64,000 nt of DNA, taken from positions 37,424 to 101,423 of the forward strand of contig JAJYJM010000005.1 of the NCBI GenBank assembly GCA_021789495.1. Reading direction: 5' to 3'. Below, in pieces: positions 1 through 64,000 of the stretch. The position numbers were made by a program, and so were the translations under genes. The first letter of the stretch is position 1. Every line of letters begins with the position of its first letter. The DNA comes from Nitrospirota bacterium. GTDB taxonomy: Bacteria > Nitrospirota > JACRHJ01. A model generated the notes under the pieces. It was not told the origin of the DNA, did not search any database, and was given only the letters and a program-made list of their open reading frames with translations.

Positions 1-389
1 TCAACGTCCCAACTGCCAAGGCTGATTACCGGCTTTCCGAGCTTCAGCGCAAATGCTATTTCGGACAATGTGCCGTATTCTCCGGCGACGGCGATAAGGA
101 CATCGGAGGACCTGACAACTATTATATTCCTTGCGTGGTTGAAGCCGGTGATGATTGGGATGTCGATGTATCGGTTCGCGTCGCGGGTGTCGAAACCCGG
201 CAGAATGCCTATAGTCTGACCGCCTGCTTCCTTGGCGCCTCTGCATGCCGCTTCCATTACACCGCCAAGCCCTCCGGTAAGGACAGTCGCGCCCTTCTCG
301 GCGGCCAGCCTTCCCACTTCCATGGCGTCGTCATAAGGCTTTCCCGCGGCAAGTGCCGAGCCTATAATCCCGATTACGACCTTTTCCAA
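1..389 (-). CDS. TIGR00725/LOG-family (SLOG, lysine-decarboxylase-like) protein, partial at window edge; probable TTG start
   Basis: Minus-strand reading gives [65 protein letters not shown]...[30 protein letters not shown]. The listed ORFs here are in other frames. Confidence 0.8.
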
Positions 390-460
390 TCCGCCACCTT
401 TGCACAGGAATAATTAAAAAGGGCATCTCCTTTCGAGGATACCCTTCGCACGCTGCAAGA

Positions 461-537
461 TGGTCGGGGCGAAAGGATTTGAACCTTCGACCCCACGGTC
501 CCGAACCGTGTGCGCTACCAGGCTGCGCTACGCCCCG
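461..537 (-). tRNA. tRNA-Pro (anticodon CGG)
   Basis: Minus strand CGGGGCGTAGCGCAGCCTGGTAGCGCACACGGTTCGGGACCGTGGGGTCGAAGGTTCAAATCCTTTCGCCCCGACCA; acceptor pairs, TTCAAAT T-loop, CCA encoded. Confidence 0.95.
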
Positions 538-588
538 TCAATCCATTGTATGTTATAGCACTTCCCTTTTCCTGTCAAGGTTTTTCGT

Positions 589-1716
589 TTAAATACCGAG
601 GCCCATCGTCTGCCTTTTCTTTTCTATGAACTTCGTCGTCTCATCCGCGAAATAATCTCCGCTTTCAATAACTTCCCTTGATACCCTGCCGTTGTAAAGT
701 TCCCGCCCTTCTTTAAGCTCCGCCGCGAGCGCCTCCTCGAAATTCCCGGCCCTTATCCCTTCCTCGACCGCGCTCTGGTTATAAAGCGCGATGTCGGATA
801 GTATAATCCTTGCGAACCGTCTCGCGGCTTCGACCTGCTGACTGTCTGCCGCCAGTCCAGGTTCCGCCCGTTTCTCCGCAGATATAGTAACCGACGGAGC
901 CGCCGGTTCCGGCATCTCATCCTTACGCATACGAAGACCCTGTTCCTGTCTGAGCGGAATATCCTCAGGCGCGGGCATCCGGATATCCTGCTCACGGGGC
1001 GGCCTTACGGCAGGCGCTCCACCCGTTTCCGCCGTCAGACGCTTAACCTTCTGGGCAAGGCTGTCCTGGATGTGGTGTTTTTCTATGTAGTCGTCGGCGC
1101 CGTAAAGGCTTACGGGCTCCCTTTTATAGCGTGTCTTGTCGTAAATGGACGCAATGAGGATTATTTTTATATCGCTGGATTCAGGGCTGTTCTTCAGCCT
1201 GTCGCATATCTCGAAACCGTATATCCTTGGGAGCGCGACGTCGAGAATGCAAAGGAAGGGTTTTTCCCTTTCTATTGACACGACGGCAGCGATACCTTCC
1301 GTTTCTTTGATTACCTGGTAGCCCTCGTTTGTCAAAATGGATTCCACAAGGCCGAGCACTGATTCGCCGTCGTGCGCAACCAGTATCTTTGACCTGTCAA
1401 GACCCCATTTTGGCGCGGGGCGCGAAACCTTTGCCTGGGGCGCCGCCTCGACGGGCTTCAACTGTGCGGGCGGCGAAGGCGGGGTAAATGCCGTCTCAGG
1501 GGGCTTTTGCGCGTCAGATTCCGCAGGCGAAGGACGCGGAGATTCAGGGGGAGTTTTCTGTAGCGGCTGTTCAGCATTGCCGGCCTCCGCAGGTTTCTCC
1601 GCCAGGAAAATATTGCCGCATTTCGGACACTTAAGCCTTGTGCCGCCTTCTTTTATCTTGGAGTCGTCCACCTTCAGGCGCACGCCGCACTGACCGCACG
1701 AAACTATCATTTTCAC
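589..1716 (-). CDS. Zinc-ribbon (MJ0042-type) plus response-regulator receiver domain protein
   Basis: N-terminal [28 protein letters not shown], then REC-like [18 protein letters not shown]...[22 protein letters not shown]. Confidence 0.75.
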
Positions 1717-1740
1717 CCTCCGAAGGCTGTGAAAAGCCGC

Positions 1741-2997
1741 TTACTTCCGCTCCTTACGGGGCCTGATTGTCACCACTTCGTAACCCTTGAAATATCTTCG
1801 CGCCGCACCGGAAACGTCTCCGCTCCCAACACCCGCAACCTCTCCCGCAAGGCTTTTCCCGTAGTCATTTCCGGCCCCGGCGATGTCATACAGCCCTGAG
1901 AGCCAGGCGGTTTTAACGGCGCTCTCCAACGAAAAATCGATGCCGCCGGAGGCAAAAGCCGCCCCGCGTTTGAGCTCTTCCGAGGAAAATTTCCCGTTTT
2001 CGATAGCCTCGATGGAGTCTTTTATGCGTTTTGCAGCGGCGTCAATCATGTTCTCGTCCGTAACCGAATAGACAGTCATTACGGGCGCGGAGGACACCCA
2101 CTCAATCGAGCTTCCGAACTGGTACGCTTTCGGTTCCTTGCCCCGGAGCGATTTATACATCATTGACGACATGCCGCCCGCCAGCATTGCGCGAGCGGTC
2201 AGGGCGGCGGCGTAATCCGAACCGCCGGGGGGCGGGAGTTTGAAAACGAAAAGGACACCCGCGGTGCCGTGATCAGACTCCAATTCAAGCTCTTTCCCCG
2301 CGTTAAACTGCGGTTTTTGCCCCTCTGTGCTATAGGGTTTTCCGCTCCCGGGCCAGCCCTTGAAGGCAACTTCAGCTATTTTTACGACCTCTTTGTCTGA
2401 GAACGGGCCGCAGACCGACAAAAGCGCCCCCTCCGGCCTGAACCGCGCCGTCCTCCAGGCTAAGAGATCTTTTCTTGATATGTTTTTCAAATCCCCCGGC
2501 AGGGCGGCGGGGAAAACGGCATAATACATCCTGCCGACTACGCTGTCCGTTCTGAAATCGTTCCTGGCGGATATTGCGGCTTTTTCTATCCGGGCGGTGT
2601 CGTCCGAAAAATCAACCCCGGATACCATCTCGGACAAGGCCTTGAGCGCGGCGGGGAAGGAATCTGCCGGGGATACGAGCTTAAAGCAGGTATAATCCGA
2701 CTCCACATCCGCCGTTACTTTGCCGCCCAGGCGCTTTATCCGAAGCGACGGCGGGCTTGCGCTGTCCACAGGGTTCATCGACAGGACACAGTTGCACAGA
2801 AGGCTTGTAATCCCGTTCTTCCCCGCAGGTTCGGAAGCGTATCCCGTTTTTATAAAAAGACAGGCCGCGGCGGTTTCCCCCCGATGGCTTGAGTTTATGA
2901 CACCGAGGCCGTTCGAGAGCCGCGCTTCCCCGGCAAATGAATTGGCGCAAAAGATAAAAGTTGCAAATATACCGATGAGGAGGATATTTTTTTTCAT
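1741..2997 (-). CDS. M16-family (insulinase-like) peptidase homolog, secreted
   Basis: Signal peptide; LSNGLGVINSSHRGETAAACLFIKTGYASEPAGKNGITSLL resembles M16 N-domain, without an obvious HxxEH. Confidence 0.65.
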   Translation of the reverse strand: MKKNILLIGIFATFIFCANSFAGEARLSNGLGVINSSHRGETAAACLFIKTGYASEPAGKNGITSLLCNCVLSMNPVDSASPPSLRIKRLGGKVTADVESDYTCFKLVSPADSFPAALKALSEMVSGVDFSDDTARIEKAAISARNDFRTDSVVGRMYYAVFPAALPGDLKNISRKDLLAWRTARFRPEGALLSVCGPFSDKEVVKIAEVAFKGWPGSGKPYSTEGQKPQFNAGKELELESDHGTAGVLFVFKLPPPGGSDYAAALTARAMLAGGMSSMMYKSLRGKEPKAYQFGSSIEWVSSAPVMTVYSVTDENMIDAAAKRIKDSIEAIENGKFSSEELKRGAAFASGGIDFSLESAVKTAWLSGLYDIAGAGNDYGKSLAGEVAGVGSGDVSGAARRYFKGYEVVTIRPRKERK

Positions 2998-3002
2998 GGT
3001 TC

Positions 3003-3650
3003 CTATTCTTTAGTTACATACGGCCTGGCGCCCCGGACGGAGGAGAGCTTCCTGGCCTCGGACGCGGCGTCCGCCTTTGTCCCGAAATTGCCTACGTGGA
3101 CTTTGTAGTTATAGCCGCCCCTCCTGCCGGATACGGCATACACCCGCGCATTATATCCTTTTTTCTTCAGCTTTGCGACTGCGGCCCTGGCCGCCGAGGC
3201 CGACTTATACGCCCCTATCTGCACGGTATACCGCCCCTGATGCCGGTTTATCGGCTGAAGCCGGTCTGCCGACTGATGCCGGTCAACCGGCTTCTCGACG
3301 AGCGGCGCATGGGCGTTTCTTGCGTTTGAAGTCAAAACCTTCGGAAACGTAAGGGTAACCGGCCTCTGGGGTTTTGCGGGAGCCGTCGAAGCCGGGGAAA
3401 GAGCGGTATGCGATGTCGTAACCGGTTTCAATACCGGAGGCGCCGACGGCATTTCTCTGGAGGGCCTGACCGTCGCAGACGCCTGGGCAACGACCTCCGG
3501 GTATCTTTTCTTCTGCCATTGAATCCCAACGGTGACGCCCAGTACGAATATCAGGGCCGCAACGGCGGCAATGCCGAATATCACCAGGCCGAGCTGGCGC
3601 GCGTCGAAAGAGTAATCGTAGCGTTCTCTTATTTTGCTCAGGTCTTTCAA
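3003..3650 (-). CDS. SPOR-domain membrane protein
   Basis: One TM segment; C-terminal YTVQIGAYKSASAARAAVAKLKKKGYNARVY...YKVHVGNFGTKADAASEARKL. Confidence 0.85.
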   Translation of the reverse strand: MKDLSKIRERYDYSFDARQLGLVIFGIAAVAALIFVLGVTVGIQWQKKRYPEVVAQASATVRPSREMPSAPPVLKPVTTSHTALSPASTAPAKPQRPVTLTFPKVLTSNARNAHAPLVEKPVDRHQSADRLQPINRHQGRYTVQIGAYKSASAARAAVAKLKKKGYNARVYAVSGRRGGYNYKVHVGNFGTKADAASEARKLSSVRGARPYVTKE

Positions 3651-3657
3651 GTTGTTC

Positions 3658-4674
3658 TCACGCTATGAACATCGCGTCGCCGTAGCTGTAGAAACGGTAG
3701 CCCCTCGACACCGCCTCGCGGTACGCCGAAAATATCCTGTCTTTCCCTGCAAGTGCACATACTATCATAAGCAAAGTCGATTTGGGAAGGTGGAAATTGG
3801 TTATCATGGCCCGGACGGCCTTAAATTCATAGCCGGGGTATATGAAGAGGCCAGTGCTGCCTTTCCCGGCCTTAAGTCCGCCGTCCCTGAAGGCCGATTC
3901 CAGCGTCCTCGCGCTCGTCGTCCCCACGGCGATAACGCGCCTCCCTTCGGAAAGCGCGCGGTTTACCGCATCGGCGGTCTCTTCCGGCACGGAATATTCC
4001 TCGTTTTCCATTTCATGTCTCTCGACAACTTCTTCCCGCACCGGGAGAAACGTGCCGGGGCCGACATGCAGGGTTACGCGGACGACCGAAACTCCCTTTT
4101 CCCTTATCCTGCCAAGCAGGGCCTCGGTGAAATGAAGCCCCGCCGTCGGGGCGGCTACGGCGCCGGGCTCGGAGGCGTATATAGTCTGGTAGCGCTCCCT
4201 GTCCCGGATATCGTCCCGCCCGGACTTGTCAATATACGGCGGAAGCGGCATGGAGGCCGCCTTTCTTATGGCCTCCTCCGTTATGCCGTCGAAGAAAATT
4301 ACCTTCCTTCCCCCGCCTAAGTCTTCCAGAACCCTGGCCCCAAGCCCCCCGGAGAACCAGATTTCCGCCCCCGGCGACACCCTGCCCCTGACCAGGGCCT
4401 CATACATGCCTTCGCCGGTTTTTCTGACGATAAGCGCTTCTATTCCGCCGCCGGTAGCCTTTGTCCCGGTCAACCGGGACGGCACGACCTTCGCGTCGTT
4501 CACCACCATCACGTCTCCCGCCACGAAATATTCCGGCAGGTCGGAGAATGTCCCATGCTCGATGTTTCCGCCCGCGCGCGGCAGCACCATGAGACGGGAT
4601 TTATCCCGTTCTTTTGCAGGCGACTGCGCAATAAGCTCCTCCGGAAGGATATAATCGAAATCCGTTACCAGCAT
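3658..4674 (-). CDS. queA: tRNA preQ1(34) S-adenosylmethionine ribosyltransferase-isomerase
   Basis: DFDYILPEELIAQSPAKERDKSRLMVL ... VAAPTAGLHFTEALL ... HVGPGTFLPV ... FHLPKSTLLMIVCALAG. Confidence 0.95.
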   Translation of the reverse strand: MLVTDFDYILPEELIAQSPAKERDKSRLMVLPRAGGNIEHGTFSDLPEYFVAGDVMVVNDAKVVPSRLTGTKATGGGIEALIVRKTGEGMYEALVRGRVSPGAEIWFSGGLGARVLEDLGGGRKVIFFDGITEEAIRKAASMPLPPYIDKSGRDDIRDRERYQTIYASEPGAVAAPTAGLHFTEALLGRIREKGVSVVRVTLHVGPGTFLPVREEVVERHEMENEEYSVPEETADAVNRALSEGRRVIAVGTTSARTLESAFRDGGLKAGKGSTGLFIYPGYEFKAVRAMITNFHLPKSTLLMIVCALAGKDRIFSAYREAVSRGYRFYSYGDAMFIA

Positions 4675-5829
4675 TTATTTCGGTTCCTCCGACAGTTTTG
4701 TGAGCGTCGTGCCCGGATAGTAATACCGAAGTATCTCCCGGTAGTTCTTCCCGGCCAGAGCCATGCCCCTCGCGCCATACTGGCACAGGCCAACGCCGTG
4801 CCCGGAACCCTTGCCGATAAATACGAAACTGTCCCCGTCTTTGTGAGCCTCGAAGGCGGTGCTCGGTATTTCGGAGTATCCCACGGCCTTCCTGAAATCG
4901 GTTCCCTTCATCGCCACGCTTCCTGAATCTCCGATAATCCTCAGCGTCTTTATCCTCTTGGACCGGCTTCGCTCCAGCACCTGTATGGCCTTCAGTCCAT
5001 CAATCATATACCCGGCCCGCCTCAGTGAGCTGTAGAGGACGGAAATCTTTATCTGCTTCTTCCACCTTCTGTATGGGGAGTCCGCGCAGTAACGGCATTT
5101 GATGGACACGAGATACGGGTATTTTCTGCCCCATACGTCATAGGCGTCTTCCGTCCTGCCGCCGCAGGTGGAGTGATATACCGCCTCAATCGGCGCGCCG
5201 TCGTACGTAAGAATCTCTCCCCTCGTCTCCCGCGCCGCAAGCGCAGGACCCTCCTTTTCCACCGCGTCTCCGTCAAACATCTGCGATTTTACGGTCGCGC
5301 AGAGGTCGTAATCCTTTTCGAAGCCGGTCGACCGGCCACAACGGTTTTGTTTCCTGTACATGGCGTAGGTGCGGGCAAGCACCGCCTGCGCCTTGAGCGC
5401 CTCAAGCGGCCAGTCCGCGCCCATTTCCTCGCCCACCACCGCGCGGGTATAGTCCTCAAGTCCAAGTTCGTTTATTATCCTGAAGAGGCCGCCTGGATTC
5501 TTTTTTATCTCGATGACGCCGGTAAGCGCATACTTCTCTGCATTGATTACGACGCCGTCGGTATTGATCCTCAGCCCGCCCACGGGGCAGTTGTTTCCGG
5601 AAAGGGTCATGCGCACTCCGCCGTGTCCGTCCGGCTCCGTTTCGCCTATGCCGGAGAGGCCTTTTACGTTGAACTCCGGCGGAAAATCAAGCGTAACCCC
5701 CGGCAGGTTATCCATTACCAGCACACGGATTTTCCCGGAGGCAGCCGCACTTGAAACCGAAACCAGCATGCCGAGGCAGAGCGCTAATGCGAGTGTAAGG
5801 ACTTTTTTCATTTTCTGCCGATGAGCCAC
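4675..5829 (-). CDS. SpoIID/LytB-domain protein
   Basis: LEDYTRAVVGEEMGADWPLEALKAQAVLARTYAMYRK ... VYHSTCGGRTEDA ... GKGSGHGVGLCQYGARGMA. Confidence 0.9.
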   Translation of the reverse strand: MAHRQKMKKVLTLALALCLGMLVSVSSAAASGKIRVLVMDNLPGVTLDFPPEFNVKGLSGIGETEPDGHGGVRMTLSGNNCPVGGLRINTDGVVINAEKYALTGVIEIKKNPGGLFRIINELGLEDYTRAVVGEEMGADWPLEALKAQAVLARTYAMYRKQNRCGRSTGFEKDYDLCATVKSQMFDGDAVEKEGPALAARETRGEILTYDGAPIEAVYHSTCGGRTEDAYDVWGRKYPYLVSIKCRYCADSPYRRWKKQIKISVLYSSLRRAGYMIDGLKAIQVLERSRSKRIKTLRIIGDSGSVAMKGTDFRKAVGYSEIPSTAFEAHKDGDSFVFIGKGSGHGVGLCQYGARGMALAGKNYREILRYYYPGTTLTKLSEEPK

Positions 5830-6023
5830 AGGATTAGCGACAGGATAAGGCTGAGTATCAGACTTGTGGCGAGCGGGAAGTAAAAGGTGAAGCTCTTTTT
5901 ATGGACGACGATGTCGCCTGGAAGCCTGCCAATCCACGGGAGCTTCCCGGATAGGAGGAATACCGCCCCCAGGAGCAGCAGAAGCGCGCCGATAATAATC
6001 AGCAGTTTCCCGAATTCAGCCAT
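5808..6023 (-). CDS. DUF2905-type small membrane protein
   Basis: MAEFGKLLIIIGALLLLLGAVFLLSGKLPWIGRLPGDIVVHKKSFTFYFPLATSLILSLILSLILWL. Confidence 0.8.
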   Translation of the reverse strand: MAEFGKLLIIIGALLLLLGAVFLLSGKLPWIGRLPGDIVVHKKSFTFYFPLATSLILSLILSLILWLIGRK

Positions 6024-7073
6024 TTAGTTATCCGCCCCGTTTGCGGATGTGATTTTTTCCAGCAGCTTCACCTGCTCCGGCCTTCCGAGCGCAATCAGGC
6101 AGTCGGCCTCGCGCAGGATGGAATTGGGATTGGGATTGAACTCCATCTTCCCGTCCGCGCGCTTTATGGCGACAATTATAATATCCAGCTTCTGCCTGAT
6201 GCCGCTGTCCTTTATCGCCCTCCCGACAAGAGGCGAGCCGCTTCCCACCTTAACCTCTTCCAGCTTCAGGTCCATATTCTCCGAGCGTGTGGCGAACTCT
6301 ATGAAGTCCACCACCGCGGGCCTCAGCATCGCCTGGGCAATCCTGTCCGCCCCGATATGATAAGGCGATATTACCTTGTTCGCCCCGGCGCGCCGAAGCT
6401 TGTGTTCCGAGCCTTCCTCGCCCGCCCGCGCAACGATGTAAAGATCCTCGTTCAGGCCCCTTGCCGTCAGGACGATATAGAGGTTCTGGGCGTCCGTGGA
6501 AACCACGGAGATAAGCCCTTTCGCTCTCTTTATGCCGGCATCGATAAGCGTCTCGTCGCGGTCTGCGTCTCCCTGCATTATGAGATATTTCTCCCAGTCC
6601 GCCTCCTCGATGTTCCCGGCATCCTTCTCGATTATCACGAAGGGAACGGTGCCGCCGGAGAGCTCCCGGCAGATAAGTCTGCCCATCCTGCCGAAGCCGC
6701 ATACGATGTAATGGTCTTTAAGCTTCTTTATCTTCTGCTCCAATTTTCTTCTCCCAAGGATGTCCGCCAGTTCTCCTTCGAGCATGAGCCTTGTCGCATT
6801 TCGCACCGCGAACGCCACTGCTCCCAATCCGAAAAAGATTAATATTATGGAAAATATTTTGCCCGTCTGGTCAAGCCTGTGCACCTCGCCGTAACCGATT
6901 GTGGTAATCGTGATAACAGTCATAAACAGGGAATCGAGGATATTCCAGCCCTCAAGACGGCAATACCCCGCCGTCCCCCCGGCGACCACAAGCGCCAGGG
7001 CAAGCGCAGAATAAATGAACAGCCTTGCGCCGCTGGTTTTTTTCAGATTCAAGTCCGTCAGACTCGGCATCAC
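6024..7073 (-). CDS. Potassium channel with RCK/TrkA-N domain
   Basis: Pore TVITITTIGYGEVH; TrkA-N IVCGFGRMGRLICREL; TrkA-C at C-terminus. Confidence 0.9.
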   Translation of the reverse strand: MMPSLTDLNLKKTSGARLFIYSALALALVVAGGTAGYCRLEGWNILDSLFMTVITITTIGYGEVHRLDQTGKIFSIILIFFGLGAVAFAVRNATRLMLEGELADILGRRKLEQKIKKLKDHYIVCGFGRMGRLICRELSGGTVPFVIIEKDAGNIEEADWEKYLIMQGDADRDETLIDAGIKRAKGLISVVSTDAQNLYIVLTARGLNEDLYIVARAGEEGSEHKLRRAGANKVISPYHIGADRIAQAMLRPAVVDFIEFATRSENMDLKLEEVKVGSGSPLVGRAIKDSGIRQKLDIIIVAIKRADGKMEFNPNPNSILREADCLIALGRPEQVKLLEKITSANGADN

Positions 7074-7183
7074 AATATTTTACAGTAACAGGAAAAGGTA
7101 ATAAAGGACAAAAATTTAACCAGGAACAATTACTGCAATTTTTATTTGATATTTTTAATATATTGTGCCATTATTCGGACATT

Positions 7184-8437
7184 ATGACGGGCGCGATGAT
7201 TGTTCCGGGGATGGAAGAGCAGTTGCTCCATGCCGAACTGCTGAATCTCTTCAACGAGAAGCGGGATACCGGCTTTATTCTGAAGTGGATAACGCCGAGG
7301 CTTCGGGATTACCTGGGATGCGAGGCGCTCGGAATCCGGATAAAGGACAGCCACGGCAACATCCCGTATGCCGAAACCGCCGGATTCGACGAGAGTTTCC
7401 TTGCCAGAGAAGGCTCTCTTTGCGTTCGGACAGACTCCTGCGTCTGCATCAACATAATCGAAGGAAAATACGACCCCGGCCTGCCATTTTATACCCCGAA
7501 CGGTTCCTGCTTCACTACGGATTTACAGAATCTGACGCCCATCCTTGACGGCATGAAAAAAGGCACATTCAGGGGCGAATGCGTACGGCGCGGTTGGGGG
7601 GTTCTTGGCGTCGTCCCTATCCGCTTTGCCCATCAGCACTTCGGTGTTATACATTTCGTAAGCAAGGAAGAGGGCGGAATCGGTCAGGAGCAGTTAAAAT
7701 TTATAGAAAATATCGCCTCGGTAATCGGCCTTTTCCTGCACGCGGACTCCGCCGCCAGGGAAAAAGAAAATGAATTCCTGGCCGTAGTGCAGAAAATAAT
7801 TCACGACCTTAAAAACCCCTTGACGGCCATACAGGGCTTCTCCGAGCTTATCGCTGTAAAATATCTCGACCAGGACAATGACGACGTCCGAGATATGGTC
7901 GAAAGAATTCTAAGGAATGCGGAATACATAGAGCATCTTGTAAACGGCTTCGGAGAGTTCGCCCATTATACCGGCCACAATGTGGAGAGAAGCGTAAAAA
8001 TAGACTTGAGGGAATTCGTTCCGGGCATCGTCTCGGATATGGACTTACTTGGGAAAGACAGCCTGGAGATAAAAATATCCGGGAATACACCCGTCATACT
8101 CTACCCTTCTTTCAGCCTCAGGAGGATCCTTTCCAACCTTATCGGCAATGCCGTAAAATATACCCCGGAAGACAGAGTACCTAAGGTTGAAATCGGGTGC
8201 TATGAGAAGGAAGACTTTTACCAGGTCTGGGTGAAAGATTCCGGTTCCGGAATAAATGCGGACGAGGTGGAGAAGGTTTTCTGGCCTCTTTACCGCTCAA
8301 CCGACGTAAAGAACATCCAGGGATCGGGGCTTGGTCTGTCGATATGCAAAAAACTCGTGGAAAAACACGGCGGGAATATCTGGGTCTATTCCGACAAGGG
8401 CAAGGGAAGCACGTTCCACTTTACCATTCCGAAATAA
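7184..8437 (+). CDS. GAF-like sensor histidine kinase (ORF open from 7025; start placed at internal ATG to avoid overlap)
   Basis: H-box KIIHDLKNPLTAIQGFSEL; N-box NLIGNAVKYTPED; G-box GSGLGLSICKKLVEKHGG. Confidence 0.85.
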   Translation: MTGAMIVPGMEEQLLHAELLNLFNEKRDTGFILKWITPRLRDYLGCEALGIRIKDSHGNIPYAETAGFDESFLAREGSLCVRTDSCVCINIIEGKYDPGLPFYTPNGSCFTTDLQNLTPILDGMKKGTFRGECVRRGWGVLGVVPIRFAHQHFGVIHFVSKEEGGIGQEQLKFIENIASVIGLFLHADSAAREKENEFLAVVQKIIHDLKNPLTAIQGFSELIAVKYLDQDNDDVRDMVERILRNAEYIEHLVNGFGEFAHYTGHNVERSVKIDLREFVPGIVSDMDLLGKDSLEIKISGNTPVILYPSFSLRRILSNLIGNAVKYTPEDRVPKVEIGCYEKEDFYQVWVKDSGSGINADEVEKVFWPLYRSTDVKNIQGSGLGLSICKKLVEKHGGNIWVYSDKGKGSTFHFTIPK

Positions 8438-8442
8438 AAAAA

Positions 8443-8464
8443 GCCCCGCATTTTCATGCGGGGC
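8443..8464. terminator. Bidirectional Rho-independent terminator between convergent genes
   Basis: aaaaaaaGCCCCGCA-TTTTCA-TGCGGGGCtttt. Confidence 0.85.
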
Positions 8465-8490
8465 TTTTCGGGTTTTTTAACAGATGCGCC

Positions 8491-8688
8491 TTACCCCCGC
8501 ATCACGTTGACCGCCTGCGGGCCTTTCGCGCCGTTCTGGACTTCAAACTCGACCTGCTGTCCCTCGCTCAAGGTCTTGAAACCGTCCATCTTTATCTCCG
8601 AGAAATGCACGAATACGTCCTTGCCTTCCTCCGGAGAAATGAAACCGTAACCCTTGCTCTCATTGAACCACTTTACAGTACCCCTCAT
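8491..8688 (-). CDS. Cold-shock protein (CspA family)
   Basis: [65 protein letters not shown]. Confidence 0.95.
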
Positions 8689-8949
8689 CAAAAAACCCCT
8701 TTTCCTTTGGGCCCGGCGCATCCTGCGCATTGCCCGATTAACCTGTCATACTTTTTCAAGACCTGAGTAGAACGTTCAACCTCTGAAGCATGAAAAATTG
8801 CAGGCATTAAAAAAGCCCCGGCACAGCGCCGAGGCACCATATTTGGAAGTATACTCGCAAGTTATCAATATGTCAAGCTTTAAAATCGGGGCTTCACATA
8901 AACGAGGCGGGCGGCCTTACGGACAAGGCCGGGCAGGACAAAGATAACG

Positions 8950-9060
8950 CGGGAGAAGGGAAACAAGGAATCTACCTTCGGCGCGCGGATGAACGACCGC
9001 ATCCAGCCGGGCGACGTGATAAACGTGCCGGAGAGCTTCTTTATGATGGAGGACTATTTG
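8950..9060 (+). pseudogene. Remnant of the C-terminus of a polysaccharide-export/SLBB-type protein
   Basis: Plus-strand reading KESTFGARMNDRIQPGDVINVPESFFMMEDYL resembles the PGDVIxVPESFF tail of Wza/SLBB proteins; no upstream ORF. Confidence 0.45.
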
Positions 9061-9470
9061 CGCTTTTCCTTATCGCTTAAGTAGACAAAACACTTCGCGC
9101 ACTCGATGCCGTTCTTGCAATGCCTGCCGGTCAGTTCCCAGCATGGAGCTGAGCGGTCAACGTATGCCGAGCATTCTTCCCTTGATCCTTCCGAACAGCC
9201 CTGTATCTCCCAGCAAGGCGCATAGTCCAGCAGTTTCTTCACGCCTTCTATGCTTATCTTCTTCTCGTGAATAAGCTCCCGGATACATCTGAGCCATTTT
9301 ATGTCGTTATCGGAATAGAACCTGTTCTTGTTCCTCCTCGCAGGCGCGACAAGCCCGTGCTTCTCGTAAAGCCTCAGGGTCTGGTCCGTAGTCCCGACAA
9401 GCTCGGCGGCGATACCGATAGGATAAAGCGGAAGGTTCTCCTTGCGAGATTTCTCATCGTTGTTGTCCAT
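9054..9470 (-). CDS. MerR-family regulator with Cys-rich two-CW-like C-terminus
   Basis: HTH PIGIAAELVGTTDQTLRLYEKHGLVAPARRNKNRFYSDNDIKWLRCI; then APCWEIQGCSEGSREEC...APCWELTGRHCKNGIECAKC. Confidence 0.8.
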   Translation of the reverse strand: MDNNDEKSRKENLPLYPIGIAAELVGTTDQTLRLYEKHGLVAPARRNKNRFYSDNDIKWLRCIRELIHEKKISIEGVKKLLDYAPCWEIQGCSEGSREECSAYVDRSAPCWELTGRHCKNGIECAKCFVYLSDKEKRK

Positions 9471-9598
9471 GTTCCTCCATTCGGATAAGGCATAAAATCT
9501 GAAGAAATATTCCACAAATTATAGTTGACAATATTAGTCCTGTAAACAGCGACCTGTCAAGTTAAATATTTTAATTGAGATTTAAGGTCTGCTTATAA

Positions 9599-11146
9599 TC
9601 AGGATTTATATGCGCTTGGAAAAAGGGAGGCGTCCGTATGGGGCAGGAACATGGCTGCGCGGTACAGGCTCATGAATTCCGCGCTGGCATTGAGTTCCTT
9701 ATAAGTTATCGTTGAGGCGATATTTTCAATCTGTTCAATCGATTTTAAGTCAAGAAGCGCCAGAACTGCGCCTTTAAGGGAAGAATTCCCCAAGAGTTTG
9801 AATTTGTTTATCGGTATGTCCGGCAACATCCCGATTGAAACGGCCTTGTCCGCAGCGATATACTCTCCGAACGTCCCGGCCACGAAGAACGACTCTATGT
9901 CGTTAAAGGTTATGCCTATTTCTGCGGTTATCACGGTCAGGGCCGTATACATCGCCGCCTTGGTGCGGATAAGGTTCTCTATGTCCTTTTCCGTAAATAC
10001 AATATTCTCTGTTACCTTATATGCCGCCCCCCATTCCGTATTGACAACCCTTTCCGTCCTGCCGGGTATAAACCTGCCGCGTCCGTCTATGAGACCTGTC
10101 CTGAAAAGCTCGGAGAGAAGGTCTATGAGCGCGGAGCCGCACATCCCGTAAGGCGGGACATCCCCGATAACGCTAAAGGACGGCTCATAGTTCTCGCCTA
10201 TCCTTATCCTGTCTATCGCGCCTGGAGCGGCCCTCATGCCTGAACTCACGACACCGCCTTCAAGCGCCGGGCCGGCGGCGCCCGCACATGCGACAAGCCA
10301 GTCCCTGTTTCCCACGATTATCTCCGCGTTAGTCCCGACGTCCACGAGTATCGAAATGCCGTCTCTCTCAGCCATCCCGGAGGCGAGTATCCCGGCCAGG
10401 ACGTCCCCGCCGACATAGCTCCCGACATTCGGAAGAACGACAACCGGCGCTTCAGGCTTGATATTCAGTCCAAGCTCCTTCGCCCTGAAACTCCCGAAAC
10501 GATTTGCGGCTGGGACATACGGCGCGCGGCATATGTTATACGGGTCAAGCCCGAGGAAGAGGTGCGCCATGGTGGTGTTCCCGGATATGCAGGCGCAGGA
10601 AATATCGCCGACTGATATGCCGGCATCGTGTGCGAGCCTTTCTGCCAGGACGTTTATCGCGTCCACAGCCGCAAGCCTCAGTTCCTCAAGGCCTGCCGGT
10701 TGGCCGGCTTCGGACAGTTTCAGGCAGTGGTGTATTCTTGCGAGTATGTCTTCTCCGATAGCCGTCTGGGGATTAGTCCCGGAAAGCTCGCCTACGGATT
10801 TTCCCGAATTCAGATCTACAATACTGCATACTATGTTCGTCGTGCCGAGGTCCACGGCAAGGCCGAAGGCGGTCGACCGCCTGCCAGCAAAGCCGCCCGG
10901 CTCTACATCTATTAGTTCCGGCCTGCCGGCCAGGCAGACGGTTGCGGTTACCTCGAAATCATTATCCCTGAGCTGGTCGACCGGCCTCAGCGCCCGTGAA
11001 AGCTTCCTTATCGCAGACAACGGAACAGTATCGACATCGAGTCCCTCGCGCCGAAGGCCGTCCAATACGCGCTCAAGGTCGGGCGTCTTGTCCTCGTCCG
11101 AGGCATGAGGAAGCTTCAGGAAATATTTTTTTACAAGAGGCGTCAT
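9599..11146 (-). CDS. ASKHA-domain (DUF4445/corrinoid-activator-like) ATPase lacking the N-terminal 2Fe-2S ferredoxin domain
   Basis: FGLAVDLGTTNIVCSIVDL...ISGNTTMAHLFLGLDP...GTNAEIIVGNRDWLVACAGAAGPALEGG...; no Cys cluster at N-terminus. Confidence 0.8.
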   Translation of the reverse strand: MTPLVKKYFLKLPHASDEDKTPDLERVLDGLRREGLDVDTVPLSAIRKLSRALRPVDQLRDNDFEVTATVCLAGRPELIDVEPGGFAGRRSTAFGLAVDLGTTNIVCSIVDLNSGKSVGELSGTNPQTAIGEDILARIHHCLKLSEAGQPAGLEELRLAAVDAINVLAERLAHDAGISVGDISCACISGNTTMAHLFLGLDPYNICRAPYVPAANRFGSFRAKELGLNIKPEAPVVVLPNVGSYVGGDVLAGILASGMAERDGISILVDVGTNAEIIVGNRDWLVACAGAAGPALEGGVVSSGMRAAPGAIDRIRIGENYEPSFSVIGDVPPYGMCGSALIDLLSELFRTGLIDGRGRFIPGRTERVVNTEWGAAYKVTENIVFTEKDIENLIRTKAAMYTALTVITAEIGITFNDIESFFVAGTFGEYIAADKAVSIGMLPDIPINKFKLLGNSSLKGAVLALLDLKSIEQIENIASTITYKELNASAEFMSLYRAAMFLPHTDASLFPSAYKS

Positions 11147-13107
11147 CAGTCAGAAGCCGGTCCACCGGTCGAAGCCGGTCTACCGGTCTCCCACATTACT
11201 GCTCCCATATCCCGCACGTCGTATCCTCCAAGGGCAACAACCGCTTCGCGGAACTCGGAGTCATCACGAATTATGGCAAGCAGCGCCTGCATCTTCGGGT
11301 CGTCGTAATATTCGGCGGGTATGGCGAGGTCGTATCGCTCCTGGGCCACAGGTATAAAATCCAGGCCGAGCGCACGCGCCGCAGCGAGTATGCCGAGGCC
11401 GGTGTCCGCCGCGCCGGAAAGAACCGCCGAGGCAACGCCCATATGAGTGTACTCCTCGTGCGCGTAGCCTTTCATTTCTGATTTATTTATGCCCAGCCTC
11501 TTCAAGTTCAGGTCGGTAAGAAGCCTCGTCCCGGCGCCTGCCTGCCGGTTCACGAAAACCACGTCCGGACGCCGCAGGTCTTCAAAACCCTTTATACCTT
11601 TCGGATTACCTTTCAATACCAGAAATCCCTGCTCGCGGTATACGAGGTTCACAAGACAGATGCGGCGGCCCGGCAGATATTTTTCCAGGTAGGAAATATT
11701 GTATTCCCCGGTATCTTCGTCCAGGAGGTGCGTCCCGGCCATGTGGGCCTCGTTTTTCTTGAGAGCAATTATTCCCCCCATGCTTCCGGTATGCGCCGAG
11801 GAAAGAGAGAACGCCGGTTCTCTTTTCTTCAGGAAGTTCCCGAGAATATCGAGGGCGTTGTCGTGGCTGCCTATGCAGACGACCGTATTCTCTATCTCCT
11901 CCGGAGGCTTCAGAAGCTCCGCCTCAACAAGGCTTCCCGCCGCAAGCCCTTCCGAGAGCGCCGGGATTCGCACAATGCCGTCCGCGCGCACGAGGGTCAT
12001 GAGCACCCCGGCGCCCCGGTGCATCGGCGTCGCAACGATATTATCCCCGACCTTGCCGAGTTTGACCCTGACAAACTCCTCCTGCCCGAGCGGCGAAGAC
12101 AACTGGCGGGAAAGCGTCGCGCCAATCGTCCGGGCGGCGGGCGGCTCCATCCCCTGCATGGCGTAAACGAGCGGACGGACAAAAAGCCTGAAGGCGAGAA
12201 ACGCCGAAACCGGATAGCCCGGCACGCCGATTACAGGCTTCCCGTTTACGATTCCCAAAATCACCGGCTTTCCCGGCTTCGTGTTTATCCCGTGCAGAAA
12301 AACCTCCCCAAGCTCGCTTATCGCCTGGTATGTATGGTCTTCCGAACCGGCGGAAGAACCCGCGTTCACAGCGACAATGTCGTGCCCGCGTGCCGCCTCG
12401 ATTATCACGGCCTTCAACGCATCCGTATCATCGGGGACTATATCGAACCGTTTCGCATCCGCGCCGCATTCTTCCGCCATGCCGGACAGCATCCGGGAAT
12501 TATACTCCAGGATGTTGCCTTTTTTAAGCTCCGTACCCGGCCGGACAAGCTCGTCCCCGGTCGGTATAAGCCCCACGCTTGGCCTTCTCCGGACGAGAAG
12601 CTCCGTAATCCCTCCGGCAATCAGAGCCGCCGTATCCGTCGGGCGGAGCAGGTGATTCTCCGGCACAATCAGCTCCGTCGCGACAATGTCTTCTCCCACC
12701 ACGCGCACATGCTGCCAGGGCGTCGCCGGCCGGATTATCTCTATACAGCTTTCCGCCTCGTTAGTGTCCTCCACCATTATCACGGCGTCCATGCCGTCCG
12801 GGAGCGGATTGCCGGTGTTTACGTATACGGCCTGCGCGCCGAGCTTGAGCTTTATTGGATTTCTGTCCGACGCGCCCACTGTATCGGCAAAACGCACCGC
12901 CACGCCGTCCATCGCGGCGCAGTGATAGAAAGGCGAAGAAAGCCTCGCCGCCACCGCCTGTGCCGTTACGCGCCCAAGGGAGTCGTCCACGTTGACAATC
13001 TCCCCCGGAAGCGGCTTCCACGGCCCCGCCTCGTCGAGTTTCCGCCTCCAGAGGGCAATGGCATCGTCGAGCGGCGTGGTGGTTATGTAGATTTTTCTGT
13101 CAATCAA
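11146..13107 (-). CDS. MoeA-type molybdopterin molybdotransferase fused to a PBP/LysR-substrate-binding-like domain
   Basis: MoeA motifs SPFYHCAAMDGVAVR, GVPGYPVSAFLAF; C-terminal TVVCIGSHDNALDILGNFL...VFVNRQAGAGTRLLTDLNLKRLGI... Confidence 0.9.
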   Translation of the reverse strand: MIDRKIYITTTPLDDAIALWRRKLDEAGPWKPLPGEIVNVDDSLGRVTAQAVAARLSSPFYHCAAMDGVAVRFADTVGASDRNPIKLKLGAQAVYVNTGNPLPDGMDAVIMVEDTNEAESCIEIIRPATPWQHVRVVGEDIVATELIVPENHLLRPTDTAALIAGGITELLVRRRPSVGLIPTGDELVRPGTELKKGNILEYNSRMLSGMAEECGADAKRFDIVPDDTDALKAVIIEAARGHDIVAVNAGSSAGSEDHTYQAISELGEVFLHGINTKPGKPVILGIVNGKPVIGVPGYPVSAFLAFRLFVRPLVYAMQGMEPPAARTIGATLSRQLSSPLGQEEFVRVKLGKVGDNIVATPMHRGAGVLMTLVRADGIVRIPALSEGLAAGSLVEAELLKPPEEIENTVVCIGSHDNALDILGNFLKKREPAFSLSSAHTGSMGGIIALKKNEAHMAGTHLLDEDTGEYNISYLEKYLPGRRICLVNLVYREQGFLVLKGNPKGIKGFEDLRRPDVVFVNRQAGAGTRLLTDLNLKRLGINKSEMKGYAHEEYTHMGVASAVLSGAADTGLGILAAARALGLDFIPVAQERYDLAIPAEYYDDPKMQALLAIIRDDSEFREAVVALGGYDVRDMGAVMWETGRPASTGGPASD

Positions 13108-14368
13108 AAAGCCTCACCGTTACCTTCTCTCCCTTCGCCACACCCGGCTTTTCGGCGGGTATCACAGCCGTCCCGTGCGCCTTGACGAGGGTAAAAATAA
13201 GCCCGGATTTACCCAGCACCGGGTATGCCCAAAGCTCACCATCCTCAAGCTTCAGCATAACCCCAAGGTGGTCTTCACGTCCCGGCGAGGAGGAATAATT
13301 ACGGGCCATCCTTGCCTCGACCACCCTGACACCCGGTATCCCCAGGGCCGCGAGCGGGTCGATTTCACCTGAAATTTCCCTCAGCAGGGGCCGCAAAAAC
13401 AGCTCGAAACATACCGCCACGGCTACCGGATGGCCGGGCAAGCCAAAGACGGGCTTGCCGCTAACCATGCCTATTATAACAGGTTTTCCGGGCTTTACGG
13501 ATACCCCGCGCACGATGATTCCCGGCTCCATGCCGTTTATGACTTTCTCGGTCAAGTCCCTTGTCCCGACAGAGCTTCCGCCCGTTATCACGACCAAGTC
13601 GCACTCTGAAATCGAGCTCCCCACGGCCTCCAGGATGGGGCCGAATTCGTCCCTGAATATGCCCTTTAATACCGGGATTGCGCCTGCCTTGCGCACCATC
13701 GCGGCAAGGGTGTAGGAGTTCACGTCCCGCACCTGTCCGGGGCGCGGAGACTTATCCGCCGGGACTATCTCGTTGCCGGTGTTTATTATCGCAACCTTGG
13801 GCCTTTTGAATACGGGCACACGCGTTATCCCTATACCCGCCAGCGCGCCGAGGTCCTGCGGACGGAGCCTGTGCCCCTTTGTAAAAGCCGCCTCGCCCGC
13901 CCTGATGTCGTCCCCCGGCTGTATTACGTTCTCACCCGGCGCAACGGGCCTTGTTATTTCCAGTTCGTCGGCATTAAGCGCCTGTGTATGCTCCAGCATA
14001 ACCACGGCGTCCGCCTCGTCCGGCAGCATTCCGCCGGTAGGGATGGCAATGGCCTGGCCATGCGAAAGCGGCCCCGGGGCCGTTTCTCCCATGACAATCT
14101 CGCCCGCGAGTTTCAAATAGGCGGGGATTTGTTCGGATGCGCCGAAGGTATCGGAGGAGAACACGGCGTAGCCGTCCATGGACGAGCGGGGAAATTCCGG
14201 GAGATGAGTCCCGGATATTATATCTGCCGCGAGGATGCGCCCAAGCGCCTCGTGCAGCGATATTTCCTCGCGCCCAGGCTCAGGCGGGGTATAGGAGGAA
14301 TGCAGTATGTTCAGGGCCTCATCGACACTCACCGCCTCGCCCCGGCCCAGCATGTCTTTTTGGCTCAT
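13100..14368 (-). CDS. moeA: Molybdopterin molybdenumtransferase
   Basis: LPEFPRSSMDGYAVFSSDTF ... VVITGGSSVGTRDLT ... KPVFGLPGHPVAVAVCFELF. Confidence 0.9.
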   Translation of the reverse strand: MSQKDMLGRGEAVSVDEALNILHSSYTPPEPGREEISLHEALGRILAADIISGTHLPEFPRSSMDGYAVFSSDTFGASEQIPAYLKLAGEIVMGETAPGPLSHGQAIAIPTGGMLPDEADAVVMLEHTQALNADELEITRPVAPGENVIQPGDDIRAGEAAFTKGHRLRPQDLGALAGIGITRVPVFKRPKVAIINTGNEIVPADKSPRPGQVRDVNSYTLAAMVRKAGAIPVLKGIFRDEFGPILEAVGSSISECDLVVITGGSSVGTRDLTEKVINGMEPGIIVRGVSVKPGKPVIIGMVSGKPVFGLPGHPVAVAVCFELFLRPLLREISGEIDPLAALGIPGVRVVEARMARNYSSSPGREDHLGVMLKLEDGELWAYPVLGKSGLIFTLVKAHGTAVIPAEKPGVAKGEKVTVRLFD

Positions 14369-14484
14369 AAGCGTTATTTTTAAGCAAAAAGGCAGGCGGC
14401 TTTGTGTAATTCAAGCCCCTGCCTTAACGGATTAAAAAAATTTCCACGGGGTCTCGCCTGGCCCCTTTTCTCCGCCCGCCACCT

Positions 14485-14766
14485 TTACTTGTTGTCTACC
14501 AGCTCCTTGAGCTCCTTGCCTGCCTTGAAGAACGGAACCTTTTTGGAAGGCACGGAAACAGGGGAGCCTGTCTTGGGGTTTCTGCCCTCGCGCTGCTTCC
14601 GGGAGCGGATTTTGAAACTGCCGAACCCCCTTATCTCGATCTTGTCGCCGATGGCAAGCGAGTCCTTGATGCTGTCGAAAATTGTATTGATTATTACCTC
14701 TGTCTGCTTCTTTGTAAGACCGTCGACCTTGTCAGAAACCTTCTCAACAAGCTCCGCCTTAGTCAT
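14485..14766 (-). CDS. HU/IHF-family DNA-binding protein
   Basis: MTKAELVEKVSDKVDGLTKKQTEVIINTIFDSIKDSLAIGDKIEIRGFGSFKIRSRKQREGRNPKTG. Confidence 0.95.
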   Translation of the reverse strand: MTKAELVEKVSDKVDGLTKKQTEVIINTIFDSIKDSLAIGDKIEIRGFGSFKIRSRKQREGRNPKTGSPVSVPSKKVPFFKAGKELKELVDNK

Positions 14767-14873
14767 AAACCATTACCCCCGTTATATGAAATTTCAGAGT
14801 GCTTTTGATGACCTTGAGGGAATAAATAACATATCCATAACCCGTTGTCAAGGTTAAAGATATTGTTTTTTTG

Positions 14874-15770
14874 TCATCTTATTTCCGGCGCGGCATAAAG
14901 ATACATCATGCCCTGGAGGTTCTTTCCTATGAGGCCCTGGAACAGGCTGCCCGCATTCTGCCCCTTAATAAAATCCCAGATGGACGTCTTCTTCTCCTCG
15001 GTAATTACTGCGGGCCTGCCCTTTATGCCGGCCATCTTTCCTGCGGCGCTTATGGCGTCCTGGAGGTCTCCAAGCCCGTCCACGAGGCCGAGTTTCTGCG
15101 CCTGCCTTCCGGTGTAGACGCTGCCGTCCGCCAACGCCCAGACGTCGTCAACCTTCATCTTCCGCCCCTTGGCCACGGCCTCCACAAACTGCCCGTGAAC
15201 ATCCCGAAGGACGTTTTTCAGGTATTCTTTTTCGTCCGGGGTCATTGTCCGCATGAAATCACCGACGTCCTTGCGCTTGCCGGAGGCTATCGTCTGGTCT
15301 TTTATGCCAATCTTTTTAAGGAGTTGTTCCACCGACGCGAATTCCATGATGACGCCGATACTGCCTGTAAGGGTTCCGGGGTTGGCCAGTATCCTGTCCG
15401 CGGCTGAAGCGATATAATACCCGCCGGATGCCGCGACGGTGCCCATCGATACGACGATTTTCTTACCGGTTTTTGCGCGGACTTTGTTTATCTCCTCGTA
15501 GATTTCCTGGCTTGGCACGACAGCCCCGCCGGGACTGTTAATCCGGAGGACGATGGCCTTTACGGAGGGGTTTTTAGAGTATTTTTTAAGCTGGTGGATT
15601 ACGTCTTTGGAGGAGAGGATAATCCCGTCTATTCTTATGACCGCGACCTTGCCGGAAGCTGCAACCGGCGCCCTCCCGAGAAAAAGGGAAGCGCCGGTCG
15701 AGATTGCGATTACAAGCGCGGCAGCGATAATTATCCCGACTATCAGGAAAGCTATCGGTTTCCTGTTCAT
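14874..15770 (-). CDS. sppA: Signal peptide peptidase SppA (short form)
   Basis: VLRINSPGGAVVPSQEIYEEINKVRAKTGKKIVVSMGTVAASGGYYIASAADRILANPGTLTGSIGV. Confidence 0.93.
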   Translation of the reverse strand: MNRKPIAFLIVGIIIAAALVIAISTGASLFLGRAPVAASGKVAVIRIDGIILSSKDVIHQLKKYSKNPSVKAIVLRINSPGGAVVPSQEIYEEINKVRAKTGKKIVVSMGTVAASGGYYIASAADRILANPGTLTGSIGVIMEFASVEQLLKKIGIKDQTIASGKRKDVGDFMRTMTPDEKEYLKNVLRDVHGQFVEAVAKGRKMKVDDVWALADGSVYTGRQAQKLGLVDGLGDLQDAISAAGKMAGIKGRPAVITEEKKTSIWDFIKGQNAGSLFQGLIGKNLQGMMYLYAAPEIR

Positions 15771-15863
15771 TCAAGCCTCCCCAAACAGCCCCGGCAAGCC
15801 ACGCAATTCACCCCGCCATGCTTCCCGGCAATTCACACCGACACCCCGGTAATCACCGGGGAT

Positions 15864-17615
15864 TTATGCCTCGTCCTTGCCGCTGTCCTTTATACGCGCG
15901 CCGAGCGAGCTGTCGAACCTGTCCTGAGAGTTCCTGTAGCCATCCTGGTCGGACTTCTCGCCCTCTTTTTTGAAAGCCTTTATGGACAGACCTATCTTGC
16001 GTTCGGCGGTATCGACCTTGATAATCTTGGCGGTTACCTCGTCATCGAGCTTCAGGAGGTCTTCCATCTTGGCATGCTGGTCCTTGTCTATCTCGGAGAT
16101 GTGTATCAGGCCCTCGACGCCGCCTTCCAACTCTACAAAGACACCGAAATCGGTGATCTTTATGACCTTGCATGTAACGTTATCGCCGACCCTGTAGGAG
16201 CCTGGAATCTCGCGGTCCCAGGGATCGGAATCAAGCTGCTTGAGTCCAAGCGAGAGCCGCTCCTTTTCCTTGTCCACGGAAAGCACCACCGCCTCCACCT
16301 TCTGACCCTTTTTGAGGACCTCGGACGGGTGCTTAAGGTGTTTTGTCCAGGATATGTCGGAGATATGGATAAGGCCGTCGATTCCCTCGTCCAGCCCGAC
16401 GAATGCGCCGAAGTCCGTGAGGTTCCTGACCTTGCCCTCTATCTTCGAGCCGACCGGATACTTCTCCGCTATGACATCCCAGGGGTTCGGTTCCACCTGT
16501 TTCATGCCGAGCGAAATGCGCTTATTGGCCTTGTCTATCGAAAGCACCACGGCGTCGATGATATCGCCCATGCCGACGACCTTGCTCGGATGGCGGACTT
16601 TCTGCGTCCAGGACATCTCGGAGACGTGGACGAGACCTTCTATGCCCTGCTCAAGCTCGACAAACGCGCCGTAGTCGGTAAGGCTCACCACCTTGCCGCG
16701 CACCCTCGCGCCCACGGGATATTTGCTGTCGGCAAGCGCCCAGGGGTCGTTGGAAAGCTGTTTCAAGCCCAAGGAGACCTTCTCGTTCTCCCGGTCGTAT
16801 TTCAGCACCATGACCTTTATCCTGTCGCTGACGACGAACATCTCGGAGGGGTGGCTCACTCTTCCCCAGGACATGTCGGTTATGTGGAGCAGGCCGTCGA
16901 TGCCGCCAAGGTCGATAAACGCGCCGTATTCCGTGATGTTCTTTACTATGCCGTCTATCACGACGCCTTCCTTGAGCGTCGAGAGCGTCTGAGTCTTCTT
17001 CTTGTCCCGGACTTCCTCAAGGAGCGCCCTCCTGGAGAGGACAATGTTGCCCCGGCGCTGGTTGACCTTGAGCACCTTGAGATCAAACGTCTGGCCAATC
17101 AGAGAATCGAGATTCCGAACGGGCCTTAAGTCTACCTGGGAGCCGGGCAGGAATCCCTTAACTCCGTTTATGTCAACCGTCATACCGCCCTTTATGCGGG
17201 CGATGACCTTGCCGGTCACGGTCATGTCCTTGTTGCAGGCCTCTTCTATCTGCTCCCATATCTTTATCTTGTCGGCCTTCTCTTTCGAGAGGACGATATT
17301 GCCTTCGGAGTCCTCGCGCTCTTCGAGATATACCTCGATGTCGTCGCCGACCTTTATCCTCTTCAGTTCGTCGGCGTGTATCTCCTCGATGGGTATAATA
17401 CCCTCCGATTTGTATCCCACATCGACCACAACTCCATCGGGCCTGACCTGTATTACACGGCCCCTGACGACCGTTCCCTCCTCCACGCTCTTGAATGATT
17501 CGTCGTAGAGGCGGGACATTTCATCTTTATCCTGGCCTTCCGCCCCCACCTCCTCGAAGTCTTCCTCCTCTTCGGCGGAATAATCCATTGCCAGTTTCTT
17601 TTCCTCTTTTGCCAT
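15864..17615 (-). CDS. rpsA: 30S ribosomal protein S1
   Basis: Six tandem S1 domains, e.g. GSKIEGKVRNLTDFGAFVGLDEGIDGLIHISDISW. Confidence 0.95.
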   Translation of the reverse strand: MAKEEKKLAMDYSAEEEEDFEEVGAEGQDKDEMSRLYDESFKSVEEGTVVRGRVIQVRPDGVVVDVGYKSEGIIPIEEIHADELKRIKVGDDIEVYLEEREDSEGNIVLSKEKADKIKIWEQIEEACNKDMTVTGKVIARIKGGMTVDINGVKGFLPGSQVDLRPVRNLDSLIGQTFDLKVLKVNQRRGNIVLSRRALLEEVRDKKKTQTLSTLKEGVVIDGIVKNITEYGAFIDLGGIDGLLHITDMSWGRVSHPSEMFVVSDRIKVMVLKYDRENEKVSLGLKQLSNDPWALADSKYPVGARVRGKVVSLTDYGAFVELEQGIEGLVHVSEMSWTQKVRHPSKVVGMGDIIDAVVLSIDKANKRISLGMKQVEPNPWDVIAEKYPVGSKIEGKVRNLTDFGAFVGLDEGIDGLIHISDISWTKHLKHPSEVLKKGQKVEAVVLSVDKEKERLSLGLKQLDSDPWDREIPGSYRVGDNVTCKVIKITDFGVFVELEGGVEGLIHISEIDKDQHAKMEDLLKLDDEVTAKIIKVDTAERKIGLSIKAFKKEGEKSDQDGYRNSQDRFDSSLGARIKDSGKDEA

Positions 17616-17744
17616 CAGACTAAAATACCTCCGGTTCTTTTATTTTTCAGGCGCACGGCCCGAAATCCTGCAAGATTTAAATCTTAACATATTTCACTTG
17701 GGTTTTCCAGCATATTTATGCGGGATTCGACGATACGCTAACTT

Positions 17745-17824
17745 TGTCATTGCGAAGAGCGGAAAGCGACGTGGCAATCCCGGAATTTAAAACCTGAGAT
17801 TGCTTCGCTTCGCTCGTAATGACA
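17745..17824. repeat. REP/MITE-like extragenic inverted repeat
   Basis: TGTCATTGCGAagagcggaaagcgacgtggcaatcc...gagattgcttcgcttcgcTCGTAATGACA; imperfect terminal inverted repeats between rpsA and plsC. Confidence 0.75.
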
Positions 17825-17839
17825 GGGGGCGTTACCGGT

Positions 17840-18469
17840 TTAATTTCCTTCTTTTAGCTTTCTTATCTCCTCCATTATCGTATCGGCAATCCACTGGTAT
17901 CGCTCGTGCCCCTTTATTTTGGTCATTGTCTGGAAATCCATCGGCTTACCAAACGTCACGGATATTCTCGCCGGCCTTAGGGCCTTATGCTCCTTACCCA
18001 TTGTCCGGAAGCTTCCTTTTATATAAACCGGCACTACCGGGACCCTGGCAATAGATACTATCATTCCAATCCCGGCCTTGCCTGGCAGGAGATTTTCGTC
18101 CGGGCTTCTTGTCCCCTCCGGAAAAAGGCAGACTGGCTCCCCCTTTTTAAGCCGGTTCATTATATCGGCAAGCGTCGCCTTGTCAAGCCTGTCGCGGTTT
18201 ATCGGGAACGCCTTCCACCTGTCGAGGATAAATTTCTTCCAGGGCCTGTCAAACAGCGAATCACGCGCTACGAAGTTCACCCTGCGCCAAAGCGCCGAAC
18301 CGACGAGCGGCGGGTCGAGGAAGCTCGCGTGGTTGCCGGCAAGGATTACAGGGCCGTCCAAAGGCACGTTCCCGCGTCCTGCAATCCTGTATCCGAAGAA
18401 AATTTTAAACAGGACAAAAAAAACGGCGTGCGCCGCGTCGTAGAGTATATGGGTTTTAATTCCCCGCAA
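17840..18469 (-). CDS. plsC: 1-acyl-sn-glycerol-3-phosphate acyltransferase
   Basis: ILAGNHASFLDPPLVG (NHxxxxD) and VCLFPEGTRSPDENLLPGKAGIGMI. Confidence 0.92.
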   Translation of the reverse strand: MRGIKTHILYDAAHAVFFVLFKIFFGYRIAGRGNVPLDGPVILAGNHASFLDPPLVGSALWRRVNFVARDSLFDRPWKKFILDRWKAFPINRDRLDKATLADIMNRLKKGEPVCLFPEGTRSPDENLLPGKAGIGMIVSIARVPVVPVYIKGSFRTMGKEHKALRPARISVTFGKPMDFQTMTKIKGHERYQWIADTIMEEIRKLKEGN

Positions 18470-19130
18470 CTTCCAGCACCTTCTCCTTCATCAGGGCCAC
18501 CACTTCGTTTATGCTCAAGCCTGAACTATCAACCACAACAGCGTCGGCGGCCCTTTTAAGCGGCGCAATCTCCCTGTGGCTGTCGTCGTAGTCCCGCTTC
18601 GAAACTTCCTCTATGGTCTTCCGAAGGTCGGTCTCGATGCCCTTTTCCCTGAATTCCTTCCAGCGCCGCCTTGCCCGCTCTTCGACATTCGCGTCAAGGT
18701 AAAATTTCACCTCCGCCTCCGGAAAAACCACCGTGCCGATGTCCCGCCCTTCAAGCACCACCCCGCCGCCTTCGCCCAGATTCCTCTGCAGCTGAAGAAG
18801 CCGCTCCCTCACGCACGGCTGCGCCGAAACGGCGGACGCCGCCATGCCCATCTCCGGAGTGCGGATTGCCTCGCTCACGTCCTCGTCGTCCAAGTATACC
18901 TTAAACCCGCCGCTATCCTGCACGAGTCTGACCTCCGTCCTCGCGCAAAGCCCCCGCAGGGCGTCGCTTTCCTTAAGCTGTAGCCCCTCCCGCACGGCCT
19001 TCAGACCTATCGCCCGGTACATTGCGCCCGTGTCGATATAGAGGTAACCGATATCCTTCGCAAGGAGCTTCCCTACCGTGCTCTTCCCCGCCCCCGACGG
19101 GCCGTCTATGACGACAATTGGTTTTTTCAT
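18456..19130 (-). CDS. cmk: Cytidylate kinase
   Basis: IVVIDGPSGAGKSTVGKLLAKDIGYLYIDTGAMYRAIGLKA ... VLEGRDIGTVVFPEAEVKFYLDA. Confidence 0.95.
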   Translation of the reverse strand: MKKPIVVIDGPSGAGKSTVGKLLAKDIGYLYIDTGAMYRAIGLKAVREGLQLKESDALRGLCARTEVRLVQDSGGFKVYLDDEDVSEAIRTPEMGMAASAVSAQPCVRERLLQLQRNLGEGGGVVLEGRDIGTVVFPEAEVKFYLDANVEERARRRWKEFREKGIETDLRKTIEEVSKRDYDDSHREIAPLKRAADAVVVDSSGLSINEVVALMKEKVLEVAGN

Positions 19131-20434
19131 TTCAGCGATTCCAGCAGTTCCACAAACCCCGGAAACGACGTTTTTATATTCTCAGTATCGTTGATTACCA
19201 TCTCTCCACCCTGAGCAATCAGTCCCGCGACGGCCAGGGACATCGCAACGCGGTGGTCGCCGTGGCTGTCCACTTCCGCCGCATGAATCGGCGTCCCGCC
19301 GTGAATTATCATCCCGTCCGGCGTCTCAATAACCTTCACGCCGATTCTTGTAAGTTCGCCCGCCATAGCGGAGATTCTGTCCGATTCCTTCACCCGAAGC
19401 TCTGCGGCGTCCTTTATGACGGTCGTCCCTTTCGCTGCGGCTGCCGCAATGCATATAATCGGGAACTCGTCTATCGCCCTCAGGAAAAGCTCCCCGCCTA
19501 TCTCTGTCCCGCCAAGCTTTGAATACTCCACTGTAATATCCGCAATCGGTTCCGGGCCGTCATTGCGGACATTTTCCACACTTATGCGCGCGTTCATCAG
19601 CCTCAATATATCGATTATGCCCGTCCTTGTCGGGTTTATCCCCACATCACTTATAACGACCTTCGAGCCGGGCACAATCGCCGCCGCGACCATCGGAAAA
19701 GCCGCAGAAGAGATGTCCCCCGGCACCGTCAAATCGCGCGCAACAAGCCTCTGGCCGCCGGTAATTGAAACGGAAAGCCGCTCCACATTAACCTCGGCTC
19801 CCATATATTTGAGCATCCGCTCCGTGTGGTCACGGGACTTCATCGGCTCCGTAACGGTCGTTGTCCCGTTCGCATAAAGCCCGGCAAGCAGAACGGCTGA
19901 CTTCACCTGCGCGCTTGCAATCGGAGAGGAATAATTTATACCCGATAGCCTCCCGCAGGGCTTTATTTCAAGCGGCGGATAGTTTTTCTCGCCCTCTCCG
20001 GAGATAATAGCGCCCATCTGTGAGAGCGGCTTGACTATCCTCGTCATCGGGCGTTTGCGGAGGTACTGGTCGCCCGTTAAAGTGGCTCCGAATCCCTGGC
20101 CGGACATAAGCCCGGACAAAAGCCTGATGCTCGTCCCGGAGTTGCCGAGGTCGAGAACGCCTCCAGGCGCCTTGAGACCGCGCAGGCCGACACCGTGTAT
20201 GACAAGCTCAGGGCCGCCCAACCCCTCAATCCCGACCCCCATCGCGGCAAGGGCCTTTGCCGTATTTACACTGTCTTCGCCGGTGAGGAAGCCGGATACG
20301 CGGGATGTACCTTCGGCGATAGCGCCAAGCATGACGGCGCGATGCGAGATGGATTTATCCCCCGGCACGCGCACGGCGCCGCCGGTAGACCGGCCTCGAA
20401 GCGGCCCGGATGAATTAATTATTAATCTTTCCAT
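19127..20434 (-). CDS. aroA: 3-phosphoshikimate 1-carboxyvinyltransferase
   Basis: VPGDKSISHRAVMLGAIAEGTSRV ... LDLGNSGTSIRLLSG ... GDISSAAFPMVAAAIVPGS ... DSHGDHRVAMSLAVAGL. Confidence 0.95.
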   Translation of the reverse strand: MERLIINSSGPLRGRSTGGAVRVPGDKSISHRAVMLGAIAEGTSRVSGFLTGEDSVNTAKALAAMGVGIEGLGGPELVIHGVGLRGLKAPGGVLDLGNSGTSIRLLSGLMSGQGFGATLTGDQYLRKRPMTRIVKPLSQMGAIISGEGEKNYPPLEIKPCGRLSGINYSSPIASAQVKSAVLLAGLYANGTTTVTEPMKSRDHTERMLKYMGAEVNVERLSVSITGGQRLVARDLTVPGDISSAAFPMVAAAIVPGSKVVISDVGINPTRTGIIDILRLMNARISVENVRNDGPEPIADITVEYSKLGGTEIGGELFLRAIDEFPIICIAAAAAKGTTVIKDAAELRVKESDRISAMAGELTRIGVKVIETPDGMIIHGGTPIHAAEVDSHGDHRVAMSLAVAGLIAQGGEMVINDTENIKTSFPGFVELLESLK

Positions 20435-20435
20435 T

Positions 20436-21302
20436 CTATTTGATTCTCTGCCTTACTACCCTTGCCTTCTCGAATTCCGCCAACAATGCCTCGCCGTCGC
20501 CGGACTCCATGAAGCCTCGGAGCTTCTCCAGGGATTTGATATACGTCCCAAGGGCGTCCGCTATATTGCCGGAATTAAGCAGGCAGATGTCCCGCCACAT
20601 GCCCGGGTGGCTCCCGGCTATGCGCGTGAAGTCCTTGAAGCCGCCCGCGGCATAGGATATGGCGTCCTCGCCGCCGTCCATCTGGGTAAGCGCGCCGACC
20701 ATCGCGTATGCCGCAACATGCGGCAGGTGGCTTACCATCCCGAAGACACGATCGTGATCGAAGGGGTCCATCCTTTCCACTTTTGCGCCGGCGGCCTCCC
20801 AGAGGTCGGATACCGCCTCCAGCGCCTCGATGTCCGTGTTCCTCGTAGGCGTAAGTATGCAGCGCGCGCCGTGGAATAATTTAAGATTCGCAGCCTCTGC
20901 TCCGGAACGTTCGCTCCCCGCGATGGGATGCGCCGGGACGTATCTGGCCTTGAGGTAAAATATCTCCTCAAGCCGCAGGACGAGTTCCCCCTTGACGCTC
21001 CCCGCGTCCGTTACAACGGCCTGGTCTTCCAGGTACGGTTTTATCTCCCTGGCCACCTGCTCGAAGGAACCTGCTGGACAGCATAGTATCACGAGGTCGG
21101 AGCCGGAAACGCCTTTTTTTGCGTCTTGGGAGTAGCGGTCGATGAGGCCCATGCGGACTGCGGTGTCGAGGTTTTCCCTGTTCCTGCCGACACCCACTAC
21201 GGCGCGCGCAATACCGCGAGACCTTATAACTCCGGCGATGGAGCCGCCGATAAGACCCACGCCGATAACCGTCGCCTGCTTGAACTTAGGCTCGGCGCTC
21301 AA
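20436..21302 (-). CDS. tyrA: Prephenate dehydrogenase
   Basis: [18 protein letters not shown] ... [12 protein letters not shown] ... [25 protein letters not shown]. Confidence 0.9.
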
Positions 21303-22312
21303 GAGGTTCTCCCCATAATCCTGGCGATGCCTTTTATGTCCTTCATAAGCCGGGCGAACGCCTTCGGCTCAAGCGACTGCTCGCCGTCGCTTAATGCCTC
21401 TTCCGGGTGGGAATGCACCTCGATTATAAGCCCGTCCGCGCCTGCGGCTATCGCGGCCATCGCCATCTGCGGGATAAACTCGCGGATACCGACGCCGTGG
21501 GACGGGTCTACTATCACCGGCAGGTGGCTTTCTTTTTTGAGGATAGGAACGGCACAGAGGTCGAGAGTATTGCGCGTATAGGTCTCGAACGTCCTGATGC
21601 CGCGCTCGCAGAAGATTACCTGGTGGTTCCCCTGGGACATTATATATTCGGCGGACATCAGGAATTCCTTTATCGTCGCGGAAAGGCCGCGCTTTAAGAG
21701 CACAGGGGTCCTTGTGAGGCCGACCTCTTTCAGCAGGCGGAAGTTCTGCATGTTCCTCGCGCCGATCTGTATCACGTCGGCGTATTTCACGACCATCTCC
21801 GTATCGCGCGGGTCCATAAGCTCCGTCACGACAGGAAGACCGGTCTTCTCACGCGCCTCTGCGAGGTATTTCAAACCTTCCTCGCCCAGACCCTGGAAGC
21901 TATACGGAGAAGTCCTCGGCTTGAACGCGCCGCCGCGTATGAAGCCCGCCCCGGCTTTCTTTACCTCTTCCGCGACCGTGAGGAGTTTTTTTCTCCCCTC
22001 CACGGCGCACGGCCCGGCAATGACCGCGAGCTTTTTGCCGCCGATTTTTTCCCTGCCGACCTTGACGACCGTATTCTCTTTCCGGAACTCGCGCGATACG
22101 AGCTTGTAGGGCTTTAAGATAGGCATAACTTTCTCGACGCCCGGCATGGCCGCGAGCGGAAGCTCGGAGATTACCGACTCCTCCCCTATCGCGCCGATAA
22201 TCGTCCTCTCCTTGCCCTTCGATATATGCACCGATACGCCGTGCTCGACGAGCTTCTTTTTTATGTTCTCAATCTGCTTCGGCGTCGCGGAAGGCTTAAG
22301 AACTACAATCAT
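21299..22312 (-). CDS. aroF: 3-deoxy-7-phosphoheptulonate synthase
   Basis: [53 protein letters not shown] ... [33 protein letters not shown]. Confidence 0.93.
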
Positions 22313-23385
22313 TTGTATACCTCTCTCAGCGCTTTCACAAACCTCTCGTTCTCTTTCATCAGCCCAATCGTCACCCGTATCCGCGTCGGGCCCATCGGGC
22401 GGACGATTACGCCTTTCCGGAGGAGCGCGTCGTATAATTTCCGAGCATCGCTGTGCAGGTCTATCCAGATGAAATTCGCCTGTGTGGGCAGATAGTCCAC
22501 GCCCATCTTCGTCAGCTCCGCGTAGAGGTATTTCTTCCCTCCCTCGTTCACGCGCACGGACTCCTTCACGTGCTCGTCGTCGGAGAGCGCGGCCAATGCC
22601 GCGGCCTGGGCGATGGAATTCGTATTGAACGGAGCGCGGACACGGTTCATCAGATCCACAAGCCGCGCGGGGGCGAACCCGTAGCCTATCCGAAGCCCCG
22701 CCAGGCCGTATATCTTGGAGAACGTCCGCAGGATTATTATGTTCCTGCCGTCCTTGAAATACTTGAACGTGTCCGGGTACTCCGGGTTAGTAACGTATTC
22801 GAAATACGCCTCGTCCACGACGACAATCGCATCCTTAGGCACGCGCGCCATGAACGCGCCCATCTCTTTTTGCGTGTTCATAGTGCCTGTAGGATTATTC
22901 GGATTTGCGATGAAGATTATCTTCGTCCTATCGTTTATCGCGTCCGCCATCGCGGACAAATCATGCTTCCCGCTCTTCAGTGGAATTGCAACTCCCCTTC
23001 GTCCCGCCGCCTGCACGGACATCTTATAAACGACAAAAGACGGCTCGGCGAATATCGCCTCCTCGCCCTCCAGCAGGAACGTGCGGACGATGATGTCGAG
23101 AAGCTCGTTCGAGCCGTTCCCAAGGATAATCTCCGACGGTGAGCAGCCGAATTTTTCGCTTATCGCACCCTTCAGGTAATGCGCGGCGCCGTCGGGATAG
23201 CGATGCAGATTATTTATACAGCCCGCAATAGCCGCTATGCCTTTCGGCGAAGGGCCGACGGGATTTTCGTTGCTTGCGAGTTTTATGGAGCCGGTCAAGC
23301 CCAGTTCGCGCTCAAGCTCCTCGATTGGCTTTCCCGGCGCGTAAGGCGTCAGGGATTCTATCCCCGGCGAAGTAAGTCTTTTCAT
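22309..23385 (-). CDS. hisC: Histidinol-phosphate aminotransferase
   Basis: [19 protein letters not shown] ... [17 protein letters not shown] ... [19 protein letters not shown]. Confidence 0.93.
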
Positions 23386-23387
23386 CT

Positions 23388-24479
23388 TTATTTCCCCACT
23401 GCCTTATTCACTTGCGCCGCGGGATACGCCCCAAGGACTTTCAGGAACAAGCAGTTCCTGCCGAGCTCCGATACCGCTTCCTTTACCTTCCTGTCGGCAA
23501 TGTGGCCTTCCATGTCCACAAAGAAGTGATACTCCCAAGCCTTCTTGCGGGAGGGTCTGGACTCTATTTTCGTCAGGCTTATGCCACGCTCGGCAAATGG
23601 CTTCAGCATGTCGTAAAGCGCGCCGGGCCGGTCTTTCACGGAGAACATGATCGACGTCTTGTCCTTCCCGGTTCGCGCCGGATATTTCCGGGATATTATC
23701 AGGAAGCGCGTAAAGTTGTTTACGTTGTCCTCTATGCGCTCGCGCAATATCTTTAGCCCGTACATCTCCGCGGCAAGCCTGCTCCCGATGGCGGCGATGG
23801 ACGGGTCTTCCGCGGCCATTTCCGCGGCCCTTGTGGTCGAGGAAGTCTCGACAAGGGAGATTCCGCGCAGGTTCTTCTCAAGCCAGTTCCTGCACTGCGC
23901 CAGCGGCTGCGGGTGCGAGTATATTTTCATAACGTCCGAAAGCTTTCCGGTCATATTCATAAGATAGTGCGAGACCTCAAGCATTATCTCGCCGGAGATG
24001 TTGAGCTCCGAGTCCATGAACATGTCGAGCGTATGGCTGACGACACCCTCGGTGGAATTCTCTATCGGCACGACACCGTATTCCGCCAGGCCGCGCTCCG
24101 CCTCCGCGAAGACCTCGCTTATGCTGTTTACCGGGACATACTGCGCGGAATACCCGAACTGCTGGAGGCAGGCAAGGTGCGAGAACGTGGCCTTGGGGCC
24201 CAAGTATGCTATCTTTGCCGGCGCCTCAAGCGATAGCGACGCGGAGAAAATCTCCTTCAAAACGGCCTGAAGGGATTCGTTCGGGAAGGGGCCTTCGTTG
24301 TTTTTGGTGAGGCGTTCAATGATTCGCTTCTCCCTGTCCGGGACGTGGAACCGGGAATTTTCTTTTTTCTTGATTCTGCCGATCTCCATGACCAGCTTCG
24401 CGCGCCTGTTCAGGAGCGCCAGGAGCCTGTCGTCCAGCTCGTCTATTTTTTTCCTTACGTCCTCTATTTTCGGCATCAA
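23388..24479 (-). CDS. pheA: Bifunctional chorismate mutase/prephenate dehydratase
   Basis: Chorismate mutase N-domain; AKIAYLGPKATFSHLAC; VVPIENSTEGVVSHTLDMF; ACT domain. Confidence 0.95.
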   Translation of the reverse strand: MMPKIEDVRKKIDELDDRLLALLNRRAKLVMEIGRIKKKENSRFHVPDREKRIIERLTKNNEGPFPNESLQAVLKEIFSASLSLEAPAKIAYLGPKATFSHLACLQQFGYSAQYVPVNSISEVFAEAERGLAEYGVVPIENSTEGVVSHTLDMFMDSELNISGEIMLEVSHYLMNMTGKLSDVMKIYSHPQPLAQCRNWLEKNLRGISLVETSSTTRAAEMAAEDPSIAAIGSRLAAEMYGLKILRERIEDNVNNFTRFLIISRKYPARTGKDKTSIMFSVKDRPGALYDMLKPFAERGISLTKIESRPSRKKAWEYHFFVDMEGHIADRKVKEAVSELGRNCLFLKVLGAYPAAQVNKAVGK

Positions 24480-25071
24480 GGGATGGACCGTCCTTTTCCT
24501 TTAAAGTAAAGGGAGTTATACAATAATTAGGCAGGATTTGCAAGGAAATTGAGAGACGGGCGGGCAAAGATTCATTTAACGCGCATTGTTTGGATGCGGC
24601 CCCTTCGCGCCGCAAGGTCGCACGCAGGCGGAGGGGTTAAGGTCGTCATCCCCGAACGCCTTAATCGGGAACCCCGCGGCTTTGAAAGACACTGGGCCCC
24701 CGTTCAGAATCGTCCGGGGGTGACGAACATGTACGCGCCGCCACCGCCTGTCATTCTGAGGCCCCGGCTTTATGCATACCGGGGCAGGCTCCGCGAAGAA
24801 TCCACAGTTGACTTTAAAGGTTTCGGAGATTACGATGTTAATTGCTGATATTTTTGGGCCGCGCTCCAATAGCAATCCTCATCGGTCGGAAAAGTTAGCT
24901 GTCAATAGCAATTCCTGATAGATTCAATAACCTGCTGATTATCAAAATAAAAATTTATAAAAATAACGGATTTCCACCCGGCATCGGAAAGGGGCCAAAA
25001 ACAGGCCGTTTTCGGGCGGTTTCATGGCAAAAATGGGGCGCGGGGAGGCATGTCGTTTTGATGGGGCTTAA

Positions 25072-25566
25072 TCAACTGGTTTGACCGCATTCGGCGTCGC
25101 TTCCGCGGATTTTCTCTATGGCGTGCGGTATCGCGGGCATAAGGACGGCGAGGTTCTCGACTGCCCCTTTCAGGCTCCCCGGCAGGTTGATTATCAGCGT
25201 CTTGCCGCGTATCCCGCAAGTTGCGCGGCTTATCATGGCGTGCGGTGTTTTCTTCAGCGATTCCATGCGCATAGCCTCGGCCATTCCCGGCAGCTCCCGG
25301 TCGATTACCGCTCTTGTGGCCTCAGGCGTCACGTCCCTTGGCGAGACTCCCGTGCCCCCCGTTGTAACAATCAAATCCGCCCCTGACCTGTCGGAAAGCG
25401 TTATCAGCCGGTCCATTATAATTTCCACCTCGTCCGGGATCATCTCGTAATTGATAATCTCCGCGCCGGTATTTTTAAGCATTTCCATAACCGCCGGGCC
25501 GGCAGTATCTTCCCGCTCGCCCCGCGAGCCCTTGTCGGATATGGTAAGGACGGCGGCTTTTATCAT
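25072..25566 (-). CDS. MogA/MoaB-family molybdenum cofactor protein
   Basis: AAVLTISDKGSRGEREDTAGPAVMEML ... DLIVTTGGTGVSPRDVTPEATRAVIDRELPGMAEAMR. Confidence 0.92.
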   Translation of the reverse strand: MIKAAVLTISDKGSRGEREDTAGPAVMEMLKNTGAEIINYEMIPDEVEIIMDRLITLSDRSGADLIVTTGGTGVSPRDVTPEATRAVIDRELPGMAEAMRMESLKKTPHAMISRATCGIRGKTLIINLPGSLKGAVENLAVLMPAIPHAIEKIRGSDAECGQTS

Positions 25567-25997
25567 GTAATTACAAGCACTTTGTCCCCAGGCCTGACAA
25601 CCCCGCCCTGGAGGACTTTTATGAAAATACCCTCTTTAGGCATGACGCAGTCCCCGGCCTGGTAGTATATTGCGCACCGAGAATGGCACTCTTTGCCTAT
25701 CTGGCTTACCTCGCCAAGCGCGGGGCCTATCCTGAGCTTAGTCCCGATGGGTAATTTAAGCAGGTCTATGCCCTCGGTGGTGATGTTCTCGGCGAAGTCT
25801 CCGGGATTGACATTCAGACCGGCTTTCCTCATCTTTTCGATGCTTTCTATGGCAAGGAGACTTACCTGCCTGTGCCACTCCGAGCTTGCGTGGGCGTCGC
25901 CTTCGATGCCGAAATTCTCAAGGAGCGCCGCGCTTTCCACGTTTTTTTTGCGCATTCCCTTCTTCGCGCTTACGCTTACCGCTACCACTGTCGCCAA
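25563..25997 (-). CDS. MOSC-domain protein
   Basis: GIEGDAHASSEWHRQVSLLAIESIEKM ... FAENITTEGIDLLKLPIGTKLRIG ... CHSRCAIYYQAGDCVMPKEGIFIKVLQGG. Confidence 0.9.
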   Translation of the reverse strand: MATVVAVSVSAKKGMRKKNVESAALLENFGIEGDAHASSEWHRQVSLLAIESIEKMRKAGLNVNPGDFAENITTEGIDLLKLPIGTKLRIGPALGEVSQIGKECHSRCAIYYQAGDCVMPKEGIFIKVLQGGVVRPGDKVLVIT

Positions 25998-26095
25998 ATT
26001 TCTACCCCTCTCATTACAAGGCGGAAATCCAGAACTTACCCCATAGGCATTATAGCTGTTTTCCTTTATTTGTCAAAGGATTTGAGAAACATTGC

Positions 26096-27313
26096 CTATC
26101 GGGGAGATAAAATAGCGTTCTTCGGGGCAAGGAAATAGAGCCTGCCGCCCCGTTTCATAAAACCCGCCTCTTCCGCGGCCTTGCGCCCGTATCCGAAATA
26201 AATATCCACCCTCCCGGGCCCCTTTATGGCCCCGCCCTCGTCCTGCGCCATAACAAATCTTCTGAACGGCGACCACACTGAGGGTTTGTCGTAGACCTTA
26301 AAATCCGGCTCCCTGGTATCCACAAACGCCAATGCGCCCGGAGGGAATATCTCATTATCCACGGCTATGCTCCTCCCGCCCGTTACCGGCTCGTCAAGAC
26401 AGCCGAACGGGCCGTCGCCGGAGAGCGTGAAGAAGACGTAGCTTTTGTTCTTGTCAAGGATGGAATTCATTTCTCCAGGGTGTGAGTGCAGGTAATCCTT
26501 GAGCCACTCAAGGGACATTTTACCCCCTTCCGCAAGGCATTTTTTCATAAGGATTGCACCTATGCTCCTGTATTCCCTGCCGTTCTCGCCGGCGTAATTC
26601 ACATGCTTCCTGGAGCCGTCAGGGAACCTGAGCACCCCGGAACCCTGCACCTGAAGGAAGAATATGTCCAGAGGGTCCCTGCACCATGCTATTTCGAGTC
26701 CCTTGCCGTCGAGCGCTCCTTCACGGATTTCGCGCCTCGAATAATACGGCACGAGCGTGCCGTCTTTAACCCTGCCGACAAGCGTCCCGTTCAGGTCTTC
26801 GTCGAAATCCCCAAGGTCAACCAGGACAAGGTCGCCCGGCTTTTTGTATAACGGGTATTTGAACTCTTTGTCGGGATGAAGGCTCGCTTCTATTTCCGGG
26901 CAATAATAACCCGTAAAGAGAACGCCGCCCCGGTCATCGTACCCGGTGGACTCATACACGTTGAACTTCTCCGTCACGTATTTTTTCACAAGACTTGCCG
27001 AAGGGCCGGAGAGAAGGAATTCCCGGAAGTCGGAAAGGGATTTTGCAATGCCCTCCGAAGAATATCTGTCGTTGCCGAATTCGACGGTTTTAAGCGGAAG
27101 CTTCGAGAAATAATCTACGGAATTCGCTGTGGCGCGGGCAAGCGGGAAAGGCTCGGAGTCGTCCATGAATCCGGGATAATCTTTTGGAGCTATCCTGACA
27201 AGCGCCGGAACCTGAAGTCTTCCGAAACCAGGCGGTGTTGACGCTCCAGGGCCGGCGCAGGCGGCTATGAAGACGACGGGCAGGGCGATAAGTAATTTAA
27301 ACTTAAGCCTCAA
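26096..27313 (-). CDS. mltA: Membrane-bound lytic murein transglycosylase A
   Basis: [14 protein letters not shown] ... [31 protein letters not shown] ... [21 protein letters not shown]; signal peptide. Confidence 0.93.
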
Positions 27314-28980
27314 ACCTTGAACTTCCCCATCTCGTCCCGAAGATATACGGCCTGCCTGAGGAGCTTGTCCACCGACTGCTCCATGTCCTTTGATATTTCC
27401 GAATTTTTCTGGGCAATTTCGAGGAACTTCTCCATCGAGCTTACCATACCGCCGCTGTCGTCCTTCTGGTTCTTTGTGGCGTTGGCGATAGTCCCGGCGA
27501 GGTCGCGCGTATCCTCAAGGCTTTTTGCGAATTCCTTTATTCCCCTGGCCTGCTCGTCCATGGCCTTTCTAACTTCCCTTGATATATCGCTTATCTTCTC
27601 GGCGGCGGCAGCTATGAGCTCGCTTCCCCTGGTCTGCTCCTGCGTGGCCTTCTCTATCTGCTGAACCCGCTCGTGCACATTCGTTATGGCCTCCGCCACC
27701 TGCTGCACGGCGTCCACCTGCCTTGTGGTGGCCTGCTCTATCTCTACCGCCGTCTTCATAGAGCGGTTAGAAGATTCTATTATCTTCGCAAGGGCCTCCG
27801 CCGCGCCTGACGCCGTCTTTGCGCCCTCAATAACCCGCTCCTTCCCGGAGCGCATGGATTTCACCGCCGCCTGCGATTCTTCCTGGACGGACTTTATGAG
27901 CTTCGCTATCTCCCCCGTGGAAGACGACGTACGCTCCGCCAGGTCTTTTATCTCGTTCGCCACGACCGAAAAGCCCTTGCCGTGCTCCCCTGCCTGCGCG
28001 GCGAGGATTGCCGCGTTCAGCGCAAGGAGCGAGGTCTGGTTGGTTATTTCGTCAATGACCTTTATAATCTTGCCGACCTCGGCAGATCTCCGGCTGAGGC
28101 TCTCAATTACATCCGATGCCTGTCCGACGGTCACCCTTATCATGTCCATCGCTTCCATCGTCTTTGCTATCGCCTCGTGTCCGAGCGTATCGGCGTCATG
28201 GGAAACCTCCTGTGAAAGCGTTGCCGACGTCTTCGCCTTCCCCTCGACTTCGCGTATCATGACATGTATGCGCCCTATCCCGTCGGCGGTTTTGGATGCA
28301 AGCTCGGAGAGAATCTTCACGTTATCCGCCACTTCCTTTATCGACATGTTCATCTCTGAAATAGACGACGAAGCCTCCTCGACGTGACTCGAAAGATTGG
28401 CCGTGCTCTCCGCCACGACGTCCACCTGCGCGGCCATTTCCGTGACGGTCGCGGAACTGTCCGCAGCGGTGATATTCAGGCTTTCGGCGCTTCCGGCTAT
28501 ATCCTGGACAGACCTGTCCATCCGCTCCAGCGCCCTGAAGTTCCCGTTGGTCGCTTCCTCCTGCTCCCTGGCGCCGGAGGCGAATACATCCGTCTTATTT
28601 CGTATTTCTTCCGTAAGCTTAAGCAACAGCTTCGAGTTCTCACCGGCGTGCACAACGAGATCCTGAAGCCTCTCCATGAACATATTTATATATCGCGCGA
28701 CCTCTCCAAGCTCGTCATCGGCCTTGAGGTCAAGCCTCTGGGTAAGGTCTGCGTTGCTCTCGACCATACTGCTCATAATATCTTTCATGCGGTGCAGAGG
28801 CCGCAGGACAAGCCTGTTGAAGCTGTACATCATTACGAAAAGGCTCACAATGGCGAGCGCCGCCGCGACCGGAAGCACCCAGGAAGGATGCCTGTTGGAC
28901 AGGTAGATAAAGGCCGCAATCCACGCAGCCATAAGAGAAACGATTACAACCCCAAGCTTGGCCCTCAGCCCTTTTATCAT
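27310..28980 (-). CDS. Methyl-accepting chemotaxis protein (HAMP + MCP signal domain)
   Basis: Two TM, HAMP, hairpin motif [48 protein letters not shown]. Confidence 0.95.
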
Positions 28981-30053
28981 GGACGCTCCTCCCGCTTAAT
29001 CCGGACCTTGTCCAGGTCCGCTCCCGCGTCCCCGAGCTTCCTTATGTCCCTTGGCCTGAAAGCCCCTTTTTCGGTTATTATGGCGGTTATATACCTGGCC
29101 GGGGTCACGTCGAAGGCCGGGTTTTTTACCTTCACGCCCCGGGGGGCTATGCAAAGACTCCCGCAGACGTCGGTAACCTCGCAAGGGTGCCGCTCTTCGA
29201 TTGGAATGTGTTCGCCTGAGGGCATGGAAAGGTCGATAGTCGAAGTCGGGGCCGCGACATAAAAAGGCAGTCCATGCTCCTTGCAGAGGACGGCGACTGT
29301 ATAGGTGCCTATTTTATTGGCCACGTCGCCGTTTCGCACCGTCCTGTCCGTCCCGACAACGGCAAGGTCAATCTCGCCTTTTTGCATAAAATAACCGGCC
29401 ATGTTATCCGTTATGAGCGTTACGTCTATCCCGTCATGCATAAGTTCCCAGGCGGTAAGACGCGCGCCCTGGAGCACCGGCCTCGTCTCGTCCGCGAACA
29501 CCTTTATCCTCTTTCCCTGCTCCACTGCCACGCGTATCGGCGCCGTCGCCGTGCCGTAGCCTCCCGTGGCCAGGGAACCGGCGTTGCAATGCGTGAGCAC
29601 GGTATCTCCGTCGCGGATGAAACCGGCACCGAATTCTCCTATGGCCCGGTTGATTTTTATATCCTCTTCCAGAACCTTGCAGGCCTCGCGGGCGAGAAGC
29701 TCTTTTATTTTCGCCACGCCCTCATCGCGGTGCAAGGCGGCAAACCGCTTCATCCTGTCTATTGCCCAAAATAGATTTACGGCTGTGGGCCTCTGGGCGG
29801 CAAGGTGGTCGCATGCGGGCACCAATTTTCCGTAGAAGCTGTCGAAGTCCTTCGCCTTTATATCCCTTGCCGCGAGCGCGACTCCCATGGCCGCGGCAAT
29901 ACCGATGGCCGGCGCGCCGCGTATCCACAGCTCCTTGATGCCCTTCGCCACGGTCTTGTAATCAGCGCAGTCAACATAAACTATCTCGCCAGGCAGCTTA
30001 GTCTGGTCTAGCATGAGGACTTTCCCGTCTTTCCACTCTATCGTCGGTATCAT
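28977..30053 (-). CDS. mtnA: S-methyl-5-thioribose-1-phosphate isomerase
   Basis: [21 protein letters not shown] ... [22 protein letters not shown] ... [21 protein letters not shown]. Confidence 0.95.
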
Positions 30054-30232
30054 CTTATGTAACCCTCATTTATAAAGTTTTACACCTGCCGCATTTTAAC
30101 CTTCCCGCCGGTAATTTGTCAATAGACTCAACATAAACCGTTGCGTTTGTGTTTTTTCGCTGATATACTTGTCGGAGTGAATCAGGTTTTCCCCAATCCC
30201 ATTTTTCAGGAGAACAAAAACAGGAGGCGCGG

Positions 30233-31027
30233 ATGAAAACACTTGCACTGTATTTTTTATGCGTAACTTCTCTTATTTTTACAGCCTTTCCTGCGGCAGC
30301 TGACATGGTCGCGCAGAAAGGCGCTATGCCCGCGGCATGCGATATGAAGTCGCAGACCGGCGGATGCGCCTGCGGAAACTGCCGCAAGGCCGGTGCAGGC
30401 ATGGGGCCGATGATGGGCGGCATGCGCGGGCGTATGGGAATGGACGGCATGGGCATGATGAAGTGCAGGATGTGCCATACGCAGGAGGGCTCCTATGGTA
30501 TGGGCGGCATGATGGGGCGGCGCATGGGCATGATGGGGCGGCGCATGGGCCCCATGAGGATGATGGGCGGCATGATGGGCATGGGTCCAATGGGCATGAT
30601 GGGATCTCCCATGATGAGGTCTTTGAAGACGCCCGATTATTACCTCGACCGCCGGGACACGCTGAACCTGACCGACGACCAGGTGGAGAAACTTGCGAAG
30701 CTCAAGGAGAATCTCAGAGAAGAAGTCATTATGAAAGGCGCAACGGTAATGGTCCTGGAGCTTCAGCTCTCGGACATTGTTTCCAATACCGGTTTCAAGC
30801 TCTCCGACGCGGAGGCCAAGCTGAAACAGATAGAAGCGGCACGGGTGAAGCTACGCACGGTTGTCATAAAGGCGGCGGCGACGGCAAGAAACACGCTGAC
30901 TAAAGACCAGCTTGAAAAACTGAAGAAAATTTCGTCGTCCGGTGAAAAATGCTGCGCGTCCTCCGGCAGTATGAAAAAAGACATGATGGAGAAGATGATG
31001 AGGGAAAAGATGGAGAAGATGAAATAG
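30233..31027 (+). CDS. Methionine-rich Spy/CpxP-like periplasmic protein
   Basis: Signal peptide, extreme Met/Gly tract MGMMGRRMGPMRMMGGMMGMGPMGMMG, then LTDDQVEKLAKLKENLREEVI helical LTxxQ-type region. Confidence 0.8.
   Translation: MKTLALYFLCVTSLIFTAFPAAADMVAQKGAMPAACDMKSQTGGCACGNCRKAGAGMGPMMGGMRGRMGMDGMGMMKCRMCHTQEGSYGMGGMMGRRMGMMGRRMGPMRMMGGMMGMGPMGMMGSPMMRSLKTPDYYLDRRDTLNLTDDQVEKLAKLKENLREEVIMKGATVMVLELQLSDIVSNTGFKLSDAEAKLKQIEAARVKLRTVVIKAAATARNTLTKDQLEKLKKISSSGEKCCASSGSMKKDMMEKMMREKMEKMK
30508..30549 (+). repeat. Two tandem copies of a 21-bp in-frame repeat inside the Met-rich coding region
   Basis: catgatggggcggcgcatggg x2, encoding MMGRRMG repeats. Confidence 0.9.
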
Positions 31028-31062
31028 CAGGCGAACCAGCTTAGGTAAGGAAGGAGAGTCTT

Positions 31063-31377
31063 ATGAAAAAGTTTTTTTTCATTGTCATTGTTGTTACGTC
31101 CCTTGCCGCGGCTTTTTCGCCCGCATGGGCCGATTCGCCGAAGCAATGCACAAAAAACGGCGAATGCGGCGTCAGTTCAAAAGACCCGACCAGGCAGGAC
31201 ATCGTGATAGACCCGGTATGCGGCATGGACGTAGTCGCCAAGAAATCGAAATACCACAGCACTTATAAGGGAAAAACCTATCACTTCTGCAGTCTGAAGT
31301 GTCAAAAAGCATTTGACAAGAATCCTTCCCTTTATATCGGGAAAGAATACAAGAAAAAAAACGGGGGGATTAAATGA
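31063..31377 (+). CDS. Secreted YHS-domain protein
   Basis: Signal peptide; DPVCGMDVVAKKSKYHSTYKGKTYHFCSLKCQKAFDKNPSLYI. Confidence 0.88.
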   Translation: MKKFFFIVIVVTSLAAAFSPAWADSPKQCTKNGECGVSSKDPTRQDIVIDPVCGMDVVAKKSKYHSTYKGKTYHFCSLKCQKAFDKNPSLYIGKEYKKKNGGIK

Positions 31378-31934
31378 AATATCTTAAAGTTGCGGCGCTT
31401 TTGTCCCTGGCGGTATTTTTGTTTTTCCAGTTCGGGTGCGAGAAAAAAGGAGCGCAGAGCGGCGCTATGGGCGAGAACACGCAGGCCGCTATGCCTTCAT
31501 CCGGAGTCGGCATACACTGGATGAATTACACCGACGGCATGGCGCAGTCCGCGAAAACTGGAAAGCCGGTCATGATCGACTTCTACACCACATGGTGCAA
31601 ATACTGCAAGCTTCTCGAATCCACTACTTACCAGGACCCGCAGGTAATCAAGACCTTGAATGACAACTTCATTGCAATAAAGGTAAACGCCGAGGGCGAC
31701 GACCAGGTAATGGACAACGGAAAATCCATTACCGAGAAGGACTTGGCCGGAGAATACGCGGTGTCGGGATTTCCGACAATCTGGTTCTTAGACGCCAAAC
31801 AGCAGAAGGTAGGCAATGTCCCCGGCTACGAACCGGCTTCGGACTTCGAGCCGAAACTTACTTATATCGCGAGTGGCGCCTATGCAAAGGGGATAAAATT
31901 CGAAGACTACCTGAAATCGCTTGGGGGAAAATAA
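31374..31934 (+). CDS. Thioredoxin-fold lipoprotein
   Basis: Lipobox-like FQFGC; MIDFYTTWCKYCKLLESTTY; SGFPTIWFLD. Confidence 0.88.
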   Translation: MKYLKVAALLSLAVFLFFQFGCEKKGAQSGAMGENTQAAMPSSGVGIHWMNYTDGMAQSAKTGKPVMIDFYTTWCKYCKLLESTTYQDPQVIKTLNDNFIAIKVNAEGDDQVMDNGKSITEKDLAGEYAVSGFPTIWFLDAKQQKVGNVPGYEPASDFEPKLTYIASGAYAKGIKFEDYLKSLGGK

Positions 31935-32521
31935 TGCGAACGAAATCGGTGATAATAACGGCGACGTCTTTTCTGCTGGCGGCGGCGCTTGCGTTGCCCG
32001 CGTGCGCGAGCGCGGTGGACAAAAGCGAAGTGGAGCAGAAAGACAATCCCGTGAAAGAGCTTCATCAGCAGGCGCTTGAAAAAGTAACGGCGGAAAACAA
32101 CAAGGTCAGGTGGGTCTCCTATGACGACGCCGTCGTCAGGGCGAGAAAAGAGGGTAAATATGTGATGGTCGATTTCTTCGCCCAGTGGTGCAAGTGGTGC
32201 AAGAAACTCGACAAGACCACCTACGCCGACCCGAAGGTCGCCCAGGCAATAAATGCGGATTTCGTGCCGGTCAAGATAGACTCCGAATCGCAGGATAAAG
32301 TGACATATGAAATGCGGAGGATTACAAAGGCCCAGCTCGCGGACAAATACAAGGTTTCGAGCTATCCGACGATTTACTTTCTGGACAAGGACGGCAAGAA
32401 GGCCGATGTATTGAACGGCTATCTCCCGCCCGACTCTTTCCTCGTGTATCTGCAATACATAAAGAGCGGCAAGTATAAGAAAATGACCTGGGATCAATAC
32501 GTCTCAAAAGAGGCTAAGTAA
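31934..32521 (+). CDS. Thioredoxin-fold exported protein
   Basis: Signal peptide; MVDFFAQWCKWCKKLDKTTYADPKV; SSYPTIYFLDKDGKK. Confidence 0.88.
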   Translation: MRTKSVIITATSFLLAAALALPACASAVDKSEVEQKDNPVKELHQQALEKVTAENNKVRWVSYDDAVVRARKEGKYVMVDFFAQWCKWCKKLDKTTYADPKVAQAINADFVPVKIDSESQDKVTYEMRRITKAQLADKYKVSSYPTIYFLDKDGKKADVLNGYLPPDSFLVYLQYIKSGKYKKMTWDQYVSKEAK

Positions 32522-32526
32522 GAAAA

Positions 32527-33258
32527 ATGTTCCAGCAAGGGGTCACTTACCTGATGGCCTTCTCCGCGGGTCTTCTATCTTTTTTCAGCCCCTGCGTCCT
32601 GCCGCTTATTCCCGCTTACCTTTCCTACATCACCGGGATGTCCATCGAGGAATACCAGAGCAGCCTCGAGAAGGCAGCCCGGCGAAGAGTGGTTTTGAAG
32701 ACGCTCTCTTTCATCGCCGGGTTCGCTTTTATTTTTATAGTCGTGTTCGGGGCCGGGACGACTCTTCTTTCCGCCGCGCTACGGGAACACAAGGACCTTA
32801 TCGGTAAGATAGGCGGGATATTTATCCTACTTTTCGGGCTGCATTTCCTGGGCGTGTTCAAGTTCAAATGGCTCTACAAGGAAAAACGCGCCCACTTCCG
32901 CAAAATTCCATCCGGCTATATCGGAGCGTTCATCATAGGCATTGCGTTCTCAGCAGGGTGGTCTCCATGCGTCGGGCCGATTCTCGCGTCCATCGTCGGC
33001 ATGGGGTTATCCTCCCGGAGCGAGTGGGAAGCCATTCGACTTCTCTCCCTTTACACTGTAGGCCTGGCGCTGCCGTTTTTCCTGACGTCCCTGGCGATAA
33101 ACTTCTTCATGCCGCTTTTTAACAGGGCGAAACACCATTTCAGGTTTATTGAAATCGCAACCGCGCTCCTTCTTATCTCCGTCGGCACGCTCATGTTCTT
33201 CGGGCGGTTCGAGTCGTTTTCCGGCAACATGATGCATTATCTTAATCTCGGAGTCTGA
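32527..33258 (+). CDS. ccdA: CcdA/DsbD-type cytochrome c biogenesis membrane protein
   Basis: MAFSAGLLSFFSPCVLPLIPAYLSYITG ... IGIAFSAGWSPCVGPILASIVGMG. Confidence 0.92.
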   Translation: MFQQGVTYLMAFSAGLLSFFSPCVLPLIPAYLSYITGMSIEEYQSSLEKAARRRVVLKTLSFIAGFAFIFIVVFGAGTTLLSAALREHKDLIGKIGGIFILLFGLHFLGVFKFKWLYKEKRAHFRKIPSGYIGAFIIGIAFSAGWSPCVGPILASIVGMGLSSRSEWEAIRLLSLYTVGLALPFFLTSLAINFFMPLFNRAKHHFRFIEIATALLLISVGTLMFFGRFESFSGNMMHYLNLGV

Positions 33259-33261
33259 AAA

Positions 33262-33474
33262 ATGAAAACCGTCAAGCTTAAGGTCGTTGGTATGACCTGC
33301 AATCACTGCGTCATGCATGTCGAGAACGCGTTGAAAGAGATCTCCGGAGTGAAAGACGCGAAGGTGGACTTAAAGGGCAAGTCCGCCGAAGTAACATACG
33401 ACGAAAACGCGGTGGATACAAAGAAAATGGCGCAGGCCGTGGCAGAGGCGGGATATAAGATAGAAAATGCGTGA
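33262..33474 (+). CDS. Heavy-metal-associated (CopZ-like) domain protein
   Basis: KTVKLKVVGMTCNHCVMHVENALKEISGVKDAKVDLKGKSAEVTYDENAV. Confidence 0.93.
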   Translation: MKTVKLKVVGMTCNHCVMHVENALKEISGVKDAKVDLKGKSAEVTYDENAVDTKKMAQAVAEAGYKIENA

Positions 33475-33479
33475 CGTCG

Positions 33480-34298
33480 CTATTCTTCTTCGGGCATACC
33501 GATAATCCTGCCTGCGTCGTTCGGCGGAAAAAGCGGCTGACCCTTTCTTTCAAGCTCGATTTCCACCTGCACCTTGACAGCCGCGGGCACGGATGGGTCG
33601 TTGTAAAGGAACCTCTGTTCCGAGATTACCATTCTCTGAACGAACTCTATAGCCCGCCCGATTGGAGTGAAAGGATTCCTCGCAAGCGCAAACCTGACGG
33701 ATTTCCTGGCGGACCACTTCGGATGCGCCGAAATGCTTTCTATTGTCGATGGCGGCGTTTTCTCGTGGTTTACCGCCCACAGCGCCACAGCCTCGCTCAT
33801 CATGGGATTCTCGAAGCACGCCCTGGCAACGAGCATATCACCCTCGGCAAGCAGCGCCTTGATTAATTCTTCCGATACCTGCCTTGCAAGCGAAATTTTC
33901 ATGCCCGGCGGAAGGCTCGGAAGCTTCTCCTTTATTATCCCCTCAGCCGCCTGCCGAAGCTCGGTGGGAATACTCCTGTTCCTTGTGACGAATCCCAGAT
34001 CCCGGAGCCTCAGGTCTTTTAAAAAACCGAGCGCCATTCGCCTTGGCGTCTTCGGATTAGAAACGAGAGCGAGCTTTACACGGCGGCCCTCCGGCCCGAA
34101 TCTCCTCGCCCCGACAGCCTCAAGAACGCTTCCAGACAGGTCCCGCCTCTTAGCCAGGACGAGAAGATGTTCCTCGTTTATGTTTCTATTCGCCAGAAGG
34201 GACAGGATTACCTTGTCCGACGGGTCATTGAGGAATTTTCCGATACCCTCAGGCTCCGCGTCTATAGCTCCCCTGATTCGCGTTTCAATTTCGTCCAT
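33480..34298 (-). CDS. Uncharacterised all-helical repeat (HEAT/leucine-rich-variant-like) protein
   Basis: Repeated short helical units (VILSLLANRNINEEHLLVLAKR; VKLALVSNPKTPRRMALGFLK; VRFALARNPFTPIGRAIEFVQ). Confidence 0.55.
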   Translation of the reverse strand: MDEIETRIRGAIDAEPEGIGKFLNDPSDKVILSLLANRNINEEHLLVLAKRRDLSGSVLEAVGARRFGPEGRRVKLALVSNPKTPRRMALGFLKDLRLRDLGFVTRNRSIPTELRQAAEGIIKEKLPSLPPGMKISLARQVSEELIKALLAEGDMLVARACFENPMMSEAVALWAVNHEKTPPSTIESISAHPKWSARKSVRFALARNPFTPIGRAIEFVQRMVISEQRFLYNDPSVPAAVKVQVEIELERKGQPLFPPNDAGRIIGMPEEE

Positions 34299-34386
34299 GT
34301 ATTTATTTTAAAATATCAGACTATCGTTTCACAATACAAAAATGGCCGGCACACAGGCCGGCCGCCGCACTGGATGGTTAAAGAAT

Positions 34387-37119
34387 TTACGCCTTCACTA
34401 TCTTTACGGCGCTGACCTTGAACTCCGGTATCTTCGCCAGCGGGTCAACGTTCGATGCGGTAAGGACATTCGCGGACGCCTCGGCAAAGTGAAAAGGTAT
34501 AAAAACCTCGCCCCTTGCGACGCGTTCGGTAATCCGCGCCTTTATTTTTATCTCTCCCCGGCGTGACGCGACTACAAGGAAATCGCCCTCGCCCGCATCG
34601 AGCCTTTCGGCATCTCCGGGATTTATTTCCACGAACGCCTCAGGGACGATGTGGTTCAGTCCGCCGACGCGCCGGGTCATCGTTCCTGTATGGTAATGCT
34701 GAAGTATCCTGCCGGTAGTGAGGAGGAAGGGATATTCTTTGTCCGGGTTCTCGGCAGGCGGCCTGAACTTCACTGCATGGAATTTTCCCAGGCCGCGCGT
34801 GAACTTCTCCGCGTGCAGTATCGGCGTGCCCGGATGCACCGGCGACGGGCACGGCCAGCAGATGCCGCCCGTCTCCTCAAGCCTTTTGTGTGACATACCC
34901 GCATACTGCGGCGTAAGGGCTGCCATCTCTCCGAATATCTCGCGCGCGGAGTTAAAATTTAACCCGGGAACCCCCATCTTCTCCGCAATTAACTGTACAA
35001 TCTCCAAGTCCGCCTTAGCCTCTCCAGGCACAGGTATGGCGCGCCGGACGAGCTGCACGCGCCGTTCGGTATTCGTGAAGGTTCCGTCCTTCTCGGCCCA
35101 CGAAAGCGCAGGTAGGACGACGTCCGCAAGGCGGGCCGTCTCGGTCAGAAATATATCCTGCACAACGAGAAAATCCACGTTTATCAGCGCATCCCTCACG
35201 TGATTTGCGTCCGGGTCGGAAAGCGCCGGATTTTCTCCGATGATATAAAGCGTTTTTACGCTCCCGCACCCGGCGGCATCGATAATTTCCGTGACCGTAA
35301 GCCCCGGTTTTGCGGACAGATTAACGCCCCAGGCGTCTTCAAACTTCTTCCTCGCGCCCTCGTCCGCCACGGCTTTATATCCGGGGAAGACATCCGGGAG
35401 CGCTCCCATGTCGCATGCGCCCTGGACGTTGTTCTGACCGCGCAGCGGGTATACCCCCGTGCCCGTCCTGCCGATATTGCCGGTGAGCATGGCGAGGTTG
35501 GCGACCGAGAGGACATTGTCAACGCCCGTGGTATGCTGGGTGATGCCCATCGAATATACGAAGCACGACGCATCCGAGCGCGCGAGCATCACGCCGGCCT
35601 CACGAATAGTCTCCACCGGAACACCGGTAATAATGGACGCCGTCTCAGGAGTAAAATTCTTTATAGACTCACGGAACTCCTCGTAGTTTTCAGTCCGCTC
35701 CCGTATGAACGCCATGTGCCTTTCGCTGCCCTGGACGGCGATGACGTTCATCAGCCCGTTGAGGAGCGCAACGTCCGTGCCCGGCCTGTGCCTAATCCAA
35801 ACGGACGCATAATCCGCAAGCTCGATCTTCCTGGGGTCGCACAGTATGAGCTTTGCGCCGCGCTCCACTATGGCTTTTTTTATCCGAAGGCCGATTATCG
35901 GGTGAGACTCTGTCGTGTTCGAGCCGATGACGAATATTATCTCGGCGTTTTCGAGGTCGGCGATTGTATTAGTCATGGCGCCGCTGCCGAAGGCCATCAT
36001 AAGCCCGGTTACCGTGGAGGCGTGGCAGAGCCGCGCGCAGTGGTCTACGTTATTCGTCCCCATCCCGGCGCGGACGAATTTCTGAATGACATAGTTCTCT
36101 TCGTTGGTACACCGCGCGGACGATAGCGCCGCGAAGCTATCCGGGGCATTCTCTTTTGCAGCTGAGAATTTTTCGGCTACCAGGTTTATCGCCTCGTCCC
36201 AGGAAGCTTCGCGGAATTCCGGGACGGCATTCTTCGGACTTGTGCGGATGAGCGGTATTTTAAGTCTGTCGGGGCTTTGCACGAACTCATACCCGAAACG
36301 CCCCTTGACGCACAGGCTTCCGTTGTTCGCGCCCTTGCCGACGGGCGAGGTTATTTTGACAACCTTCCCTTCCCTGGAATTTACCTCGATTATGCAGCCG
36401 CAGCCGCAATACGGACACACGGTCTCGGTTTTTTCAAGAACGGATTCGCGCAGGTCGTCCGTAAAAATTTTCTTCTCAATCAGGGCGCCGACGGGGCAGA
36501 CTGAAACGCAGTGGCCGCAGAAACTGCACCCGGTATCCTTAAGCGGCATATCGAATGCAGGCCCGACCTTTATGTCAAAACCGCGGTTTGCGAGCGTCAG
36601 GACTTCCCTGCCCTCCACCTCCCTGCATATGCGGACGCACTTGCCGCACATCACGCACTTACTCAAGTCCCGGACGATGAATGGATCGGAGACGACGGTC
36701 TCATACCGGTGTCTTTCGCCATCGAACCTGCCGGACTTGGAGGCCGCCCCGGATCCCCGCAGGCCGTATTCGTATGCCAGGCTCTGAAGCACACAATCCC
36801 CATCCTTTGAGCAGCTTTTGCATTCCTCTTCCGGCAGGTGCGACGCCAGCATGAGTTCGACAACGAGTTTCCTTGCCTTGTGAACCCTCTCCGAGGCGGT
36901 GTACACAACCAGTCCCTCTTGTGCCGGGGTATGGCAGGATGCGGCCGGCCTGCGGTTTCCCTCTATCTCCACAAGGCAGAGCCTGCATGCGCCGGAGGGC
37001 TTCAGCCTCTCGTCCCAGCACAGTGTCGGGATATATATACCGATCCGTTTCGCCGCCTGGAGGATGGACTCGCCAAGCTCGAAGGCGGCAGGTTTTCCGT
37101 CTATAATCATCTCGCGCAT
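34387..37119 (-). CDS. NAD-linked formate dehydrogenase catalytic subunit (2Fe-2S/4Fe-4S N-terminus; Cys-type active site)
   Basis: MREMIIDGKPAAFELGESILQAAKRIGIYIPTLC; CPYCGCGCIIEVNSREGKVVKI; VDHCARLCHASTVTGLMMAFGSGAMTN; molybdopterin C-domain. Confidence 0.9.
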   Translation of the reverse strand: MREMIIDGKPAAFELGESILQAAKRIGIYIPTLCWDERLKPSGACRLCLVEIEGNRRPAASCHTPAQEGLVVYTASERVHKARKLVVELMLASHLPEEECKSCSKDGDCVLQSLAYEYGLRGSGAASKSGRFDGERHRYETVVSDPFIVRDLSKCVMCGKCVRICREVEGREVLTLANRGFDIKVGPAFDMPLKDTGCSFCGHCVSVCPVGALIEKKIFTDDLRESVLEKTETVCPYCGCGCIIEVNSREGKVVKITSPVGKGANNGSLCVKGRFGYEFVQSPDRLKIPLIRTSPKNAVPEFREASWDEAINLVAEKFSAAKENAPDSFAALSSARCTNEENYVIQKFVRAGMGTNNVDHCARLCHASTVTGLMMAFGSGAMTNTIADLENAEIIFVIGSNTTESHPIIGLRIKKAIVERGAKLILCDPRKIELADYASVWIRHRPGTDVALLNGLMNVIAVQGSERHMAFIRERTENYEEFRESIKNFTPETASIITGVPVETIREAGVMLARSDASCFVYSMGITQHTTGVDNVLSVANLAMLTGNIGRTGTGVYPLRGQNNVQGACDMGALPDVFPGYKAVADEGARKKFEDAWGVNLSAKPGLTVTEIIDAAGCGSVKTLYIIGENPALSDPDANHVRDALINVDFLVVQDIFLTETARLADVVLPALSWAEKDGTFTNTERRVQLVRRAIPVPGEAKADLEIVQLIAEKMGVPGLNFNSAREIFGEMAALTPQYAGMSHKRLEETGGICWPCPSPVHPGTPILHAEKFTRGLGKFHAVKFRPPAENPDKEYPFLLTTGRILQHYHTGTMTRRVGGLNHIVPEAFVEINPGDAERLDAGEGDFLVVASRRGEIKIKARITERVARGEVFIPFHFAEASANVLTASNVDPLAKIPEFKVSAVKIVKA

Positions 37120-37126
37120 GGCTTTT

Positions 37127-38392
37127 TTAAGCCGCCTTCTCCGGGCAGGCCCTTCCATGTATATGCGCCAGGTATTCATGTCTGAAATATTTCAAGGTCG
37201 AGAGGATAAAGTTTGCGCAGCTCCCGCCCAGGCCGCAGAGCGAAGTCTCCTGGACACCCTCTCCCAATTCCCGCATAAGCTCCAGGTCGGATTCCCTGCC
37301 GCCCCCGTCCGTTATCCTCTCAAGTATCTCGTGCATCCGCTTCGTCCCTTCCCGGCACGGAGTACACTTCCCGCAGGATTCATGCGCAAAAAACTTCGCG
37401 GACCGCTTCGCCGCATGTACCATGCAGACGTCCTCGTCCATTACTATAACCCCGCCGGAACCCATCGAACTCCCGGCGGCGGCAAGGTCGTCCACGTCCA
37501 TCCTTACGTCCAGACGCTCTCTCGTCAACAGAGAGGTGGATATTCCGCCCGGCAATACCGCCTTCAGTTTTTTGCCGGCCCTCATGCCGCCGCCATACCT
37601 GTATATCAGTGTGTGCAGTGTAATCCCGGTCGGCAATTCATACAGTCCGGGGCGCCTTATATTACCACTCAAGCAGAAAATCTTCGGCCCCGGATGTTTC
37701 GGAGAGCCTATGGAGGCGAACCACTCCGCCCCCCTCTCGATTATATGCGGCACATTTACAAGCGTCTCCACGTTATTCACGACGGTCGGCATGGAAAACA
37801 AGCCTTCTACTGCGGGATAAGGCGGTTTCGAGCGGCAATGCCCCCCGCTTCCTTCGATGGACTCGATAAGCGCGGAGTCCTCTCCGCATACATATGCGCC
37901 CGCGCCGCGATATACCTTCAGGTAAAAATTGTTTCCGCTCCCCAGGATGTTGCTTCCGAGGCGGCCTCTTTCCTCGGCCTGCCTTATCGCGGCCTCCAAT
38001 ATCCTTGCCCCTTCCGTATATTCGCCCCGGATGTATATGTAGCCGTACTGAGCACCGATGGCATATGCGGCAATCAACATGCCTTCTATCAGCATGTGCG
38101 GGTCTTTTTCGAGGAAAAAGCGGTCCTTGAATGTGCCCGGCTCGCCTTCGTCTGCGTTGGCAATCAAATATTTTGGGAACTTGTTCACCTCGACGCAGGA
38201 CTGCCATTTCTTCCCGGCGGGATACCATGCCCCGCCCCGGCCTCCCAGCCCGGACTTTATTACCTCTTCCGTGACCTCCGTCGGGAACATGGAATACGCC
38301 TTCTTAAGCGCGTTATATCCCCCTGACGAGACATAGACGTCCATATCCCGGCTGTTGGGAGTGTTTATGTTCTTTAAGAGCACCTGTTTCAT
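37127..38392 (-). CDS. NuoF-like FMN/4Fe-4S subunit of formate dehydrogenase
   Basis: GLGGRGGAWYPAGKKWQSC; NADEGEPGTFKDRFFLEKDPHMLIEGM; GAGAYVCGEDSALIESIEG; ESCGKCTPCREGTKRMHEIL. Confidence 0.93.
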   Translation of the reverse strand: MKQVLLKNINTPNSRDMDVYVSSGGYNALKKAYSMFPTEVTEEVIKSGLGGRGGAWYPAGKKWQSCVEVNKFPKYLIANADEGEPGTFKDRFFLEKDPHMLIEGMLIAAYAIGAQYGYIYIRGEYTEGARILEAAIRQAEERGRLGSNILGSGNNFYLKVYRGAGAYVCGEDSALIESIEGSGGHCRSKPPYPAVEGLFSMPTVVNNVETLVNVPHIIERGAEWFASIGSPKHPGPKIFCLSGNIRRPGLYELPTGITLHTLIYRYGGGMRAGKKLKAVLPGGISTSLLTRERLDVRMDVDDLAAAGSSMGSGGVIVMDEDVCMVHAAKRSAKFFAHESCGKCTPCREGTKRMHEILERITDGGGRESDLELMRELGEGVQETSLCGLGGSCANFILSTLKYFRHEYLAHIHGRACPEKAA

Positions 38393-38928
38393 TTATACCT
38401 CGCCAGTATCCTTTCTATCTTCCTGGGAGTCAGATTGTAATAAGAATCGTCGTTTACCGTCATCGCCGGCCCCCTGCCGCATGAGCCGATGCACTCGGAT
38501 TCGATTATGGTATATCTGCCGTCCAGGCTGGTATTTTCTTTTGTTATATTAAGCTTAGCACGTAAAAATTCAAGAAGGCTCTCCACTCCGTTCACATGGC
38601 AGGCCATATTCGTACAGAGCCTGATGACGTTTCGCCCCCGAGGAACAAGAGAGAGCTGGTCGTAAAACGTCGCCACTCCGTAAAGGTGGGCCGGGGTGGT
38701 TTTAAGCCTCTTCGCAAGTTCAAATACCGCCTCTTTCGGTATATATCCATAGGCTTCCTGAGTGCGCCGAAGGACAGGGAGTATCGCATCGCGCGAACTC
38801 GCGTCAATCCCCTTAAGGATAACGTTAATCAGAGACAAATCCACGCCGGGGTTGTGTTTATCATGCGGCCCATGCGGCCTTTCCCCGCGCCCTTTCCCTG
38901 GCTTCTTAAGCTCCGCAACGCCTTTCAT
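38389..38928 (-). CDS. NuoE-like 2Fe-2S thioredoxin-fold subunit
   Basis: LPVLRRTQEAYGYIPKEAVFELAKRLKTTPAHLYGVATFYDQL; IRLCTNMACHVNG; ESECIGSCGRGPAMTVND. Confidence 0.93.
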   Translation of the reverse strand: MKGVAELKKPGKGRGERPHGPHDKHNPGVDLSLINVILKGIDASSRDAILPVLRRTQEAYGYIPKEAVFELAKRLKTTPAHLYGVATFYDQLSLVPRGRNVIRLCTNMACHVNGVESLLEFLRAKLNITKENTSLDGRYTIIESECIGSCGRGPAMTVNDDSYYNLTPRKIERILARYK

Positions 38929-39154
38929 GCCTATAGCCTGCCTTTCCGACCTTATATTGGTAATTTTAGCATAAATTCGCAATAATTCTCAATAGATTAA
39001 AGTATTTTAATAGAACCGAAAGTATTACCGATGGAATGGCGAAAGCGCATTTTCAATTAATCCCCGCGCTTTTTTAGAAAATATGGCTTGACAGGAAGTC
39101 TTGGCTTTCTGTATAGTTGCGAGCACGTTTGTCGACCGGCTTCGGCCAAAATCC

Positions 39155-39232
39155 GTCCCCCTCGTCTAGCCAGGCCCAGGACACCGCCCTTTCACGGCGG
39201 CGACGGGGGTTCAAATCCCCCGGGGGACGCCA
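39155..39232 (+). tRNA. tRNA-Glu (anticodon TTC)
   Basis: GTCCCCCTCGTCTAGCCAGGCCCAGGACACCGCCCTTTCACGGCGGCGACGGGGGTTCAAATCCCCCGGGGGACGCCA. Confidence 0.95.
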
Positions 39233-39240
39233 AAGAAATC

Positions 39241-39270
39241 AAGGGGTTATCGCAAACGCGATAACCCCTT
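39241..39270. terminator. Rho-independent terminator after tRNA-Glu, facing integrase
   Basis: AAGGGGTTATCGC-AAAC-GCGATAACCCCTTcttgttttt. Confidence 0.85.
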
Positions 39271-39298
39271 CTTGTTTTTGGTGTCCAAATAGTGTCCA

Positions 39299-40339
39299 TC
39301 AGACTACTGGAACCGGAACTTCACTGCCTGATGCTTGGCCTACCAATATAGTGTCCAATGTCTTCACAGCCTGGTTCAAATAGGCGTCAGAAAGATGCGC
39401 ATACCGGCTTGTCATGCGAGGATCCTTATGTCCTAAAAGATGCTGTATTGTCCTTTGGTTAAAACCCGCCATCGTGAGATGAGAGGCAAAAGTATGTCTC
39501 AAGTCATGGAAGCGGAAATGAACGACTCCCGCGCGTTTACAGGCCCTCCGAAAGGCTATGCTCACCTTGTCGCCGGAAATGTCCGGAAAGAGCTTGTCCG
39601 TATCTTCAGAATGCAAAAGTTTTTTCAATACGGTCAATAGCGTATCATTGACAGGTATAATGCGGCGCTCGTTGGTCTTCGTCTTATTCAAGATAATGAT
39701 CCTGTTGGGAAAATCGATGTTGCGCCACCGCAACGCAAGGATTTCACCCCGCCGCATACCCGTATGGAGCGCAATCTGGACAATTGCCAAAAGCGCCTTA
39801 TTCCGGCTACAGGCGGTTAATAGAGCAGAAAGCTCCTGCATATTCAGATACCGGACCCTTCCGGGAGGCTCTTTTAATTGTTTCATGCCTTGAAGTGGGT
39901 TTGTTTTCAAATAGTTCCAACGGACTGCTTGATTCAGCATGGCCTTCAGCAGGTTCGTCTCTTTATTAATCGTTGCCGGGTTTGCGCCTTCAGTCAACCG
40001 CTTGGCCCGGTAGCGTTCCCCGGCATCGAGCGTAATCTCGAAAAGATACTTTTCGCCGAATTGAGGAAGTAGATGTTTTTGGATAATGCCTTCGTCTCTT
40101 TCAAGGGATGTAGAGGATTTGATTGTTTTGGCATAATCAAGATAGCGTTTGCCAAAATCGTGAAAAGTTATCTTCCGGTCTTCAGCGATGCCCAAGAAGT
40201 CCTTTTTCACGATTTTTACCTGGACATCTTTTAAGACCTGTTCCGCTAACTTTTTGGAAGGGCCGACTTTTCTCCTTTTGCGTTTCCCATGGAGATAGTA
40301 GTCAATGTACCAATTCTTTCCCTTTTGATAGACTCCCAT
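39299..40339 (-). CDS. Tyrosine recombinase/integrase
   Basis: TGMRRGEILALRWRNIDF; FHDLRHTFASHLTMAGFNQRTIQHLLGHKDPRMTSRYAHLS. Start placed at MGVYQKG with GGAGG SD (ORF opens at 40390). Confidence 0.93.
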   Translation of the reverse strand: MGVYQKGKNWYIDYYLHGKRKRRKVGPSKKLAEQVLKDVQVKIVKKDFLGIAEDRKITFHDFGKRYLDYAKTIKSSTSLERDEGIIQKHLLPQFGEKYLFEITLDAGERYRAKRLTEGANPATINKETNLLKAMLNQAVRWNYLKTNPLQGMKQLKEPPGRVRYLNMQELSALLTACSRNKALLAIVQIALHTGMRRGEILALRWRNIDFPNRIIILNKTKTNERRIIPVNDTLLTVLKKLLHSEDTDKLFPDISGDKVSIAFRRACKRAGVVHFRFHDLRHTFASHLTMAGFNQRTIQHLLGHKDPRMTSRYAHLSDAYLNQAVKTLDTILVGQASGSEVPVPVV

Positions 40340-40368
40340 TACGTGCCTCCTTGCAGGCTGGCCTGCGA

Positions 40369-42780
40369 TTACAGATTCACTCCTTTCCATTCTTTTTGCC
40401 TACGTTGGTTAAGCCATTCTTCCAGATCCCCCTTCCGGAACTTCACCAGCCGTCCGACCTTGATATATGGGACCTTGTTTTGGATCACCCATTCATATAG
40501 GGTGTTCTTACTGATTCCCAAGAATTCTGAAGCCTCTTTCGTATCCATCAACTGTTTCTCTTTTGGAATACGCTCAGAAACAACGCCTTTTTCAGAAACA
40601 ATGCCTGTGGGAGTCACCCTATACAGGAAATCCTTTACCTCGGACGGCAGGCAAAACCTGATTCTTTCCCGCTCTCTCACCGTAAAAGTCTTTTTGGCTT
40701 CAGTCTTAAATATAGACAGCCGATTGCCATCGGAAGAGACTGAGACGACATAATCATAACCCGCCTCCAGACATTTCCGGATATTCTGCATCTCATAACC
40801 AACCTTGGACATGGCCGAAATCTCGATCGCAATCCTCACGTCATCCCGCCTCAACCCCACATCCACCGTCTCCAGCGACCGGGGAATCCGCTCTTCGATA
40901 GCAGCCTTCCACCCGTACAGCTCCGCCTGTTCTTTTATCATTTTTTGCAGATGCTTATGGGAATCCCCTCCCTTGCCTGCCAAAGCGGATTCTTTGACGG
41001 CTAAAACGCTCCTGCTTTTAAGGGCGAGGATTTTAGCCAGGCGTCCTCCGATTCCTTCCCTGGTCTCTTGTTGGGCAAGAAGCCCCTTTTCGATCAGACC
41101 TTCTTTAAGCCTGTCTCCCTTATACCCGCTCAGCCCAAGCTCCTTGTATATTTTGGTCACGAACATTCCGGGATGCAGCGAGACGAATTCAAGGAAAGCC
41201 CGCTCATCCTCTGACAGTTCTTCCTCCGCAGGTAAAGCCTTCTCCGGCTTTTCCAATCGAACAGGTTCAGGCGCTGGGACCTGTTTCTCAGCCTTCTCCG
41301 GCTGTTCCGATTGGGCCGGTTCAGGCACGGAAACGTGTTTCTTCACTTTTCCCGGTTTTCTTCTTTCAATCTCTTCATCAAAATCTTTTTGCCTTTGTTG
41401 AGCAAGCAGGGTCAACTCCTTCCGGGACACCATGTACTTTATGCCAAGTTGTGGACTTCCTCCGCCGGTTCTTTCGCCTTCCCATGGAGAATCGACCTCA
41501 AGCGCCTGGAGCGCTATTATCCCGCCCTCTATTTTGTGTTTCACAAAGAAGCATCGCGGAGGCAGGGTCTGAAGGTCGTCAACTTTATGTTCCCATTTCT
41601 CATTAGCCTCCAGGGTGGAGTATTCAAAAGCCTCTTTCGAGAGGATAGAGGCATCCTGGTGGCTTACCCTGAAATATACCTGGATCCCGGCGTTCCCCAA
41701 GATGAGACTTCTCAGTTCACCGGATATTTGGACCAAAGTCTGGTGCGCCATTATCAGAGATAAGCCGTATTTTCTGGCCTCTGACAAGATAACCATGAAC
41801 GATTCACTGGCAAAGTTTTGGAATTCATCTATATAGAGATAGAAGGGAGTCCTTTGATTGGCCGGTACGTTCGCTCTTCCAAAAGCCGCCATCTGGATTT
41901 TGGCCATAATGAGCGACCCCAGAAGGTCGGCGGCATCTTTGAGACGTCCCCTGTCCAGCTTAACGAGCAAAATTTTTCCGGTGTCCATCGCCTCTCTGAT
42001 ATTGAAAGAACTTTTCGTGGACGAGGCGAACATCTGCCTTATTCTTTCATCTGAGAAGAAGGCATTTATCTTGTTCATTACCGGGTCGATCCAGGCTATC
42101 TGGCTCTTATCGGTCATGGTGTCGAACCTTTGGAAATAATCCCTGGCAATGGAATGGCTGACGTTCTCAAGGACAAGCTTCCTGAAATCCCTTCGCATCA
42201 GGAAGCGCGGCAGTTCGGTCAAGGTCAATTCGGCCTCTCCCAGGGCTATCAGGGAATTCCTCAAAAGGTCTTCCATGCGGACACCCCAGGAGTCGGACCA
42301 TATTTTACGGAAGGCGCTGATAAGCTCATTGACTTGTTCCGAGATTGAAACGTCCGGTAATTTTTCGAGGGGGTTGAAGGTAACGGTAAAATCAGGATCG
42401 GTGGGATCGACAATAATTATCCTGTCGGTTACGTCTTCATTTCCGGCGTGATAATAATCTATAAAGCCCTTTATGTCCTCAACCAAATCCCCGTGCGGGT
42501 CGATGGCTCCAAAACCGTTTCCATTTTCTATATCCTGGCGTATGAGAGACTCAAGGAATTTGGTCTTGCCGGAACCGGTCGCCCCTATGACATAAAAATG
42601 GGTAGCCCTGTCCGCTTCGGCAAGTCTGGCCAGTTGGATGTCTTCTTTGTTTTCGGACCAATACCATCCCAGATCGATGGTCCTGACGGAAGGGTCGAGT
42701 TCAGGCGGCGCTACGGTGCCGGTTTTTTGGGGTTCAGGCTGTTTGTACTTATCTCCGAAAAACCACGTCAGCAAACTCAT
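40369..42780 (-). CDS. VirD4/TraD-like DNA-translocating ATPase with C-terminal wHTH, putative PD-(D/E)XK nuclease-like and excisionase-like HTH regions
   Basis: GATGSGKTKFLESLI; GFGAIDPHGDLVEDI; YIDEFQNFASESFMVILSEARKYGLSLIMAHQ; C-terminal IEERIPRSLETVDVGLRRDDVRIAIEIS; final MDTKEASEFLGISKNTLYEWVIQNKVPYIKVGRLVKFRKGDLEEWL. Confidence 0.82.
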   Translation of the reverse strand: MSLLTWFFGDKYKQPEPQKTGTVAPPELDPSVRTIDLGWYWSENKEDIQLARLAEADRATHFYVIGATGSGKTKFLESLIRQDIENGNGFGAIDPHGDLVEDIKGFIDYYHAGNEDVTDRIIIVDPTDPDFTVTFNPLEKLPDVSISEQVNELISAFRKIWSDSWGVRMEDLLRNSLIALGEAELTLTELPRFLMRRDFRKLVLENVSHSIARDYFQRFDTMTDKSQIAWIDPVMNKINAFFSDERIRQMFASSTKSSFNIREAMDTGKILLVKLDRGRLKDAADLLGSLIMAKIQMAAFGRANVPANQRTPFYLYIDEFQNFASESFMVILSEARKYGLSLIMAHQTLVQISGELRSLILGNAGIQVYFRVSHQDASILSKEAFEYSTLEANEKWEHKVDDLQTLPPRCFFVKHKIEGGIIALQALEVDSPWEGERTGGGSPQLGIKYMVSRKELTLLAQQRQKDFDEEIERRKPGKVKKHVSVPEPAQSEQPEKAEKQVPAPEPVRLEKPEKALPAEEELSEDERAFLEFVSLHPGMFVTKIYKELGLSGYKGDRLKEGLIEKGLLAQQETREGIGGRLAKILALKSRSVLAVKESALAGKGGDSHKHLQKMIKEQAELYGWKAAIEERIPRSLETVDVGLRRDDVRIAIEISAMSKVGYEMQNIRKCLEAGYDYVVSVSSDGNRLSIFKTEAKKTFTVRERERIRFCLPSEVKDFLYRVTPTGIVSEKGVVSERIPKEKQLMDTKEASEFLGISKNTLYEWVIQNKVPYIKVGRLVKFRKGDLEEWLNQRRQKEWKGVNL

Positions 42781-43427
42781 GAGATCCCCAGGAAACCTCT
42801 GGACTTTCTTTCGAGTTTACTCGGGTCTTGATTCAGGGAAATCATCAGTTTATCGACCGCTTTTTGCATACACCGGTGCGCGTTCGTCGTATACGCCCCC
42901 AGATCCTGCTGGTCGAAGAGGTCAAGGTCGCTTAAGCGATGCGGGATGATGTTTACATACGGGATCAAAGACGCGACCGACTGCCAAAGGCTTGGCTTGT
43001 AGGTCAAGAACCAGGACACGTCCAGATTGTTACCGTAGTCCCTGGCACACATGTAAATCTGATACGGTCTAAGCCTGGATGCCTGCTCGATGATGATGAG
43101 AAACTTTCTCTTTTTGCCCATCATGCCCGCTACAAAGCCGGGCGCGATTTCTTTATGCTCCATCCGAATATCGGGAGCCTTGCTTGCGACGATGAATTCC
43201 TCGGTATCGTGGAGTAATTGGTCGCCGTTACCCTGGGCGTTTTCTATGAGGGCGGCCCACGTGTCGCTCACCTGCTCTTTTCTGAGTACGCCGTCAGGAC
43301 CCAAGCCGAAATATAATGCGGCGGCTATCGTTACAAAGCCGATTATTATAAAGACCTTGCTGAAAATGCCCAGGATGATTAATACAAGACCTACCAATAT
43401 CAAAATCCAGATGAGCGGCTTTGACAT
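42777..43427 (-). CDS. Uncharacterised membrane protein with N-terminal TM hairpin
   Basis: MSKPLIWILILVGLVLIILGIFSKVFIIIGFVTIAAALYFGLG then soluble domain; ORF overlaps the TraD-like start by about 4 bp. Confidence 0.6.
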   Translation of the reverse strand: MSKPLIWILILVGLVLIILGIFSKVFIIIGFVTIAAALYFGLGPDGVLRKEQVSDTWAALIENAQGNGDQLLHDTEEFIVASKAPDIRMEHKEIAPGFVAGMMGKKRKFLIIIEQASRLRPYQIYMCARDYGNNLDVSWFLTYKPSLWQSVASLIPYVNIIPHRLSDLDLFDQQDLGAYTTNAHRCMQKAVDKLMISLNQDPSKLERKSRGFLGIS

Positions 43428-43511
43428 TTGGAAACTCCTATTGTGGATTGCTACAACGTTTATTACTTCCAACTATTTAAAATGAAAAAAGCCTGTACTG
43501 ACCCCGGTTTG

Positions 43512-44313
43512 TCAAGCTGCAACTAAGAGAGTATTGTGGCTCTCGTTGAACTCGTTTTCAAATTGTCTGGGCGGTTTGTAGCCCAGGGTTGAGTGCAGGT
43601 ACTGCCCGTTGTAATATTCGATCCAGTTGTCCAGGTCTTTGACAAGTTCATTGTAGCTCATCCATTCCGTGAGCCAGAGGCACTCTTCCTTCATGGTGCG
43701 CATGAACCGCTCCGTGTCGGCGTTGCCCTTCGGGTTGTTGTAGCTCGTGAACGCCTGGTTGATGCCGAGCGTGCCGCACGCCTCCATGAAGCTTATGGAC
43801 GTTGGCTGACATCCGTTATCGGACATCAGGTTCAGCCCTTTGTCCCTCGCTCCGTCCGGGAACTGCTGGTTGACCGCCATGTCAAGCGCCGAGAGCCAGT
43901 CGGCGGACTTGCTCCTAAGCCCGGCCTGGTAGCCGACGACTTTCTTGGTGTACCAGTCCAGCACTATGACGATGTAAACCCAGCCGAGCCGCTCTACCAG
44001 GACCTTCGTCATGTCTATGCCCCACCATTCGTTAGGCCTTGCGGGGCGGGGCTTTGCGGACTCCGTGCGTTTTGCTTTAAGCTTCGTGCCCGGTGTAACA
44101 GTGAGACCGTGAAGCTGCATCAGCCGCTGCACCCGGTTCCTGCTGAACGAGAGCTTGTCTACAAAACGCAGGTGCGCCCATATACGCCGGTAGCCCCAAA
44201 ACGGATGGGCGGCCTTTATCTCTCGGATGCGCTCGACAAGCCCCTCGTTCCGAACGGCGACCTTTTCCGACGGTCTGCGAGGCGGCCTTACTCGCTTTTT
44301 TTTAACTCGTAGG
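43512..44313 (-). CDS. IS3-family transposase OrfB (DDE); upstream part likely reached by -1 frameshifting at A8 near 44302
   Basis: AVRNEGLVERIREIKAAHPFWGYRRIWAHLR (minus-strand reading upstream of the listed ORF) then RPNEWWGIDMTKVLVERLGWVYIVIVLDWYTKKVVGYQ; LMSDNGCQPTS; GNADTERFMRTMKEE. Confidence 0.85.
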
Positions 44314-44551
44314 TCAGCTCGCCAACAAGCCGCTTGAGCTTCCTGTTCTCGGCGTCGAGACGGGCCTCACGCTTGGTGGCCTGGCCGACCTCGAAGGCCA
44401 ACGGCGCGTTAGATAAAAACCGGTCGCGCCACTTGTAATACTGAGTCTGGCTTACCTGGATACTCGTTGCAGATGTCGGCAACGCTCCGGCCCTTCAGGC
44501 CCTCAAGAACGATTGCCGACTTGGTCTTTGCATCAAACTTGCGTCGCTGCA
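44288..44551 (-). pseudogene. IS3-family OrfA with an apparent 1-nt insertion near 44460
   Basis: ATG at 44551 reads MQRRKFDAKTKSAIVLEGLKGRSVADICNEY then shifts; continuation ...QVSQTQYYKWRDRFLSNAPLAFEVGQATKREARLDAENRKLKRLVGELTYELKKSE is in another frame. Confidence 0.75.
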
Positions 44552-44822
44552 TGGCTGGCGGTCTCCTTTCCTCCAGCCACATTCTACTATCTTAGTTCGG
44601 CCCTTGTCTATATGGGGGTCAGTATAAGCCCGCCTCGTTTTCAGGGGTGGGCTTTTTTATACTTGCCTTACCTATTGCTTCAGCCAACGTCTTACTCGGA
44701 GGCATTGCGTAGAACTTCCGGCCCTGATTCCTGACCAGATTAGTTTTTATCATTTTCGGGAAGAACAATCAACTATTATTTTTAAATCCAACGCCTTTAG
44801 TTCAAACAAATGGCCGCCATGT

Positions 44823-45527
44823 CTACATTAGCCCCGAATCTCTGAAACTGTAATATTTTTTTTGACCGATAATCAAATGATCATATACTTCAATGTCAAC
44901 CGCAGAAGCAGCTTTCATTAACATTTGGGTAATGTTTATATCAAAGGAAGAGGGCCTTACATTTCCGCTTGTATGATTATGTACGAAAATTAAAGCCGTA
45001 GCCCTATGATAAAGGGCCCTTTCAATTACTCTTCTCGGATAGACCGCCGCCTCATTTAAAGTGCCTTCCTGTAAAGTCTCTATCTCGATAATCTCATTCT
45101 GGATATTTAAAAAAACCACCCTGAACTGCTCATTCGATAAGCTAGCCATACTCATTTGGCAATATTTGATCAAATCCGGACCGCCTCGTATTGAATATTT
45201 TTTACAGGCTTTCTTTTTAAAATAATGAGATGGACAATCTTTTATTAATTTCAAAAGAATAGCGGTATCGGTATCCATCCCCGGAAAAGCAACCAGATTA
45301 TTCAAAGGCTCATCCAATATCTGCGGGAAATCGCCATATTGCGAAATAAGGTTATCGGCCAGATTCCTTATATCCCTCAAAGGCTTTGCATACAAGAGCA
45401 AAAGTTCCAATATTTCACGGTCCGTTAAATATTCAATGCCGAATTTGTAATATTTTCTCTTTAATTCTTTCGGATAACCATGCAGGCTCAACATCCTAAC
45501 CTTCATAAATTCATAGACCTCCTCCAT
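44823..45527 (-). CDS. RadC-like (JAB/MPN) protein
   Basis: MEEVYEFMKVRMLSLHG...LTDREILELLLLYA; FVHNHTSGNVRPSSFDINITQMLMKAASAVDIEVYDHLIIG. ORF opens at 45635; ATG at 45527 follows a GGGGGG-rich SD. Confidence 0.85.
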   Translation of the reverse strand: MEEVYEFMKVRMLSLHGYPKELKRKYYKFGIEYLTDREILELLLLYAKPLRDIRNLADNLISQYGDFPQILDEPLNNLVAFPGMDTDTAILLKLIKDCPSHYFKKKACKKYSIRGGPDLIKYCQMSMASLSNEQFRVVFLNIQNEIIEIETLQEGTLNEAAVYPRRVIERALYHRATALIFVHNHTSGNVRPSSFDINITQMLMKAASAVDIEVYDHLIIGQKKYYSFRDSGLM

Positions 45528-45616
45528 AGAAATACCCCCCACTGTATCAGAAATGCGTTCCGGATGTCTCCTGGTAGAAATACTCAATGTATCTAAAAAA
45601 TATTTTTGCCATGATG

Positions 45617-45629
45617 CCATCAACGATGG
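45617..45629. promoter_or_regulatory. Perfect 5-bp-arm dyad CCATC-AAC-GATGG upstream of luxI-like gene (candidate operator)
   Basis: Located ~31 bp upstream of the luxI ATG in the divergent intergenic region; not a canonical 20-bp lux box. Confidence 0.25.
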
Positions 45630-45659
45630 TGACAAACCTTATAACCGGGGAGGGCAAAA

Positions 45660-46397
45660 ATGGGAACTTCAGTCCTTGAAAAGAACGTCCGCAAGGGGTC
45701 TCACGTCTGCTTTTATGAGGGAGATTACAGCGTGAGGGATATTAGCACGGAGGACGATTTGATGAAGTCGTACCGGCTCAGGCATGAAATATTCTGCGGA
45801 GAATTGGGCTGGGTGCCGCCAAATCCGGAGATGATAGAGATTGACAATTACGATGAAAAAGCGATTTCTTTCGGAGTTTTTAATCCCCAAAATAAACTGG
45901 CTTCTTATCTGAGATTATTGACAGCAGAAGGCGCATTCATGATTGAGCAAGAATTTTCCGAAATGGTGAGTGCCGATCACTCAATACGGCATGATAAGGA
46001 TACTGCGGAAATTTCCAGGCTCTGCATAGCCCAGGAGTCGAGAAGGGATTTGGTATCTACCGAATGCGGGAAACATAGTACTTCTGTTATCATTTTGAAA
46101 GGAATATATACCTGGTGCAAGATTAACGGCGTTCGTTATCTTTATGCGGTGACAGAATACAAAATATATCGACTCGCCTGTGCCAAGGGTTTCCCTTTCA
46201 AATTGATCGGCGAGCCGAAGACCATGCCGGACGGAGTGGTTGCCGTAGCGATGTTACTGGATTGGGAAGAGTTTGAGTTTATCAATACAATCAAGCGGCC
46301 AGAGCTGATAAAATGGTTCAATTTATACCGATCAATCCCAATTGGAACGCAATTGCCACGGCATGAGTCCTATTTACGGCGTCAAGCTTTTGCATGA
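45660..46397 (+). CDS. LuxI-family acyl-homoserine-lactone-type autoinducer synthase
   Basis: R41, F45, W51, D62, D65, R85 match the canonical R24/F28/W34/D45/D48/R68 spacing exactly, and E117xxR120 matches ExxR: YRLRHEIFCGELGW...EIDNYD...SYLRLL...AEISRLCI. GGGGAGGG SD. Confidence 0.88.
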   Translation: MGTSVLEKNVRKGSHVCFYEGDYSVRDISTEDDLMKSYRLRHEIFCGELGWVPPNPEMIEIDNYDEKAISFGVFNPQNKLASYLRLLTAEGAFMIEQEFSEMVSADHSIRHDKDTAEISRLCIAQESRRDLVSTECGKHSTSVIILKGIYTWCKINGVRYLYAVTEYKIYRLACAKGFPFKLIGEPKTMPDGVVAVAMLLDWEEFEFINTIKRPELIKWFNLYRSIPIGTQLPRHESYLRRQAFA

Positions 46398-47055
46398 GCG
46401 AGCCGACATGGAAATTAATGGTTTTTTCGCTGATCCCTAAAATGACGGAAGTATCCCATGAGCTTTTACCCAGGGAAAGCCATTTAAGAACTTCTTTCTC
46501 TCGCGGAGTCAGGAAGATTTTCTTATAGTAAGGGATGGTGGTTGAAACACGGGCAAGAACGTGATGAAGATGAGGTATTACATGCTTTAACACGGTCTCA
46601 GTCCGGGGATCATGCTCTACGGAAGCGCCAGCCAATGAAAAAAGGCTCGCTTCCGTATTTCTTATGTTCCTGACACCATGAGTATACCCTTTTTCAAGTC
46701 CGAAAGAATTGGAGACTTTTAAAAAATTGGCTGGTGGGTTATATTTCTCATACGTATCGGACCAATATTGAATTCTAAAATTTTTGAAGTTGTCAATTAT
46801 TACCGGGTCAATTAAATTGAATTTCTTTGATATATAGAGTTGAAGCCATTCTTGTGAATAGTTAACATTTATAACCTCATAAGAATCTTCGTCCGAGAGC
46901 AAATCTTTCCGACGAAACACGCACGTCGCATAATCAAAAGGGACTATTCTTTTAAGATTATCAATGAAATAACTAAAACTTCCATTGGAATTGCAGGCTG
47001 TCAAGGAGTCAATAAAATCTAATACGTCATTTGAGTCCTTCTTGGAAAGTCTCAT
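46318..47055 (-). CDS. LuxR-family transcriptional regulator with autoinducer-binding domain
   Basis: Y66, W70, Y74, D83-P84, W98 match TraR Y53/W57/Y61/D70-P71/W85 spacing; C-terminal HTH LTPREKEVLKWLSLGKSSWDTSVILGISEKTINFHVGSLMQKLDAVNRTHAVAIA. Confidence 0.9.
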   Translation of the reverse strand: MRLSKKDSNDVLDFIDSLTACNSNGSFSYFIDNLKRIVPFDYATCVFRRKDLLSDEDSYEVINVNYSQEWLQLYISKKFNLIDPVIIDNFKNFRIQYWSDTYEKYNPPANFLKVSNSFGLEKGYTHGVRNIRNTEASLFSLAGASVEHDPRTETVLKHVIPHLHHVLARVSTTIPYYKKIFLTPREKEVLKWLSLGKSSWDTSVILGISEKTINFHVGSLMQKLDAVNRTHAVAIAFQLGLIGIN

Positions 47056-47194
47056 ATTCCAGTATTAGTCAAATAATTTCAGGGTCGGCTGTAACGCTTC
47101 GCATCGCATCGGAATCCAGAAAAATTCTTAAGCAATTTCGCGGGAAAACCTGAACGATGTAATTTTACCTTTAATATAGCAAATAGTATGCCTA

Positions 47195-47203
47195 CCCCCC
47201 CCC
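47195..47203. repeat. C9 homopolymer between luxR-like and S24-repressor genes
   Basis: cctaCCCCCCCCCagacc. Confidence 0.9.
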
Positions 47204-47314
47204 AGACCTAACTCATTGATTTTTAACAGAAATAACCTGATTGCACATTTTTAAAAATCTAAACCGAGCATAACCGCTCATATTCCCAGCGTAAAAATGC
47301 TCAAGCTGTTTTTG

Positions 47315-47971
47315 TTAATTTTTTAAAAAGTCCATTTGTTTTCTTATTATCTTACCTAAAATGCGCATATCCTTCGTCATGTCGATGTCCTCATAGGCGG
47401 CATTCAGGGGATGCAACAGCCAGAATTTCCCATATTGTTTCAATTGCCTGAATAAAACGTCCTTTTTATCTTTCTTCTTGATAATTACGAAATCACCGGA
47501 TAGCGGCTGGATTTTCGGATCGATGATTATTAGCTCGCCTTCAAGAAACATCGGCTCCATCGCCTTATCCGCTATTTTCAGTGCAAATAGATGCTTTCCT
47601 TGAAGATGCGTTTCAATAAATTCATTGCCTGTTGGAGGGTAGTGGCCGTTGAAATTTAAATTCGTCGCCTCAACGAAATCTACGAGAGGTATCTTATCGA
47701 TCGCCGGCGTGTCATGAATAACATTTTTCTCAAAATATTGTTTGAACTGGTCCGGCGCTTTTTGGAAATATGCTGCAAAAAGGATTTCCTTGGGTTCTAT
47801 ATTGAGTTTTTGGGCATAGGTTAAAAGTTGTTCGTCCTTTGGTATATGGCTTTCACCGACTACCTTGCGGAGCAATTCATAGGGAAGTCCGAGAGCCAGG
47901 GCACACTCTTTTATCGTGGCATACCCTTTCCTGAACATCGCATCCTTTATCTTTTCTGATACCGTCTTCAT
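47315..47971 (-). CDS. CI/LexA-like repressor (HTH + S24 fold) with substituted catalytic residues
   Basis: KEILFAAYFQKAP...LFALKIADKAMEPMFLEGELIIIDPKIQPLSGDFVIIKKKDKKDVLFRQLKQYGKFWLLHPLNAAYEDI. Confidence 0.85.
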   Translation of the reverse strand: MKTVSEKIKDAMFRKGYATIKECALALGLPYELLRKVVGESHIPKDEQLLTYAQKLNIEPKEILFAAYFQKAPDQFKQYFEKNVIHDTPAIDKIPLVDFVEATNLNFNGHYPPTGNEFIETHLQGKHLFALKIADKAMEPMFLEGELIIIDPKIQPLSGDFVIIKKKDKKDVLFRQLKQYGKFWLLHPLNAAYEDIDMTKDMRILGKIIRKQMDFLKN

Positions 47972-48161
47972 ATAGTCCTCTCTAATTCGGTTATTGCGTA
48001 AAGCTCGCTGTTAATAACCTTGCTTTTTATAGTATTGGGAAAATAAAGTCAATAAAAATTATTTGCATCTATTAGCCCATACAAGTAACTACTCCGAGTT
48101 AGGACACAGCCCGGCGTATAGCATCTTTGTTATTGTGCTTTTAACGGGTGCGCATTGCCCG

Positions 48162-48221
48162 GAAGCCTGCATAACGGCCAGATCCTCCAGCAAAGACCGG
48201 CGGTCACAATGGCGGGGTTTG
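48162..48221. repeat. ~60-bp direct repeat, copy A
   Basis: gaagcctgcataacggccagatcctccagcaaagaccggcggtcacaatggcggggtttg. Confidence 0.92.
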
Positions 48222-48360
48222 GGCCTATAAGGACCGCCCGTAGCCGGGGGGACGAAATGGCGGGGTTTGATTCGCCCCCCACGGGGCGTTAGGGAAAGTG
48301 GGAAAAGGTATTTGCACGGTGTTTGCTGGTACTTGATAATGCTGGAAAATTTCAGAGTAA

Positions 48361-48390
48361 GGGGATAGCATCTTAGCCAGTGCTATCCCC
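48361..48390. terminator. Inverted repeat/terminator-like hairpin
   Basis: GGGGATAGCA-tcttagccag-TGCTATCCCCtgtttt. Confidence 0.6.
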
Positions 48391-48475
48391 TGTTTTCCCG
48401 TGTCAACCGCACAAAAACCGCACAGTAAATCGGAATACTCACGAGTTCATTTCTCACGTAATGAGCTTGCCCACC

Positions 48476-48799
48476 TCAAGGCTGGTGAGGTGTTTTCGGT
48501 CTTTCACGGTTGGCTACAACCAATTCAAGGCGAAGTTCACGACCGACAAGCGCGGCGGCGCGCTGTAGCGTCTCAATCGTCACGTTGCCCTTCGCCTTGA
48601 GAATACGGTCAACCTGCGCGCGGCTTGTGTGCATAAGGTCGGCCATTTGCATCTTGGTAATTCCCTTCTTGCGCATTTCCTCGGCTATCTGCCATGATAT
48701 AACGCGTGTAGCCGCCTCCGTCTTCGCGGCTTCGTAAATACCTTCCTCGTGCAGGAAGTCATCAAGCGTTGATCCTAAATGTCGGTTTTTCTTGCTCAT
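48476..48799 (-). CDS. XRE-family antitoxin-like regulator (HigA-type), no toxin gene visible beside it
   Basis: GITKMQMADLMHTSRAQVDRILKAKGNVTIETLQRAAALVGRELRLEL. Confidence 0.8.
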   Translation of the reverse strand: MSKKNRHLGSTLDDFLHEEGIYEAAKTEAATRVISWQIAEEMRKKGITKMQMADLMHTSRAQVDRILKAKGNVTIETLQRAAALVGRELRLELVVANRERPKTPHQP

Positions 48800-48875
48800 G
48801 TCGTTACCTTGGCTTTCAGGCGGGATTTAATGTACTGTTTCCTTGAGGTGCAACTTGTCCCACATCCATGATACG

Positions 48876-50171
48876 TCAATGTATGCCCGGCCAGCTTTCC
48901 TGTTGGCTTCCTCTATATTCTCTATGCCTTTCAGAAGCTCGATGACCTTTATTTTGCCCGCCTTTGTCTTGTATAGACTCCATAGGCGTTTTTCCGCCAA
49001 GAGCCGGTATCTTGTCGTTCAGCCAGTTCTCGTAGTACCTCCGCGTAGATTGGGCATAGACCTCCCGCTCTATCTCAGGAGGAATCTCGCCACCTGGCTT
49101 AACAGGCTTGTCTTTGTGGGCCTTAATCGCCTGAGCGGGGTCTTCATACTCGTCGGCCCTGTGAGTGACAATGTCCGGGAGGGCGTCAAGTATCATCTTC
49201 TTGCCTCTCTCCAGACGTTCCTTGGAGTTGCATTGGAGCCTCAAGCGCCTATCCTTGAGGACTATCGTGCCGAGGATAGTACCCTCATCCTCATCCGGTT
49301 TGTCAACCCAGATGAAGTTGCCGTCTTCATCCTGCTCGACCCCTCTTATCGTCTTGAGGCCGGAAATAACGGCTTCTCTGTCCTTGATGTCGAATATAGC
49401 CTTACAAAAAAGCATTGGTTCGCCGGTTGTCGTGAAGAGCTTGGGCACGGCCGGGTTCTGTATGAGGCTGTACCAGAAATAATTGAAATCTTCTGAGGTA
49501 TCCTTGAGGTGTCTCTTCATTGTAACGCGCGGGTAGTCCGCCTTGTAATCGTGGTAGCTGTCCTTTATCATGGCGAGGATGTTTTCCTTCTGCATCCTTG
49601 GGTATGGGTATCCGCACCCGCTCATGATATATTTGCCGTCAACAAGCAATAACCTCGTGCCCAGGATGTCCCACTTGCCCAAGGACCGCGTAGCGGTTTT
49701 TTCGCTTACTTCATACTCCCCACCGAGAACGAGGTCTTTCAGCAGCAGCCCTTTCTCCGGGTAAACCTCCTGGACCTCGTACAGGCTGATAACCGCTGCA
49801 TTCATCTTTTTCAGGATGCTGATTTCATCAGGGGTCAAGCCCTTGTTTGCCTTTATGAAGAGGTCTATCGTTGACTTGCCGTCTTCGTGAGGCTGCCAGT
49901 CGTGGGCTACCCATTCCCAGAAGTTGATCTCGGCCATAGCCATGCCAACGCTGTCCAAGTGGACGTTTGGCACGAACTCATCCCAGAAGATGCTGACAGC
50001 AAACTCGATAGAGTCCCGATAGTTTTTCTTGACGAACGCAAGGATTTCCTGAACAAGCCGCTGCTTAATTAACTCCTCTTTGCCGACAGGAGTAAATTCT
50101 TTCAAGAGACAGCACTTCTTGTATTTTTTACCGCTCCCGCATGGACAGGGGTCATTTCTGCCTATAGACAT
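48876..50171 (-). CDS. SEC-C-motif protein; C-terminal frame probably continues to 48827 after an indel
   Basis: MSIGRNDPCPCGSGKKYKKCC N-terminus. Confidence 0.8.
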   Translation of the reverse strand: MSIGRNDPCPCGSGKKYKKCCLLKEFTPVGKEELIKQRLVQEILAFVKKNYRDSIEFAVSIFWDEFVPNVHLDSVGMAMAEINFWEWVAHDWQPHEDGKSTIDLFIKANKGLTPDEISILKKMNAAVISLYEVQEVYPEKGLLLKDLVLGGEYEVSEKTATRSLGKWDILGTRLLLVDGKYIMSGCGYPYPRMQKENILAMIKDSYHDYKADYPRVTMKRHLKDTSEDFNYFWYSLIQNPAVPKLFTTTGEPMLFCKAIFDIKDREAVISGLKTIRGVEQDEDGNFIWVDKPDEDEGTILGTIVLKDRRLRLQCNSKERLERGKKMILDALPDIVTHRADEYEDPAQAIKAHKDKPVKPGGEIPPEIEREVYAQSTRRYYENWLNDKIPALGGKTPMESIQDKGGQNKGHRASERHREYRGSQQESWPGIH

Positions 50172-50299
50172 TTTCGTTTTTCATGATTTGGGGAGATATT
50201 TTTACGAATAATGTTCCTTTAAAAAAATCCTATAATATCATCGGCATTAGGTCAAGGTAAAATTTGTAATCTGCTAACCAACAAAAGTGCTGCTTCCCA

Positions 50300-50360
50300 G
50301 AAGCCTGCATAACGGCCAGTTCCTCCAGCAAAGACCCGGCGGTCGGAATGGCGGGGTTTG
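50300..50360. repeat. ~60-bp direct repeat, copy B
   Basis: gaagcctgcataacggccagttcctccagcaaagacccggcggtcggaatggcggggtttg; near-identical to 48162-48221. Confidence 0.92.
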
Positions 50361-50398
50361 CCTCACAAAAGCCTGTCATCGTAAACAGCGTTTTAAGC

Positions 50399-51463
50399 CT
50401 ATATTTTCACATACCTCGTAGCGCGGCCACGCCCGACACGCTTGACCTTTCCGAGTTCCACCAAGCGATCCAGCGCCTGGCGGACGGTGCCCAATGCGAC
50501 ATTCGTAGCCTTGACGATTTCGCTCGGAGCCGCTTCGCCGACACTCAATATATGCTTCCAGACTATGTACTGCTTCGGTGAAAGCGTATCTTCGACTTTT
50601 TCCTCTTCGAGATATGAAAGGGCTTTTGTAGCCTGCTCCTTGAGAACCGCAAGGAAGAAATTCAGCCACGGCGCAATGGTGTCCCTATCAGTCCTGAACG
50701 TCTCCTGCGATTTGCGGAGAGCGATGTAGTATTCGTCCTTACGTCGTTCGACGATCTGCTCGTGGGAGACATATTGGACAAACTGGTAGCCGGAGCGCAA
50801 CAGCAAAAGGTTCGTGAGGACGCGCGAAAGACGCCCATTGCCGTCCTCGAATGGGTGGATCTTCAAAAACTCCACAATGAAGTTTGCGATTATAAGCAGA
50901 TGATGGAAACGGTTTTTCTCCAAAGCTTCGGCGGTCCAATCAACCAGTTCCTGCATTTCTTTCGGCGCGAGAAACGCCCTCGTTGTCTCAAACATGATGC
51001 GCGCGACATTGCCGTCCGGCCCGATCACGCCGACGGCATTCTCTTTCTTTTTGTATTCGCCGCGGTGCGTGTCGTCTTTGCCGGAGTATTTCAGAAGTTC
51101 CTTGTGCAAAGAAAGAACGATGCTTTCCCGAAGCGGCAAGCCTTGGAAGTTATCGAAAACATTCTGCAACGTCTCCAGATAACCCTGCACTTCCTGCGCA
51201 TCACGGTCGGCAAACTTCGATACCGCAAGTCCGCGCATCACTTTCTCGACTTCCTTGTCGCTTAACTTTGCGCCTTCGATACGGGTCGAAGCGCCGGCCG
51301 AAGTGATAATAGTGGACTTGCGCAAGTTCGTAATCGCCTGCGGCGTTATTCTGAGCCCGGCCCGAAATTGACCTTTAATCTCGTCAACTTCGGCCAAAAG
51401 CGCCACGATGTGCGGCTCAAGGCTTGTTATCCGATAATCAAATTTTTTGACGATGTTGTCCAT
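50399..51463 (-). CDS. Fic-family protein with N-terminal inhibitory helix and C-terminal winged helix
   Basis: HPFEDGNGRLSR Fic motif; SAGASTRIEG inhibitory (S/T)xxxE(G/N) motif. Confidence 0.93.
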   Translation of the reverse strand: MDNIVKKFDYRITSLEPHIVALLAEVDEIKGQFRAGLRITPQAITNLRKSTIITSAGASTRIEGAKLSDKEVEKVMRGLAVSKFADRDAQEVQGYLETLQNVFDNFQGLPLRESIVLSLHKELLKYSGKDDTHRGEYKKKENAVGVIGPDGNVARIMFETTRAFLAPKEMQELVDWTAEALEKNRFHHLLIIANFIVEFLKIHPFEDGNGRLSRVLTNLLLLRSGYQFVQYVSHEQIVERRKDEYYIALRKSQETFRTDRDTIAPWLNFFLAVLKEQATKALSYLEEEKVEDTLSPKQYIVWKHILSVGEAAPSEIVKATNVALGTVRQALDRLVELGKVKRVGRGRATRYVKI

Positions 51464-51649
51464 AGATTTTAGTTATTTTTAGCGTTATACGTTACATAGT
51501 GGATTATAGCGGATTGTAGCGGTAAATGCAAGCCCCGATTGATGCCGATGACAGGGCTTAAGATAAAGCTTTTTTGAAAAACCGCTACTTTCTGTTATAA
51601 TCCGATGTGTGGAACATAGCGGAATCTAAATTTTCCTTTCGGGTTATTT

Positions 51650-53002
51650 TTAAAACAATTTCCCCTGCCTTATTTTAGCGTCCGCATTCCAATTATTTAG
51701 AAGTCCCAATTCAACCTCTTTTCTCGCCCTCCCGTATCTCTTCCTTGACCTCGCAAGAACCTCCTCTTTGTAAGATTTCATCCTTTCCGTCGGCGGCTCT
51801 ATCGTAACCGCGCTAAACGGATTTGACGTTACCCCGTCAATCATCAGTTTGAGGTAAATCTGATGATTGGCAAGATTAACCAGATCGGCCTCCTGAAAAA
51901 CCTGATGAAATTCTCTGGCAAGATATTTGGCGTCTTCCGCCCCGACCCTAAAAGAGATGGTCGTTCCCACGTTGCCGAACACTGCCGGGCGAATCTTTTC
52001 GTCGATCTGCTCGATGTACTGGTGGGCGAGGGTGAGGCTCAGGCCATACTTCCTTGCTTCGGATAAGATGTTTGTAAAAGACAGTGTGAGAAAGTTATGG
52101 AACTCGTCCACGAAGAGGTAAAACGCCCTCCTTTCCTTTTCATCCAAATCTGCCCGGCTCATGGCCGCGAGTTGAATTTTTGTTACGAGCATCGCACCAA
52201 GAAGCGCTGTGTTATCTTCGCCAATTTTCCCCTTCGCCAAATTGACTATTAGTATCTTTCCTTCATCCATTACCTTTCTTAAATCAAATGTATTTTCTCT
52301 TTGACCGACAATATTCCTCAAGGGAGCGCTCGTCAGAAAATGCCCAACCTTATTCAATATCGGGGCTGTCGCTTCTGATTTCATCCATACCGAATATTTT
52401 TCAAACTCGTAAATCCAAAATTCCCTCACCTGCTGGTGGGTAACGTGTCTTAAGACCTCTTGCCTAAAATCCTTGTTCACGAGGAGCCTGGGCAGGTCAA
52501 TTAGACAGCTGTTTGGATATTCAAGAAGAGTTAGTATGGCGTGTCTCAGGATATGCTCAAGCCGCGGCCCCCAGAATTCCGGCCATATCTTTTTGAAGAC
52601 CGAGATCAGCCCTGATGCCACAAGGTGATGCCGGTCGGGGTGGACCTTCTCAAGCGGATTAAAAGCAACCGGATATTCCATGTCCGCCGGGTTGAAGTAG
52701 ATAACATCTTCTATCCTCTCTTTCGGGATAAAATCCAGGATGCCTTCAGCCAAGTCGCCATGCGGATCAATGAGCGCAATCCCCTTTCCCTGTCTAATAT
52801 CCGAGACAAGCATGTTCTGGATCAGCGTGGACTTCCCTGTCCCGGTCTTTCCGATGATGTAGATATGGCTGCTTCTGTCCTGATCCTTGATCCCAAACTT
52901 TTTCCTAACGTCCCGATAATCCGTTATGGCAAAATACGCGACTTGATTTTGATGTGGCTGGTTATTCATGAGCGAATTATCGGTCAACCCATGAAATTTC
53001 AA
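51650..53002 (-). CDS. Second VirD4/TraD-like ATPase (short form)
   Basis: IIGKTGTGKSTLIQNMLVSDIRQGKGIALIDPHGDLAEGIL; LFVDEFHNFLTLSFTNILSEARKYGLSLTLAHQYIEQ. Confidence 0.88.
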   Translation of the reverse strand: MKFHGLTDNSLMNNQPHQNQVAYFAITDYRDVRKKFGIKDQDRSSHIYIIGKTGTGKSTLIQNMLVSDIRQGKGIALIDPHGDLAEGILDFIPKERIEDVIYFNPADMEYPVAFNPLEKVHPDRHHLVASGLISVFKKIWPEFWGPRLEHILRHAILTLLEYPNSCLIDLPRLLVNKDFRQEVLRHVTHQQVREFWIYEFEKYSVWMKSEATAPILNKVGHFLTSAPLRNIVGQRENTFDLRKVMDEGKILIVNLAKGKIGEDNTALLGAMLVTKIQLAAMSRADLDEKERRAFYLFVDEFHNFLTLSFTNILSEARKYGLSLTLAHQYIEQIDEKIRPAVFGNVGTTISFRVGAEDAKYLAREFHQVFQEADLVNLANHQIYLKLMIDGVTSNPFSAVTIEPPTERMKSYKEEVLARSRKRYGRARKEVELGLLNNWNADAKIRQGKLF

Positions 53003-53143
53003 AGAAAGGAAAAGATGCTTTTTAGGAGGAAAAATCTCTTGTGGGAAGGTACTTAAAAAAGCGAAAAATCGGGAGATATTCTAAAGCCGGAAACTACCTG
53101 AATTTAAGAGGGATTTTCTACTTATTAACGTTTAAGCTTCTCT

Positions 53144-53160
53144 TTACAAAGAGGAGCTTA
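53144..53160. repeat. 17-bp inverted repeat, left copy, flanking serine recombinase
   Basis: ttacaaagaggagctta, reverse complement of 54002-54018. Confidence 0.85.
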
Positions 53161-53197
53161 TCACTCTCAGAACCGGTTTTCAAGAACTTTTATATTG

Positions 53198-53971
53198 TTA
53201 GCTTATATTACTATTAGCCGAAAGGACGGCAAAATTGCCTTCCCCGATAACATCCCCGTAATGGATGAATCCTCCCCTGTAAAGCCTATCGTTGTGAAGT
53301 ATCCGGCAGACCTGCCTCTGAGTCCAGGAGTTGCCGTTTCTTCGTTTGTATCCGTGCTGATTTAGATCATCCGCTATAGCCTGACCTGTGAAACCATCGG
53401 AAGCCAATGCATAAATTTGATTGACTATATCAGCCTCATGCGGATGTACTAAAATTTTCTTGCTCCTTCGGATATACCCGTAAGGCAGATTGCCGCCGGG
53501 AAATAAGCCCTTCCTGGTCCTTTCTTGCCTTCCTTTCTTGAGCCGTTCGATGATGTCCCTTCTATTCTCTTCGGCGATGGCCTCAAGGATCTGCCGGATC
53601 AGGATGTCTTTACGCTCACCGTTATAATACGGCATATCAGATATCAGGACCTTCACGCCGAGATATTTAAGCTCATGGAAAAGATTCTCGGCGATCCTGA
53701 CTTCGCGGGAAAGCCGGTCAAGCGACGGGAGGATAATGGTTTCGATCCTTTTATTCTTACAGTCCCGCATCAGTTGCCTCAGAGCTTTCCGGTCTTCCTT
53801 GACCCCGCTTTCGCCCTCGTCTTTATAGAACTTCTCCACCAATAAGCCGTGCCTCTCCGCGAAAAGAGTGACGTCCCGAATCTGGATGTCTATGCCATGC
53901 CCTTTTTTCTTCTGCTCCAATGTCGAGACCCTGCAATACGCCACTACTCTTTTCTTTTTTTTGCCTTGCAT
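53198..53971 (-). CDS. Serine recombinase (resolvase/invertase N-domain plus recombinase domain)
   Basis: VVAYCRVSTLEQKKKGHGIDIQ; LPSLDRLSREVR; recombinase domain PYGYIRRSKKILVHPHEADIVNQIYALASDGFTGQAIADDLNQHGYKRRNGNSWTQRQVCRILHNDRLYRG. Confidence 0.92.
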   Translation of the reverse strand: MQGKKKKRVVAYCRVSTLEQKKKGHGIDIQIRDVTLFAERHGLLVEKFYKDEGESGVKEDRKALRQLMRDCKNKRIETIILPSLDRLSREVRIAENLFHELKYLGVKVLISDMPYYNGERKDILIRQILEAIAEENRRDIIERLKKGRQERTRKGLFPGGNLPYGYIRRSKKILVHPHEADIVNQIYALASDGFTGQAIADDLNQHGYKRRNGNSWTQRQVCRILHNDRLYRGGFIHYGDVIGEGNFAVLSANSNIS

Positions 53972-53999
53972 TTCATTGGCTTAAACTCCCTCCGTTGTT

Positions 54000-54031
54000 C
54001 TTAAGCTCCTCTTTGTAATATGGAGCTTAAG
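54000..54031. repeat. Perfect 10-bp-arm inverted repeat upstream of serine recombinase; contains right copy of the 17-bp IR
   Basis: CTTAAGCTCC-tctttgtaatat-GGAGCTTAAG. Confidence 0.85.
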
Positions 54032-54136
54032 GGAAGTTTCATAAATTCTAAGCCGAAGAAAACTGGATTGCAACGTGAGCTTTACGTTCTACCCGAGCAA
54101 GGCGTGGGCTTTTAGTAGTTGGCAAGGCGCAAGATA

Positions 54137-54168
54137 AAAGCCCATCTCTGGAAACGGGGATGGGCTTT
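54137..54168. terminator. Terminator-like hairpin
   Basis: AAAGCCCATC-tctggaaacggg-GATGGGCTTT. Confidence 0.7.
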
Positions 54169-54246
54169 GTAATTAACAGCCTTTAAAGAATTGGGATGCG
54201 CCCCTAATTTCTCAATTTCCTTAGCGACTCCAGAGAGGAGGAATTT

Positions 54247-54837
54247 GTGCCGTGCTCCGGTCACAAGGGTAAGACAGCGCCTGAGGTTTGCTCGAAGTGT
54301 GCGACTCCCGGCTGCTCAGAGTGCCTGGAGCAGGTAGACGGTGTATTCTACTGCACAAATTGTTTGTTGCAGAGACTGCAAGAGGCCGAATCCGAAGCTT
54401 ACGATATAGGGAACGCCACTGCGGTGCGAAATATGCAGCTTGAGGCCAAAAGGCGCATCCGACGCAATTGGATTCTCACGGGAGCGTTTTCTGTGGTCTG
54501 TGTTCCGGGGGCGGTGTCCGTGGTCATCGAAGACAACTCCCCCATTCCAACTGCCTTGAAGCTGTTCGCCGCACCCGCCGCCGGCATCGTGGCAGCCTAT
54601 CTCGTTTGGGCCGCGCTCTGGGGAATACCCGCAGTGTGGAAATGGTGGAAGGGGCTGTTTGAAGGCTCCTCTGCGCTCATTTTCACTTCGGCATTCGGGT
54701 GGCTCATTTTAGCGGTGGGTTTTTTCGTCATCCCGCTTTACTTTGGCTATGGGTACGGGGTATTCGGCGGAGCGATCTACGAATACAGAAAGAACCGAAA
54801 AATTGCAGGCGGAGCTTTATTAGCGGACTCGGCATAG
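54247..54837 (+). CDS. B-box zinc-finger membrane protein (GTG start)
   Basis: CSGHKGKTAPEVCSKCATPGCSECLEQVDGVFYCTNC followed by TM segments; SD gagaggagg. Confidence 0.78.
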   Translation: MPCSGHKGKTAPEVCSKCATPGCSECLEQVDGVFYCTNCLLQRLQEAESEAYDIGNATAVRNMQLEAKRRIRRNWILTGAFSVVCVPGAVSVVIEDNSPIPTALKLFAAPAAGIVAAYLVWAALWGIPAVWKWWKGLFEGSSALIFTSAFGWLILAVGFFVIPLYFGYGYGVFGGAIYEYRKNRKIAGGALLADSA

Positions 54838-54858
54838 AAAAGTGAAAAGGAGATCCCG

Positions 54859-55449
54859 ATGAAGTGCTTCTATCACCCGGAGCAAGACGCGGTCGGCATG
54901 TGTCCCCAATGCGGTAAGGCCGCATGCCGCGATTGCATGAAAGAGGTAGACGGCGGAATTCTTTGTAAGGGTTGCATCGCTCAGCGTATCCAGGCTGTAC
55001 AAGCTGAAGGCAAAGCTGTCTTGCAAGATCGACAAGCGACGATCGACCGCGCCACGCGGCGGTTGAAGATATCCAAGACCGTATTCGTCGTCTTCTTTAT
55101 CTTTGGCATCTGCGTGTCGGCGCCGATGGTCTATCACACCATTTTTTCGAATGACCCGCAACTCCCTGGGTTATTCAGGATAGTTGTCGTGCCTGGGATA
55201 GTGCTTGGGTCGGCGTGGACAGGTTATGTCGCTTGGTCATTTTTCTGGGGTTTTCCGGCTATCTTGGCGGGACTGAGACGCATGTTTTCAAAAATCGGCT
55301 GCTTAGTGGTACTGAATCCTGTCATGTGGCTGATTCTCCCTCTCGTCCTCTACTTTATTACTGCGTTTGTCGGTACGTTCTACAGCATCTTTGGAGGAGG
55401 TTTGTCTCAGTACCTAAAAACCCGCAGAGTCGCCAGAGGTGAAGTTTGA
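54859..55449 (+). CDS. B-box zinc-finger membrane protein, paralog
   Basis: CFYHPEQDAVGMCPQCGKAACRDCMKEVDGGILCKGCIAQRIQ followed by several TM segments. Confidence 0.82.
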   Translation: MKCFYHPEQDAVGMCPQCGKAACRDCMKEVDGGILCKGCIAQRIQAVQAEGKAVLQDRQATIDRATRRLKISKTVFVVFFIFGICVSAPMVYHTIFSNDPQLPGLFRIVVVPGIVLGSAWTGYVAWSFFWGFPAILAGLRRMFSKIGCLVVLNPVMWLILPLVLYFITAFVGTFYSIFGGGLSQYLKTRRVARGEV

Positions 55450-55473
55450 CCGAGAGGAGGGCAAGGAGGAGAA

Positions 55474-56521
55474 AATGTCCGAGGAAGTGAAATGTGCGCG
55501 ATGTAAGCACAAAATCGAAAGAAGCGTCTGCGGATGCTCTCAAAGCCCTTACTACGATAAAAAGGTCGAACCTTCAGGATATTGTGAAAAGTTTCTTGTC
55601 AGTCCCGCTCAAGACCACCTTTCAAGGGCGCAGTGGGCTGGAGCCATCGGGCAAGAGGGAAATGACAGGGAAATGGATGAATTAGAAAAAGCCGTTCTTG
55701 CTCAATGCCCCTACGGTGCTGAAGTGGTGGGAAAGGAAATAGAGGAACTTGAAAAGGCACTGCAATTGGGCGGCTTACCCCAGGACGACGAAGTATTCGC
55801 GAGATTCCATTTGGGGTTTGCTATCCTCGCCAAAATGCGTGGGGAGTGGCAAGCGGATAGCCCTGAATTCAAACGGGCATTAGCGGAAATGGAAGCGGCA
55901 GTGAAGATCGATGGACAAGGGAAATATGGATTTTTTTCTAAACCGGTCGAAGCTCGACTCCTCCAGCATCTCGCTAGTGCGTACAGTACCGTGAGCAGCA
56001 GCATTCAGGAACGCGAAGGCATAGATTCTGCCATCTCTTACATGGAACAGAAGCGACACCTTTTCGATTACCTGGGGAATCCCCCATCCTTCTTGCTCCT
56101 GAGTTTAGGAGAGCTATACCGCGATAAAAAAGATGTTCCCCATGCCCGCGAGGTTTTCAGGAAGATATTGGAGATACCAGAAACTTGCATGGGGGAGATG
56201 CACGCTAAATTCCAACAGAGTGCAACGGAACAGCTTCGTGAACTCCAATCGGAAGATAAGAAGTCCGGGTGTTTCATCGCGACCGCAGTCTACGGAAAAG
56301 ACGATGCGCCCGAAGTGGAAGCCCTCCGGCATTTCAGGGATAACATTCTTCTTGGCAGCCGCGCAGGGAGAGGGTTCGTATCGCTCTACTACCGTGTTTC
56401 TCCGCCGATGGCCGATATCATCCGAGGATCAGGACTTGCCAAGAATCTTGTGCGAACAATACTTTTGCGACCTGTCCTTTGGTTGATCCCAAAGATTTCA
56501 TCAACATTCCGGCGGAAATGA
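55474..56521 (+). CDS. TPR-like protein with C-terminal CFI-box-CTERM-type region
   Basis: MSEEVKCARCKHKIERSVCGC...; SGCFIATAVYGKDDAPEVEALRHFRDNILLGSRAGRGFVSLYYRVSPPMADII. Confidence 0.8.
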
Positions 56522-56558
56522 CTTATGGGAACAAGTTTATGGAGAGAGGCTACAAACT

Positions 56559-56714
56559 ATGGCAAAAGTGAAATGTTCAATTTGCGGGAAAGAAACCGAC
56601 TCTGGATATAACGGCGTCAAGTGGTGCCCCAAATGCCAGATATGGCTGTGCTACAGCTGCGGGGGACCTGGGAAGAAGCAGTGCCCCAAGTGCAAACGAG
56701 AAACGTTGAAATAA
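56559..56714 (+). CDS. 51-aa double zinc-ribbon microprotein (below ORF-track cutoff)
   Basis: MAKVKCSICGKETDSGYNGVKWCPKCQIWLCYSCGGPGKKQCPKCKRETLK. Confidence 0.75.
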   Translation: MAKVKCSICGKETDSGYNGVKWCPKCQIWLCYSCGGPGKKQCPKCKRETLK

Positions 56715-56760
56715 AACGCGAGAGGCTCTTGCAAGGAAAATTAACAAAAGGAGGCGGATT

Positions 56761-57444
56761 ATGAAAATGTTGAGACTGGTTAAACTGTTAGCGGTTGCGG
56801 GTTTCTCAATATCACTCTTTGCCGGATGCGCTACTACCGGCGGAGGTGCCAGTTCTGGGTATACCGGCGCTCGCACAGGATTCCTTAATAACTACGGTAA
56901 TCTGAAAGGGGGAGATTCAGGGCTGCCTGATTATTATTATGCGAGCCCAAACGCCGATCTGACAAAATACAAAAAGGTGCTCGTGTCGGATTTCTCGGCA
57001 ATCAGCACCCAGGATGTGAGCTTTCTGTACATGGACGCGTATAAGAATATTGGGAACGATTTGGCCAAGGCGATTGCCCGGGCGTGCGACGGCACTATAT
57101 TTGATAAATGCGAGGCGACCAATACGAGGATCAGATACAACGACATGAATGCAATAAAGAAGCTTCCGGCGGACGCGGTTATATTGGGCAACTTTGCCGA
57201 GTTCAAGCAGAATGTTGGCCTGGGGGTCCTTCACGCATTAGGCGGAAGCGATGATAAGCAATACCCCGCTGACACAAAGGTGGAGATTACAATTGTGGAC
57301 ACAAAAACCGGCAAAGAAGTTGTAAGCCTTATAAGTGAAAATGCCGTATACAATGCAGGCGAAGTAGCTACGTCAGTAATTCCGCAGATGATAACTTTAT
57401 TGCGTAAAGTTCAATCGTCTTCCAAGCCCGCCGCATCCCAATAA
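56761..57444 (+). CDS. Lipoprotein, DUF4410/DUF3313-like
   Basis: Lipobox LFAGC; KKVLVSDFSAISTQDV...VEITIVDTKTGKEVVSLISEN. Confidence 0.6.
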   Translation: MKMLRLVKLLAVAGFSISLFAGCATTGGGASSGYTGARTGFLNNYGNLKGGDSGLPDYYYASPNADLTKYKKVLVSDFSAISTQDVSFLYMDAYKNIGNDLAKAIARACDGTIFDKCEATNTRIRYNDMNAIKKLPADAVILGNFAEFKQNVGLGVLHALGGSDDKQYPADTKVEITIVDTKTGKEVVSLISENAVYNAGEVATSVIPQMITLLRKVQSSSKPAASQ

Positions 57445-57484
57445 GAAAAACCTCTGAAGTTCTTGAGTCCTGGACCGACAAATT

Positions 57485-57511
57485 GCCCGCGTGTTACACG
57501 CGGGCTTTTTT
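57485..57511. terminator. Rho-independent terminator
   Basis: GCCCGCGTG-tta-CACGCGGGCtttttt. Confidence 0.88.
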
Positions 57512-57660
57512 ATCGCGGTAACCTGTTTTATCCAGCCATAGCCTGCCTTTAAAAAATCGCCTTTTCCGTCAAATATTCCCCTCTTCTTAATAATTGCCCA
57601 AAGAATAAACTGAACGCAGTTCTTTTACAATCCCCTATTAAAACAAGAAAGGAGGAATAC

Positions 57661-58071
57661 GTGGAGCTGAAGTTTCTGCGAGTCAAGGAAGGATCCGGCA
57701 AGACCGTAAGCACTCCTCTAAGGATTTCTCGCCTTATGGCCGAGGAGTCCAAAATCGACCGGGAATGTTTCTGGGTGCTTCACCTCAATACCAGCCACAG
57801 GATCATCGACAAGGAACTGGTATCGATCGGGACAGTGGACAACTGCCTGGTTCATGCCAGGGAAATTTTCAAGAAGGCAATCCTTAACGGAGCGTATGCG
57901 ATTATCACGGTGCATAACCATCCGGGCGGGACGGCTCAGCCTTCAAAGGAAGACAGGAGCATTTGGAGGTATCTGGACCAGTCAGGAAAGTTGTTGGGCA
58001 TCGAGGTGCTGGACCACATGATCATCACTCCCACCGACGGGTATTACTCAAGGATTGAGGCAACCCCATAA
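57661..58071 (+). CDS. Second RadC-like JAB-domain protein (GTG start)
   Basis: VHNHPGGTAQPSKEDRSIWRYLDQSGKLLGIEVLDHMII. Confidence 0.9.
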   Translation: MELKFLRVKEGSGKTVSTPLRISRLMAEESKIDRECFWVLHLNTSHRIIDKELVSIGTVDNCLVHAREIFKKAILNGAYAIITVHNHPGGTAQPSKEDRSIWRYLDQSGKLLGIEVLDHMIITPTDGYYSRIEATP

Positions 58072-58087
58072 CACAAAGGAGAAGAAA

Positions 58088-58480
58088 ATGGAAAAGCGAG
58101 GCAGTTTCGTAAACGTCAAGACGAAGGACGGCAGGGTGCTTTTAAGCCTTTTCCCAGCCAACGGGATCATCCTGGAAGGCAGGCTGGATAATGTATTCCA
58201 GCGAACAGAATCCGGGGAAAAGAAAGGCGGAAACGGCAATGGCAAGAATGGAGGAAACGGCGGGAACGGCGAGCTTATGACCTTTCCGCAAAAGAGGCTC
58301 CTGTTCAGGCTTATGGCCCAGGAGGGCGTCGAGGGAGACGAGGCAAACAACCAACTCCTGAAGCTCTTCCAGGTCAATAACTTAAAAGAGGTCGGCAAAT
58401 TTGAAGCCAGCCGGATGATCGACCATCTTTTAAAAGAGGCCAAAGGAGAAGGAGGCGACAACGGTGGAATACCTTTCTAG
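58088..58480 (+). CDS. Gly/Asn-linker hypothetical protein between RadC-like and nuclease genes
   Basis: ESGEKKGGNGNGKNGGNGGNGELMTFPQKRLLFRLMAQEG...; overlaps next gene start by 17 nt. Confidence 0.65.
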   Translation: MEKRGSFVNVKTKDGRVLLSLFPANGIILEGRLDNVFQRTESGEKKGGNGNGKNGGNGGNGELMTFPQKRLLFRLMAQEGVEGDEANNQLLKLFQVNNLKEVGKFEASRMIDHLLKEAKGEGGDNGGIPF

Positions 58481-59228
58481 CAGCCAAATCAACCTGTACC
58501 TGCTGTGCAGCCTGAAGTACAAGTTCCAGTACATCGATAAGCTTCCTAGAGTCTTCAGGCCATCGGCTCTGGCATTCGGCAGCGCCATACACTCCGCCAT
58601 TTCCTGGCTCCATAAGGAGCAGATGAACGGCAACACCGTCACCTTGGAAAATCTGCACAGGATCTTCAGCGCCGACTGGTACGTCCAGAAATCCGATCTT
58701 GAGGTCAAATTCAAGTATGGAGAGGTGGAGACGAACCTGCTGGTAATGGCCAAGGAGATCCTCAGTCTGTATTTTCAGAACCCGATTAAGGAGGTCAAAG
58801 GAAGTGAGGTCCCGTTTTCCGTGGCATTAATTGATCCGGCGAATGGCAAGGAACTGGGAATCAATCTGGACGGTTTTATCGATCTCATCGAGAAAGATGA
58901 TACCATTGTCGAGTTCAAAACCTCGGCTCAGACGATGTACCCCGGAGACGTGCATGAGCATCTTCAACTGACGGCATACAGCTATGCCTATGAAATGCTT
59001 AACCACAGGCCGCCGAAGAAGCTCAAGATAATCGACTTCGTCAAGAACAAGAAGCCAAAGATGCTGACGTTCGAGACGACGAGGGACAAGCAGGACCACA
59101 AAAGGTTCTTCCAGATTGCCAGCCGGGTACTGAACGGGATACAGCACGAGGTTTTCATTCCCAAGCAGACCTTCATGTGCAAGGACTGCGAATATGAAGG
59201 GCCGTGCAGGGCTTGGGGGAAAAGCTAA
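58464..59228 (+). CDS. RecB/Cas4-like PD-(D/E)XK nuclease
   Basis: YLSSSQINLYLLCSLKYKFQYIDKLP; GINLDGFIDLIEKDDTIVEFKTSA; QLTAYSYAYE; C-terminal Cys cluster CKDCEYEGPC. Confidence 0.85.
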   Translation: MEYLSSSQINLYLLCSLKYKFQYIDKLPRVFRPSALAFGSAIHSAISWLHKEQMNGNTVTLENLHRIFSADWYVQKSDLEVKFKYGEVETNLLVMAKEILSLYFQNPIKEVKGSEVPFSVALIDPANGKELGINLDGFIDLIEKDDTIVEFKTSAQTMYPGDVHEHLQLTAYSYAYEMLNHRPPKKLKIIDFVKNKKPKMLTFETTRDKQDHKRFFQIASRVLNGIQHEVFIPKQTFMCKDCEYEGPCRAWGKS

Positions 59229-59281
59229 ACGAATATTTTTAATGGAAGTAGCAAATGCTGCTTCCATTTTTTATTCAAAAT

Positions 59282-59310
59282 GCAAAGAGGAGCCGAAGCT
59301 CCTCTCTTGC
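59282..59310. terminator. Terminator-like hairpin between convergent genes
   Basis: gcaaaGAGGAGC-cgaa-GCTCCTCtcttgc. Confidence 0.7.
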
Positions 59311-59335
59311 GAACGTGATTTTAATTGTATCCGGC

Positions 59336-62300
59336 CTAATTCGCCAGACTCCATTGGGCCTGGAGATAGACAAGAAGCCTGTCCATATCCATGCGCGTGC
59401 TGCTTGTATCGGCGGAAGTTATTTTCTCCAGCGTATCGATAGCATTTGTAAGGTCTGCGATATTAGTGTCAATGGCGTCTTTCGTATTGGCCGTATTTGA
59501 AGCTATATTGGAGAGCGTGCTGTTGATGTTTGCAGCCAAGTTTGCATCCTTTGAGCTAAGGGCCATACCGTTAAGGGATGCCGTAATATCATTGATTATG
59601 TCCATCTCGTTTCTGTCTATGTTCAATGTAAGGGACGCGCTCTTGTAGAAGTTATACTGCCCGTTGTAGAGATAGCTCACGCTGCTGTCGGTTTCGATTG
59701 TCGCCTTGTAGCTCGGCATACGGAGCAGGTAATCAAAATCCTTCGTCTCATAGTCTCCGAGAGTATATAGCCAGGAAAGTGGAGCGGTCGTGGACGCATT
59801 TGCGGCTTCTATCAACTGCGCCTCGCCTGGGATGGTCTCGTCCAGCCTTATCCCAAGCTGCTTACCGAGGTTCTTTATTTCCACGGTAATCGGCTGGACT
59901 GAAAGCGGGATTACCTCGCTTGCGTTATTCGTAGGCGTGACATAATACAGGGAATTCGTCAGCGTCTGCTGCACCAAAGGATCGGTGGAGTCGGCGGCAT
60001 CGAAGGTAAACAGCACAGAACGGCCCTCGCCGTAAAGATTGGTTATTATGGCCGGAACTGTGTCTATAGAAGCGAGTGTGGCGACGACCTTCCCCCTCGT
60101 AACCGTTGTGTTCACGCCGCTCGTGTCGATAGTTGTCGATGAGGGCGCTGTTACCAGGCTGCTGTAAGCGCTAAACGTATAACTGCCCGTCTTGAGATTC
60201 CCGTTGAAGCTAGCACCGAACACGTTATCGAGCACCGGCAGCTGGTCGGGCAGGGTCTTTATAAATACCATGCCGTTGCCACCATTGACGGCCTCTACGA
60301 GCTCGTCTTCATTTAAAGTCAGACCGGCAGTCAGGTTCTGGTATGGTTCCTGGTTCTCCACAATGAGATAGACATTGTACAGGCCGGATCTTACCGCCGT
60401 TTCAAAGTCGGCGGGGTCGGTTACATCCTGATATGAGATGTTGCCCTGAGTCAGAAGCGCATCCATTACGCTCTTAGCCGGGTTCGGGCCCGTCGGAAGG
60501 TCCTTGACATAGCAAAGGACTCTCGGCCAATTGCCGCGCATCTTGGTTATCTGCAACGGCGGAAGTACGGTAAACGGAGAATCGGCTATCTTGTATTCAG
60601 TGCCGTTCACCACCGCGACGAGGCTGAGAATATAATTACCCGCCGGAACCTGTAGATTGGCAAGCGTGATTGCGCCGGACGTGCTCGCGGTAACGGCAAG
60701 GTCGAGGTTCTGGCTCTGGCTGGCCGCTTGTTGACTCGTGTCGGCAGTCAATACTTCTGCCGTAAGTGTCCCGCCCTGGATGGGAACGTTGCCGTAGTTG
60801 TTGACGTTGAAGTTTACTCCCAGGTCCTGGCCAATAAATACCTGTTGCGCGCTGAGGTTGATGGAACCTTGAAATTCCACCGTCGGCAGAATGGTGAATC
60901 CGAGTTTATTGTATGCATAAGTCTGTTGGCCCGTAGAGGAGGTCAGCGTCTGTCCGATGGAGTAATTTCCGGGTGCATATATGCCCGTGTTCCAGGTAGT
61001 GCTGATTCCCGCCACACCCATTGGCGAAACAGAGGCTATGGTGTCCGTCTTTTCGGTTATGGTCGCGCCGTTCGGATCTAACATATCCGTCTTGAGTATC
61101 AGATTGCTGAAGGCAACCGTGGAAGACAAATCCGTAATCCGGGAGCTTACGGAGACATCGTTATGCGCGTTATAGCTCCCCTGCGGAAGGCTGTTGTTCA
61201 TCAGGATGTCGGGTAAGTTGAGCGCCATTGAAGTCTGGTTGTTCTGCCTGGTGAATTCCGTTACGAGATTGTCGGGATCGGCTGTGACGTAAATCGTATG
61301 CGCGCCCGCCTTGCCAAGTATGTTCCAGTTCTGAGTAACCTGCTGGATCGCTTCCGGTTGCAGCGCTCCAATCGGCTGTGAGCCTATCAGTTGTCCGCCA
61401 TTGGCCGGATCGCCATCGTAAAAGGCCACGGTCGTCTGTCCGGATGCCGTCTTCCCGGAGTTGGTAACCAAAGCGCTCAGCGTGCAGTTTATGCTCGTCA
61501 TTGGGCTGAATGTCGCACCGGAGACCACGAGAACGGGAAGGTCCGTGCCATAATCGAATGTGGCGGTCTTTTGGCTGGTCAGTCCTTCGGACAACAACGT
61601 GGCGGTCATGGTATGGTGGCCGGGTGTTATGTTCGGCAGAATTGTAGTCATAGTCGAGAAGCCGTTTAGCGTAACTGTATTGGAGGCCGCCTGGTTATTG
61701 TCCACGAGTACAGAAAGATTGCCTGAGGATGTCCCGAACAGGTTGAGAACGGCCTTGACCGGCTCGGTATTCGTCGGGTATTGAGCCTTGTCGGTGGAAG
61801 CGCCCAGGAGCACGGCGTCGCCTACATCGAACGCATTCGAGCCGGAGCACAGCATTAAGCCTGTCTGGTCATAAATGCCGTACACGAGCTTATGAATACC
61901 GGCCAGGGTCGTATTGATCGGCACGGAAACGTTTTGAACAAGATTGGAGTCGGTCGTCAAATTAACGTTGGTTTCTCCCGTAGCTGTAGCTTTGCCCGAC
62001 GGGTCTATTATCCAGGTCTTTATTACCGCAGGAATCGCCGAATTGCTATTTATCGTCAAGGTGGTATTTATCGTATCCGTGGGAGCGTATTTGCCCTTGT
62101 CGATGCTGCTCTCAGGCACCTTGACCTGATAACCGTTGACATCGAACGGCGTATTCCCGCTTGCAAGCACACTGCCGGCGGCGGTCAGCCGGTATGTCAA
62201 ACCATATGTCCCCGCCGTCATCGGGTAAGGTAGTGCGAAGCTTATGCTCCCATTGCCGGTGAAATTAATCGTGCTGGAATTTGTGAAGCCCGGAGCCGAG

Positions 62301-63856
62301 AGCGTCAACGAACCGGACTGGCCGGATATGGAAGCGGATACCACATCGCCTGGGTTATATATCTGTTTATCCAGACTAATATTGAGATTCTGGCCCGCCT
62401 GGTAGATATACATCGAGTTGAGATATATCGAGCGTCCGGTTTCATCATAGATACCGTAGAATAGCTTCTCACCGGTTATGGCTGTCAGTGGGATATTGAA
62501 CGTTAACGAGTCGCTATCGGACAGCGCAAAATCCTGCCTGCTTTCATAGTCCCCGTAGTTGACTCTCGCAAAGAGGTTATCGACAGTGCCGGAGTTCAGG
62601 TTGTTTACGTTTATCGTAAGCACTGCTGTGTCACCGACATTATATTGCGTCTTGTCTGTCGAGGCCTGAACCCCGATATTGATCCCGTCTATGTGGAACT
62701 TGACTTGACCGGTATTCTGAGCCGATTGGTTATTCCCTATGGTCAGGCTGTAATTGGCGAAATAGTCGTCGCTTTGAAGGTCTTCCGGCAGACCGAAATT
62801 AAAGGGCACTGCAACATCGTCGCCGGGATTAAGCGATACGGTTACAGTTTTATCAAGCACGTCCAGAACCTGAAGGCGCAGGCTCGCCTGGCCGAGCTGG
62901 TCTCCGGCGTTCTTTAAATGGAACGTCATCGATCCGAGACCTCCGGCGGCATAATCCTGGCCGGTCGGAAGCTGAGAAATGGAGATTACAGGCCCCACGA
63001 CCGTAACGGTTTTCGTAAACGACGCCACCGTCTGGTTATTCAGGTCAAAAACATTAACCGTTAAGGTATGGTTCCCCGGAGTGGCGGTCGCGGTATTAAT
63101 AGTGACCGGGTAGCCGACTTGTTTCGTGGCGGCTATGGTTATCGGCTCGGAGTAGCTGTAGAAATCCGAGTTGACAACAAGCGTGCCGTTGAAGTCGAAA
63201 TAGCCGTTGTTGCTGATTGTGGCCGTTAAAGGCACATTCCCGCCCGAACTTGTTCCCAGGTTTCCGGATGCGGACACGTCCTCCGCTTTTACTACATTGA
63301 ATGTCGCCTGACCGGATATATTCGGGTTGGTTGCAGAAGCCGTCACCTGATAAGTCCCGGCTGGCAGATTGTTGAACGTCACGCTGCCATTGAGCGAGCC
63401 GCCCTTTGGCAGTGAATAATTATCGGTATAGGAAGCGACTTTTACGTTATTGGAGGTTAAAGTATAAGTAGCCGAGTCATTCAAATCCATTGTGCCGGTA
63501 TTTGTCAGTGTAATCGGCAGTGTCACGTTTCCTTCGGGGTATATCAAATTGGCTGTGATATTAATGCTGCCCGCCAGACCGTATTTTACCGGCGCCGTGA
63601 GAGTCTGCTGAAGATCGCCGGTCAATGTAAGCGTATAAACAGCATCCGATGTAATCTGCCCGGTATAATTTACATTGCTCACCTGTCCCGCCGGGACGGT
63701 TATATCCTGTTGGTCGCTAAGCCCCGGCCCAATTGAGCTTAAATGAACCGTGGCATCGACCTTTCCGGTATTTTGAAGCTGCAAATTAATATTGAATGGA
63801 TTATTGTCCGCAATGGTCGGCGCGGTTAACGTAGCAGTTAACGACGGACTGTCCAC
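59336..63856 (-). CDS. Giant CARDB/Ig-like repeat surface protein, N-terminus apparently removed by IS insertion
   Basis: Repeated units such as ITLTNTGTMDLNDSATYTLTSNNVKVASY; VAFYDGDPANGGQLIGSQPIGALQPEAIQQVTQNWNILGKAGAHTIYVTADPDNLVTEFTRQNNQTSMALNL (CARDB). Confidence 0.8.
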   Translation of the reverse strand: MDSPSLTATLTAPTIADNNPFNINLQLQNTGKVDATVHLSSIGPGLSDQQDITVPAGQVSNVNYTGQITSDAVYTLTLTGDLQQTLTAPVKYGLAGSINITANLIYPEGNVTLPITLTNTGTMDLNDSATYTLTSNNVKVASYTDNYSLPKGGSLNGSVTFNNLPAGTYQVTASATNPNISGQATFNVVKAEDVSASGNLGTSSGGNVPLTATISNNGYFDFNGTLVVNSDFYSYSEPITIAATKQVGYPVTINTATATPGNHTLTVNVFDLNNQTVASFTKTVTVVGPVISISQLPTGQDYAAGGLGSMTFHLKNAGDQLGQASLRLQVLDVLDKTVTVSLNPGDDVAVPFNFGLPEDLQSDDYFANYSLTIGNNQSAQNTGQVKFHIDGINIGVQASTDKTQYNVGDTAVLTINVNNLNSGTVDNLFARVNYGDYESRQDFALSDSDSLTFNIPLTAITGEKLFYGIYDETGRSIYLNSMYIYQAGQNLNISLDKQIYNPGDVVSASISGQSGSLTLSAPGFTNSSTINFTGNGSISFALPYPMTAGTYGLTYRLTAAGSVLASGNTPFDVNGYQVKVPESSIDKGKYAPTDTINTTLTINSNSAIPAVIKTWIIDPSGKATATGETNVNLTTDSNLVQNVSVPINTTLAGIHKLVYGIYDQTGLMLCSGSNAFDVGDAVLLGASTDKAQYPTNTEPVKAVLNLFGTSSGNLSVLVDNNQAASNTVTLNGFSTMTTILPNITPGHHTMTATLLSEGLTSQKTATFDYGTDLPVLVVSGATFSPMTSINCTLSALVTNSGKTASGQTTVAFYDGDPANGGQLIGSQPIGALQPEAIQQVTQNWNILGKAGAHTIYVTADPDNLVTEFTRQNNQTSMALNLPDILMNNSLPQGSYNAHNDVSVSSRITDLSSTVAFSNLILKTDMLDPNGATITEKTDTIASVSPMGVAGISTTWNTGIYAPGNYSIGQTLTSSTGQQTYAYNKLGFTILPTVEFQGSINLSAQQVFIGQDLGVNFNVNNYGNVPIQGGTLTAEVLTADTSQQAASQSQNLDLAVTASTSGAITLANLQVPAGNYILSLVAVVNGTEYKIADSPFTVLPPLQITKMRGNWPRVLCYVKDLPTGPNPAKSVMDALLTQGNISYQDVTDPADFETAVRSGLYNVYLIVENQEPYQNLTAGLTLNEDELVEAVNGGNGMVFIKTLPDQLPVLDNVFGASFNGNLKTGSYTFSAYSSLVTAPSSTTIDTSGVNTTVTRGKVVATLASIDTVPAIITNLYGEGRSVLFTFDAADSTDPLVQQTLTNSLYYVTPTNNASEVIPLSVQPITVEIKNLGKQLGIRLDETIPGEAQLIEAANASTTAPLSWLYTLGDYETKDFDYLLRMPSYKATIETDSSVSYLYNGQYNFYKSASLTLNIDRNEMDIINDITASLNGMALSSKDANLAANINSTLSNIASNTANTKDAIDTNIADLTNAIDTLEKITSADTSSTRMDMDRLLVYLQAQWSLAN

Positions 63857-63874
63857 CTCGTATAAATCAGTTAC

Positions 63875-64000
63875 TGAGGTGGCCGGGTTTGTTTGGACAG
63901 CCGGGAGCGGTTTTTAAGTGATAAGCTGCTCTGTTCATGCAGCTACCTGCTCCTTCGGTAGGGTAGCCCAGTAAACCATGTCCGGGGTCTTGCTGTCAAG
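63875..64000 (-). mobile_element. IS3-type element end with transposase C-terminus (stop at 63935-63937), partial at window edge
   Basis: Minus-strand reading LDSKTPDMVYWATLPKEQVAA*; probable IR tgaggtggccgggtttgtttggaca from 63875. Confidence 0.7.

Follow-up and report, generated by a model that had tools for sequence, protein, structure and literature searches.

A VirD4/HerA-like ATPase fused in frame to a PD-(D/E)XK-type fold and an Xis-type DNA-binding domain next to an integrase gene in Nitrospirota

Domain architecture of the fused protein

The window analysed here is a 64,000-nucleotide stretch from a Nitrospirota bacterium. Positions 40369–42780 of its minus strand form a single open frame of 803 codons, encoding an 803-residue protein, P0001. 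The protein is an in-frame fusion of an ATPase motor, a winged helix, a domain with PD-(D/E)XK-type fold and a C-terminal Xis-type helix-turn-helix (HTH) module, all read from the same strand. As the initial annotation had proposed, the N-terminal part contains a VirD4/TraD-type ATPase core (VirD4/HerA-like; residues ∼53–385, 41626–42624): TrwB_AAD_bind (PF10412) matches at residues 59–375 (2.7e-11; 43.4 bits, cutoff 20.5) and TraG-D_C (PF12696) at 9e-07 (29.3 bits, cutoff 22), both above the Pfam gathering thresholds. The Walker A motif is GATGSGKT (residues 66–73, 42562–42585) and the Walker B motif YLYIDEF. Scores against named T4CP families stay below the curated cutoffs (59.3 versus 366 bits for SXT_TraD, 40.2 versus 250 bits for CD1115 VirD4). 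A related, short VirD4-like ATPase is encoded elsewhere in the island (51650–53002, minus strand; 40% identical over the core).

A crude hydropathy scan found no N-terminal transmembrane domain in P0001 itself (the top 19-residue value is 1.24). The gene immediately upstream (42777–43472, minus strand), which overlaps the fusion gene by 4 nucleotides, encodes a 231-residue partner with an N-terminal hydrophobic hairpin, related to small proteins that precede the ATPase in three other loci (L042, L056, and L069). Pieces of an IS3-like transposase lie just upstream of the partner gene (43512–44482, minus strand) and may affect its promoter.

The middle of P0001 (residues ∼450–743) has no meaningful Pfam match. 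We modelled residues 522–803 together with eight relatives using AlphaFold (mean pLDDT 82) and obtained, in order, a winged helix, an α-β-β-β-α-β domain, a linker predicted to be disordered (pLDDT <50) and the HTH. The winged helix suspected behind the ATPase (residues 522–598, 40987–41217) was recovered by both the model and a fold search. The α/β domain (residues 600–722, 40615–40983) reaches a pLDDT of 92 when modelled alone, and Foldseek matches it to EcoT38I (4.3e-4, TM 0.56), AF1548, R2 endonuclease, Bax1, R.BspD6I2, Can2 (TM 0.62) and Hjc, all known as PD-(D/E)XK-type folds. A sequence-only search of the PDB with this domain returned nothing significant. His-608, Glu-629, Asp-640, Glu-653, and Lys-669 are invariant in 11 relatives, whereas the position of the canonical catalytic lysine is occupied by Ser, Thr, His or Glu among them, and reads E-x-S in P0001 where E-x-K is expected. 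Of the PD-(D/E)XK-like region first noted here, the fold thus stands and the full active site does not. The invariant Lys-669 sits in the next helix after the missing canonical lysine, for which it may or may not substitute. These models point to the core fold of the PD-(D/E)XK nuclease superfamily; nuclease activity is uncertain.

The C-terminal module was annotated as the last 59 residues (40372–40548), and database profiles agree: HTH_17 (PF12728) covers residues 744–794 (40399–40551) at 2.9e-15 (56.7 bits, cutoff 27), and the NCBIfam model "excise" (TIGR01764) scores 3.3e-13 (49.8 bits, cutoff 28.8). A tyrosine integrase gene (int; 39299–40339; Phage_integrase, 3.7e-38) follows directly downstream on the same strand, again as first described. 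Its frame opens at 40390, and the ATG at 40339 is preceded by AAGGAGG; we consider 40339 the likely start, so that int and the fusion gene probably do not overlap. Within the fusion gene, an ATG at 40548 corresponds to the position where free Xis proteins begin and has a weak ribosome-binding-like AAAGAG upstream. Translation from this codon may also yield free Xis.

Unfused relatives and recurrence of the fusion

Three relatives encode the same parts in the same order as separate genes: an ATPase-winged helix-nuclease protein, a stop, 60–85 nucleotides, a free HTH_17 protein and int. These are L041 (the locus of G003, a Nitrospirae MAG of the same genus), L036/L054, and L037/L055. L041 lies at the same tRNA-Glu as the window's locus, and the integrase gene of L054 overlaps a tRNA-Arg. 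The fused HTH matches the free HTH proteins with pairwise E-values of 1e-8 to 1e-11, and an HTH directly precedes int in five loci. Because homologues encode this HTH on its own, in a gene placed between the ATPase-nuclease and int, the module matches a normally free Xis and is best read as the excisionase (recombination directionality factor) of the downstream tyrosine integrase. Three further loci (L042, L070, and L071) show, by inspection of their sequences, a serine-recombinase-like frame after the nuclease-bearing one.

The same fusion, with its linker and a following int, is present in L040, an Anaerolineaceae MAG contig (PWSY01000151.1) whose protein is 62% identical to P0001 (64% at the nucleotide level). 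An IMG/VR locus, L069, encodes a homologue of the long form that ends in an HTH_17 domain of its own (1.1e-10); no int lies directly behind it. In both the ATPase and the nuclease tree L069 is nested among long-form proteins that lack the HTH; its fusion is therefore most simply independent, and the join would have arisen at least twice, once in the P0001/L040 lineage and once in L069.

The two halves of P0001 appear to differ in descent. In the tree of ATPase cores, P0001 and L040 group with short stand-alone ATPases, including the one at 51650–53002, with moderate support (87/89); in the nuclease-domain tree they group with L041, L054, and L055, the xis-int-linked lineage (97/95). P0001 thus looks like a mosaic, with ATPase and nuclease drawn from different lineages. 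Recombination joining a short ATPase to a winged helix-nuclease-xis-int tail would explain the mosaic trees.

We considered whether the fusion has its home in Chloroflexota and rejected this: only 1 of 400 genomes carries it, so the 3-kb contig of L040 may reflect misbinning or a recent transfer. The L040 frame (2–2293) reads GATGTRKT at the Walker A position where P0001 has GATGSGKT, which may reflect an inactive motor or an error in sequencing. Plasmid and phage records match at the level of the ATPase only, none of them reaching 80% query coverage, and when the HTH was part of the query, a search of the Desulforudis phylum was swamped by ordinary HTH_17 genes.

Insertion site and linker DNA

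The integrase gene is separated by a 13-bp stem-loop, terminator-like on both strands (39241–39270), from a tRNA-Glu (ttc) gene on the plus strand (39155–39232). Similarity to the genus-mates G001–G004 (G003 being represented by L041) stops just after this tRNA, at 39242–39244. In G002, where similarity ends at 39242, the site is empty and tRNA-Glu is followed by tRNA-Lys within 210 bp. These comparisons indicate that the element is integrated site-specifically at the 3' end of tRNA-Glu. The tRNA-Lys flank in G000 lies on another contig (C22:1251), so the insertion measures at least 25 kb. A 76-bp stretch at the end of a 1506-residue frame (59372–59447) is 75% identical to positions 1055–1130 at the start of that contig. 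We found no second att copy (attR) in the draft genome, the right end lying beyond the contig end, and recognised no relaxase or mating-pore (T4SS) genes among the island proteins scanned (∼25 kb assembled, the island running off the contig). Comparison of the window (39155–40339) with L041 (3009–4161) reveals two different elements in one genus at the same tRNA-Glu, with integrases 32% identical.

The DNA encoding the disordered linker (40552–40602, minus strand), upstream of the HTH-coding part, is constrained at the nucleotide level. An identical run of 31 nucleotides shared with L040 (about 40573–40602) spans the linker, a length reached in 1 of 2000 codon permutations, and synonymous conservation between the two loci peaks there (97 of 5000 permutations). 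The block carries [AG]TTGTTTCTGA twice and AGAAACAG in inverted orientation at 40552–40559. In the four 90-nucleotide regions preceding xis in the window, L041, L054, and L055, we counted TTCTG/CAGAA 13 times (comparison with random windows from these loci gives p ∼0.0007); TTTCTG occurs seven times (p 0.001). The TTTCTG-type enrichment before xis is present with or without the fusion. We tested RNA structure as a cause and rejected it, with folding z-scores near 0. An exact 29-mer of the linker was absent from viral contigs, and allowing up to three mismatches in 20 relatives gave no hit outside the window's own genome. The group-17 HTH factor RdfS, which sets directionality for the tyrosine integrase of ICEMlSymR7A, binds both attP and the promoter of its own gene (PMC11963761), and by this precedent a candidate Xis operator is the simplest reading of the block. 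The linker is probably such an operator read through as protein.

Possible functions and known systems

The combination of a motor, a nuclease fold, an Xis and an Int suits an element able to excise itself and to handle its own DNA. With moderate confidence we read the open frame as an excision-and-DNA-handling gene of an integrative element, in which an Xis serving the downstream Int is fused to a VirD4/HerA-like motor with a nuclease fold. The Xis module would bind the TTTCTG repeats in the DNA encoding its own linker, giving autoregulation, and would also bind the att arms; Int and Xis would excise the element from tRNA-Glu; and the motor joined to Xis, tethered to the membrane by the 231-residue partner, would thereby be loaded on element DNA, which it could process or translocate. 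Physical coupling of excision to DNA transfer through the fusion, as initially suggested, is a plausible hypothesis. Several observations count against this reading: the canonical lysine of the nuclease fold is missing, no attR, relaxase or T4SS gene was recognised in what is assembled, the fused HTH of L069 has no int directly behind it, the Walker A motif of L040 deviates, and ICEth1, discussed below, excises without TdtA. A bolder version makes the excisionase a working domain of a DNA pump: the att complex would load a membrane-anchored motor-nuclease, so that one protein performs excision and export in an element with no classical T4SS, an arrangement evolved repeatedly. We consider this version rather unlikely.

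It is possible, if somewhat doubtful, that there are two products and no coupling: xis would have been joined in frame, translation from the ATG at 40548 would supply most of the working Xis, and the tail on the ATPase would be a tolerated by-product. In favour, L041, L054, and L055 encode Xis as a free protein, the HTH module begins at the ATG in P0001 as it does in L040, and the linker is predicted to be disordered; yet only the weak AAAGAG stands before this ATG, and the fusion is kept over ∼38% amino acid divergence in L040 and recurs in L069. The HTH might alternatively be a targeting or regulatory domain of the motor-nuclease, acting for instance at an origin of transfer or in defence, its place before int being coincidental. 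HTH_17 is a general DNA-binding family, L069 lacks an adjacent int, and the P0001 motor resembles the defence ATPase mad8 (5.8e-17). The repeated position of the HTH before int and the "excise" score above its cutoff speak against this idea, which we regard as improbable. Its defence variant can be set aside for the MADS system, since MAD1, with a cutoff of 80 bits, scores 45.7, and the island proteins scanned include no recognisable methyltransferase. That two genes were joined by an error of assembly or sequencing would fit a draft genome whose closest same-genus relative keeps the genes apart. This is, however, ruled out in practice by L040, an independent assembly with the same in-frame fusion and linker, and the other two frames of the stretch carry stops in the window; we give it next to no credence.

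Returning to the reading as an excision-and-DNA-handling gene, a literature search found no paper describing an ATPase-nuclease-Xis fusion. The recurrent Xis fusion would be a new feature of an already known kind, motor-bearing integrative elements. To our knowledge, TraJ of pIP501 has no nuclease or Xis domain. The two-piece TraI/TraJ coupling protein of that conjugative plasmid resembles P0001 and its partner in keeping the membrane part on a distinct polypeptide, encoded just ahead of the motor (PMC4981023). The plasmid also has a relaxase and T4SS, neither of which was recognised in the assembled part of the Nitrospirota island. Actinobacterial AICEs (tra-rep-xis-int) cluster a DNA translocase, xis and int in an integrative element, but combine an FtsK-like Tra with a Rep protein and leave xis unfused (PMC3218068). 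RdfS is a free small protein with demonstrated excision and binding, whereas the P0001 HTH is fused and predicted from sequence (PMC11963761).

The nearest working analogue is the TdtA-NurA pair of ICEth1 from Thermus thermophilus. There the HerA-like TdtA and a NurA-like nuclease drive DNA donation from a tRNA-integrated element, and excision is independent of TdtA (PMC5365140). Both elements combine a HerA/FtsK-type motor, a nuclease or nuclease fold and their own recombinase at a tRNA gene. In ICEth1 the NurA-like nuclease stands alone as its own polypeptide, an Xis fusion is not known to be reported, and DNA donation was tested by experiment, whereas the Nitrospirota element is known from sequence (PMC5365140).

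The timing of excision versus transfer in mobile elements is usually explained by shared regulation. A directionality factor and a motor in one protein would constitute a directly testable physical link, and the repeated fusions and operator-like linker offer concrete handles. The loci also connect ATPase/PD-(D/E)XK modules that are otherwise anonymous, in Nitrospirota, Bacillota, Bacteroidota and IMG/VR contigs, with islands that carry recombinases.

Other genes of the island merit brief mention. A Cas4/RecB-like PDDEXK_1 protein (58464–59228, plus strand) accompanies the short VirD4-like ATPase in the island, and a similar ATPase/PDDEXK_1 pair lies side by side in an IMG/VR contig (L108, 8692–11227). 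Two genes encode RadC domains (44823–45635, minus strand; 57661–58071, plus strand), and a short serine recombinase (53198–53971, minus strand) has a Recombinase domain that is incomplete, matching 54 of 102 positions, and is probably truncated. A luxI-type synthase gene (45660–46397, plus strand; Autoind_synth, 4.5e-17) and a luxR gene (46318–47055, minus strand; Autoind_bind, 3.7e-21) are convergent and overlapping; this pair is a candidate quorum switch for the element that might place excision under quorum control.
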